From: Mesodorylaimus sp. YZB2_4
Lineage: Eukaryota; Nematoda; Enoplea; Dorylaimida; Dorylaimidae
DNA length: 64,000 nucleotides
Reading direction: 5' to 3'
Assembly: GCA_030248295.1 (NCBI GenBank)
Contig: JASANH010000085.1
Location: 62,001 to 126,000, forward strand
Below the pieces are notes generated by a model. The model did not search any database. It saw only the letters and a program-made list of their open reading frames with translations, and was not told the origin of the DNA. Made by a program: the position numbers and the translations under genes. Positions 1-64,000 of this stretch are shown piece by piece (the stretch's first letter is position 1; each line of letters begins with the position of its first letter).

Positions 1-456
1 TTGGCCTTGCCTCAATACTTGTGCCAACTGCCACCTGTGCTTCCACTTCCTTCGACTGGGCGATCATGGGTAAAATGGGTGTAAGGATGCACCAGCCAAT
101 GACCATACCCTGAAACACCACACCATGGCACATCTCGTGAACGCCTGATGCTCGATTTGCGATCGATTGATTCTTACCTGCACCAGCAAATGGGGAATCA
201 ACAACCAAGGATTTTCAGTCCATGCTCCATAGAGCATAATACATACGACCAAAGTCCAAATGACTCCCACAAAAATTTTAACTGCGGAAACTGAATTCGA
301 GTTTTCTCCGAAAAGTATTTCGTATGCGAAGTCGAAAAGTAAAACCGCTATTTCGAATACGCCAACTGCGAGTAGCCAATTGCGAGTACGACAGCAGCAA
401 AAGCTGTGATTATAAGAACTATCGCGAGGCTTGTCAGGATTTTCCTCTTGTGCCAT
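1..456 (-). CDS. LAPTM/DUF7027-like four-span membrane protein (3' part outside window)
   Basis: Exon 1 (456-178) encodes 93 residues starting MAQEENPDKP. It has a Cys-rich CCCR stretch near the N-terminus and two hydrophobic spans, and ends in WLLIPHLLVQ. A GTAAG...TTTCAG intron (177-110) joins in phase 0 to exon 2 (109 down to 1), which starts GMVIGWCILTPILPM and runs off the window. The WLLIPHL signature and the single intron at the same codon are shared with the next gene upstream (1125-1881), so the two are tandem paralogues. LAPTM-type proteins sit in late endosome/lysosome membranes. Family assignment rests on topology and the signature, not on a search; the exact function is unknown. 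Confidence 0.65.
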
Positions 457-1124
457 GGAAGAAGAAACGCAAGTAAATTCGATAGGGAGCGTAACAATCC
501 GCCTGTTATTCTGCGCAATACATGGCTACCCAGACAGTGCGCTGTGATTTTTGGCAAGGAATATGGGTTATGTTATCAAAACCAGTTACTCAACATGTGT
601 CGAGGCTACTGGTACTACCAATCGGAGAGAGGGGGTGTCATCATGTTGGCACCCGCATGTCGAGTTGGCACCCGCACGCCTGACGTGTGAAGCGATCGCA
701 GGTACGAAATTTTTTTAAGCTACGCAATTGGTCGCACCCAAATATTTGGCCTGTCTGGATATCGGATGCGGCTAAAATCCGTTCCGAGACCAAGAACGAG
801 GCGTGATTGATGTTGAGCTCAAAAACGATCAGCCTTGGAAACTCGGCTTCTTCCGTCACGGACTGCTCTAAAAACCGCATTCTATCTTGTGCTAGCGCAA
901 AACGATGCAGAAAAAAAGGCATCTTCTGGAGCCCAACATTTCGCAAGCAAGAAACAATGACACACAGTTGGTAGCTATTGTACAGCATATATATGTACCT
1001 CTGCTTTGGGTGACTGGTACGCGGTGTATGAGTAGCACTTATATCTTGATTTGTTTTATCATCATATCAATCCCGATACGCATACCTCACTTGGCACCAG
1101 TGACTACTGCTAGTCTCAAAATGT

Positions 1125-1881
1125 TCACGAATTCGTATTTTGCTCCTTCGGCGAGTAAGGCGGAGGAGGGCTCAATCTATTAGCAGTCGGTGGTATGTAC
1201 GGAGGCACGGGTAGCTCGAAAGGCAGAGACTCAATATTGGTACAGTCTGACCGAGGGTCGTCCACAGGAGTCGATGGTGAATAAACAGGATTCACAAAGC
1301 CTTCCGTCGAATACGGGTGAAGGCTAAAAGATGGCAATCCAAGACATTCTCTCATTGCGTTTTGCTTCTGGGAAAAATAACAGAGGCAACGGCAGACGAT
1401 AAAGAAATAGAGCAGCTCAAGTGCTACTCGCATCAAAAGAATTGTCAGCGCCGCCGTGAATACAATAGTTGAAACTGCCAATGCAATTTTCAAGGCAGCC
1501 AGAACCAGAAAGTAAAAGATTCCAATAATCTGAAAAAGTCTCATTTTGCAGACATTACACGGACATATGGAGTCGTACCTGCATGACCAAATGTGGAATC
1601 AGCCACCACGGGCTCTCCTTATGAATTCCCAGAAACAGCAGAATGACCGCAATCACCCACAAAAGTTCGATTATGATTGTAGCGATGAACAGTGCGAAGA
1701 AGAGTGGTGTTTTTCGTTGAGTTGAATCGCAAGCTGCGAGTCCAGCTAGTAGGGCTATCAAGCCTATCAGCTCCAAAATACCGATACACATGGCCCAATG
1801 ACGAATATGCCAACCACAAAAAACGTATCGATTATCGAGATCGTTCAAATGGCATCTTCGCACAGCTTCCCAATCACGCAT
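1125..1881 (-). CDS. LAPTM/DUF7027-like four-span membrane protein
   Basis: Exon 1 is 1881-1579 and exon 2 is 1529-1125, separated by a 49-nt GT-AG intron in phase 0; the product is 235 residues. Four hydrophobic segments are visible: near residues 28-50, 57-85, 102-125 and 130-150. WWLIPHLVMQ sits at the end of exon 1. The C-terminal tail is Pro-rich and ends with a PPPPYSP motif. This is a PPxY-type site of the kind that recruits Nedd4 WW domains in LAPTM4/5 proteins (family knowledge). It pairs with the gene at 1-456 as a tandem duplicate. Start chosen: ATG at 1881, the first ATG of the open frame. A role in endolysosomal membranes is an inference. Confidence 0.7.
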
Positions 1882-2204
1882 ACTGATAGTTGGTGTGGAA
1901 AGACTGAAAAGACGCGCGATGAAATGTGGTTTTCTTGGTCTGATGGGGCACGAAAGTTTGTTGGTGAATGGTCAGGCTAACTTAGGGTTCGTGCGCAAGT
2001 CAGTTTGATTTAACTCATACAATTAGTAGATATTAGCCGTCTTTACTTACACAGTAGTCTTGCAGAAACTAAAATTCCCACAAGGTACTTACATTTCCAC
2101 CATTTTGTCTCGAGATAGTTTGTGCGCAAGCAGCTCAACTTGGATGACTGAAAACTGTGCACAAAACTTCCACCTTTCTATGCGCCAAGCAACATCATTC
2201 ATAA

Positions 2205-2212
2205 TGACGTCA
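2205..2212. promoter_or_regulatory. Perfect CRE/ATF palindrome
   Basis: TGACGTCA lies about 325 bp upstream of the ATG of the minus-strand LAPTM-like gene. It matches the CREB/ATF site exactly, but one 8-mer is weak evidence of function. Confidence 0.25.
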
Positions 2213-3708
2213 TTTCTTCATTTAGCTTCCTGATTTTGCAATTCAAGCTACCTCGAACCTTGTCGCCTAAAAAAGAAGGGCTAGGAAAGACACATTTCAA
2301 CTTTTTTTGATCAATGGCACCTCAGTTCTATATGTATTTATCCACACAGTGTACCAGTACTGCAGCGAAAAACTGACGAATGCGAAAAGTGCATCTGCAC
2401 GTTACAGACGCCCTGCACGTACACTCCATACATGAAGCCAGGAAGATTCTCCGGGAAGGCATAGTATAACACTTTGTGTCCTCTTTGGGGATGCAAAGGA
2501 AACTGAAAATTTATCGGCCATTGTTCATTCTGACTAACAGCAACAAATTATGGCACTAATTTATTGTATAGTAGCTCATGTGGCCGATACTTGCGGACAT
2601 ATCGCACGCCTCCAATCAGCTCCCTTGCGGCACACTATTAGCAACTCTTCTCAAATTCCATCAGATGGTTCAGCAGTGTAGAAGGCTTTGTTCCTGTATT
2701 TCTCGGGTCGGTAAAGGGAAAGCTGCCGTTTTATTCTCACAGAGGCAGCGCATTTCACACGGCTCTGGGCCTCTGACGCGTGAGTGAGCCTCTCGTGTCA
2801 GTGGGTGCAATCGAGTTGTAGGCGGATGTATTAGATATATCTTATGCGTGCATGCTGCTTACCAGTTACTGGTCCTGCTCTTCTTCACGTAGCCCATTCC
2901 ATCAGCATTTGTATGATAATCAAAGTTATGCTCAATATGTGAGTGGTCTGCCTGCGCCGTGGCGAGTTGTGCCACCTGGGAGCCGTGTCGCAGTGAAAGA
3001 TCTGAATAGAATGGTGGACGCCCAAAGAATCCAGAAACTTCTCATCACTTGGGAAGGCCGATCTAATTTCAGCCGGGAGGCTATTGCTGGTACAGGTTGC
3101 CCTCGGCCGGGTGCTTCTAGAAGAGAAGTCAGAGGAGAGTTGCCGTGTTGTGTCGTCCCCGTATCGTAATATGGCTGCTGATCAGATAAGGGACAGGCGG
3201 TTTTAAAAGTCCCACGAAGGAGCTGAAGCACAACCCACAAGCTTATGTCAAGGCAAAAAGTGTCAAGGCCAAATTCAGGTACCGTATGAAAAGCTCGATG
3301 CGGTGGGTCATAAAGAATAAACTGAGAGAGTCAAATATTGGGTGCCCCTAAAGCGTCGAACTTAGTGTGTAGCATCTAACTATACTTCCGCCCTTGCCAC
3401 TTGTGCAGTCTGTACATACATTTTGTCGAAAACAGTTTGTCGAAATGGTGTTGTGTGCGCGCTATATTGGGGTTTTTAGGGCGAATGGACTTATTGCGGG
3501 AGCTGCCAGTTAAACCTTGATGTCATTATGTGTAGAAAAGGGGAACGATGCGCGCTGAGGACACATTAAAATTTAGCGCATAAACGGACTGTAAGCTTAA
3601 AATTCAAGGTTGTAAGCTACTGCATGAAAGGGACTAAATTGTCCAATCATCATTCCTGGACATCATTCCAAAGCAAGTTTCTTTCGCCTGTTGCAAGTAC
3701 CAACACCA

Positions 3709-3905
3709 GGTGGCTACGGGTGTAGCAATTCTGCGTGTCTACCCGTATTGTTTGATAGCGAGTGGCTGGACTCGTCCCGGGTTCAATCCTCGGTGGCGGA
3801 GGTCGGTTTGCGAACCGTGAACCCCCTCTGACCTTGCACGCCAGGCCGTGGGTGACTCACCCCGTACCCTAAAGGTGCTTTGAGTGGAGAGGCGGAAGCC
3901 ACGAC
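3709..3905 (+). repeat. tRNA-like SINE candidate, copy A
   Basis: The segment begins GTGGCTACGGGTGTAGC. About 70 nt in, it carries a perfect Pol III B-box-like GGTTCAATCC. It then reads through CTGACCTTGCACGCCAGGC to GGTGCTTTGAGTGG. The same order of blocks, clearly diverged, is found in reverse orientation at 16085-16292. Homology may continue weakly for another 60-100 nt downstream (TATCGAACGCCGACCGGGTT). Calling it a SINE is inference from the A/B-box-like head plus dispersion. Confidence 0.55.
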
Positions 3906-4105
3906 TACACAGTATCCGCTATCGAACGCCGACCGGGTTCACATCCCGCCCTACATCCCAGAAAGTCGGCGTCAGGTCCTGGGTACTCCTAGCGGAGACG
4001 CACAGAAAGCTGCTATTGTGTGCTGGTCGCCGCACAGGCTTATTTATTTAAACGGTTTGACTGGTGAGTGGCTGGAGATCTTTTCCTGGGGGGGGGGGGG
4101 GGAGG

Positions 4106-4146
4106 GGGAAGCTACTGTGGGCGAACAACGCCCACAGTAGCTTCCC
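4106..4146. repeat. Perfect 18-bp inverted repeat with 5-nt loop
   Basis: GGGAAGCTACTGTGGGCG (4106-4123), loop AACAA, then its exact reverse complement (4129-4146). It directly follows a 15-G run and GGAGGGGG. There is no T-tract and no adjacent gene, so it is neither a terminator nor a tRNA arm. Confidence 0.85.
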
Positions 4147-5670
4147 ACCTTACAAGAAATACAGGTTTAGGTTGTTGGGAGGAATAAGATTTAGCGTGCT
4201 TTTTGACCGTCACTCACTGCATTCTTCATGAAACTCATCGTCAGCGCCTCTCCTGATGAATATCACGGAGGTCTTTTACCATCTCATCCAGTTTAATGGT
4301 TCTAATCTTTTCCTTTCTTTGACATCTTTCGATAATCAGATGATAGCAGGTTGATCTTTGACGCCCATACCATGGTGGCACAATCAATGTATGTCAGCAT
4401 GTAGGGAGGCCTCGTAAAGACTCATTTGACTTTCGTATTATGAAAAGCTTTCTATTCATAATTCAAGCTAGAACTTTGACGCAAACCGTAGAAATATGAA
4501 AGGTTTCATTTATTGTTCCGAGGTGCAAGCCACAATATTAGCAGGTAGACCTTTCTAGCATAATACACAATGCATAGATCCACCCCGCCGTCTCGTGGTC
4601 TGCTCGTCCGGATCAGATGGCAAATAAGGCCAGCGAGGCTAATCCATTGCTATATTTGAGCAGAAGACGTCATTAGAAGGGGACGTAATCATTTTCAAAT
4701 TATCGGCTGAATTGAGGGGCAGTGTGTCTCGGGCGTGCAGACGGATGTGTAATTCAGACACACTCGTGCTATAATCATTCCGTCCGCTCGTGTTACCACC
4801 AACGACAAGCGCTTCTCTCCGGTGTTGCTTGGTTTGATAGCACCGACTCATATCAAGCGCTCGGATAACGCTTTCGCAGCTACAGTCCACAGCCAGTCCC
4901 TGTCAGGCGGAGGAGTCTAATGAGTTTGCTAGGTAGGTGTCTTTATTAAGCTTATCATTAAATGGGCGTCCTTAGAAGTTCTGCCAAGTAAGGATGTCCT
5001 GTTGTCGCAAGGTGTCTTGAGCACTTTTCAAAAGTGCTTTCTCCCGACGCAGGAGAAGAATTTCGATTCTAGTCAGGCCAGTGTGTAGGATTAATTCTAT
5101 TGGAGCACTCAATTGGGGGCATCGTTAGGTACGCTATCTCGACCATGGTGTCAAGAACATATTTCTGGCCAGAAAGGTCATTAAAGTTAAAACATCCGCT
5201 GTGAATCCGCCAGCGGGGTTTTTAACTTGAGTGAGCCTCGAGTGAATCTGATCACAAGGACTTGCTGTCTTTGTGGCACGTTCATAGGAATATAGGGTGA
5301 TTTGAGGCCACAGTCTCGATACCAGGTTCTGGTAGTAGTTGAGTTAAGCCATATGACATTTCCCGATTTGCTGCGATTTTCAGTCATGTACAGTACATAC
5401 ATACAACTGCATGTTTTACTGTAATTCTTGAGACGCTGGTCACTGATAATCTTATAACTTTCAAACATACAAAGTTCTGTTTTTTGAGCGTATTTTGCAT
5501 TTTATTGTCTTTTTTTTTGCCATTGCTTAAAAATCCCTCCACTTTTCATATTCAACACATTTTAAAAGAGTCCTCCGCTGCCACAAATCGCTTGTTATTT
5601 TGTACTTGGGATTGTTACAGTACATGAGTACGTTTTGTGTTACTTTAAATCCAACAAACCCAGTGAAATC

Positions 5671-6981
5671 ATGCCCTTTTTCAACCTAACCGATTATACC
5701 TATAACATATCGTGTGCTATTCGATTACGTTATGAACAGTATCCCCTCGATTACGGTTATTACATTTGTGGTCCAATTTTGTCACTTTTTATAACTGCTG
5801 GTTTAGTCGGCAATATAGTCTGTCTGGTTATATTTTTCAAAAAGAAACCCATGCCAATCGTCAGCTTCTATGCCATACCACTTTGTGTCAGCGATTGTGC
5901 CGTCCTGTTAGGCTCACTGATGATGAGTAACCTTCCTCACCTTCTCTACGGTCGCATGCGCACGTATGGTTGGTACGTTAAATTGTACCCCACGGCCGCC
6001 TTCATCTCCAACCTGTCTTATACCCTGTGTGTTTGGCTGACTGTCCTGCTGTCTGTCGAACGCTATTTCGCCATATGCCATCCACTGAAACACAGATTCT
6101 ATGATGCTAAACGAAGATCGATTTGGATAGCAATTTTTTGCACAATTTTGGCCGTTTTATATAATTTACCTCGTTATTTCGAGATCGATGTATTTCAATG
6201 TTTCGAAATGAATGAACAAGTTTTGATCGATTTAGTCAAGCCAGCCAAATTTCGAACACTGAGCTGGTATTGGATAAGTTATAAAACAGTTCTAAATCCA
6301 CTATTGTTCTCATTCGGCCCGCTGATATTACTGTGCATTTTGAGTGCACGAATTCGTCGAGAATTAAAGAAAAGTCAAATTTTGTCGAGAGGATCAGATA
6401 AAGAGGAGACACACGGAAGTGATAGCCGCGCTGGCATGGCCAAGATGAAAAATGAGACATGCGCACTTCTAATAATGGCGTCGAGAAACAGAGAAAACAT
6501 CAATTCACCCCGCAATCTGTCAATCGATAGTCGATCTACATTGACCGATAATCAATCGATATCAATCGATATTCGCATTTTTGATAACCCGTCGACGACA
6601 AATCGGTTCACTGATCGAATGAGCCACCGCAGATCCACGGACCAAGTAAATTTGAAATCGACTAGGGATAAACAAAAGAAAATCTTAACTTACACAATGT
6701 TTTGCGTTGTCTTGAAATTTCTCGTGTGTCATACTCTGCCAGCTGTAATCGATTTTTCTGAAACTGTGATGAGCTCTCACGCCTTCGGGCAGAAATGGGT
6801 AGAAAACTTGGTCGACACGTCCACATTGTTCATCGCGGCCAACAGTAGCTTGAACATATTAATTTATGGCTGGTGCAATCGTGAATTTCGTGAAAGAATT
6901 AGGCTTGTTTTACTTGCCTCTGGAATGAGTACTAGTGACACGAGGTTGTCCAGTAGGTCAGGTTACAACGCTGCGTTGTGA
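5671..6981 (+). CDS. Rhodopsin-class GPCR, FMRFamide/neuropeptide receptor-like
   Basis: A single uninterrupted exon encodes 436 residues from the first in-frame ATG (5671); the frame is open a little further upstream without an ATG. N-terminal NLT and NIS sequons precede seven hydrophobic spans. TM1 contains GN, TM2 has the conserved SD, TM3 ends in ERYFAICHPLK (the DRY position reads ERY), and TM7 ends NSSLNILIYGW in place of NPxxY. Intracellular loop 3 is unusually long (about 110 residues) and rich in Ser, Arg and Asp, including a SIDSRSTLTDNQSISIDIR stretch. The TM3/loop-2 signature is typical of invertebrate FMRFamide/myosuppressin-type peptide receptors, which act at the plasma membrane of neurons or muscle. 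The ligand cannot be predicted. Lack of introns is notable beside its intron-rich neighbours. Confidence 0.8.
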   Translation: MPFFNLTDYTYNISCAIRLRYEQYPLDYGYYICGPILSLFITAGLVGNIVCLVIFFKKKPMPIVSFYAIPLCVSDCAVLLGSLMMSNLPHLLYGRMRTYGWYVKLYPTAAFISNLSYTLCVWLTVLLSVERYFAICHPLKHRFYDAKRRSIWIAIFCTILAVLYNLPRYFEIDVFQCFEMNEQVLIDLVKPAKFRTLSWYWISYKTVLNPLLFSFGPLILLCILSARIRRELKKSQILSRGSDKEETHGSDSRAGMAKMKNETCALLIMASRNRENINSPRNLSIDSRSTLTDNQSISIDIRIFDNPSTTNRFTDRMSHRRSTDQVNLKSTRDKQKKILTYTMFCVVLKFLVCHTLPAVIDFSETVMSSHAFGQKWVENLVDTSTLFIAANSSLNILIYGWCNREFRERIRLVLLASGMSTSDTRLSSRSGYNAAL

Positions 6982-8806
6982 AAGTGTGCATGCTGTGATC
7001 TTAATCAGCTCAATATTCTTTACTTCCCATTCCGGAAGTGGTTTTGAAAGTTTTATTGCTCTCTGACGAGAGCGTTTTTTCACCCTGTTTATGAAGGTGA
7101 AATGTGATAAAACCGAGTTATTTGTGCATATTACGTAGGATTATTACATTAGAGAATAATACTCCTGCAGAATTCATGCGTTCAGTTTTTTCCAAACTCA
7201 TCGATTTGTTTGTCTTTCACTACATATATCTAAGGAGTGGTTTTTGAGGTGCAGTAAGATTTCTTTGCAAGATACCGTACAAAAGGATTATGCAGCAAAA
7301 AATACATAGCTTCCTGTGTATCACTTGTTCATACGCACATTGCTACGTACGTGAACTTGCGTCGTCAAAGACGCGTCCTATTATTTTTCAGAATGAACTT
7401 TAAAAACGCCTACTTTCACCCGCAGTTTCCCGCAGTAAGCACATACAGTTTATGCCTCGCAAAGCAGAAAACTCGTTAACTTTTCTTAACTGAAGTGCCA
7501 ACCTACTTTTATTTTAATTTTAACTCCTCCACACGGGCCAGTTATCGGTGCAGAGGGTGCAGCGTTGGGTGTTTTCTGCGTGACCTTCTGTCTCTCACTC
7601 GGGGTTCAGCGCGTGATTGTTGAGAAGCTGACTGATTAGTAATTACAGGTCCTTATTTAGCCGTCCTTGAACATCGTGAAAAGATATTGGCATTTATCCC
7701 AGGATTTATTTCAAAAACATTTTCTCGCTCACAATGAGAACAGAGTTGCTGACGTAAAAGAACCGCGTGTGTGCGGTTGTTTCGTGCATTTTAAATTTTC
7801 TCTCGCACTTTCCACGGATCGAAGGAAATAAACAAATGACGGCAAAGTCAGGTGACGAGGGATGACGGTACCTTTTATGTGACTATTTCTGGAGTGAAAA
7901 GGACAAAGTCGTGAAATACGAGGAAGTTACGGGTTGTGAAAGAGGGTAATTTCTATTCTATGTTTCTCTATTTTTGTGCAAGGACACCTTACATAAAAAT
8001 GGGGAAATACACACCTTTCTTTGTTCTGCTGATCGCGTTTCGCAGCGCAAAATTGGAATGATCGATATTTCATCTGCTTGGGCGAATTGACTATAAATGA
8101 CTTTGTTCTGCGTCATTAAAATACAAAATTAGGTTATTCAGAAATGAACAGAAACCTAATATTTTTAACTTGAGCGGTGGGCATCAAAAATTTCTGCAAG
8201 CTCAGTTACCCATGTCTGAAAATTTGGAGAATCCTTCAACAAAATATGCCAGAAATGAAGCAGTCCCAGAGAGATCTTCCACACTCCAGTTCATCATTCC
8301 TGCTGTGGCTATGAGGGCACAAAATTTCTATCTCCTCGAGAGAAGAGTCGTAATCTTGTGGACGTGCCTCGGTTCGAAATATTTTGTGTACCTGCCTTCC
8401 AGCTTCGACCAACCCACCTGAACGGCCGAGCCGAACAGGACCAGGGTTTTGGAGCTGAAGCAGACTGAACCAGGACCTGCATCTCATTTGCATGCCTTGC
8501 ATGATTTCACACTGACTTGCAGTGCAAATAGAGAAACATACTATAGAACTCGACAGAATCCATTGTACCTCGCCCCCATTTGTTCTGTATGAGGCCAGCT
8601 GAAGTCGCGACATAAAAACCATCAATATCCAAAACCTGATGTCTCACAAGTCATCCCTAACGTGGCCCGTATTGCCTTGTCATTGATAACCAACTGCCTC
8701 GAGTGGCGTACTCGTGGCTGCTCGGTGCAACAACAGATTAGGTATGCTCACACACTTTACATCATAGGCTAGCTGCTACCTAACTAAGTCAGATCAGGGT
8801 CTGTGA
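6982..8806. other. Intergenic, nothing supported
   Basis: This contains the GPCR 3' flank and the region downstream of the minus-strand amidase. A small GCTCTC-TGAC-GAGAGC stem followed by six T lies at 7058-7080. Open frames here lack recognisable domains. Confidence 0.6.
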
Positions 8807-11539
8807 TTAGTTAAAATTAAGAGGCATTTTCGGTGCCCAAAATTGATCTTCATATCTTTTTGCCACGTTCATCATCAAATGGAACTTTTGAGGTGTTGTC
8901 ACAAAATATGCACTCACGGGAACCACACTCCATCTCATCCAGCCGGGAGTAGTAAACCCGATCGGAACGGTTAGTGCCGGAAAGGCGAATGATGATCCGA
9001 TGTCTCCCAGAGTCCTCCCATTCGAATCCAAATAAGATAACAGCTGGTGCGAATTTTGTGTGAAAACCACCACATCAAACTTTTTGAATATATTCCTCTC
9101 GAGTAGTCCACGGACGTCATTTAGAGCCGTTTCGGCTGACGCGCGTGTCTTGTTGCAAGTTCCCCAGCTCCCAAAGTTGCATACGAAAAGTACGCAGTAC
9201 CAGTCGAGTAACAAGGATTCTTCGCAGAGCCCTTAAATGGAGAAGATGAAGGCCTAAAATGGGCTTCAATGAGCTACTTACTGGCTGACTGAGGCGACGA
9301 GGCACCATTGAATGCCAGTTGGAGCAAACCTGCAACATCGCTGACCCTATGCCCTGTTGACGAGGCTATCATCTCATTCTCTGCCAAGAAGTGGCTCATC
9401 CACAATGTCATGCATTCACAGGTTGTGTCCCAGTCCTGCTCAGTCACGTTGTTGTACGGTTCGGCCATGTCCTCGTCCCAAAATAAACTGACACTAACAT
9501 TGGGCAATTGCCGCAAGTTAGCTTCGAAGCGTCGAAAGGCGGGCAGCACCTCGGTGTCGATAGAATAAGTCATATCACCGAATGAGCTTTGAACGGTGAT
9601 CGAACCATAAGTCAAGTTCCCAACCACGCCTACGCGAATATGAGGCTGACCTGTCGATGATCCATTGCCGCACCACAGATCGTAATTTGTTCTGTTATCG
9701 GGCGAGAGCACGTCCATGACAGTGCACACGTCTTTCACTGTCAGCCCCATCAGACCCATTGTGTCGTGAGTGGGCCCTCGGATTGGAAACAGGCCTGACA
9801 TATCGAAAGAATCCACGCACGGACGCAAGCCGACAACGTGGGTGACCGTGGCTGGGCACGTTGTCGAACCACTGCTGTCGCTGGTCAGGCCTAAAGTAGA
9901 CATGGTTAGGAGAGGGAAGAGGCTGCGCAGCAGTGCACATCCTATTCGTGACGCCAAATTCAACAGGCTGAGTGGTCATTCAGGGGAAGAGGATGACATC
10001 ATAAACACTCCAGGCGTAGGAGGCTGTGAGACATAACGTAAAACGCTCCCGTTTCTGCCTCGTCTAGAGATAAAGGTATCGATTAGCCCAATGAAGGCAA
10101 GCCAATGCACTGATCCTTGTACGGATATAAGATGGCTAGTCAAGGCCCAAACAGGTATAACCAGCCTCCCCCAGGCCAAACACGCTTGTAATAGGCATGG
10201 ACTAGTTTCTCCATCAGTGCACTGATCCAGGGAACCGGTCTGCTTCTCCCAAGTCAGGGCCAGCACGAGAGCGAGAGCGAGGTCGAGTGTTCAGTTTGCT
10301 TTGCAGGCATCTGTAGGAGACTGGTCTAGAGTTCCTGATCTGAATTCTTCGATCCAATGTCCGTCAGAACCCCTTCGACGGTCGGCGCGTGCGGCTGCTC
10401 CCAAGCCTTCTTTGTGTGTGGCCAATCATTCAGCACGAGGTGCCGGTGAACTGCGTGAGATCTTTCCTGGCTTCAGTCATCCTCTAATCAGCCCGATAGC
10501 CCTAGGGCGAGCCAAAGATTTTATGCCTACGCCAGTCCCATGGAAGGGCTTGGGTTCGAGTGCTACAGTATTGCGGCGATCACGAGACACAACATTCATC
10601 TGCTAAACATGATTAGCTGTTCCTTTGCTCTAAGCCCACCACTGCTTATCGTTAGTGCCCACTAAAACGGTATGATCGAGCTATGGCGCCTAAAATCCAC
10701 TGCGGGCCGCACATTATCGATTAGGGCACCCTTTCCGACAAGTGCCTTCTGGTTCTGGTTCTAATGTGCGGTTCCATCTCGATCATGAATTTAATTGAAT
10801 GCTGGTTCCTGATACCAGGCTTCCTAGCCGAAGCATCCATCCAACCCAAAATACTCCTAGCGAGTGTTCGCACTCGAGTCTGCATGCAGTGTACCAGTGT
10901 ACTGCAACGTAGTGTGCCTGAGTTTGGTGCTGTGCTAAAACATAGGAGTCCCCCTCACGTACCGATCACACTCAATCTGGCAGCCAACGCAGCTGCATTT
11001 CCATTGCTGCTACTCGAAGCTGAATCCGTAATCGAATGCGGATTCCAAACCCTTCCACCGACTGACGGTGTTTCGGGGGCGCTCATAGCCAGCGGAGTCA
11101 AGTTGGCTTTGCCCAAAATCACTGCCCCCGCCGCTCTCATCCGTTTCACACTGGGGGCATCGTTCGCCATTGTATGATTGGCAAAAAATGAGAGACCTAA
11201 GGTCATTGGTAATCCTTTTACAAGAATATTGTCTTTGATCAAAGTCGGCACGCAGTGCAATTTTCCAATAAAATCTCTATGCGTCCTAAAATAATCGTCG
11301 ACCCTCTCTGCTTGTTCGATGGCACCACGACCATCCACCGTAATAATGGCATGAATTTTAGGATTGTATTTTCGAACACGATTCAGAAAATAATGAGTGA
11401 TCTCAGCACAGCTGACGTTTGATGAGATTTTTTTCAAAATCTGATCAATGCATAAACGTTCTAAATCAAATGTGACCCCTGCACATGCACTAAAAAGTGG
11501 AATAAACACAATGAATAGTCTAATTGATTGAAACCTCAT
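8807..11539 (-). CDS. Secreted amidase-signature enzyme (FAAH/GatA-like fold)
   Basis: Three exons, 11539-10963, 9890-9282 and 9231-8807, join in phase to 536 residues. A signal peptide (MRFQSIRLFIVFIPLFSACA) starts the protein. The amidase-signature catalytic triad is visible: Lys in TLIKDNILVKG, the cis-Ser in SITDSASSSSNGNAAA, and the nucleophile Ser in the Gly/Ser loop across the first intron (IGLTSDSSGSTTCPA). Sequons such as NRT, NLT and NVT fit a secreted glycoprotein. The family hydrolyses amide bonds (fatty-acid amides, amino-acid amides); substrate here is unknown. In the nucleophile loop the usual TDTGGS reads TSDSSGS, so the Gly before the Ser is replaced, and activity should not be assumed. 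The 1.07-kb first intron carries a dispersed repeat. The second intron (50 nt) ends TTTAAG; the more consensus TTTTAG (ending at 9254) would break the frame. Confidence 0.8.
10190..10535 (+). repeat. Dispersed repeat family, copy 1
   Basis: About 350 bp inside intron 1 of the amidase gene. It shares ordered blocks with 26872-27240: ATAGGCATGGACT, CAGGGAACCGGTC, AAGTCAGGGCC, GACTGGTCT, GTCCGTCAGAACCC, CACGTGCGGCTGCTCCC-type, and CCTAGGGCGAGCCAA. Both copies have the same orientation and lie antisense in introns of minus-strand genes. No coding capacity, terminal inverted repeat or B box is evident. Confidence 0.75.
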
Positions 11540-12492
11540 CTTTTTCTTGGAGGTGGGTCACTCGAAGTTATGCCACCTGAGTTGTGGCACTGGTTCAAAT
11601 CGCAACCTTTCGTGTTACAGAAAAGAGTTTTCGTTAAAATCACATTGCGGAGATGGATGACGCCATTTGCACTTTCCCTCAAGTGGGCTCCTTCAGGCGC
11701 AATCGGTTGGCCTCGATGGAGGCGGAAGCATTATTCTGAGGGGCAAGCTTTCAAGGTGCTGCTGCCAAAATCTCAATGCCTTCTTTATCTATCGCCTGCT
11801 CGACTCTGAAAAAGTTTTGCGATGAAGCTCCTTCGGCTGTATTCTCCCATTCCCCGCGTTTCACTGCTATCATCACAAGAGTAAAGTGGGCTCGTATCGA
11901 ACTTATCGTTAGCAAAATTGCAATATTTTTCTATTGCTTTTGCAATTTTTTTATAGCTGCTTTGCTAAGCGTGACAAAGTTCAAACGTTTATTAAGCGCT
12001 AAGGCATGCCCTAGAACGAAAGTAGTCTGAGACACCTACGCTGTTGGATAAAAGGCTGACCGCTGGCCGTTGCTCCTCAACAAGTGTCCATTGGAGCCTA
12101 CACGTATGTACTGTATCATGGATGCCGCAATATGTGCGGGACGTCAAAATGAGTCAGAAAAATCAATAAAAATGGCAGATTGCAGGGGATGAGAACTCAA
12201 GATCTGTCACAGGAGCATTCTTGACCACGTTCGCAAGTTCTACAATATGGCTGCAGCAATTCTAAAGCGTACAACCCATTCAAAATATCCTTGGAATGGT
12301 TACAGCACAGCGACGATGTACACAGTCTCGTCCTAAGCAGACTGAGCTTACGTCCATGCAACTTATCAACCCACGATACTGTAGCAGGTACTGTAAAATA
12401 CTGTAAAGTACCGGACAGCATACTTGATCGACAACTGTGATCAGTGCGGCAGTCTGATTGAGCGAGGGCTGCTTCGCCCTTCGCCTGCCGAA
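11540..12492. other. Intergenic region between divergent amidase and lectin genes
   Basis: Serves as upstream flank for both genes. Near its right end TACTGTA repeats three times (12377-12410, around ...GTACTGTAAAATACTGTAAAG...). No gene, RNA or TATA box could be supported. Confidence 0.5.
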
Positions 12493-13506
12493 ATGGCCAA
12501 GTTTTTTGCGTTTCTGGCGTTGGTGGCGACAGTGGCCGATGGCAGTGGACGATGTCCGAGAGGGTCGGGTTCCCACGAAGACTACTGTTTCACGGCGATT
12601 CATCCCAAACGGAAAGAAGAAATTCTGTTGGCGCAGACGAGCTACTCGTTCGCAGTCGGTCAGTGCAGCGAGTTGTCGTTGGGTGGCATGTCGTGGTGGC
12701 TGCCGAAGGCGGATTCGGAGGCGAAGAACGCGGAGATCGGGCGATTCTTCTTTGTGCATACGAACGATACGAGGCACCGAATGTGGCTCGGCCTTCAGCG
12801 ATACGATTTGAATGCGACGGATACATTGGACTGGTTCGACCAGCACAAGTGGTTCTGGACACTCGACAACACTTCGCTGTGGGAGATGAAAAAGCAGAAC
12901 ATCGATTTGTGGGCGCCCGATCAGCCGGTGTTTGGCGAAGCGTGTGCAGTCGGCGCAGTGACGGGGAAGATATTTCAGTGGAACAGCACCAACTGCGAAA
13001 GGAATCAGAGCCTGGGCCTGGCCACCGCCATCATCGTCTGCGAAGGCAAGTTGCCCAAGGAGATCCCCATCTACGAGCAACCCTGGTTCTACGGGCTGTG
13101 CGGGGGGCTGGTAGTCGTGTCGCTCTGCATATTGATCACCGCCGTCATCACTTTCCTTAGATACAAGTCGCATCGACATGGTCGCCGACGGAAGAGCCCT
13201 CCTCGCAAAAATACAAAATCCGTTGCCAGAGCACCCCCGAAGAAGAGACTACGTCTGACTTGGTACAAGCCCCCCATCCTGCCCTCCAAATCCGCCGATG
13301 GCAAAACGTCGCTGGGAGTGTCCCCTCGGCAGTCGGCCAGACTCGCGGGCAAGGGCGCGGACGATGACGAAGTGTCCGTCGGCTACAGCAACTTGCAGCC
13401 ACTCTCGATACGCAGTCAAAGCCCTGCCAGCCGCAAAGGCAGCGAACGGAGCAAGAAATCTGTAAAAAAGGCGCTCAGGAGTCCAGGTGGCACCAAGACT
13501 AAATAA
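12493..13506 (+). CDS. Type I membrane C-type lectin-like protein
   Basis: One exon, 337 residues from ATG 12493. An upstream in-frame ATG at 12424 would place 23 polar residues before the signal peptide, so the internal one is preferred. A signal peptide (MAKFFAFLALVATVADG) is followed by a CTLD of about 150 residues with the hallmark MWLGLQ (WIGL position), LDWFDQHKWFW, and cysteines at the expected ends (EDYCF, AIIVCEG). The EPN/QPD and WND calcium-sugar motifs are not present, so carbohydrate binding is doubtful. One transmembrane span (about residues 203-226, FYGLCGGLVVVSLCILITAV) leads into a long, very basic cytoplasmic tail (RRRKSPPRK, PPKKRLRL, KKSVKKALRS). Short sequons NDT, NAT and NST are present. 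Nematode CTLD proteins often serve in recognition or adhesion; the role here is unknown. Confidence 0.75.
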   Translation: MAKFFAFLALVATVADGSGRCPRGSGSHEDYCFTAIHPKRKEEILLAQTSYSFAVGQCSELSLGGMSWWLPKADSEAKNAEIGRFFFVHTNDTRHRMWLGLQRYDLNATDTLDWFDQHKWFWTLDNTSLWEMKKQNIDLWAPDQPVFGEACAVGAVTGKIFQWNSTNCERNQSLGLATAIIVCEGKLPKEIPIYEQPWFYGLCGGLVVVSLCILITAVITFLRYKSHRHGRRRKSPPRKNTKSVARAPPKKRLRLTWYKPPILPSKSADGKTSLGVSPRQSARLAGKGADDDEVSVGYSNLQPLSIRSQSPASRKGSERSKKSVKKALRSPGGTKTK

Positions 13507-14043
13507 TTGAATCCTTCAATCAATAAGATCGAGATTTTGGTGAATAAAATTTGCTTTCTGTGCTTCTTCTTGGCGTCGTTGGCCCATGACCTGTTTTTAT
13601 GAAAAGATCATGCCAGAGAGGCCCAGAGAGCCATGGCTTGCTATGCTAGTCCCCCGGCACCCTCACCCAGTGTGCTGCACAGTCTCAAGGCGGAATATCG
13701 CCCCGGGCCCCACCTTTTGCAGGGGTCTAAGATGTTGGATGTGTGCCCTAGGAATCAAATGCTGTAGCTACTGCATGACCCCAGTTGCGGGCATAGTTTG
13801 CGTTTTTGTAACAGCGTTTATTTCTAACATAGAAACCACGAAGGTTACACGTGCCAACCTTGCAGTCCAGTCCAGACTATCATCGTCTTCTCATGACTAA
13901 AACACTTTTAGACGTCAAAACAGTGTCTCGATTTCTCCGACCCGAAACTCCGCGACCCGTATATTCACTATTCACGCACTAGTTTGTCATCTTTGCTCTT
14001 ATTTCCACGTCATATAATTACCATTCGTGATGTCACTTCGACA
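13507..14043. other. Short intergenic stretch upstream of the glycosyltransferase
   Basis: Apart from the AATAAA at 13543, no gene is visible. An open frame at 13586-13900 has no recognisable domain. Confidence 0.5.
13543..13548 (+). terminator. Polyadenylation signal AATAAA of the lectin-like gene
   Basis: AATAAA lies 37 nt after the TAA stop, in a suitable position for 3'-end formation. Confidence 0.6.
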
Positions 14044-15318
14044 ATGATGCGTTCGAAACTGGTGTCTCGTTCCATCTTCCTATTCGCCCTCTCAACCATC
14101 TGCGTATGGGTCGGGGAGAAAATGACCAGTGGACCGGCTCGTGGAGATGACCTCACCTTCGACCAAACCACCCGCAATCTCAATGTTTGTACAAGAGCAT
14201 TTCAAAATCGAAAAGACTCGGAAAACTTGAAGAAGTGTTGTCAGCAATTGTACCGGGGAGATGAGCAGGCCATATTGGCCTCGTCAAAAATCCATATCCC
14301 GCCAAATGATGATATTCTAAACGATCAATTAGAAAGCTGCGATGATTTTTTTGATGGCCATCCCTCCTATATGACTCGAATGCGCCATGCCCCTGATGAC
14401 GAGAACAGTCATTTCTCAATCGCCTTCTCCATTCTGGCACATCGCGATCTGCACCACGTCGAAGGATTATTGAGTTTAATTTATCGACCCCAGCATTTCT
14501 ACTGCATCCATGCTGATAAGAAATCAGTAGGCTTGGAGAAGAAACTTGGCAAATTGGCCAGGTGTCTGCCGAATGTGAAAATGGCCTCGCGAAGTCACAC
14601 AGTCGTATGGGGTGGCAATGGGATTCTCAGAGCTACCCTCACTTGCCTCAAAGATTTATTATCTCACAACAAATGGTCGTATTTTATCAATTTATCAGCT
14701 CAAGATATGCCTTTAAAAACCAATTCTGAACTGGTCAGAATCTTATCATCGTGGAATAATCGAAGTAGTGTCGAGATCGTAGGCCCCGCACCCCAAAAAA
14801 AAGTCCGTTATTACCATCAAGTCAAGTACAATCGATTCGGCAATGCCGACTCAGTTTTCAGAACTGATAAGAAAAAAACACAAAATCCACCTTATAATGC
14901 CACTTTGATGAAAGGCAATCTGGCCGCGGTCTTATCCCGACCCTTGGCCCAATGGTTCGCAACCAGCCCCAAAGCCAGCAAACTCTTGGCCTATCTCTCC
15001 GACACTGCCAACCCCGACGAGTACTTTTGGCAGACAGTACTGGCAAATCGTCAACAATTTGGTCTCGATGGCACTCTGGGCGATCTGATCGACCCCTACT
15101 ATGTTCGATACTCATTATGGAAAGGTGAAAACCAGAAAAAGTGTAAAGGAAAATTCATCCGCGATGTGTGTGTATTTGGAGCAGGCGATATTGGTCGATT
15201 ATCCAAAATTGGCAAATATTTGTTCGTCAACAAACTCTACTTGGGCTACCAGACCCCCGCCTATGAATGCATGGCCATGCGGCACAGGATGAGGAGTGAA
15301 CTGGATGATAAACTGTAA
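14044..15318 (+). CDS. GT14 branching glycosyltransferase (core-2/I GlcNAc-transferase type)
   Basis: A single exon of 424 residues starting at ATG 14044 (a second ATG follows at once). It is a type II Golgi membrane protein: a short basic N-terminus, a signal anchor (RSIFLFALSTICVWVG), a stem, then the Branch domain. Recognisable family blocks are FSIAFSILAHRD, FYCIHADKKS, TVVWGGNGILRATLTC, YFINLSAQDMPLKTN and PDEYFWQT, where the Glu/Asp of PDEYFW marks the catalytic region. Cysteines typical of the family (CCQQLY, CIHADKK, CLPNVK, CVFGAGD) are kept. The family adds beta-1,6-linked GlcNAc to O-glycans in the Golgi; nematodes have an expanded set, so donor and acceptor cannot be fixed. The stop lies 117 bp from the stop of the convergent NAA35 gene. 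Confidence 0.85.
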   Translation: MMRSKLVSRSIFLFALSTICVWVGEKMTSGPARGDDLTFDQTTRNLNVCTRAFQNRKDSENLKKCCQQLYRGDEQAILASSKIHIPPNDDILNDQLESCDDFFDGHPSYMTRMRHAPDDENSHFSIAFSILAHRDLHHVEGLLSLIYRPQHFYCIHADKKSVGLEKKLGKLARCLPNVKMASRSHTVVWGGNGILRATLTCLKDLLSHNKWSYFINLSAQDMPLKTNSELVRILSSWNNRSSVEIVGPAPQKKVRYYHQVKYNRFGNADSVFRTDKKKTQNPPYNATLMKGNLAAVLSRPLAQWFATSPKASKLLAYLSDTANPDEYFWQTVLANRQQFGLDGTLGDLIDPYYVRYSLWKGENQKKCKGKFIRDVCVFGAGDIGRLSKIGKYLFVNKLYLGYQTPAYECMAMRHRMRSELDDKL

Positions 15319-15435
15319 AGCATGTCTTGTAGACTCTCTCCAACGAGATACACTACACTCACAAACCGGATATTGACACTGTACAAGTAAAATCGATGTA
15401 CAAAGACCATCTTCAATCCAACTATTCCAACGAGT

Positions 15436-18400
15436 TCATTTCAATTTCACGACGGGGAAGTTACGATGAAGTTGAAAATCAAAAATCGGCCAATCCTGAA
15501 AATAATCACTTTTTTAAACCCAGTCCAGCCTGGAACCAGCATTGAGGTGGATAACAGATGAATTCTACCGCAGTGTATTATCCCTGTCCCAGACTACTAA
15601 ATGAGACGGGGTAGGGATGCTCGTGCGACCGCCTCAGGATAAAAAGTAAAGACCTTCAGCATTTTCAAATATTAAGCACTCCGACTACAACTGCACAAAA
15701 ACTCATAAAGTGGTTGATGCTAGAAGAAAACAGTTAATGCTTATTCTGAAAAAATTTACATCTCCTCAAATTCTTTGCACTTTTCACACTTTGCTCTCAT
15801 ATTCCTCATCAAAAAGTGGTAGCAGATAAATAGCTGCATTGTCTGGCCTCCGTCCTGGCCTAAAGCCTAAGCCCCAAGCTCTTTTTAACTTTGGACTACA
15901 TATACTCGAGCGGAGCCCGTTATTGTCAATAGTTGGGCAGCAGTCAGACCTTGTACGCAAGGCCGTGGTAGTTTCCCCCTCTACTTTAGGCACCTCCAGG
16001 AAAGTATCCTGAACTGGACAATGGCTTCTCAGAACGATAAGTTCTCTCTGCTGAACCCTCTGGTGTTCGACAGTCAAGACTGTCTACTCGTTTGGTTCGC
16101 ATCTCCCCACTACAGACCCCACTAGGAGCACCTTGACGGTACCGGGATAGTCAGCCATGGCCCGGCGTGCAAGGTCAGCGAGGTTTGCAGTTTCACCAAC
16201 CAACCGCCAGGGACCGACCAGAGATTGAACACGGGACAAGTCCAGACGCTCGCTGTTAACAAATACGGACTGCACCACTGGCCGCACTAAGTCTGAAGTC
16301 TAGGTTTGCCAAGGCTTCTACTGTGCTCGAGTCTAGTGTTCTCTTTTCTCCTCACGCCAGACCACATTTCAGACAATGGACCCAAACTGGCTCCCAGCCA
16401 GGCCCAAGGGTATTCTTCGGACACTGCGATCACCTTACCCCTATGTGCATATATAGACACCACCATTAAAGCGAAAACGAGGGCCGTACTAGTTCAGTTG
16501 GCTCCAACTGGCGGCCCTGGCTAGGAGGCCGGAGTTCTATTCTGGCTAGTAGGCCGCAGTTTAGAATGTCCGCTCTCAGAGACACCTGGCTCTGACTCAC
16601 CCAGTAGGGTCAAGTGGCGGTGGCCGACCGCGCAGAGAGCCAGGAAACTGGTCCCCAAACACCAGACAGGATGGTCCTCCCTTCCTGCTGGGTACCCTCC
16701 TGTGAAGCTGATGCTGGGCACAGGATACCCTCAGCGGAGGTGCTCCAAGTACCGCCAGTCGGAGCCTGACGGGATAGCTGGTCCTTGCTTGTCATATCGG
16801 CACCACGCCCTTACTCGGCATCACGGCCTCACGGCCTTACTTGTCATATCATGACTGCTGGCTGGCTTTAGGCAAAAAGGAAGAAGTCCCGTGGGGAACT
16901 TGGGTGGCGCAGGGCCCAAGTACAAAAAGTTTTATAAAACTACATGAGAGGCCAAGATACGCCAAGCACAAGCACTTACTTTTGAATCACTTTGATGTCC
17001 ACTGGATAATAAACGCAAAATGACGACATTCATTTTGCAAACACGAATTAGTACCAAGTTCTAAAAAGAGAATCAATTTTCAACCTTCAAGGGCCTTTCT
17101 CCAGCCCACTTACTTCATTCTCATCTCCTGCGGGTATATTCTCCAAACTAAGCCTAGCTTCTTCGAAACATTGAGCTGCTTCGCTAAACAGACGACTCGC
17201 TGGCACTTTCGAAATAATGTCCTTGAAGCTAAAACGAGATATCCCTTCATAATTCAAGGTGATAATCGACCCAAAATGGCCACCTACACCCCAGCATCGA
17301 CCGATCCGGCCGAACTGATCCACCGATCCAGGGGGGGGGGGTGGATCGGTTACCGATCCGATCCGCCTGCTGGATCGGCAACTAAACTTTTTCGCGCTTT
17401 TTCTGCTGGGAAATGATAGAGTGTTGCATACTATGATGAGAAAGTCCCGTTTCTTTTTCTCAAATCAACATTTAATCCCACTTTGGGCGATGGTCATGTC
17501 TCACGTGTCTCTGGAGTGGTCTGATAGAGAGTTACAGCGAAGAAACAGGGCAGGTTGGTGAGAACTCAGTGCCAAACACGTCATTCCCACCACGCTTGTA
17601 TTTTCTGAAGCGGATCGGCCCGATCGGGCGGACCCTGGATCAGATAGGGATCAGGATCCAGGCCTGGGGTCGGATCGGTCGATGGTCTACACCCATTTCT
17701 TGGTTGTTGTGGCAGCGCTGTCAGTTAGCAGAATCACATAATTTGTATCCTATATTTATGATCTGATGTCTACAGCATAAGCAGCTTGCTGAAGGCACTG
17801 AATATCCACACTTGTATCCCCCCCCCCCCGGGCGAAACCGCAATGTGGAACTATATCATCCTCAATCATAAGATGCATTTCAGCACCAACCTTTCGGGTT
17901 TTTGCACGAATTTTCCATTCCTTATTATTTTCCTCGTCGTCTAGCAGAAGTGCCAGTTAACGCTTTCCTATTGGTACTGTACTGTACGGTGGCCTAACTA
18001 ATAAACACGTACCCCTGACCTGTTAAAAACTGTCAGACCCTCAATTTTGTCTCCAGGGTGGGGTCTGCAACCAGGAGACGAGAAATCGAAGCCCCTACGA
18101 CAAAAACCTCCAAGCAATTGAGCTTTCCAGACTAAAGAACGGCTGAAACATCAAACGAAGTGGTTCAATGCCCCCTCCCGGGGAGAGTATCGATCGCCAA
18201 GGAATGCTGGGTGCAATCTCTTTTTAAATCCTACAGCCCCAGGGAAATATGTGAAGATTTACAGTATAATACAGCTAAGATTCAGCAACTAATCTGCTAA
18301 GAATTTTCAGCTCTCAGAACTCATCGAACTGATTACACATTTCAGGCATGCAAGAGCAACTGGTTTTATTTTTGTCTCTCCCTTCCCTACAACCAAGCTT

Positions 18401-21400
18401 ATAGCTTAGTTGTAAAGTGTGATTTGTACTCGACGATATACTTCACTTCTCAAAAGTAAAATTTTTCAGGGCTTCGTCCCAATTTTTTCAAAAAAATGTA
18501 GACCTTTTTGGGTTTAGAATCGACAGTCGCACTTACTTGCTAATATCCAAAAACTGACTGTATCCAATCATCGGCGGAGTAGCCAAATGAGCGAACGGAG
18601 CCAACCTATGTTCGTAACGTATGCAATCGTAATCATCACCTCCAGCGAACGAAGGCAGGCGAACACGATTGAGCACGTAAAAACCAAGCATTGCCTGAAA
18701 CTTATTTCTCCTGTGAAAATTCAACACAAAAGAAACCCAACCACACACACTTACCCGATAGTACCCTTCGCACAATTTCTGTTTCGATTGCAAATGCACA
18801 ATTTCTAGTCTATGCATCTTCGATAGTTTCTTTTTTGCAGCCTTTTTCTTCTTCTCGCCTTTCGATTTCTCTAATTTGCCTAAAAATTCTCAAAATGCAT
18901 GAAAATATGCGCGAAAACCACACGCTCTTACTGCTCGCTTGTTCTTGGTCATAAATAAAATTATCCGCTTTATGCAAGACGTTGATCAACCATTTGTACA
19001 AGAATTCGTGGGCGTACCAGTACATGCCTGCATATTCGTACATCGAATACAACTCCAGCTCGAAGCCCAAAAGTAAATAATCGATCATTGCCGACAGGAT
19101 GTGGTAGAGAACGAATGAACCAAGGCAGGCTAGATGGCTACGTGTCAACCATGCGGGCGGCTGGTTCGGTCGATTCAGAACCGAGTTTAAAAAGCCGTCG
19201 ACACGATCAGCCTACGTAAAGAAACCGATACTTGGATTAATTGAACAGGAACGGATTCTTGTTATAGTTTATTGGAAACTATTCCAGGACCTCCGTACTC
19301 ACACCTACTAACAGCCCCTCACAAGGAATGCTACCCCACTATTAAGGTTTTCCTTGGATCGAGACACGTCTGAAACTGTAGACTGCGACAAAGGGAAACA
19401 CTGAAACAATTTTGAAGGCCGGACGAGGTTCTGGTCAAGAGTGGTCAAAGCGACGTTCATTTTGAATTTTCTCAATTATTTCAAGATATCTTCACGCAGG
19501 CTGCCTAAATTGCAACTTGCGGCCTGAGAGACAAGTTCGTGCATCCAATTTATGCAACCTGCGCGAAGATATCTCAAAATAATCAAAAAATTCAAAATTG
19601 ACGTCGCTTTGACCACTTTCCACTCTTGACCAGAACCTTGTCAGCCTTCGAAATTTTTTCAGCGTTTTTCATTGTCACGGAGTCCAGTTTGAGACATGTC
19701 TCGATCCCAGGAAAACCTTATCAGTGGGGGTAGCATTTCTTGTCAGACGCGAACAACTGACGGACCAGCTCACGTCAGTCTCCCACCCATTGCACCTCTT
19801 CTTGTAACGATGCCAAGTCTTCCAAGGCAGTTGCTAATCGATCTCTTTGTCGCGCTCGATTATGGCCACAAGTTCGTAGTAGTTCAGGCAGTATTCGACA
19901 ACAGTTAGCCATAAAGTCTTCCCACACTTGCCGACATTGCGGGTCACTGGCCACGGAGCATCTAGAATGTGTAAGGAATCAAAGCAGGAATCGGCTACGT
20001 CTGATGGAAGAAATATAGGACTTCCCACGGCTATACTTTGACGTACAAGCCATGACCCTATCTCCTAAACACGACAAACGGTTTCGGTACTTACTTCGGA
20101 TGAAGTACAGGAGGTTGAATAAAATCTCGCATCGACTCTTTCACAGCATCTTCGAAAGACATCTTGCCGAGGACTCGTCCACTTCCCACGCCATAGGCCA
20201 GCTAAAAATGCACTGCCTAGAGACGTCTTATATCAATCAAAAACGAAATTCTTACCTGCAAAATAGATCTCGACAACAAGCAATTATCTTTTCGACTAAA
20301 CTCCCGGAAGAATTCCTGAAAAAGAACAGTCCGTGAAAAGGACAGTCCCGTGATCTGCATCACGTCTCGATTCTTCTAACTCGCTCACCAGAGCTGCTGC
20401 AAATGTTCCAGCACGTTCGGGCAAAGTGCAGCATACGAGCAACTGTTGAATTAATCGCCGCATGTAATCAACAGATGCCGGAGAAGAAAATAATTTCGCT
20501 TTCCTCGGAAATGTGGGTGGCAACAGCCTCTGATTGACATTTGGCACGAAACAAGGTAAATAACTGTACGTTCCTGAAACAAGGAGAAAACTTCCTTAGA
20601 AAGACTGCGACTATAAGATGTGGCCATGGTGCATCCACAACGCAGAAGAAATCAAAGCAGGAATCGGCCATGTCTGCTGCAAGACACAGGCCTTCCATGG
20701 CTACACTACGACACGAAAGAAGTACAAGCCGTGATTCGACCTCCTAAACACGACAGACGGGCTCGGATGAAGTAGGATACTGTATGAACATGAACACACA
20801 TACATCCCCGCCGATTCCTGCTTTGATTTCTTCTGCGTCGTGGATGCACCATGGCCACATCTTATAGTCGCAGTCTTTCTGAGGAAGTGTACACCCTCGG
20901 GACGCAAAAGCATCAGCAGGCTAGCATGGCACGTACTTACCATCATCATCCTCGCAATGTACTCCTAACACCGTAGTCGCTGCCACCCGTTCTATCAACG
21001 TCTTGCATTGTTCTAAGGCTCGTTCGGCTTCTTCGAAACTGACTTGGCAACGGGCAGGGACTCCCTTTAGCTGCAATAACACCAGCTGAAAGCAGGACCA
21101 CACAATAGGGGCCAATTACGTACCACATTCTTCGTATCGTCTTTTCCTGACAACGACGTAATCGCAATTACCAAAAAACGCAGAAACCGTATTCGTGAAG
21201 AAATGGCTTCGATTTGCTCGATCTAAAAAAGAAACAAACGCATTATCAAGAATGCACAACAATCACAATTTTCATACTTTCTGCTGAGACTCTTCAATCA
21301 CAGGCTTTCCCTTGAGGTTCTAAAAAAGTAAGAAAATTCAGGGAAAAGTAAAATATTGACCTGAGGCAAATCGAACCCGAATGATCTTTTGACAATCTTC

Positions 21401-22366
21401 ATCGGCTTCTTTGAGCATGCCAAGAATTCGAGTATCACTCAAGTCGGCGCACATTTGAAAACCGTAACTACCAGGCTGAAAGTCCTCCTAGAATAAGAGT
21501 AATGTTGAATTAGGAGCCTTGAGTTTCGATAATTATCTCATCAGTTATACACCTCTTCACAAACGAAAGCCCGTCGGATAATTTCTCCGCAAATAGAAGA
21601 TAATTTTAAAACCCCGACAATGAACGCTTTTAGCACTCGATCGACGATTTCATGGGGTCTATGCGCGTACAGATTCGTGAACACTGTTTGAGCTAGAGAA
21701 TGGCCCTCCAGCCAGGTGACCTGCAATCAAAAGCAAAGCATGCGTTGTTTGCCATCGATCATCATAACTTGCCACCTCACCCAGCAGGCCATAGTTGCAT
21801 CCATGATCGATATTAGCTCCATCTGGTCTATATTCACCAACTTAAGCGTCCCATTCTGCAACATAGCGAGCTTACATGCCGCTAATATTCAAATTAGGAT
21901 ATTCGCAGCTTACCGCCACCGCACTTTCAAAGGAAACCGGTTTGGCGCCGCTGTTTCGCTGAACCATTCCAGCATCCATTTTCGGGTCCATCAACTCAAT
22001 GGCTGACATTCCTTCGAAAAGGGAGAAACTAAAAACGAGGTCGCGCATCACATTAATCGAATAAAATTCTGACTAAACTTGTCCTACCAGACGTCATGAA
22101 CGAGCTCGCCCAATTGAAGTTCTGAAAATAGGCGATTCGTTTCACAGGAAATCAAAATTCAGCTCAAAACTTAAAGCAGACTTGAAGCACTTACTTTTTG
22201 CCGCATTCCTGAATTCCTCAGTAATGTCTTGCCAATCATTGGAAGATGGATCGGGAGATGGTGATGACGAAAATGGTGCATTTTTTGACTTTTCCGATAC
22301 TTTTACATGAGCGAACCCATTTTCAGCGCGTTGTACGCCCGTGGCATCGACTTGTGTATCGTTCAT
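15436..22366 (-). CDS. NAA35: NatC N-alpha-acetyltransferase auxiliary subunit (NAA35/Mak10)
   Basis: Multi-exon gene. NAA35 anchors the NatC complex that acetylates Met-hydrophobic N-termini at the ribosome. Exons solved include 22366-22195 ([10 protein letters not shown]...[10 protein letters not shown]), 22121-22088, 22028-21914 ([15 protein letters not shown]), 21855-21781, 21720-21553 ([15 protein letters not shown]) and one with [15 protein letters not shown]. Later come 19961-19787 ([15 protein letters not shown]), [34 protein letters not shown] and NLVLIRVCK, with a last exon at 15495-15436 ([16 protein letters not shown], stop). Each block matches the order of the human protein as I recall it. 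The last exon is separated by a 1.5-kb intron full of SINE-like sequence. One junction is unresolved: exon 19961-19787 needs two leftover bases, while the preceding exon (PPVLHPK) ends in phase 0, so a small exon or a frame error lies near 20000-20090. Confidence 0.88.
15926..16000 (+). repeat. Truncated tRNA-like SINE candidate, copy C
   Basis: CAGACCTTGTACGCAAGGCCGT and CTACTTTAGGCACCTCCAG resemble the body of copy A (GACCTTGCACGCCAGGCCGT, CCTAAAGGTGCTTTGAG). It faces copy B in opposite orientation, forming a tail-to-tail pair inside the last intron of NAA35. The head with the B box is missing or degraded. Confidence 0.4.
16085..16292 (-). repeat. tRNA-like SINE candidate, copy B
   Basis: Read on the minus strand it starts GCGGCCAGTGGTGCAGTCCG (A-box-like). 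The B-box-like GTGTTCAATCTC follows about 50 nt later, then CTGACCTTGCACGCCGGGCC and GTACCGTCAAGGTGCTCCTAG. Block order and spacing equal copy A at 3709-3905. Confidence 0.55.
16481..16554 (+). repeat. Second tRNA-like module (pseudo-tRNA or SINE head)
   Basis: TAGTTCAGTTGG fits the Pol III A box exactly. About 35 nt later a T-arm-like hairpin CCGGA-GTTCTAT-TCTGG forms with a 7-nt loop. The flanks GGCCGTACTAG and CTAGTAGGCC can pair as an acceptor-like stem with one bulge. I could not fold a convincing anticodon arm, so it is not called a functional tRNA. Confidence 0.4.
17294..17690. repeat. Two clusters of GATCGG/CCGATC repeats
   Basis: At 17294-17375 and 17605-17687 the hexamer GGATCGG and its complement recur many times (for example ACCGATCCGATCCGCCTGC). 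The first cluster is split by an 11-G run (17331-17341). Both lie in or beside NAA35 introns near its 3' end and are locally self-complementary. The start of the first cluster lies close to the exon encoding [14 protein letters not shown]. Confidence 0.6.
19319..19742. mobile_element. Fold-back (palindromic MITE-like) element
   Basis: Two arms of about 190 bp are inverted copies of one another around a central spacer of some 40-70 bp. The outer ends read ACAAGGAATGCTACCCC (left) and GGGGTAGCATTTCTTGT (right). Inner blocks pair as GGTTCTGGTCAAGAGTGG with its complement, and AAGATATCTTCACGCAGG with CCTGCGCGAAGATATCT. Arms are diverged by scattered substitutions and small indels. It has no coding capacity and sits in a NAA35 intron, between the exons ending EEVQW and starting ADRVDGF. 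Confidence 0.85.
19949..20905. repeat. Three copies of one repeat within NAA35, one inverted
   Basis: Copy 1 (19949-20110) and copy 2 (20586-20762) run in the same direction and share AAAGCAGGAATCGGC, GTACAAGCC and CTCCTAAACACGACA blocks. Copy 3 (20809-20905) is inverted relative to copy 2 and shares GACTGCGACTATAAGATGTG and ATGGTGCATCCAC. Copies 2 and 3 can pair over about 80 bp across a spacer of roughly 140 bp within one intron. On the minus strand, copy 1 ends at the acceptor (TTCTAG, 19962) of the exon 19961-19787. Confidence 0.75.
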
Positions 22367-22796
22367 TGGTTAAAATTTAATTGAGCAATCAATACGAAAA
22401 CGACTAATTAATAAATCCATCATAGTCTCGAACAAATTAGCTAGGCAACTATGCTTTTGCCTGTGGCCAATCGCAAATGGCCGAATGCAAACAGAGACCG
22501 TGGGATCGGCGAGGCAATGATTTGCAAGTAAATTTTAATTTTCGCTCATAAGGCGGGAAATTCAAATTATCGTACTTGGTTAGTGCTATTGTGCGGGTAT
22601 GCAATACAACAAGCTAATGACTCATTGTTTACTTAAGGTCAAAGTGTTGTCCAGAGTGAACTGTCATTGATATGGCATACACAAAGATTGGCATTTGTGG
22701 TAAAAAAGCACCAAGAAGGTCACAGAGTTCATGAGTTCAGGTAACAGAGCAAGGATTTGGATAGAGTCGAAGTGATCGTTGAACTTGCACTCAGAT
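22367..22796. other. Short intergenic region between NAA35 and collagen
   Basis: NAA35 upstream flank and collagen 3' flank. No additional gene is visible. No clear poly(A) signal for the collagen was found. Confidence 0.5.
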
Positions 22797-23865
22797 TTAA
22801 TAGCCGGGGGCCAGACGTGCTGGTGGGCAGTGGTCGCAGCTGCCCGGGGCGCCGGGTTTTCCCTTTTCTCCTTTTTCACCTGGACCGCCATTTTTGCCAG
22901 GACCACCAGGGGCGCCAGCATCTCCGGGCGGGCCAGCGGGACCGGGTCCACCATCCTTGCCAGCCAGGCCGGGCTTACCAGCAGGCCCCCCTGGACCTTG
23001 TTTGCCAGGTGCACCAGGGGCACCAGCTGGGCCAGGTTTGCCAGCCACAAGTTTGCCGTTTTCACCTGAGAGAAGAGTTTTGTAGGGCGGGGTGAGGAGT
23101 ACTGAAGGAAGGCCATACCTGGAACCCCCTTATCGCCATCTTTTCCTGCGGGTCCTGGGCTCCCGCCTGGTCCGCGCGGTCCTTGGTCGCCTGGTTTTCC
23201 ATCAGAACCAGGAGGGCCAGCCTCTCCGGGTGGTCCGTCCTTACCCTTCTCTCCTGGGGGACCACCATCTCCCGGGGGAGCTTCGCACGGGCACTGTTCG
23301 GCCACCTTGCCAAGCAATTCGGGTTGTGGTGGTGCAGCGGGACCACGATCACCAGGTTCACCAGAGAAGCCATCAACGCCGTCGTGCCCATCCACTCCAG
23401 GACCACCTTGCGGGCCGGCTGGACCACGGTGGCAAGTACAGCACTGTCCGAGTGAGACTGGTGTTGTGGCTTGCGGGACGGAGGCGGCTTGCGGAGCATC
23501 GTCTTTCTCCACCTTGCTAGCCCAGAATTTCAAGCTGCTAGCAGCCGATGCGGCTCGTCGTGAACGCAAGCTGCTTAAAGCCTTGATGGCTCGTCCAGCA
23601 CTGGCGTCCATGCCACCCACCGTCTGCACGTCCAGCATCTCGCGCCAGATGTCGCGAGCGCGGGCCTAAAAGTGCACTCAGTCACTCCCAGCACTCGGCT
23701 CGTGAGACCAGGACTCACCTTGCAGAAGTCAATCTCGACCTGGACAGAGGCCTCCAAGGTCTGTATGTAGTGGAAGACCATGGGGAAGGCGAGCAGGCAT
23801 CCCGTGATGGCCACTGTGCTGAAGACGATGGCCGCGAAGGCGATAGTTCTGGAAGATGAACCCAT
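22797..23865 (-). CDS. Nematode cuticle collagen
   Basis: Exons 23865-23719, 23665-23119 and 23065-22797 join in phase to 320 residues. The ATG at 23865 ([10 protein letters not shown]) is the only one suited to the N-terminal domain; the frame upstream has a GTG only. In order: a membrane-spanning nematode collagen N domain ([20 protein letters not shown]), a conserved helical region, an RSRR subtilisin-type processing site in [14 protein letters not shown], the cysteine pair QCCTCHRG, a short Gly-X-Y block, a cysteine interruption (EQCPCEAP), and two longer Gly-X-Y blocks. It ends with [13 protein letters not shown]. Such collagens are secreted by the hypodermis, trimerise and are cross-linked through cysteines and tyrosines; the C-terminal tyrosine fits this. 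They are usually expressed in pulses at moults. A TATA box lies 50 bp upstream. Confidence 0.93.
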
Positions 23866-24321
23866 GCTGAATAGTTGGCTGACGGCTTCACTGTCCACCC
23901 GTGTCTCATGCTCGCCTTATATAGCCTACCTCCTTCCATGTTCCGACCCAATTCCATGCTCCTTAAGCAGAGCAGAAGACATGACTCGAGCAACTGAGCG
24001 AAGAATCGAGTCCCCGTCAAGGCCACTTCCACTTTTTCCATTCACCTGTCCACTCTCCCCACTCGCCTACCAGTTCCCTACATTCCACAGCGCACATGCA
24101 CGGCACAATTTCCGACCACTGCTGACCAGTTTCCTATTGTCCCCAAAACTAGTCTCGCAAATTTGCTCGTCCCATCACGCGCCTCTCCCAGCCTTTATTC
24201 CAAATACATTCAGTTTTAGAATCTATCATAATTTGCACACCAACACCGAATTTACACACATAATAAATAATAGTGCAATAGGTCTCCACCTTATTGTGCT
24301 CATACAGTGCCCCCCACCACA
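23866..24321. other. Collagen promoter and GOPC 3' flank
   Basis: About 450 bp between the collagen ATG and the GOPC stop. Beyond the TATA box nothing specific was recognised. Confidence 0.5.
23915..23923 (-). promoter_or_regulatory. TATA box of the collagen gene
   Basis: TATATAAGG on the minus strand, 50-58 nt before the collagen ATG. This leaves room for transcription start about 30 nt downstream and a short leader. Confidence 0.7.
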
Positions 24322-27300
24322 TCACACCTTCCTAATGGAGAAATCACAATGAAACAGCGACTCGTCGTCGAAGTGCACAACGTGCTCACTGGGTCTCTGC
24401 TCACGTTGTATGTTCCTAGGCAACAGATAACCAACCGAATTAGCAGTGGCCTGCTTCAAAATCTTTAACCTCTCGGCCAGCAGGCCCGAGTCACTCTGCA
24501 CTAGATCGCTCTCCTCATCCGGTTGCGCCGAAGCCGAGGGCAACAGCGATTCACTGGCCTCTATTGATCTCTCCTCCTCGCCTTCTTCGATCTGCTCTTC
24601 CTCCACCCTCGATTCGATTAGGACAGACGATTCGTCCGCAACCCCCGTCTCCGTAATGACTGCCAATTCGTGGCCTCTATTCTCAACCACCTCCTCTTCG
24701 ACCACCCCGCCGCTGTCGCATGTTTCGTCTTGGTCCAACGCCGTCTTATTTGAGCATTCGGTTTCAAGGCTAAAACACGAAAGCGTGTTAAGAGCAGTAA
24801 CCTCGGCCAGCACCTAGCTGCTACCACCATCACATTTAGGGCATAGCCATATCACCTCAGCGCCATCTCACATCCAGCTAGCATAACGGGCATGCACCAC
24901 ATTCGTAAGGGTCACAGGAAGCGTATTTCAAGGGTCACTGACTCTACACCCTCCCCCAGCTCGGATGCAATCAAAACACAACCGCTGTCAAGAAGTTTTA
25001 ACTAAAATGTGATACAGATGCAATACTCAAATCAGTAATACGATCAGGCTGTACAATAGGCCGAGCTGCGTCAACCATGCGGGTCCTGGACGAACACAGC
25101 CGTGCACGACCAAAGCGGTACACGATACCGGACATGCTGTCATTACCTACGGAATGGTGCACGAAAGATTAGTCAAAAGACCAGTGCTCAGCGCGCTAGC
25201 CGATGTATGATTTCCATCGTTGCGCTAACCGCACACGGCCGCTCCCGTAGCCGCTGCCGACTGCATTGCCGCTGCCAGAGAGTCGTTGCTCTCTGCGTGA
25301 TCCAAACAAAGCACATGCCGAAATAGTGCATTGATCGAGAAAAGTTCAGTGTCACTGATAGGGTCAGTGCCTCACGACAAGTCTGACACTGCACTCGCCA
25401 CCCTCGACTCCTCCTCCCTCAACCAGTCCCCACCATGGAAACCCAACCCAAACCCCCGGCCCGCCTACCTTTGGACGAGCTGACCCTTCTGTTTCCCGTT
25501 TTGATGCGAGCAAGCCGACAGTCCGTTCGGATCTTCTTGAGTGGCGTAAGACAATGCGCTTTCTCCAGCCTCCGACACGTCGCCATTAGGCACCTGACCG
25601 TTAGTGATCGAGTGTTCCCCATCATCGCGTAGTTCCACACTTCGATGATCACAGCAGCTCGAGTCCTCATTGGCCTTGACCACATCGTTCACGTGGTCGT
25701 AGAGACGAAATCTAAAATATGCGTCCATTGCCTCCGTCCGACAACAGAGACACACGGACTTACTCAGTTCCATCATCCGCTTCGACGACCACCTGCGCAT
25801 CGTCGTCGCTGTCTTCGTCCGGTGTCACGAAAACCACCTCGAGTTCGATCTTGCCTTCCTAAAACACGTCCATATTTGATTACCCCGACAACAAATGCCA
25901 CTCACGCTAAAGCCACCCATTTCATACCACTGAAACCAAACCCCTCTCACCTGTTTCGACAACACATCCACAGCATCGGCGTGCTTGGCCTGACGCAGAT
26001 CGATCCCATTTACTGCCAGTATCGCATCGCCCACATACAACGCCCTGCACCGATCCGCCGGCTGTCCTTTATGGATATCGGATATGAGAATGGGAACGCC
26101 GTGCTCTCGGCCTCCCTGAAACATCCTCCACTCACACCCTACCTCTCACAGCCCCGCACACCCACTCACCGTAATCGAGATTCCAAGTCCCTCATCCACG
26201 TCTTTGTGCAAAGTGACCTTCCGAACTTGACCAACTCCTTTCTTCTTCCGCGGTTGTTGACCATCCTAAACCATCATCTCAAACATTTCTTCTCCCGATG
26301 CCACACCGAACTTACATGTCCATCGGGAACAGCCAAATTCTTTGTCTTGCCACGTCCCCGACACGCCCGAATGACCGTCTTGTGACGATGCAAGTGAATC
26401 TCGGCCTCCAACTGGTTCCACAGTCGATCGTGCTCAGCCCCGCGCATTTCACGATTCAATAATTGGATTTGTTGAATCCTAAAAAGGCAGCCTTTTTAAA
26501 ATTCCAACCCCTGCAAGTCCGAATCACTCACCTCCCAGCCAATTCCTTATCCAGATACTTGGCCGCCAACCGGGCACCGTAGACCTCGTTCTGCAAGGCC
26601 GTGATAAATTTTCGCAAATATTGATTTTCCTTCCGCAAATGCTCCGACTCCGCTTTTAATCTCGCAGGCGGCATGATCTCACGACGAAAATTTTGGATAT
26701 CTTGTTCCTCAAAATGCAAATTCCTGGTGCACAACTATGAAAGTGCATCCCATCACACGGACCCTGTCCTGTACAGATAATGCCATTACACCTACAATCA
26801 CATTCCTGTGTTGCGTGAGGTCGTTCCGGTTGGCTCGAGCCTTCCTCCGGCAAGTCCTAGCACACCCTAGTGTGATAGGCATGGACTATGCTCTCCGGCC
26901 TATTGGTGCACTGGTTCAGGGAACCGGTCCGCCTCCCTCAAGTCAGGGCCGGCACGAGACCGAGCTCGAGTGTCTGGTTTGGTTGCAGGCATCGGACTGA
27001 GGACTGGTCTGGAGTTCCTGGTCTGAACTTGCTCTGTGAGCACTTCGGTCCCAGGTCCGTCAGAACCCTGACGGCCAGCACGTGCGGCTGCTCCCCGAAT
27101 TTTGAGTCTGAACGGCCCTTGTGGTAAACTAAATAAACTAAACCACGATGTGTCCATCGACTGCGTGGGACTGTTCCTGTGGCTTGATCCATCCTCTGGT
27201 CAATCCTAGGGCGAGCCAAGGATTTCACTGCGACATGAGCTCTCCTTCAGTCTAAAACTAACGGTGTGCATCGATTGGAGGGAAAAGTGGCGAGTCCCTC

Positions 27301-28960
27301 CAGTCGATGCACACCACCCCACCCCTGTTATGGCCATAAAAGGTCACCCCATTTCTCCCTCTTACCAGTTTCTTCTTAATCATATCCGATTCATGGGGGG
27401 CTGTTTTGGAATGGACTTGACACTGTAGCGTGTGCACTTGCAGCATGAGTTGACGAGATTCTTTTTCTAAGGCCACTTTGGCCGATATCGCTTCGCTGAA
27501 CTCGTCTCGTAAAGCGCGTAATTCAGTCTACAAAGAGAACATGTTTGCTTACTCGGTTAGCCCCGTGTCACTATTCTGAACATAGAAGATGGCTCGAAAA
27601 TTTTTCAAGAAAACCTACGCTCCCTTCTTCATTCTCAGTCCCCCTCGCTCCTCCCTCCTGGTCTCCAATTCTTTCATTGTAGGCTTCCGTTTTCGCTCAA
27701 ACGATAAATGCAATTTGCCCTGTGCGATCCCTCTCGACCGTACGCCCACGTCGCCTCACTGGCCCGCTCGTACATTTCGAGAAAACTGCTCTGGCATCGG
27801 GAGAATAGACCAATCAATACACACATTTCTTCCCACTCCCTTCTTCGTTTTTTCCTCCAAAAAGGAAAAGTCCAGACACCCAAAAGACGAATCAAGGATA
27901 CCAGTGCCCCTGCATAATTCCATCAACCATCTCGGACGCATCACTCCATCTAAGGGCTTATCGGCAATCGCAAGAGCCGCCGTGGCCGCACCCCTTTCTC
28001 CCCTCTTCCTCTGCCCCGATCGAAAAAGGCGGCTTAAAATATTTCCTCTCCTTAACCTCTTCCAAGCACTTTTTATCCCCTCTTCAACATACACCAATTA
28101 GCAGCTTTTCAAAAATTACAACCATAAACGCCCTGACCTCCTAATGTATACGCTACTGTAGCACCTACGTCACGCGTCACGTGACTACAGTAATCCAAAA
28201 TTGCGGTGAAATTTTTTAATAAAAAACATCCGCCCTACGTAAACGCAGCAAATTGGTTCCTGTGAATGGACGTTACACTGGCACCCAGTGCAGCCAATCT
28301 CCGTTCCCCTTTGTATCAACCACTAAAAGGCAAGCAAGCGATGAAAAATCAATAACCAACAACCACACCCCCTAAAATGGCATTTTCTAAAAGCATCTCT
28401 CCTTCTTCTCAACATTCACAAATAATGTACAGACTGGTCAAAATTGACGAAAATAAACTACCGCCTCGCCAGTCTGATCAACCCTGCTTCCTGCCGATGA
28501 CGAGCACACGCTCCTGATCGCAACTAAGGAAATGAAGACCCGGACAAAAAGATGACGGCAGCTCACTATTTCCCGAGACCACTGGCCATTTGATAACATT
28601 TCAATCAAGCACTGCTGCCTGCTGGAGACTGGCATACTGTAGACACCCATCCCATCTTACCTCCAATCTGGCATTGCTTTGGAAAATGGTTTGTGATTTA
28701 TGAACCAACTGAGCGAATGCGGCGCTTAGAGATGTCATTTTTTGGCGTCCTTCGAACGTCAACTCCACTTGATCAGCATCGATTTCACCCAAAATCAGAT
28801 CGACATCGACGAAGGCTTTATCGAATTCTTTCTCCAACATGTCCAACCATGTGATCAAGGGCGGCGGGCAAGCAGCATTCGATGCACTGGCGTGTCGACC
28901 AGTGTTGCTCGCACTCGATGACGACGACGCGTTGTTACAAGCCGAGTTAGAATTGCTCAT
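24322..28960 (-). CDS. GOPC: Golgi-associated PDZ and coiled-coil protein (GOPC/PIST/CAL)
   Basis: Nine exons: 28960-28661, 27527-27366, 26734-26532, 26478-26316, 26265-26170, 26115-25951, 25858-25764, 25711-25469 and 24769-24322. All junctions agree in phase, giving 624 residues. The N-terminal block [19 protein letters not shown] is a GOPC hallmark. A coiled coil follows ([20 protein letters not shown]), then [20 protein letters not shown], then one PDZ domain with carboxylate loop GLGISI and [17 protein letters not shown]...[13 protein letters not shown]. After the PDZ comes an acidic region (PDEDSDDD) and the FRLYDHVND motif. GOPC sorts membrane proteins at the trans-Golgi by binding their C-termini. 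The last exon adds an acidic tail of about 148 residues that I do not recall in the human protein. A TTTTTTAG site 27 nt before the ATG suggests a trans-splice site or leader intron. Confidence 0.93.
26872..27240 (+). repeat. Dispersed repeat family, copy 2
   Basis: It lies in the GOPC intron between exons 27366 and 26734, and is homologous in ordered blocks to 10190-10535 (see there). It contains GATAGGCATGGACT, CAGGGAACCGGTCC, AAGTCAGGGCC, GTCCGTCAGAACCCTGACGG, GCACGTGCGGCTGCTCCC and CCTAGGGCGAGCCAAGGATT. Confidence 0.75.
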
Positions 28961-30517
28961 TTTCTCAAAATGACAGCCACGACTAAAAAAGACGGTGGCC
29001 GAGTGAGAAGAATAGCAAATTAGCAACTGCAGCCGCCAACCAGTAGCTAAGCTAGCAATCACAGGCCACCCGACACGTGACTTAGCCAGTGGTCAAATGG
29101 CCAAGGGGCCTGATCAATGCTGCCCGGCCCGAGCACTGTGCCCACCATCAGACACTAGCATAAGCCGGGGTCAGACGAGATGCAAAGCAGACACAACATC
29201 CAGACCACATATCCGAATCGAGACCCCAAAAAAGGAGAAGAGCCCAATTCGAATTCCGAGTGACAACATTTTGTGGACCCAGTTGAAGGACTCCGACCTG
29301 AGTCCATCAGTCGGTTGACAAGCAGTCAAAGCCTGCCACTCGATTCGGATGTGTTCATAGTGGCCCGATTACCTCCTTTCGCCCGACCCCAGGCAGCTAT
29401 TGTTTTTTCAGAATGTCTGCTCGGGATGACTACACTGGGGGGGGGGGGGGGGGGGGGATTGGAGGAAACGGTCTTTTCATCCGATGAGTCTTCCAACAAC
29501 AAGGAGCGCATAGAAGACGAATGGTCTCGTCTCCTCTCGCTCGCCCTCCCTCTAGAACCAAACGCCGCGCCATATTACGCCTTCCCGCAGGTCACACGGG
29601 ACTGAGCCAGAGAGCCCCGTCTGCCGAAAAAGGAAGCAGGCCGAGCCGAGTGTCTTCGTTACACAATCTACCAAACCGATCCTCGTCGGCCAAGGAGGGG
29701 AGGAGGCATCATCTACGTCGATTCTTCGATGCTCCCCTTCCTTCGGCCGCTAATGCGCGCCATTGGCCACCAAGGCAGACGCTGAACGGAAAAGGAACCG
29801 TTTTGCCAGGCGCCTCGGCCTAAGATGACATCGACTGTAACGGATTCGTGCTCGCGCAACAACCTAATACACAAAGCCTAGCATCGGCGCGCCGAGGGCC
29901 AATCACGCCGATTAGCTACGAGCAACAAGGGGCCGCCTCCGAGGGCACCCACTAACGACCACACGCCACGCACCCCATACAAGGCTCAAATAGTGCCAAG
30001 CACACGAACAGCGTATGGCCACAAGAAAAACACGCACTGCCACTTCATTCAAATTTTATTATACACAACGGGCACGTTAACAAGAAAAAAATACAATGTT
30101 CACTCGAGCACTTGCACAATATGTAGCCACGAGGGAATGCGACGAGCCAATGGTCACAGATCGAGATACCCACCCCAAAGTGCAAGCGAACATAAAACCA
30201 CACACCGTCCTTTCTCGGCCAGGAAGCACAACGATGCCCACCCCCATCATTCTTCAAACCTAAAAACCTACATTCTCCAAGGAACTCAAACGTACTATGA
30301 TTCATATAAAATCAACTGAAACCAGACAGCTCTGACTTATGAGAAAGTAACACCACCACCCACAAGAGTACGTCGTTGGTGAGCTACATCGACCCACCAC
30401 GCCTGCCAACTTACTCCGCGAGCCTTGCCTATTTGGCACTCCAACACAGGATCAACGCCCAACCGACATCAAGCTCCACCAACACTGATAAATAGTAGTC
30501 CAGAAATGTTCACCAGA
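28961..30517. other. Intergenic region between GOPC and FAM91A1
   Basis: Upstream flank of GOPC and downstream flank of FAM91A1 (both minus). It contains a 21-G run (29437-29457). Open frames such as 29521-29823 show no recognisable domain. Confidence 0.6.
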
Positions 30518-33500
30518 TCAGACACCATCCCAAATTCGAACTGCTCCATTCTCGAAAATGAGACTGTGCAAAGGATATGGTACGCGCCGTTCATCGCTTG
30601 ATCCATAATGTTCTTTCTCAGAGGCCAACGGCTAAAGAGTTATCCATGTATATCGCACACCACAGCCAAGTGCACATTTTCCCGCCTTTTTCATATTTGA
30701 ATTTATCGGAAAATATATAGCTTTCTTCTCGCTAATTATAAGAACTAGCCTTCTCATTTTTACTACATACATCGGATAATGGCACCTGCCACCGATAATT
30801 CACTCGTTTTCTCTGAGTCCATCATTTCATTGGCTGGATCATATACAGCTTCTCCATGCATCCCAAAATGAGGCTCCCCTAGGCTTGGTCGCCCCCTCCC
30901 CCCCGGGGCGATAGATGCAGAGTAATGAGCGAATTATCACTGCCACGCGCCATAGTTGAGAAATCCTTGACCAAATGCAGCGAGAAATACATTTTTCATA
31001 AAAATTCAAATTTAAAAAGGCGGGAAAACTACATCGCCCTTAGAAGCGAGAATGCCCGTCCTTACCTGAAAGTCTTTGATAAAATCCAGCACCATGGTTG
31101 ACAAACTTGTTGAACAATCCCGAATTTCATTCAAACTAAAAAGACAATTTTCTTCCCACCTCCGACAATTTTCTTAATTTACTCACCAATTTCCAGAGAG
31201 CAGTTGATGTTCACTCAACCTGTCGCAAATCATCTTATTCAAAGCTCGATCGAACAAGGGCAATCCAAACACGCAATCGTACAATGTCCACTCGTCGTAT
31301 TTTTGTCTTTCGTCGATCGATCGACTCGACGACACTTTCCGAGGATCGCGGCTGATCGATGCCCCGAATCCAAATATGGGCTGCTGAACATCCCCGAACG
31401 GCAAGCCAGCCGCCCCGCTTCCATTTAGTCCAGGGGCCGGTGATGGAAGCGGAGCCACTTGGGAACGCATTAGCGTCACGTAACCGCACGAATGCCGAAG
31501 GCTGATTTTGCTGGATAATTGCTGCACGACAGGATGCGAGTACAGGGGCCCTGAAACAGAAGCGATACGTCCAGTCATCACGATCGAAAGGGGTACGACA
31601 GACGCTAGGATCGAATATGTGGGGTTATAGCCAGGATTCTACCTCAGTCAAGCAGTGACTCCCTACAGGGTTCCTGGGGTCATCTGAGACACGAGCCCGA
31701 AGCTACACAGCGACACCTGTCATAAATTCCCACTCACAGCAGTTGTGCATGCCTGCTTGTCACCAGAAACGAAGATCACAAAATTATTCAGATTTCGACA
31801 CCAAACAGCCAACTTGAGTTTGACATACTGTGAATTATTGAACGGCCCATAAAGTGCCGTCGAATCTACACTCTAAGGTTTGTATCCCCGACTTCTTCCC
31901 AACTTATAGCCCCATGGTCAAAGCCCGTTTAAAAAAGTATAACCCCAGACTTGAAACCTTCTATGACTACAATTATCACTAATCTCAAAAGCAGAACCAG
32001 CTCACCTTCATCTCCTGAAGCTTCTGTCATTTTCTCCGAAAATGGAAACGGAATATGCACAACTTCAGAATCGCCAGCCAAAACGCTATACCCCTAAAAC
32101 ATATATTTTTCACGAAGCGTAACGCCTAATCCTCTTCCCCAAATCTTGGCTAATGTATCCCAACATGGTCATACCTGAATGAAGACAGCGGAATGCTGCA
32201 GAGAGTCGTTCAATGCAATCAAACACGAGTCGGACGAGACGATACCCGGATCGTGCCCCCACGTGCATAGCAGGAGCCGTCGGTAAGGCTGGAATAAATC
32301 AAACTGGTGCCCCAAACCGCGAACAAATGTCCATAGCTGCACGTACCTTCAATGCTTTCGGCAACTTCCTGACTTTCGTTCCTTTCACAATCAATAACGA
32401 GACTGGGCCTTGTCCGATCAAATTGTACAAGAAGAGCCGAAACCAGGGCGAGTTCACCTAACCAAACACACCTACAAATGCACTTCTCATACACACTCGC
32501 CTCTTACCTCCACTACCGACGGGCCTAAATGCGGGGGCTCGCTGCAATTGACTGGCGATACTTCGTTGCTCAAAGGTGCCATGGAGATTAAAAGCCTGAA
32601 ACCGCAAAGCAAACATTCAACCTTCGACAACGTCGGCCACAAGAGGCCACTTACTGGTAATTTTTCTTCAATAATCGAAGTCGGGCTAACGGATCCAAAC
32701 CCATTAGACTCTCGCATCGTATCAAATCCAGATCCGAATGACCGCGTAGATATTCTATTGTGTCCTTCAGTACCTGAGCATGTTCGAAATAACGTTGAGC
32801 CTCGCCGCCTTCAGAAAACGATTGCACCTGAAAAGAACTCGCTTTTAGCTGGGAGACCTCCACAGTGAGAACCAGTTTCAGACCCTACTTTGTTCAGTTC
32901 CTCAATAAAACTGTCCAAAGCTTCGTCATTCAGTTTTCCCACCTCGAACAAAGTTACCGCGTGACTTTTTAGACTCTAAAAAATCAAAACAGAAGTTTAA
33001 TCACGCACGATCAAAGAAAAATGCCAACTTACATTCGATAGATTGCCCATCATCAGAAATGCTGTCAATGCGGAATCGAACAAGAAACCAAATCGTTTTC
33101 CTACATTTGCTAAACTAATATCGCTTATGCTCTTTGTGTCGGCTAGAAGAAAGGCAAGGACGCCAATAAGTACATGAGGTCCAATAAAGTGATACCCAGA
33201 CCAAACCAGGACAGGAGGGTATCCCCATTACACACGACCACATACATACCCATGGGATCGTCCTGACTAGCTGCCAAAGGCTCTTCATCAAAGTCGATCA
33301 AACTCGTCAGACCTTCGTTGCACGGCGTACTGTCCACCAACGAATTCAAATCGACAGGACCAGGCAATGGACCTTCCACGATAAATCTAGAATGAAGACG
33401 AAATTCGAAGCGAAATTTTCTGTTGGTTTTGACTTTCTACTTACGGACTTTGATCTTTTTTCCTCGACCAGTTACTCGGCGTCTCAACCGCATTTTCGTC

Positions 33501-35229
33501 CGATTTTTTATGGGCGAAACCCAACCGGCAAAATAATGAAACGGCATTCTAAAAAGTACGGGCAAAATTGAAAAAATTACAATTGATAAAAATTGTAAAG
33601 AATTCTTACTTTGACCAGTTGCAAATCAATTTCCAATATTTTCGCCAACTAAAGTGAAAAAACTCACTCAATATCCCACAATATCCAATCAAAAACTTAC
33701 CTCAGCCACCGAAGTATTATCACTAATTGATACGAATATTTTATAAAGAATAGTCTCAAAATAATCACCCAAAACTCGATTCATTACAAAACCGTCCAGC
33801 GGCGGAACTGAAACGAATCCGTTCAGAAAACACTTGACCATACTTGAGCGCATCCCTCCAGCACTTACCAATGATATAATCCTCATCGTGCACCGGAACG
33901 TCCAAGTAAATCAAACCACGAGCATAAAGTCCTGAAGCGAGAAAATCAATGCCATTAGTAAAAAGAAACAAGAGACAACTAATATTCAAGTTACAATGCA
34001 CTGCTTTTTTCAACTGAAACTACTTCCTGCTTGACAAAACAACCTTTCTATTTATCAATTATCAATTTCCAAATTAGCTATAAAACTTGCTTTTTAAAGA
34101 CATCATATCCAAACGCCCGGCTTCTTGCGCTCCTTCATCAACGATCAGATCGATCGTTTCTTTTTCTTCTTTTGTACAAATCTGCAAAAAAACCATCTTT
34201 GTAAATATAGAAAAGGCATATCCGCACTGGCCTACCCGCACGTCATCTTCTAAAATATGGCCAATTTGCACAAGCCACCAGGCTGGTATGTTTATGTCAG
34301 CTGGTTTCTGAGGCAGAATGTCGCGAATTGGTTTCTTCCGGAATGTTTTCTGCAAGAACGCTCTTTTGTATTAAGAATACAGGAATAACCAAAATTTTAC
34401 TTTCATCGATCGACATTGATTCATCAAATCGATATACTGATTTCGACCGATGCCGAGTAATCGCAGACCTGAAAAAGTGTTGCAAATGCGATTCCTTCCA
34501 GACAAGAACAGCCAGTAACTTACAGTCTGCTGCTGTAAAATTCGGTAATGAATCGTAACTTTTCTCCATAGTCATCAAATCCTGCATGAAAACAAAAAAA
34601 ATTTCAGTCATTAGGTATTCAAAAATAAAAACTCTGGACTTACTTGCATCATATTGACATAATACTGAAATGGGGTCGTTCGTAGTCCTTTCACAATGAC
34701 ATCTGACAGATGGTACGGATAAAGCATTAAGTGCTGGCGGCTGTATTGCATCAAAAGTTCGTAATATTGTTCTTCATTCTTTTTCACATAGCGAACTGTA
34801 AAAAGAGACCTCAATGAAGCCAATAAAAAAAGCAAAACTTACCGCCGTAAACTCAAAACTAAATCTAAAAAATTTACCAAGATTGCCTTTATATCGTAAT
34901 TGATTTTTCACACTGTACTCGACAATCAACTTATCGTATTCTTTTGCTGAATTGCCCAAAAGCTAAAAAATGACAGGACTTGTCCAGAGTAGAAAAAAAT
35001 CAACCTAAGATCGAAAGCAATCAGGAACGATAAATGCGTTTCATTACACACTTGCTTTGCAAAAAAGAAAGGAGCACAAGCCGGGATGAAAACTAAATTT
35101 GATCAAGGTGTCCTATCTTTCTAAGAAATGTGACGAGCCACCTAAAACTGTTCTTACCTGCCGGGTATTTTTTGGCAATTTGGTCCACGGACAATTATCC
35201 CGAATGTAAGCATCAATATCAGAAGCCAT
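30518..35229 (-). CDS. FAM91A1: FAM91A1-like trafficking adaptor
   Basis: About twenty exons. FAM91A1 is a trans-Golgi/endosome adaptor that binds TBC1D23. Exon 1 (35229-35158) encodes [20 protein letters not shown]. Exon 2 is 34962-34878 ([20 protein letters not shown]) and exon 3 is 34795-34644 ([20 protein letters not shown]). Later blocks follow the human order: [145 protein letters not shown] and VVHIPFPF. A near-last exon ends VLDFIKDFQ. After a 435-nt intron the final exon (30631-30518) gives [20 protein letters not shown] and the stop, matching the conserved C-terminal NLIFxDG...W motif. Middle exon borders were judged by homology, not each confirmed. Confidence 0.92.
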
Positions 35230-38200
35230 TTAAGAAACCTTTTTAAATTTCAGTAAAATATATTCTATAAGGTGAGTTTATTTCAGTTTCCCCACTTTTC
35301 TTCAAAAAGTCTCTAAAAAATTGTAAAGTGTATTTTGCGCACTTCGCCACGCACGGTTTTTTGCAGTAAATAGTTTGAGCCTGCGCATCATACAAGAGAT
35401 TCAAAAACACGTGCGTTTCACGTGAACGTGTGATGGTTGAGTGATTTTATGCTCTAAATACCTCGAATCTAATATGCAGAAAAGGAATTTTGTTGATTTG
35501 ATTGCCGCGAGATTAATGGTGATTTACGTGATTGACGCGATGGTAAGAAAACAAGAATGCCAAATGATTTGCGTTGTAGACAAAAGTAAGGTGCACGACG
35601 AGCCCTTCTGCATTGTCGATTCGTTTTGTCAACTGTAACCTCTGGGACCATCCCAAGGCAGGCAATGTAAACTCGCGCGAGCACTCGCAGGGACACGTTG
35701 GGTGTGAACATCTCGTAAACAATGCAGTACGCCCCCCCCCGTGAACGGAAGTTTTCTACTTGTCTTTAGAACAATTGAGCCATAAAAGCTGGATGAAGAG
35801 GGCGGTGGCCATTTATTATCTACTACATTTACTTTACACACAGACAGTCGAGTCGAAACGAATGGGCAACACAAGAGAGCACTCGTGTCGGCCGCGTCAG
35901 CTGTCCTCACACGAGTTTGGACGAATGCACTTGAAAAATGTTCAACAAACTTCGAATGACGTCGATGAGTTTTTGCACTCATGTTCGAAAGATTGATGCG
36001 CACGGGTTCGATGGATGCTTATTATTCTCTTTGACTGAGGGACAATGACGACTGTTTTCAGGGTTTTTCTTTCTTCCCCCTCCCTCGCCCTCTCAGCTTG
36101 CATAGGAGGGCAGCCGAAGACAGAAGCTAAACATTGGCTAATACATTTTCAGCTAGTTAAAGGCCATCACTCGAACAGAAAAAGCTTCTCGGCGTGTGTT
36201 TACGATTGCCTTAGCACCCGTTTCATCTCTTGGCCCTGGCCGTGCCCGAACAACTTGTCGATCCGGTTTCTCCGCATTCCCCAGCCGACTAGGCGAAGAG
36301 TAAGTTGTAGAAGGAGGGCAATCTCGAGTGTCTAACACTGAAATCTTTCCACAAACCACGTCATCCTAGTCCGCACTGCAGTCAACTTTGTTAGAAAAGA
36401 ATAAGTTGCTCTAGAAAACCAGGTGCCATCGCTTAGTCTACAGTAATGACTGGAAGTTACAAGAGAGCAATTTGTTATTTTTCCACCTCCTAAACGATGC
36501 GTTTTTATTTAAGCCACTAATCCGAGCAGTAAACACGCACGCACACCAGTGCATACAAAATTGCAGTTACTCGATTTAGGATGCTAGTTACATTTACTCT
36601 AAGGATTAGAGGGGAGAGCGCAAACAGAAGGATTACACGCAGAGAGAGGGTTACTACCATTGCCTAAAACACAAGGCCAGTTTTAGTAGAAAAGTGAAAA
36701 ATACACTGAAATTCAATGTGCTCTATTAGGAGTGAACACGACAAAAAAGAATAGCCTCGGGGTTAATGACCATTAGACCAGTGCCCACTAATTAGCGGCC
36801 GAGACCAGAAACACGGACGTTATTCAAAGAACACACAAAAAGGCACAAAATATGAATAATTTCCCATATTCTAATCAAGGCACGCAAAAAATCTTTTTAA
36901 GTAGATTTTTTCTTTTCCTTATTTCTCAATTTTTCCAATTTCGTACATCTGACAAAGGCACTGCGAACAAATTACGCCATTACAGTCGACAAGGCCGATG
37001 GCACACCAGGCACAAAGAAATAAAACATATTTCAAGGCTGATTATGCGTCACATTTTGCAAAGGCAAATCTCACAAAATCTCAATTCATGCATAAAACAT
37101 CAGACATTTTCCTGTTCATAAAATCAAGGCTTAGACAAAACGATTGTTCGTGCTACCCATAAAACGCAAGCAACCGCAAACAAAGTCTATTATGCAAATA
37201 ACAGAACCTAATTTGGGCAACTAAGAAAATATTATTTGCAAATATTTTTTAACCCTCATTTTACCCTCGATTACATAAAATTTTGCATTTTGTTCTTTTC
37301 GTAGCACTTTTAAAACATACAGTAGCTGCCTCAGGAAAAAATTCAAATTACACTTTCTAACCTAAGCCAGATCTGCCATCAAAATCACATTCAGAAAAGA
37401 AAATATTCAAAAGACTGGTCAAAAAAAGGAGCAATTATGCATTGAAATAAAAATTTTGATTAGCAAGTTATTTATTCAAGCCCTGAATCGAGCAACGCAT
37501 TGGTAAAATTTCAAAAAGCCTTTTTCGCGTTTCATCGCCGCCATAAATTTAGTTAATACTGACACAGAAAAGATTATCAAAAAAAGAAAAGCTAAAAACT
37601 TTTTTCCTGCAATATTCCGTCGCTTTCGCACCAAAGTTTCGAAAAGTGCGCCCTGCAACCTCGCACTGGCACTTACCACCGCGCTACAGTAAGACGTAGT
37701 GTGCGAGGGGCCGTATCAAAGAGCGCGGGACACATGGGGGAGCACGCGAGCCACTTTTTATGTTTGAGCGAGGCGGAATAAGGTGAAGCAGTATTTGCGA
37801 GTTAAGTAGGTGTGTTGAGAGTGGTAGTAGAGAATGAGCTTTCAGTAGTAATTGTGGTACCGGCGGGCGATTGGTGATGGTAGTGCTGGTAGTTGCAATA
37901 GTAAGAGCAGTAGCAAGTAGTAGCCAATAAGTATAACATAACGGAGTTTCCCAAGACGAGATTTCCAGCAGCAGGCGATGGCCACGTACGCGGCACACGG
38001 ACCACACACAATAGTAGGAAGCTGATTTACACGCATACAAATATAGAATCGCTTGTTAGTCGACCCCGATGTAAATATTGTCAAATCTTCAAAAAAGAAG
38101 AAACAATTTCGTTAAAACTCAAGCATTTCCAAACTGGTCCCATTAAATTGCACGTTGTATATGCAAACGGCCGCTGCCCTAAGGTCACAACTACCCGAGT

Positions 38201-39025
38201 GCTGCAGAGGCCACGTGCACCGATCCAATTAGCACTACTGGGCACGCATGGCCCCTCGTCCTGGGGATAGAGCTCAGTTAGTGCAAGAAAGATTAGTTCC
38301 AAAACCAGCTATCTCAATTCAGCAAAACGCTTTGGTCCTTCTGGAACGTATTCGAGACCAGATGCCACCCTCTCGCCTCCTCTGCTGCACAGTACAAGTC
38401 AGACCTGTGACACAATTCCATCTCCGTTTCCAAAAACTGGCCATTTCAACTGGCACAACTTATATTTCACGGGGCATGAGTGGAAGGAAAGCAGGCCCTT
38501 CATACTCGGCCGTTTGCAGTCAAGGCGACCAGATCGTCCAGTCAAAAATCACTGACCTGTTGCTTTCATAATGTTGGAGTTTTAAGCGAGGGCCTTTGAT
38601 ATGGGTGATCTCTAATTTGCCCCAATATCCTGCGCTGGTTCAAAATGGCACCTGAAAGTTGGAAAAAATTTGTATTATTCATTTTACCCGAAAAAAATAT
38701 CAATTCAAAAACTCAACCAAAAAAATAAATTATCTAACGCTTGTTACCGCTAACTTTTCAAAAAAAACCAAAAAAGCGCACAAAACGTAAAACGTTGAGC
38801 ATTGCCGAAATGAGCATTAGGCATAAATAATCGAAAAGCAAAACGCAAAACGACCAATAAGGCCCAAAAAGATTGAGATTCCCTGTGCGTAGAAAACAAA
38901 ATTACAGCCATTCGGAAATAAGTTTGACACAAAAGGACAACTTAATCACAAAAATAACCGGTATTTTAACTGTTATGTTGTGTAAATAAATAACCCCCGT
39001 AACTACAGAAGCAACCTAATACTAA
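35230..39025. other. Gene-poor intergenic region, 3.8 kb
   Basis: It contains FAM91A1 upstream sequence and the 3' flank of the Quaking-type gene. A 9-C run sits at 35732-35740. AT-rich stretches dominate 36850-37600. Several open frames (37684-38040, 38248-38571) have low-complexity or unconvincing translations. No gene or RNA is supported. Confidence 0.55.
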
Positions 39026-41324
39026 TTAGATCCGAGCATGCAACTGACCGGCCTGCGTGTCGAATGCACCGTAGTCTCCAGCGGCCAACAACGGCGACGT
39101 GAGAGCGGAAAATGGATAACAGCCAGACAACGTGCCCGCCAGAGCAGCCGAAAGTGTCGGATCCAATGGACTGAAACAAAAGAAAAACAGCCCATTCAAA
39201 AGAAACCCAACGATTCCAGTCTTATTCAGCTCTTTATGCCCCAACCTTGTCGCCAACGACGCCTTCACCCTAGCCAGAGTCATAAACTCCGAATCTGGCC
39301 TCAGGACAATGACCCTCTTGCCAATCCAAAAACTACTCTCGCGCCCGTCACTTACTTGTACAAAAGACCAGCAGCTGCGGCAGCGGCGAAATCAGTCGTA
39401 GATGGCATAAACGATTGAACACCAGCCGTGGCGGCGCTCAAACCATTCGAAGCCAACGAAGACGGCGTACAACCAGCGCCTCCCACACGAGTCGGCGACA
39501 AAATTATCGGAGCACCCAAGGTGGGCGAACGCAATGGCGAAGCCAGCGTCATCGGTGTCAACAAGCGAGGCGTTTCTAAAATCGAACCGAAACCTTAAAC
39601 GTGTCAAAACGGCTAAAAATAACTTCCCGAAACTTACGCAACGCGATCTTGCTTTGATTGGCCGGCCTGTACGTCCCGTTGATAATAGCCAATTCCATCA
39701 GTTGCTTGCGTTTCAGTTCGTCTTCCCCTTCCGGCTACAATTCAAAATAGTCGATTTACAAAGAGCCGTGATTAATAAAAACCGCTTCTCCTCTCCTTCC
39801 CACTTACCGCTGGCACCAACAGCTTTTTCACTTCTTCCACAGCACGCATGAGTTTGATTTTGGCACGATTCTCAGAATCTTCGCATTGAATCAGGACATG
39901 CAATTCATCGCTCAAGTGTTCCCAATTCGGCTTTCCGCGATTCTGTTCCTCCTTCACAAACAAAAAAGAAAAAGACATTAATCACAGCGGGAACATTCAA
40001 CCATGCGCAAGAACAACATACCTTCTTCTTGTCGCGCATAGACCCTTTTCCACGCACCATGACTTTGCATCCGGTTTCTTGCTCCAACTGTTTGGCAGTC
40101 ATTCCGCGAGGTCCCAAGATACGACCAACGAAATTATACTACAAAAAAAGTTCAACAATAAAAACGGTGCCGCAACTAAACTGAAACCAACTCACGTCAG
40201 GATATTCTTTCACAGGCACGTACACTTTCTCCTGCAACGTAACCACCGGTCCTTCGGCATCGGGTAGCACCAAAGCTTCTTTGTTCGTATCCAAATGGAA
40301 CAACGATATCCGCACTTTGTTGATTTCTAAAAAACCATAAAATATGCAATAGGACCTAAAATGAGAACATAAAAACACGAATTCAGGCGACGCTTAGTCC
40401 CTTGGTTGTTGAATTTGCCGCATTATGTTTTGACAAGTCAATAAGTCATACAAACATTTTCCCATCGAATGGGACCCCGATGGAAATCTCACACATGTGC
40501 AAACCAGAGGCACATTCTTCGCCACTCTAATCACTCATTGCGCGTACTAATCATGACTCTAAAACCCGTGAAGACCCGCGCCCTCTGAAAGAAAATCGGT
40601 CGTTGCCCTCTCCGAGCGAGAATGCAAACCGACGCCCCGAGGCAAACTATCTTCGATTCACCCATGTGGAAATCGAGGCAGTATACATGAAAGATGAACA
40701 AACGGTTCGCCGTCATTATCAGACAAATTTTCGTCTCCTCCTGCCCCGTCACCCAAAGTAAACAAAAAGTCGCATTTCGAGAGAGCAAACACATTCTACT
40801 GCGTTTTATCAGTCCCCCCACACCGTCCCCTCCTTCTGCTCGTGCTACTACCACGAAAAAACAAACGCACAGTTCTCGAGAAACCCGAAAATGAGATTAT
40901 TCCTACAAAGGGACTTTTACAGACGAAAAACAACGCTTGTCCCGCCCAAACCCCGAAACAAGCCTTTCTTACCATCATCCACCAATCGTTCTAAATGCAC
41001 GAATATGTTGGGGAAAGCGCCCAACTGTTTCTTGTCTTTCAATAATTGAGCTAAATATTCGGCCGTATATTGGGGATGAGAACTGGCGCTGCTGGTCGGA
41101 CTTTGACAACCGTTGTGTCCGCCACCGCCGCCGCTTTGACTGGATGGAGACCTGTTCAAGCTGCCGTAGTCGCTCTTGCCTTCGGATTTGATCATACCGC
41201 CACCAATCAGGCCCAAACCAGAGAGGGAACTGTTGGCCAACACGCCGCCACCACCGGTCCCGCTGCTCAGCATAAGTAGATGCGTGACAGCGGCGTTCGA
41301 ACCGCAATTGCTACTTTCGCCCAT
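39026..41324 (-). CDS. asd-2: Quaking-type STAR/KH RNA-binding protein
   Basis: Seven exons (41324-40973, 40326-40196, 40138-40022, 39951-39808, 39734-39638, 39575-39356, 39170-39026) join in phase to 401 residues. A Gly/Ser-rich N-terminus (about 80 residues) precedes the QUA1 dimer motif [20 protein letters not shown]. The extended KH domain follows: [49 protein letters not shown] and [20 protein letters not shown]2 is [13 protein letters not shown]...[17 protein letters not shown] proteins dimerise and bind ACUAAY-type sites with a nearby half site to control splicing, stability and translation. Domain spacing and the [12 protein letters not shown] motif favour the QKI/ASD-2 branch over germline GLD-1, but orthology is inferred. 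The tail is Ala/Leu-rich and ends AGQLHARI. Confidence 0.9.
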
Positions 41325-43583
41325 CTTGACTATCGATTATTGTTGAACTCGCAAAACTCGAACCCAAGACCAAATTAAACGAACAAAATGATGCGCCTTT
41401 CGAGTATGCGCGCAGTAAGTTGGTGGTGTTAAGGCAGAAATTAAGAGGCACAAATGGCGGATCAAGTATTATGCGTGCTAGAAAAATAAACAGACCGTGT
41501 TAAAGTGAACCTTTGATGGAAAACGACGCAAAAGATTCGCGTGGAGTAGACCGGCATTTCGACACCAATGTTCGCTAGGTGCACTACGTATCTACAAGGC
41601 GCGTTCACAACATTAGACTTGCCCGGTTTTTTCAAAACGGTCAAATGGACCTCGAAATTTTCGTTCATAGCGAAAATAGCGAAAAAGTTGGGGAGATCGC
41701 GAACTCCCGAATGTTCCTTGAGCACCATTAGTCCCTTCGACGCGCATCCTTTGCTCGAGTGAACGCACGGAAAACCAGGACTGACTGAACATTGAACACC
41801 GAAAACCCCCGACTGCTGACGATTTCGCTTCGACGGCACGATCGAGCGTTGAGCGAGGATGAAAGATGCCAGGGCGAAACGCGCGCCTCAATCTCGCACG
41901 GTTAAACGCGAAAGAAACCGGTCATTGACCAATCCACAAGCGCGAACAAAATGCCGAGTCAAAAGACGTCGTAACGCCAACAGCCTTCAAGACGTGTCCT
42001 ACGCCAAACACGCGCTAGGTACCTCGCCCCTGTCACTCCGCCCCCCCCCCCAACGGCCTCTTCGAAACAATGAAATTAGGGGATAACATCTTTCTCCTAA
42101 CATACACATTGAGACTCAAAGACTTACAAACACGTTCTTTCACAACTCTCGCACGCCGCACGCGAACAAAATAACGATCCAACCAGCTGAAACAAAAGAA
42201 ATGACCAACCAACCGACTCGCAACTCACCGAAACACCAAATTCCACCGGAGATGCTCACGCGCACACACGACTCTCGTGAGGGCACGGCTAATCAAAATT
42301 CCGGCAAAGCGTGACTAGAAATATAGCTTAGAAATCGATACCGTACTGTACTAAAATTACCAATGTAAAAGAATTGAAAATACCACAATTTTCATTTATT
42401 AAAGTTTGGATCGGTATTCACTGCCACTCGCCGCGTTTGACTTCTTAGGTTAAAGTATTTCTGTAAGCCGTGTATTCCAGTGCGCGAGGGCCCCTTAAAA
42501 TAAAGTTTCAGTTTCCAGAAAAAGCTTTTTCTGTTTCATTGACTAACCTGCAAGTCATAAGCAAAACCAAAAATAATGATGTTTGTACGATGCAACGGAT
42601 GAAAAACATGATCTCCTTCCCACGTGACTTTACTCAAACGTGATTTTCGTCTTCCCTACTAAAAAAAAAGCTGGCGTATAAATTCGAGCTGATTACTGAA
42701 TAAACAGGGCCCTCACTTTATTTCGAATGAAAACTTCCACCACCGAGACAACACAACAACCTCCGCTAGCCCTCCTTGCATTTTGCATGCAACATACACT
42801 CGATCAATTATTTGAAAAAAAAACTGATTTGAGTGCACAATTTAGTAAAATATTTAATGCATATTTGATCGATATATTTTTAGATATTTGAATCGCCCCC
42901 TTTGATCAGAGGTCGGCACATCAATGAGGCCGCGGAGACGCATTCTGATTGGTCGGCTCGTCTGAGCATACTGTAGCTAATCATTGGCGCGACAGCTGGC
43001 GCACGCGAGAAAAGCCAGAAATTTTTGTTGCCAGCTAGGCTGGTAGGCTTGCACTTGGTTTAGGACCTTTCGACGTATGCGTACTTCCGTCGCTAGTCGT
43101 CAACGAATCTCTACTTTTTCTCGATTTTTTCCAGTTGATTTCAATTTATAAAATCTTATAATTTTAAAACGCTGCATTTTCTTTGCATGCAGGCCTACTG
43201 CGATACTCGGCAGGGGAAAAAGAAGCTCCTTAAAAGATATTTTTAGCGAAGCTAGCTAATTAGGCGTGAAAAGTCTGGCATTTCGAGTTTTAATCGATTC
43301 GCTAAGTTGAATTGTGATTTGCAGATTTTTTTATTTGCAGGAAGCAAAATTTTTTGTCGATAAGGATATTTTGCGAAGTAAAGCCCGTTATTGGGCTTTC
43401 AAAACATGATTGAATGACGTTTCGCTGATAAATTATTTTGGGCTAGTAGCTATATAATCTTAATATTTTTCGCAAACTTTGATCGATATTTGTAAAACTG
43501 CCAGCGAACTGATATGCTTCGGCGACAAGTAACTTAGAATCTTTTCGATTCTTGTTTGTTGGGCACTGAACTATTTTTTTTAG
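41325..43583. other. Divergent upstream region between the Quaking-type and calcium-channel beta genes
   Basis: This 2.2-kb region lies between oppositely transcribed genes. It contains an 11-C run (42041-42051) and two ATTGG (inverted CCAAT) motifs near 42952 and 42985. The first coding exon of the beta-subunit gene should lie here or be alternative; I could not fix it. Confidence 0.5.
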
Positions 43584-47599
<4,016 letters not shown>

Positions 47600-49224
47600 A
47601 TGGACTCGACTGGGGTCAGGTATGTGGCGGGTGTCGGCCGTGCGTATACGCGCTATCAGGGTTTGTTTACTCTTGGCTAATGCTGACATCGAGTTTCGTG
47701 TTTTTGCTATGTGTATGCTTTCTGTCTGTACTCGTGAGTGGTAGACTCCCGGAGGACTATATCAGCCAAGTGCTTTGATTCTTTCAGTTCTTTGGCCTCT
47801 TGAAATTTATATCCTTTGAAGAAATGAGAACCGTGTCGCGTAGCGAGACGGCGAGTCACAATTGCTGGTCACTGTACTGTGTGTCTGTCTGGCAAGAGTT
47901 TTTAATGGAACAAAGAATTTGAGAATTTTCTCGCTTTAAAACCTGTGTAGCTTATAATTAGTGGAAAAATATTTTCTTTAGGATGGAACTTCTTTATTGC
48001 TTTAATGTTTTCATAGCTTTACTTTCTCAAAATCTAGTCTAGTTTGTGTTTTGAAGACGCGAGGCAGCTGGATCTGTTTAGTATGTGCGGCTGATATGGT
48101 GAGTAGTCCGTGTATTTCGAGTGAGTGATGGTGCTTCGAGTGTTTTTCTACAAGAACTGAGTTTGTGAATACACGATTTTTGACGTGGAGCCTTTTCTTT
48201 GTGTGAAGTGTCCAAGCTATTTTGATTTATTTATATTTTCTGAATTTGTAGCATCTAAGTTGAATTGTTGATTGATGTAAGCAGTATATCCCACGTACGT
48301 ATTCTATGAACATATCGGATATTGTAGACAGTTCGGGTGTACAATGTAGTCCAATGCAAGCATTTTTACCAATTTTAATCTGGGCCAGTGCAATGTGTTA
48401 GGTTTTTTTTGAAACGTAAAACGATTCATTCTTTTGTGATTGCATTTTTTTCGTTGTCATAATATTTTTGAGAACTTTGTGTTATATTTAGATTTATAAT
48501 TTAAAACTGGATAGGACTGTATGAATAAACATATAGTGCGGTGGGTGGGTGTATAAATGTGCAGATTGGCGAATGCAGTGTATTGTTTCCGTGCCAAGGC
48601 GCTTGATCTTAATGTGCAGGGGGAATAGGTTCTAAATTTTCTCATCGAGTGCAGCTATTACGGGCAGTGTGTCTGTTTACGAGTATTTCCTCGTTTCGCC
48701 TGCAGCTAAGAAGCCTGGACTGGCCAGTCCAGTTTAGGATTTATGACGGTGATGAAAAGGGTGCGGAAAATGGTTCGCATGATGATGGAAGAATGTGGAC
48801 TGGTGATCGTGAGCAAAGATGTGTCTCATTACTCATTAGAAAAGGACGTTTAGAAATGATGGATGAGGTTCAGTGATATGACTCGATCAATCAGTGAGGA
48901 ATGGAGTGTGGGCGGGTCTAATCAGTCATTGCACGCTTGTGCCGAATGATCAATCAAATCGTGGAAAATGATGGTTTTGTGGTTCATACAAGTCCGTCAA
49001 TCAGGCAGACAACGTCGAGGCTTGGTGTTTTGAAAGTGTCGAGTACGGACTCTGTTTATCGATGCGTCATAGAAGGGTTTGAAGGGCACAATTGCGATCC
49101 TGACATTCGGCCATTTCTTCTCCACGCCCATCAGACTGTCATACCTGACTTACTGTAGTCTCGCCTGTTCATGACCACCATTGCGCTGAACAGTCTGCAC
49201 CTGCACACACCTGACTACACAGTA

Positions 49225-49480
49225 AGTACACACTGCGCATGCATGTACTGTACAGTAGAGACAGGTCACAGCACAGTACTGACAGTCCGTACTGCGTTGT
49301 GGTGCTGTACTGGGCTGTGCTACCAAACTGTGCTGCACTGTGTAGTCAGATGAAGATTCCATTACGGTGCAGTGCACTGATTGCAAGCACACTGCCCATG
49401 TACAGTGCTGTTAGTCTGCTGTCTTGTCTCGTGCTGTACTCGGCTGTACTGTGACTGTGAGGTCTGCCAGTACTGTTCAG
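49225..49480. repeat. Degenerate simple repeat built from CTGTAC/CACTGT
   Basis: Repeated GTACTGTACAGT, GCACAGTACTGACAG, GTGCTGTACTGGGCTGTGCT and GCTGTACTCGGCTGTACTGT without a fixed period. The motif is partly self-complementary, so the patch could fold. It resembles cryptic simple sequence rather than a satellite. Confidence 0.6.
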
Positions 49481-50593
49481 GGAGATGAACCTCCAGTACA
49501 ATGCATGTGAGAGGCCCGGGGTGAGACCGTAGCCTATCCTGGACTGTTATTGAGAACCACCCGCACCTCTGCTTAGGGTGTCCGTTATCTCCCGCCCGCC
49601 CACTCATTGTTGTGACACGGCCTATGAGACATACTCGTCAGACACAGATGACCGCGAAACAAAAACAAAAAAAATCAAAATAAGATCAAAGAAGGTAAGT
49701 GACGGAAGGCACGAAAATTTGACGATTTATTAACCCGAAAACATGGCGTTGTCGTCAAGCCATGCCTAAGCGCCTGATGGCTGCTGGCCAGTGTACTGTA
49801 GGACAGTACCAGTTAGTGTCAACGTCGTCACCAAAGTTAATTTCAGTCAACTTGTTTTCTTGTCATTCGGGTAGAATTTATTATTTCGATTCTAATTTTG
49901 ACAGGTTCGCTTTGGTGAGGCGGGACTGCACCGAAGCGAATGAAAATTTGGAAACTGGAATTTTCTAGTCTTCTTAGAATAACAGATTTGGACTGTGGCC
50001 CACACTTCGTCCTGATATGCAGGATATCATATTTGTCTGAGGGAAAAAACAGGATTTAAGGAAACAAGAATTTGTCACCTCCTCTTGCACTCTTGTTTGG
50101 CACATCTTCGAGCTCACCGAATGACAGGGCGGTTTCAAGTTATTTGAGTGGAGAGGGCGGGTGGCCAATGCATTCTATACTCCCTTGATCAACCGACATC
50201 TCCCGCCCAATATCAGAGGTTATCACAGGCTTATCTGCTTATCAGTGACAGCAAAGGGGAGAGTACGCCCTCCAGCTCGGATTCCGCCTTTCCTTGTTTG
50301 GCTAGTGCGGCAAGCAGAGGGCAGTGAGGAAGCGTGAGGAGACAGTTTATTGTGGGCGTCTGTTCGATGGCGCCTGATCGTCGCATTTTCTATCAATGTC
50401 AAAAAAAGTGTCCGTCGCGCAAATTCTACAAAATGTTGTCCGATCCGTCAACATCCGAGTCTTCTATGCACGCCTGTCGTCAAGATACGACGAGTAGGGT
50501 GCGTTTATAACTTATCTCTGCCCCTCTCCTCACTCCACTCCGAGTTGCCTACGTGACGCCCTAAATTCTTGTTTCCGTCCAACCTGGGCGGTC

Positions 50594-50602
50594 TATAAAA
50601 GG
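50594..50602 (+). promoter_or_regulatory. TATA box of the phosphatase gene
   Basis: TATAAAAGG, 60-68 nt before the ATG at 50662. With start about 30 nt downstream, the leader would be about 35 nt. Confidence 0.7.
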
Positions 50603-50661
50603 AGTCGTAATCGGCATCAACTCGGTGTCCTATTCAGCCTTTGCTTCCGCGCAATCCCAGA

Positions 50662-51351
50662 ATGCCTACGCCAAAGAAAGTCCTACTTTTGAAAAGATGG
50701 TTGAATATTTTGGTGAGAAAACAAGCGTTGGAACTCGAAGAGAAAGAGGAGACTTCTCGATCTGACCAGTCTCCCAATGTCATACCAGAATTGAATGAGA
50801 TCAGTCAAATCTTGGATGGTCAGTTGTACTTGAGCGGATGTCGTGCAGCCACTGCCGATCGTCTGGCCTCGTTAGGCGTCACTGCCGTCGTGCGGGCGCT
50901 TACCGAAGCTGAAGAACGAGCAATGATGGAGTCGACGAAAGGTGGTATCAGTCTACCCGACCACATCGACACACTGCACGTTCGCTTGTTGGACTTGGAG
51001 ACGAGTGACATCCAGTCCCACTTCGATCACGTATCACGATTCATCGACTCCCACTTGCGCAGCGGCCACAAGGTTCTGGTGCATTGTGGAGCAGGTATCA
51101 GCAGGTCGAGCACTTTGATTATAGCCTATTTGATAACGTACCAGCATTTGACCCTACGCGCCGCCTACGCCATGCTCAAAAATAAGCGGAAGATCGTTCG
51201 GCCAAACAATGGGTTTTTTCGACAGTTGATCGAGCACGAACGAGACGCGCGCGAAGATGGACGATGCAGTGTTCGTATGATTATCACCAACAATGGCACT
51301 CCCATGCCGGACATCGTATACGAGAATGCCATCATGGCCAAGTTGAGGTAA
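50662..51351 (+). CDS. Atypical dual-specificity protein phosphatase
   Basis: Single exon, 229 residues from ATG 50662 (MPTPKKVLLL); the frame is open a little upstream without an ATG. The DSP domain begins near residue 50 with ISQILDGQLYLSGCRAAT. It carries the general-acid Asp in VRLLDLETSDIQ and the catalytic loop VHCGAGISRSSTLIIAYL, with the nucleophile Cys and the phosphate-binding Arg intact, followed by the AYAMLKNKRKIVRPNNGF helix. No kinase-interaction or CH2 domain is present, so it belongs with small atypical DUSPs (DUSP14/18/21 type). Substrate is unknown. The Lys/Glu-rich N-terminus (KKVLLLKRWLNILVRKQALE) is extra. The gene is intronless with a TATA box, like the GPCR and glycosyltransferase, unlike most neighbours. 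Confidence 0.9.
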   Translation: MPTPKKVLLLKRWLNILVRKQALELEEKEETSRSDQSPNVIPELNEISQILDGQLYLSGCRAATADRLASLGVTAVVRALTEAEERAMMESTKGGISLPDHIDTLHVRLLDLETSDIQSHFDHVSRFIDSHLRSGHKVLVHCGAGISRSSTLIIAYLITYQHLTLRAAYAMLKNKRKIVRPNNGFFRQLIEHERDAREDGRCSVRMIITNNGTPMPDIVYENAIMAKLR

Positions 51352-53893
51352 CCGACAGCACTCGCGGACTGACCACATTTTCGACGCATGCTAATCAGGA
51401 CCAAAAAGTGACCTGCGGTGTTGAGATAGCTGGCTCGCTTTTGCATGCTTGCTTAGGTGACGTGCCTTTTAGTAATACGGGTATGGTAATGTGTGTTCAG
51501 AAATGTAAATACAGCATGGATTGACGAGTCTATGAGTCATCCTTGAGGAACAGAGATGAAAGGGGACATCACAGTGCAGTGAACATTCCTTCACCGTGAC
51601 AGGCATGAGTGATAGGCATACGAAACCAATGACAAGCGCATAGCACCTCTATCACGCGCTACATCTGGCACTCATTGCTTCATTGGGTCACAGGAATAGA
51701 ATAGCACAGGACTGTACAGTGCGCCGAATACCAGGACAGCCCTCCAATACACCAGAACAATATCCCTAGCCCCCTGGTGCCCCCATCCCACACACGTGGA
51801 CTAGTGCCAGACATTTCAGGTTTGATAGCTTAGGCTTGCCTGGTGACGCAATTCTTTACAGGCACCTGCAAAAAAGGTGTAATAAGCGACTTTATAGTGC
51901 AATAACCTTTTTGACACTATTCTATCCGTGCTTGTTTTCAGTGCAGTAGACATTTGACCCGCAGAACAAACTTTATGTCAGCGTCTTCCTGAGTAAATAA
52001 TGAATGATAAGACTTTGGTGGCGCCAAACAGTCGCTATCAGGTCCCAATAGTGCACGCAACCGGCAGAAACAGGAAATACTGGGAACAATCTTGTTGAAA
52101 TGGGTCTGAGTGACGATGTGATAAATTGTTGTGCCGGGCAGATGTTGACGGAATGCGCAGCACTGTCCGTGAACGGTCATCGGCCCAGAGACGGAGCTGA
52201 GCGTTGGAGTAACAGAATGTGCGTGCACTGGCCCGCCCACATTCCCACAGCGAGGATCTGATGGGCGGTGAGCGGACTACCCGCCGTCGGGCACTGGGGA
52301 ACTCTGTTCGACACAAAAGGCTCCAGGCATCGACCGATCTGAGGAGTACGGGTCCTCAGTCTGATCTGCCTGCTGACCAGCAATCAATTTATTGATTTAT
52401 CTGCTTGAAATCACTCTTCGAGACATTTATTAATGACCCTCCATTTGACCCAAATCCTCGCTCGTTACCCCGAGAGCTACAAGACTCAAAGGGGTCCGAC
52501 CTGGGGACTATATGTAAGTGTCCCACTGTAGGCGCTGGTCGTTTTTTCTTTTCTGTGCCTTATGACAATGATAGCAAGGAGCCAGAACAGTTTGGTGAGG
52601 GTGTGGTGCCAGTTACAGCATCCCTGCTGAAATTGTATTTCTGGGATTGGATCGAGATTCAGGCTCAAGGTCAGATCAGTCAATGCCAGGTCGGCTATGG
52701 TTTCGAGGTCTTCAGTTGGATCGTGTGAAGACCTGGTGCAACAACGCTACGGCGCACCCATCTGATCCAGGGTGCCTGCCATATCATTAGAGATGGCGAC
52801 CAGCAGAAGGAGTAATCGCGCAAATAACCACCGCGCATCCTCTCACAATCAGAGAACACAGGATATTTGCCACTGTGGGCTTGCCTACTAGAAGCTGGTG
52901 CAATTTGTTTATTCGTTCATCAAGCTGGCAGTATCAGAGTCCAGCTGAGATGTGTGGCCAGCTAACACTTATCAGCAGGTTTGCAGCCCTTCCGGCTTCG
53001 CTGTGCAACCTAATACGCCTGGCGGAAGAGACTGTCAGCGGTCGGGTGGGACTTTGCACTATGCACTGTCTCCTGATCCCGCCATCGAGTTTAGCCAAGG
53101 AAGACATGGAAGTCTCCAGCCAGCTCAGCAGTCAGTTAGATATGAACTCGGCTCAGACTAGTGCTTGCACTGGGGTAATTGTGGGTAACACACCCATCTC
53201 TCACCCTTTCTGGCCACTGTTCGACTCGCAGCCGTGGAAACGATGCGGCCCTCCACCATCGATTGTCCACACCTGACTTTGGTGATGGGGTAAAATAGGA
53301 GGGTCCGACCTGTTAGCTCTTGGAAATTACAGCTACTCGGGTAGAACACTAACCAATCGTAGTGTACATAACAGGATTCTCTACTTGCAACGACCCTCTG
53401 GCAGAACGCCAGCCAGATTACCCACCCCCACACCACAAACACGTGTATACTGTCCTGAGCACAACATCGACCAACTTCCAAAAACAAAAAACCTCATTCC
53501 AGTCCATCATGAACTCGTCAACTTGGTTAGAGTCGTACTGAACGACATAAAATCACACAACACGCATGAACATAATTACAGCTGAGTGCCGGTTTGCCGC
53601 ACACTCCGCATGGGTCCTGAAGGCCACACAAATCAGGCAATACCCGCACACTCATAAGCCCCTCTAAAAGCATCCGTTCCATTCGATCTGCACCATGGCC
53701 CATTCGTTTTCCGATACTGTTGTGTTATCGGCACTCGGCTTATTGCCGTCGACAACTGTCGATTGCAAATTTGGCCAACCGTTTTCCTGCTTCGGTTGTT
53801 GAGTCGCACTTTCCTGACTGTCCGCTCCTGCAAGCAAAGCCACTGTATCCTACTTCCATGTCGTCCTGGTCAAGGCCCAAGGGTCTAAGAGAC
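51352..53893. other. Intergenic region, 2.5 kb, nothing supported
   Basis: Flanks of the phosphatase and of the uncharacterised minus-strand gene. Several open frames (52405-52728, 52875-53276) have no recognisable domain and no splice pattern. No clear repeat was found. Confidence 0.5.
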
Positions 53894-55793
53894 TCAACGG
53901 GCTATTATCCTACAGGAGTAGAGGCACAGGTGGAACACCCACCCAAAGTAAACGCAGTTTCCATGCTTCGAAAGCAAGTATTCTAAAAAAAATAGTCTTC
54001 TCAAAATCAAAAATTTAAGCATGGCGGGAAAATTTGCATAAATGTGCAAATTACCCCTTTTCCCGTACTTTTCCGCAAGTGGTCTGTCGGTCAAGTACTC
54101 TCCTAGCAAAAATGTGAACTACACGCCAGCCACTCTACTCCGCTGACCTTGCCCGTCTGAAGACTAACGCGATAACCAAAGTCAAGGTCTCACCTGTACT
54201 CGTGTTGCTCGATACCGGAGCTGGCGCTCTATTTCTTGTTTTCCGACCAACCCTAGAACGAACTGGAATGCTGCCATCGAAGTCACCTGAAAACCATTCC
54301 GCCATTACACCGCAGCAGGTCGCTATTGCTGCATCCATGTCGAGATCCCACCTAAACATTACTCATCCTGATTGATCGACAAAAACTTACTGCTAGACGA
54401 TGAAGTTCCGCTAAAGTTCTCCGTCAACCACCGCATCGTGTACGCCGATGCCCCATAATGGCAAAAATCGATGGATTTCTTATCGTAAATATTCGGATCT
54501 AATTCTTCTTCGCTCCTGCTACGACCGAAACCCCTCTGCTCATCGAACTGCTCCAACTGTTCTGGTTTCGAAATCTGTTGCACAATACTAAATTTGGGCA
54601 CAGCCGCTATTTCTCGATCGGATATAGTTGGCACAACTCCGCGCCTCAATTCCACGACACCATCGCGGACTCGTAATCGAAATAGGAACTTGTGCTCGTG
54701 AAGGAACATTAGGAAATTGTCGTAATTGAATGTTTCTTGATCGATTGCAATCGCACGCACTCCACTCTGACCGAGATAAGGAGATGATTTGAAGCACTGG
54801 AAAAGCGCCTCTAAATCGTAGGAGTTGAGTCGAGTTCGTAAAATTCGGCACAATTGCCGAATCGTTTCCACGTACTGGGACGAGCGCACATTGGTCTGGC
54901 TACCGAACACATTGAAGAAATGCATTCGACGAGACATGAACTCTTCCACGTTATTGCCAATGTAAGCTCGCACAGAATCGGGTAAAGGTCTGAAAAGTAG
55001 GAGCACGTCTTTTACATAAAATGCTGATAGGTACGCCCGGCTGGAGTGGATATCAGCCCACCCCAAAATCCGCGTCATTATCAGCCACTTACCCATTTTC
55101 AATGGATTTTTGTATAAAGCTTGTCGGCATATGCGTGACAGGCGCTACCTTGTTCATTATCAATGCGGACCTGACTTGAGCGAATACGGCGAGCACGTGC
55201 GTCAAGCTTTCTTGTTCCAACGTTTCGTCATATTGCATTCGATCCCAGTCTTCTTCGTTCGGACCAATCGATTCCACCCGCAAATTTCCAGCAGCAAATT
55301 CACGTTCGTATCGTCGTCGATCCGATTTGGCCACAAGCTTGCATTTGGACAAATACCAAATATGGTCGGGATATCGTGGGTCTCGATCCACAGCGAACTG
55401 TTCGGGGTAACATCGAATGTAGGCCCAAACGTAATCGGGGTCATTGTACAGCAAGTGTGTCAAGTGCCCATTATCTCGTTGAAGTTTCTCGAAAATTTCT
55501 TGAAAGGCCAAGCATGAAGCTGCTTTAACAGTGAATTGGCCAACGATAGCTCTCAATAGTTCTTCATCTAATGTCATCGTTCCTGATTCATTTTTCGATT
55601 TCAATTTATTAAATGGCATTTCGAATGGATCGGCGCACGGTGTTTTTGGGGGTGGAGGGATTTCCCGATCTTTCCATCGGCTATTGAATCCGCGATCTTC
55701 GTTCTGAGCATCAATACCACGTCCGCGTCCTCGAGGCGGTCGAGGTAGTTGCTGCGAGTTGGGCGACGTGCAGCTGCCGCCTGGTCTTTGCAT
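53894..55793 (-). CDS. Uncharacterised protein with winged-helix-like/LOTUS-like regions
   Basis: I do not recognise the family. Exons 55793-55093 and 54989-54391 are secure. Three further exons, 54328-54194, 54102-54055 and 53982-53894, keep the frame and splice consensus, giving 523 residues. If the 62-nt intron after 54391 is retained, a stop occurs at 54359. Residues 1-60 are basic and Pro/Arg-rich (RGRGRGIDAQNEDRGFNSRW). A first folded region around FQEIFEKLQRDNGHLTHLLY and YPEQFAVDRDPRYPDHIWYL resembles a small wing-type domain; a second contains FNYDNFLMFLHEHKFLFRLR. Similar architecture is seen in Egalitarian-like RNA-binding proteins, but no exonuclease motif is visible. This is a weak suggestion. 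A TTTTCAG acceptor lies 19 nt before the ATG, as at a spliced-leader site. Confidence 0.7.
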
Positions 55794-55811
55794 TCCTGCA
55801 GCCAACGAAAT

Positions 55812-55826
55812 CCTGAAAAGAACGAG
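55812..55826 (-). promoter_or_regulatory. Probable spliced-leader trans-splice acceptor
   Basis: TTCTTTTCAG|G ends at 55813, 19 nt upstream of the ATG at 55793, with no coding upstream in the same frame that I recognise. This spacing is usual for nematode SL acceptors. A cis intron in the leader is the alternative. Confidence 0.45.
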
Positions 55827-58787
55827 ACTGAAAGCACTGGGATCAAAGTCTAAGGCGCTAATGGGACTAGAGTCCACAATGAGTCGCCTCGAACAAAATC
55901 GTAAGCATTCGCATTCGTACACGAGCAATGGGGTTGACCCCAGCAGACCGCCCAACGGTCAGGCACTACCACCTCCCCCTGCCCGAAGCGGAGGATGTAG
56001 GTATATTCTAGGCGTCCTCAGGCCGGACAAACAAACCACCGACTAGTCACGTCCGTCTATATCTACATACAGTATATCGATATATGTGCGTATAGACGCC
56101 TGCTATGTACGGACGTCCAAGTTTCAAAAGGCATCGTAACCGTGCCTGGCACAATAGCATCCAGGCGTTTCACAGCAATCATTCCGAGCAGGTAACTTCG
56201 CAATACCTATCTGCAATATTGCCATGTAGATCACCGAGTTGGCGTTCAAACAGGGTGTGCTAAAACGAAACTAGCTAATACTTACGCGCGGCGCACAGGG
56301 ATTGCGCAAGATTTCCAACAATGACTAACCTGCGCGAAAAAACGCTGACGAATCGGGTTATCTGAATGCTGATAACAAACAAGGTCAAGACACCCTAAAT
56401 GGAAAAGCACAGCAGTGACTTTACATTGGAAAGCACAAAATCGAATCAAACTGGACGCTAATCGAAAGGCCAAACCAGCGGAGTGGGCAGTGCAAGCAGA
56501 CATCTCCTGTCTATAACAAAGAGCGCCAATTCAAATTGTGGGCATGTCACGGTACATCACGTATACACTATTACCGTGCAGCACATAAGTCGACGATGAT
56601 ATTGTTCAATCTATCATTTTCCAGCGTCTTCTCGAGATTCCTTCAAGCATTTTAGCTTTTTCCATTATGGATCGTTATGCTGACTGCAAATTCTGTTATT
56701 TTAGAATTTTCAGCAAAATGTAAAAGAGCTGTATTACCGCTCCTCATCAGCCTCCCAGGCAGTTCGGCGGTTTCCTCCCCAGATCATTTCGGTAGTTCCC
56801 TCGCTCGGCGATAGCGTTTGAACAGCATATTTTTTAGTTTCATGTGCTGAGTATGCTCGGTTTCAATATGCTAATTGGTAATCCCTCATTGTCAGTTCAT
56901 GTGGAATCAGGCACCTAGCTCATGGACCTCAGTTTTTATACTAATGGCTCGCAGCTTATCCGAATCGTCGTTTTAGCAATTGTGGAGGGGATTTTGCTCC
57001 GGCGCTAGAGGTCCGTGAGGGGTCAGCGATTCCACACATCACCTCATTCCTGCTCTGGAACAGCATATCGAAGTTTTGATATTCAGTGATCAAGACTTGT
57101 GAATCGAGATGAGAAACGTTACATATGATGTTTGTAGGTCGTTTTCTAATTCAACACATGTTTCGGTGACCAAGTTTTAGTTTTTTTTTTCTTCTTTGTT
57201 CTTTGGACGTTAATCTTTATGTTTCTGGGTACCCGCCAGTAATGCACTGGAAAGTGCTTGGCTGAGGTAAAATAGCAATAGCAATAGCAATAGCATAGGA
57301 CGGACGTCTGAAGATGGCATTCGTGGAAGAGATAGTCAATGACATTCCACACTCCAAAGTACGGAAAAGTCGACATCGCTTTGTAAAAATGCGGCACAGC
57401 TCCTTACTATATGGCTGACTTGTAGGGGTCAGTCACTTCAGCCTGCAGTAAGACAAATATTCCAGCCTGTATTGTGCCACTCGAGGCATGGGATGCGTCT
57501 GCATCGGCCAATAAATGGCCGACGATGGTGTGTACATTTGCAGCACAACTGCATCAGTAATGCAAACTGCATGTAATGGGAGTGAAAGGCCTTTCCCTCG
57601 TCCTACTCTGCTGTATATGTGTGAGTTTTGGTTTCGGCAGCGGAAAATTATGTTTCTTCACAGTTCATACATGGCTCTTTGGAAGCCAGAGATATGCCGT
57701 GTTATCGACTTGCGCTGGAGTGGGACTTACGATTATACATCGTCGAGCGTTTACTGAATGGGTCCACATACTACTCACAGCTGTGCCTGCCATCAGTTCT
57801 ACTCGCGCGAGCTCATATTCAAACATGCTATGTATCTCAAATGACAGGTGCGTGGTACTCCAAATCATTATACCATTGGACAGCGAACCTGACCCCTTGA
57901 TTTACATCCAACTCACGCTCGTGCCTTCCCTGTACCGGTATGTGTCTGCCTGGTGTCAGGCAGAGGGTGCCTAGCCAAAAGCCTGGTCCGCCAGCCCAAC
58001 CCTGCCTGTCCGCCCCTCAGTTATTGGGGTCATTGAAGCTGTACAGCACTGTATAAGCCCCCTAGTTGCAGTGTCATGTGTTCATAGGAGACACCCAAAA
58101 AGAAAACAATTCATGGCATGCGCTATCACGTTGCCGTGTGTCGTGACTGTGTACACAGAAGAGCAATCTCGAGACCAACCACACAAATCGAGTTGAGGAT
58201 TATAAGGTTATTACGGTCTACCAAGGTACTCTTTCCTGAATGCTCTGGCCATAGGCCTAGCGAGCAAGCTTTACAGTATCGCACATCACACCACGTGATA
58301 TACACACACACGTTAATGTAGGCACATATGTGTTAGGTAGGTATACGCCAAAGGTCTTGAATTTGGATAATAGGTATTCACCAACTACTCTTTAAACAAT
58401 CACTTTAAATTGGCTGGTGCCGGTGTCTGTCCCATTTAAAGTCGTATAAGCCCTGGGCCTACAAGTGCAAATATGCCCGTATTTTTGCATATTGGCAATG
58501 AGTCTGCTGAAAGTGTCGGTAACGCAGGTAACAAGAGGACATCTCCGACCATGCACATAGACATAAATAAATAGACTGTATGCCATACGCACAAAAACCA
58601 ACAGACACGCCCTCACAAAGTATAGAATATAAAAATGGGGACATAAGCACAGTGATAGTCTCGTTTCAACACGGAACCAACGGAATTCATAAAACGGAAT
58701 GGGTTGTGTACAGAACATCTTTGGTACGCATGTTACCTGCAGCAGATTGTCAGTGCATGTCACAGATACTTTTATTATCACTCAAAG
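55813..58787. other. Intergenic region, 3 kb, no supported gene
   Basis: Upstream of the uncharacterised gene and 3' of the EGF receptor. A short (AATAGC)4 microsatellite is at 57271-57295. No gene, RNA or transposon was recognised. Confidence 0.5.
57271..57295. repeat. (AATAGC)n microsatellite
   Basis: Four tandem AATAGC units, in intergenic DNA. Confidence 0.9.
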
Positions 58788-61700
58788 TTACACAACCGTT
58801 TCGGCTTCGGTCAGTCGATGCGAGGTGATTGTAGCTTGGTCACAATCGAGTAAAGGGTAGCCGTCGTCCTTGTCAGCCATTAATTTGCTATTGGACTCCA
58901 GGTACGATTGATTGTACACGGCGCGTCCAGGGGATGGCGGGTCAAGATTTAGGTCGGCGTCGCAGTTTCCATCTTCAGTTTTTTGAAGATACTCGTAATA
59001 GTCCACGCCGCTGTTATCTGAAATGAGGCGGATTGTGCAACAGGCTGCGACGGGATACTACGACACTCAGAGATGGTGAGTCAACCTGCAGCGCACATGG
59101 CATTTCTTACCGTCGTTAACTCCATCGCCGCCCAACACAGGAGTATAAGCCACTGAGCCTTTGCTGCTCGAAACATTACCAGAAAGATCAAGGGCGGCTG
59201 CGCTGGAACTCCGCTGCTGCGAGTCAGGAACCAAATAGTTGTCCACGTCTGTAGGTACCGTCTCGAAAACGACTTTGGGCTTGCCTGAATGAAATCAACT
59301 CCAAAAGGTGCGAGTGAAGCCTCCCATTCGTCAAGTCGTGCTCACCTAGTGGATACCCCCGAGCTTTCTTGACAGGGTCCGACGCGTATCTGTGACTCGA
59401 AGTCGACTGCCTTGTTGCCGGTCTAATTCTAGCCGCTTCCTGCACCATATGTGGAGCTATTGCACCCGAATCAGCAGCAGCACTCGAATCGCGAGGGAAC
59501 TAAAGTGGCCAAGACAAAATTAGTGCACATCATACAGACAGAGAATGGCCTTACGGGGGAGAACAACGGCGTGACCGGGGTCTCTGGTAAAGAAGTAGAG
59601 CCACGTAGGAATTCATTTGCCTCTCGCAAGTCCTCTTCGTCCCCGTCGGCATACATTTTATCCAAGATGCGCTGTCGATCGGATGAGGAATACGACGGCA
59701 GGCGCATAAACGCATCACCCTGAACAATTAAACAGCAGACTGTAGAGATCTCCGTTAGACAATCACTGGTGCCTGCAGCTTCATAATAACTCACACCCAC
59801 ATACCCCCATACCTCAATAGCCAAATATCGACCAGGGTCTTTCATCATTCGACTGAATTCTTCGACCAATTCTTTGAACGAGTACCTCGTATTTGCGTCC
59901 ACCATCCAGCCTAAAACTATTCTGGTGATTTAAAAAATCTAGAAAAACATGTCAAAATCTCACATTTGATCAATATCAGATAAATATCCATGGAACAAAT
60001 TGCTGGCTGCGGCAATCGGACGCCTTGCTCCAGCAAGTATGGAATCTGCTGCAGCTGAACGTCCTTGTACGGCTTGTCGCCGAATGTGAGCAGCTCCCAT
60101 ACAGTCACGCCTAGAATCAAGGACAGGAGTGATCGAAGGTCACTCGTCGATTAAATGCCACCCACCGAAAGCCCAAACGTCCGACTTGTGCGTATATCGT
60201 TTGTGTTGAATGCACTCGAGGGCCAGCCACTTGATCGGCATCTATATTGAAAATACGTTTCTAAAAATGTCCATAGCGGAAGGCCAGGTCGCACTGACCT
60301 TCCCTTCAAAAATTTTCAGCTCTTCTTGCCCATATTCCAACATTTTAGCCAAGCCGAAATCAGTGATCCGAACATGGTATGGTGTCTGGACAAGGACATT
60401 GCGAGCAGCCAAGTCGCGATGGACCAGTCGCCGTTCTTCCAAATATGCCATACCCTGAAAGAGAGCAACATTATCTGCACGTCAGAGCAAATAAGAGGGT
60501 GTACTTACACCGGCGATTTGTGTACACCAACGCAACAAGGCTAGCGACCCAATTTTGGATCGATTGTTCTGGACGTATTCGAGTAGATTTCCCAAAGGGA
60601 ACAACGGGGTCACCAACATGAGCTGCTGGCCGACGCACACCCCGATCAGCTGGGCCAAATACTTGTTCTCCATGGAGGCCATCATACCTGCTTCATCCAG
60701 CATCTCTTTCTGCGCTGCTGGATTTGACTCATGGAGAACTTTAATGGCCACCAAAACTTTTGTCTTTTTCTCATCTGCATACCACACGCCCTGAAATTGG
60801 AGTCGTTTGCATCACACGCGTGTGCTACCGTACGTATGTGTTGATCGTTTGCATAGGTGTGTGCTGGCGCACCCGCTGCACCTTCCTTACCCGAAACACG
60901 GTCCCAAAAGCTCCATATCCTAATATATGGCCTTTCTTCAGCTGACTTTCCAAGATAAGCCTAAGACGAGCCAAGTTCGGTTTCGCTTCTGGATGCATTT
61001 CGAAAACGTCATTCGGTGGCAAATATTTTAGAGCCCGCACACGACGACGCCAAACGAACAGAATTGTACAGACTATAATCAACGCCAGGAAAACAGCAGC
61101 CAGGACGACCCCGCTGATCACTTGAGTTCGCTTATTTCTGAAGTAAAAAAATTAAGTTGATCGCTCAGGTCATATGGACAAGAATTGCAAAGATTTGGTG
61201 GGGTTTTCTGCAAAACATTGGCCCTTGTATATCTGCCGACTCTGTGAGGACAGCACTATGACGCGTCCAGTCCGTGGCCTGGTAGGTTAGATGTGTTCGA
61301 CTCGCAGTCGGGTAAATTATTTTATATATAGTTGCAGCCCGCACGATCGAATGCGCTAGCGTTTGGTAAAACAAAAGGAGGATGGTGGTGGTTATAGAAA
61401 ATCTTACTTAGACGCTTGTTCATCAGCATCCACGCACACATTGTCTTTCGAGGGGAAGGGACGGTCTTGCGGACACTCGTCCATGCACATGAACTAAAAT
61501 AAATAATCATAAAAGGGAGCTCAAAGGTTCCGTTCCCTGGTCTCCTACGCATGAATCGCTGATCCTCACCTCGTTTTTTCCTTTGTCCAAATAGAAAATG
61601 TAATGGCGACATTTGATGCATTGAGTCGCCTCAGGCCCATAGCATTCCTCGCAACTTTTGTGACACGGATACAAGTCATTCGACACATTGTACATACCCC

Positions 61701-64000
61701 TAAAATAATTCGACCATTCCGATTATATCGCAGGTTCTAACAAAACCTTACATCGGCCGATTCAATATGCAAGTTCCGCTTGGGGCATCTTGTCTGTGCA
61801 GATATCGCCACTGCTTGCACACGCACTGACTCGGTTTTTCTTCCTCATCACCAAAACTAGCGCACTGCTTACAAGCCGAGTGACAGGGCAGACAGGCTTT
61901 GACCGCGTAAGCTTGCAAGCCCACTGACATGGCAAATCCAGTGTGATATCCTTCAAGGTCTGCTTGAGATTGGCAATCGCGCTCGTCCAAGCAGTAGGTC
62001 TAAACAGTCACAATCATGTTGCGATCATTGCGTGCACTGCTGGCATACCGTGTTGTCCTGAACCGAATGCACCACAGCGTATCGACATTTGGTACAGCCA
62101 CCAGGCCCCACAACGTTCGAAGGCCCGCTACATCTAAACAGAACACATCAATGCCTGTTCAAAAATCTGTCCGCCTATCCTTCTTACTCGGAACATCTAG
62201 TATCGCACAACGCGCATCTCTTTTCCATCTTGTTTTCGTAATGGCTATCTGGTGGGCAGCTTTCAACACACGTGTTGTCCAACAGAACATTCTTGCACGC
62301 GATGCAGTTCCGTGGCCCCTAAACGACCAGTATCACACCAACTTGGATGCAAATAGGACCATGCTACTTACTGGCCCTTTGCAACCGACACATTCATCGT
62401 GACACGGTTCGCAGACCTTGTCCTTTGGGTACAGGCTGAAAGAGAGAGTTGGCATTGTTCGACTAACGGATTGCACTCACTTGCTACTCACTTCTCAAAT
62501 TGACCGCAGTCTCGCACACATGTCCGATTGGCCTTGAAATACTGGCACGAATAACACATTTCTGGTCCTGCTCCCCAGCATCCCATGTCAGGCTCGCAAA
62601 GTTGATCACAGACACGTATTTGCTTCTCTAAACACACTATGTTCAACTTTTCTACCCAAGTATAAGACCAATCAAAGCGTACCGCACGGGACTTTGGCTC
62701 TGTTCAAACCGATTTCGTAGCCGCCACGAGGAGGAGGGGCTGTAATCTTCTTCCAGGGAAGTGTGTAATAGTAGCACAATTCGGGATTGCCACTAATGTA
62801 CACATCGCCGTTGAGAACTGCCTTTAAACTACTCAGTGCCAACTCTTGCATCACGTCCATCCGACTCACGTGGAAGGCGTAGCGGTCTTGGAATTTCTTG
62901 CGGCCATCAATTTGTTTCAAGTTTCGTAAGAATCGTAGCGATTTTAAATCACTATTCTGAACTACGAGATAATGTGTAATGCGCTCAACGCCACTTAGCG
63001 CTTCCAAATCATCCTCAGTCAGAGCTGGAAAATCCAAAAAGCTGAAAAAGATTATATTTTTAAGATCAGGACATATTTGTAAAAAAAGCTGAATGTTCTT
63101 GCCCATAGTTAGCGTGAATCCTGCCGCCAGCTGTGGTATCTGGGCGTATGTCCAGGAAGCCATCGATTATTGTGCAGTTGATGAACTCGTGAATATTTAG
63201 TGAACTCACTGATCCTTCGATTACGCAAGCTGGAAAAGGAATGCAAGTCAGAGAAATAAAACTTGCAATCAAATTATGCTCACTTTTAGGACAAGGACCC
63301 TCGCAGCGTTTGCACAAGGTCTCGTTACTCTCAGCATAGTATCCCTCGGGACAGCGAACCACGCAGCCGTCTTTGTAAATAAATAGGTGAGCTGGCGAAC
63401 AAAAAAGAGGAAATGAGTTAGGGAAGGGAACAGCACATTGTTTGGCGATGAGTAGATTGTTGATCCTATTCACTGCTTGCTACAGTTGTGGGCGGAAGAC
63501 GGACCAAGCATTCTGAGTAATAGAGTATCAAAAAGCCTGGTCGGACATGGAGGTGCCTCACGGTCCTACGCTTGCCACTGTACGCAATACAAGTGCACAG
63601 TGCATACAGTATATACTTCACAAGGAACCTAAGGGTGCACAAACTTGTTAGAATCAGTTCATCCTGACTGATTAGTACAAAGACTTACAAGGACAGGTTT
63701 TGACGCAATCTCTGACCCAAGCGTACTTTCCATTGGGATTATGTACGTATTCCATGGTCTTCACGTTGTACACCTCCCTCAGAGGGCACTTGTCCACGCA
63801 CGCGCCGTCGTCTCGCATCAAGCGGCATCCCTAAAAGTCCTGTGTCGGGTAGCTTACAATAGGGTCACACAGTGGCCTTACAATGCACTGGTCATTTCTC
63901 GGTCCTGTGCATCCTGCAGCGCATTCAGTGTGGCAGCAAAATAATGGATCGCTCCTATTGAAACACATGCCTGTCACACATTGAGGTGCACAGCCAGTTC
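58788..64000 (-). CDS. let-23: EGF receptor tyrosine kinase, LET-23 type (N-terminal part outside window)
   Basis: Multi-exon gene running off the right edge; it starts within furin-like domain II. Exons 64000-63882 and 63830-63689 encode a Cys-rich repeat ([39 protein letters not shown]). Next come [15 protein letters not shown], then receptor L domain 2 ([40 protein letters not shown]) and more Cys-rich modules to about 61500. The membrane span ([20 protein letters not shown]) is followed by [10 protein letters not shown]. The kinase has [35 protein letters not shown] and [17 protein letters not shown]; catalytic Lys, HRD Asp and DFG Asp are present. The tail has possible SH2/PTB tyrosines ([23 protein letters not shown]). 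The receptor signals to Ras/MAPK for vulval and other fates in C. elegans. The activation loop lacks the tyrosine equivalent to human EGFR Y845. Confidence 0.95.

Follow-up and report, generated by a model that had tools for sequence, protein, structure and literature searches.

The 421-bp palindrome lying within a NAA35 intron of the nematode Mesodorylaimus sp. YZB2_4 is, with a probability of about 0.92, an old non-autonomous fold-back copy (i.e., a palindromic MITE) of a Tc4/Tc5-group DNA transposon. Its membership of this group is argued from the target rule of its family and from a transposase-bearing relative. We postulate that a Tc4/Tc5-type transposase, binding the CAAGG... ends and cutting at C-TNA-G, would have moved the element in trans, and that it would have landed in the NAA35 intron and then decayed there, without a function for the host. 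Fold-back transposons of the Tc4/Tc5 kind, first described in worms, are already known, and it is the present family that is new as a further example; no title among those listed by the literature searches names such a fold-back family. The assignment names a likely mover for a repeat family that could otherwise remain unknown palindromic DNA, the family offers palindrome copies of different ages for measuring arm co-evolution, and the long hairpin predicted in the NAA35 intron is directly checkable in RNA data; apart from these points, this is ordinary transposon biology.

The palindrome and its place in NAA35

The features below are numbered along the window, i.e., the whole 64,000-nucleotide stretch of contig JASANH010000085.1 that was analysed.

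19322-19742, no strand: fold-back element without a transposase gene, 421 bp, termini CAAGG...CTTG inside the target-site duplications
19322-19512, plus strand: left arm, about 191 bp (inverted-repeat detection, arm alignment)
19513-19545, no strand: central spacer, 33 bp (gap inside the inverted pair)
19546-19742, minus strand: right arm (inverted copy), about 197 bp (inverted-repeat detection, arm alignment)
19319-19321, no strand: left target-site duplication TCA (target C-TCA-G)
19743-19745, no strand: right target-site duplication TCA (target C-TCA-G)
19212-19786, minus strand: 575-nt NAA35 intron around the element, ends GT...AG (splice sites set from the protein alignment)
19787-19963, minus strand: upstream NAA35 exon, conserved part (7rb3_B residues 381-439, E 2.3e-8)
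18942-19208, minus strand: downstream NAA35 exon, conserved part (7rb3_B residues 438-521, E 7.7e-22)
21905-22030, minus strand: Mak10 (PF04112) part of this NAA35 gene (sole PF04112 match in the genome)

The original prediction, made from the letters of the sequence, had placed two near-exact inverted arms of about 190 bp around a small spacer at 19319-19742, inside an intron of NAA35. The inverted arms are confirmed, the element proper spanning 19322-19742 and position 19319 being the first base of the left target-site duplication. Arm lengths and the small centre were also described correctly, while near-exactness was overstated: in a global alignment of the outer 196 bases of each arm, 162 of 186 aligned columns are identical (87%), with 20 further gap positions. 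The alignment thus extends well beyond 50 bp, and the outcome in which the arms match over a shorter stretch only is excluded. Nearly all of the element consists of the two inverted arms and a short loop, and the stop-to-stop frames overlapping it reach at most 71 aa.

When folded as minus-strand RNA, the element reaches a minimum free energy of -258.1 kcal/mol, whereas its shuffled versions average -107.7 (z -26.4) and none of 100 folds as low; the fold is therefore not a product of chance. The predicted structure has 184 pairs and its longest unbroken helix is 31 bp. The intron location holds as well, given that both flanking exons match NAA35 of the PDB entry 7rb3 (which we take to be the human protein), that the splice ends read GT...AG and that the intron preserves the reading frame across these exons. 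This NAA35 gene is the only one found in the genome by the Mak10 (PF04112) search, and the element together with both duplications makes up 427 of the 575 bases of the intron. The nuclear NAA35 transcript, as modelled by this folding, should form a long imperfect hairpin at the element. Editing by ADAR or dicing of this transcript, for which the element had been proposed as a natural substrate, is plausible by analogy, since intronic inverted repeats and transposons of C. elegans undergo editing and are recovered by an antibody against dsRNA (PMC4282642).

A repeat family inserted at CTNAG

Searches of the genome (145 Mb, 1067 contigs) place the element sequence at 44 or more sites, a lower bound. 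Tc5-type transposons and matches to chemoreceptor-like GPCRs in this genome accord with its nematode origin. A first search gave 93 matches, which we grouped into 40 places (again a minimum, as scoring covered 40 of the 66 candidates from the first look), and a search with the arm consensus added at least four places, i.e., two on contig C130, one on C44 and one on C125. Allowing one mismatch at most, the genome contains 330 occurrences of the end motif TNACAAGGAATGCT versus 116 of a reversed control. In a consensus built from 21 fuller copies of the 40 places the arms are identical, the exceptions being a short centre and the variable base of the flanking CTNAG; each copy was oriented by its strongest alignment with that of the window, and wrongly turned ones would blur differences between the arms. 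The centre of the consensus is asymmetric and well resolved.

Copies were retrieved from the 40 places and from seven more, so that 48 loci (47 places, loci L041 and L104 overlapping) were examined, 27 of them with both ends readable and chosen on end quality, flanks playing no part. On the left flank of these 27, C stands at -4 in 22, T at -3 in 22 and A at -1 in 25; on the right flank, T stands at +1 in 25, A at +3 in 22 and G at +4 in 23. A, C, G and T are about equally frequent as the middle base of the TNA, and yet this base is the same on both sides in 16 of 27 copies (permutation mean 6.9, p 0.0002), an exact 3-bp duplication being present in 12 (permutation mean 3.9, p 0.0001). The middle bases disagree in the other 11 copies, exact 3-bp duplication is missing in 15, and an exact duplication of 4-10 bp was found in none of the 27. 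The window copy itself is flanked by TCA on both sides within CTCAG.

An empty site could be reconstructed for the copy at L018 (TTA left, TGA right), whose host sequence is itself a repeat. When the two flanks of this copy are joined through a single TNA, five copies of the host repeat align with them over the join, gaps of one base occurring close to it. Of these five, the window holds two, L043 one and L020 two, and both stretches of L020 carry CTTAG at the equivalent site. The family thus inserts in CTNAG and duplicates TNA, and the empty site of this one copy agrees. No general excess of palindromic targets beyond CTNAG was seen across 26 copies (L020 left out), where, of the 40 distances scanned, a single one (distance 33, with 14 of 26) stood out.

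The element is hence short, multi-copy and devoid of coding capacity, with terminal inverted repeats and a target-site duplication, as expected of the non-autonomous palindromic MITE that had been proposed; a single copy lacking flanking duplication, the outcome that would have spoken against it, is excluded by the copy number and the TNA flanks. The Tc4 element of C. elegans (Yuan et al. 1991) is reportedly a fold-back structure some 1.6 kb long, each arm measuring roughly 0.77 kb. Compared by description, it shares with the present element a fold-back almost without unique DNA and a CTNAG target of which TNA is duplicated, but it is considerably larger, the present element measuring ~0.42 kb with arms of 190-200 bp. 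PMC11071193 reports the C-TNA-G rule for Tc4 elements of nematodes and tardigrades, including those of the tardigrade Ramazzottius varieornatus, which share this target with the family but belong to another phylum; that paper describes them by consensus sequences in which a DDD transposase domain is present. PMC6829131 describes Tc4 as active in a mut-7 mutant.

Tc5-like transposons and the probable transposase source

The transposase source, listed as unknown in the original prediction, is most likely an element of the Tc4/Tc5 group, a view that has superseded the earlier one and that follows from the shared CTNAG target with its TNA duplication and from locus L118, in which terminal repeats related to the family arms enclose a Tc5-like transposase.

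Profile searches of the genome gave 16 matches to DDE_1 and 29 to Transp_Tc5_C. Locus L088 represents seven similar loci (L088-L094) with long pieces 93-99% identical and frames up to 578 aa, and its protein carries DDE_1 (residues 374-485) and Transp_Tc5_C. Five of the seven ends examined in this group read CCTCG-TNAG (both of L088, and those of L089, L092 and L094), the exceptions being L093 with TCAA and L091 with TAGG beside the terminus. These loci were possibly active recently in the genome. Their ends, compared by eye, have little in common with the family ends beyond C-A/G-AGG.

L118 was found on contig C211, by a search with an arm of the copy on contig C1040, as two arms 4.0 kb apart. 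Its inverted ends (127 bp, 97.6% identical) are 75-87% identical to the family consensus and to the C1040 arm, over the outer 117-168 bp only, i.e., they are related to the family arms and not identical to them. Pieces of its interior, on the minus strand, match residues 177-574 of the L088 protein (tblastn E 7.7e-70), with 44% of positions identical between residues 361 and 543, a range that includes the DDE_1 domain of that protein. The Pfam score of L118 for HTH_Tnp_Tc5 is 22.6 bits (cut-off 22.2) and that for Transp_Tc5_C is 25.3, under the cut-off of 27.4; a Pfam scan of four frames detected no DDE_1, and L118 is absent among the matches listed by the DDE_1 and Transp_Tc5_C genome searches. 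Because its transposase gene is spread over several frames, it is either broken or interrupted by introns. L118 is flanked by TGA on both sides, the left TGA being preceded by T instead of C, and its left end starts with G. The L088 group and L118 thus have the same target as the element and a Tc5-type transposase of their own, and in L118 the terminal repeats match the arms as well; unlike the element, they hold this gene between their repeats.

An exact parent, with full family arms and a transposase, was not found in the genome searches run. The sixteen DDE_1 loci (L080-L095) were rejected for this role, as they had no pair of family ends and, in some of them, single motif hits with 2-3 mismatches only. 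Next to six further hits among the 29 to Transp_Tc5_C, the pieces compared with the family consensus matched it over 22 bp at most. Ends of the L118 type also lie 1.5 kb apart, without a transposase match, at L119 (C70:451560-453230), perhaps an internally deleted form. L119 is flanked by inverted copies of one stretch of ~36 bp, with TNA in opposite sense on each side, and may occupy the middle of an older palindrome or be the product of an aberrant event.

Arm symmetry

Both arms could be aligned over at least 150 positions in 26 of 47 loci. Mean arm-to-arm identity in these copies is 0.835, against 0.741 expected from independent decay off the consensus, and mirrored changes occupy 246 of 4541 sites (5.4%), compared with 1.9% (maximum 3.2% in 5000 shuffles) when right arms were dealt among copies. 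In a tree of arms, 12 of the 26 copies have their left and right arm as sisters and the other 14 do not, shuffled labels giving 0.3 such copies and at most 3; both kinds of shuffle only partly remove the relatedness among copies. Mirrored substitutions in the two arms follow subfamily, and private ones number seven, in six of the 26 copies. Given so few private mirrored changes, most of the symmetry was inherited from symmetric parents and did not arise after insertion.

The arms still match in subfamilies that have moved as much as about 18% away from the consensus. The C1040 copy differs from the consensus by 18%, and yet its arms are about 95% alike (94.5%) and its central loop is unchanged. 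The mobile lineage has therefore stayed symmetric while diverging, and arm-to-arm conversion is a likely cause. We see an even chance that arm symmetry is actively restored in the mobile lineage, changes in one arm being copied to the other by arm-to-arm conversion or by template switching on the hairpin; if so, fold-back elements would persist as near-perfect palindromes during divergence. Alternatively, symmetry could come from repeated birth out of homogenised terminal repeats of autonomous relatives, an explanation weakened by the loop common to the C1040 copy and the consensus.

Alternative explanations

Short, non-coding elements with a 3-bp duplication are also found among the Tourist-like MITEs of the PIF/Harbinger superfamily (by their generally known traits), and PF13359 transposases are plentiful in this genome, with at least 152 matches. 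Among 30 of these PF13359 loci, 13 had single hits to the family end motif at two mismatches, but paired family ends (CAAGGAATGC) were found at none of the 30 within about 1.5 kb on each side, and the sole TNA-flanked inverted pair among them, at L075, differs in sequence from the family. The N of the TNA is free in the family and not mostly A or T, and it is a Tc5-like transposase that lies between the family-related arms of L118. We thus regard a PIF/Harbinger origin as very unlikely, and Tc4/Tc5-group descent remains the preferred reading.

It could also be argued that the hairpin was retained in NAA35 by selection, for splicing control, editing or small RNAs, as its predicted fold is very stable and comparable repeats of C. 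elegans end up as edited dsRNA (see above). The arms of the window copy, however, have 29 differences with just three mirrored changes, none of them private, and their identity of 0.846 (0.802 expected under independent decay) is an excess that the 26 copies jointly display too, in their case because of subfamily ancestry. Post-insertion upkeep of the window hairpin is thus unsupported, the copy looks like an old, unmaintained insertion, and we give selection for the hairpin slightly less credence still. Palindromes are prone to local inverted duplication and to assembly artefacts, an origin that we hold to be scarcely credible: related sequence sharing the target signature is present at 40 places, mostly on separate contigs, and copy number and target-site duplications refute it.

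Other repeats

The C1040 copy (L104, C1040:7700-11321) is a fold-back copy at about 456-3088 of its locus, split by an insert of ~2.2 kb whose edges, TTAAAGGACAT and ATGTCCTTTAA, resemble another transposon with TTAA ends. It was rejected as an autonomous element, given that the insert breaks the second arm and that the longest frame in the 2.6-kb end-to-end stretch is 118 aa, and we read it as a nested insertion. PF13359 matches on contigs C602, C446, C291 and others suggest a large PIF/Harbinger load. The fold-back copy of L020 (117-920) lies at the middle of a larger palindrome with about 185 bp extra per side, built of another repeat that is related to 26879-27044 and 10217-10337 of the window. 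A second short inverted-repeat element, one end of which reads CTAACAAGGGAACATCGC, was seen at about 56-479 of L113 (C88:414200-415700) and is perhaps another CTNAG-type MITE family.
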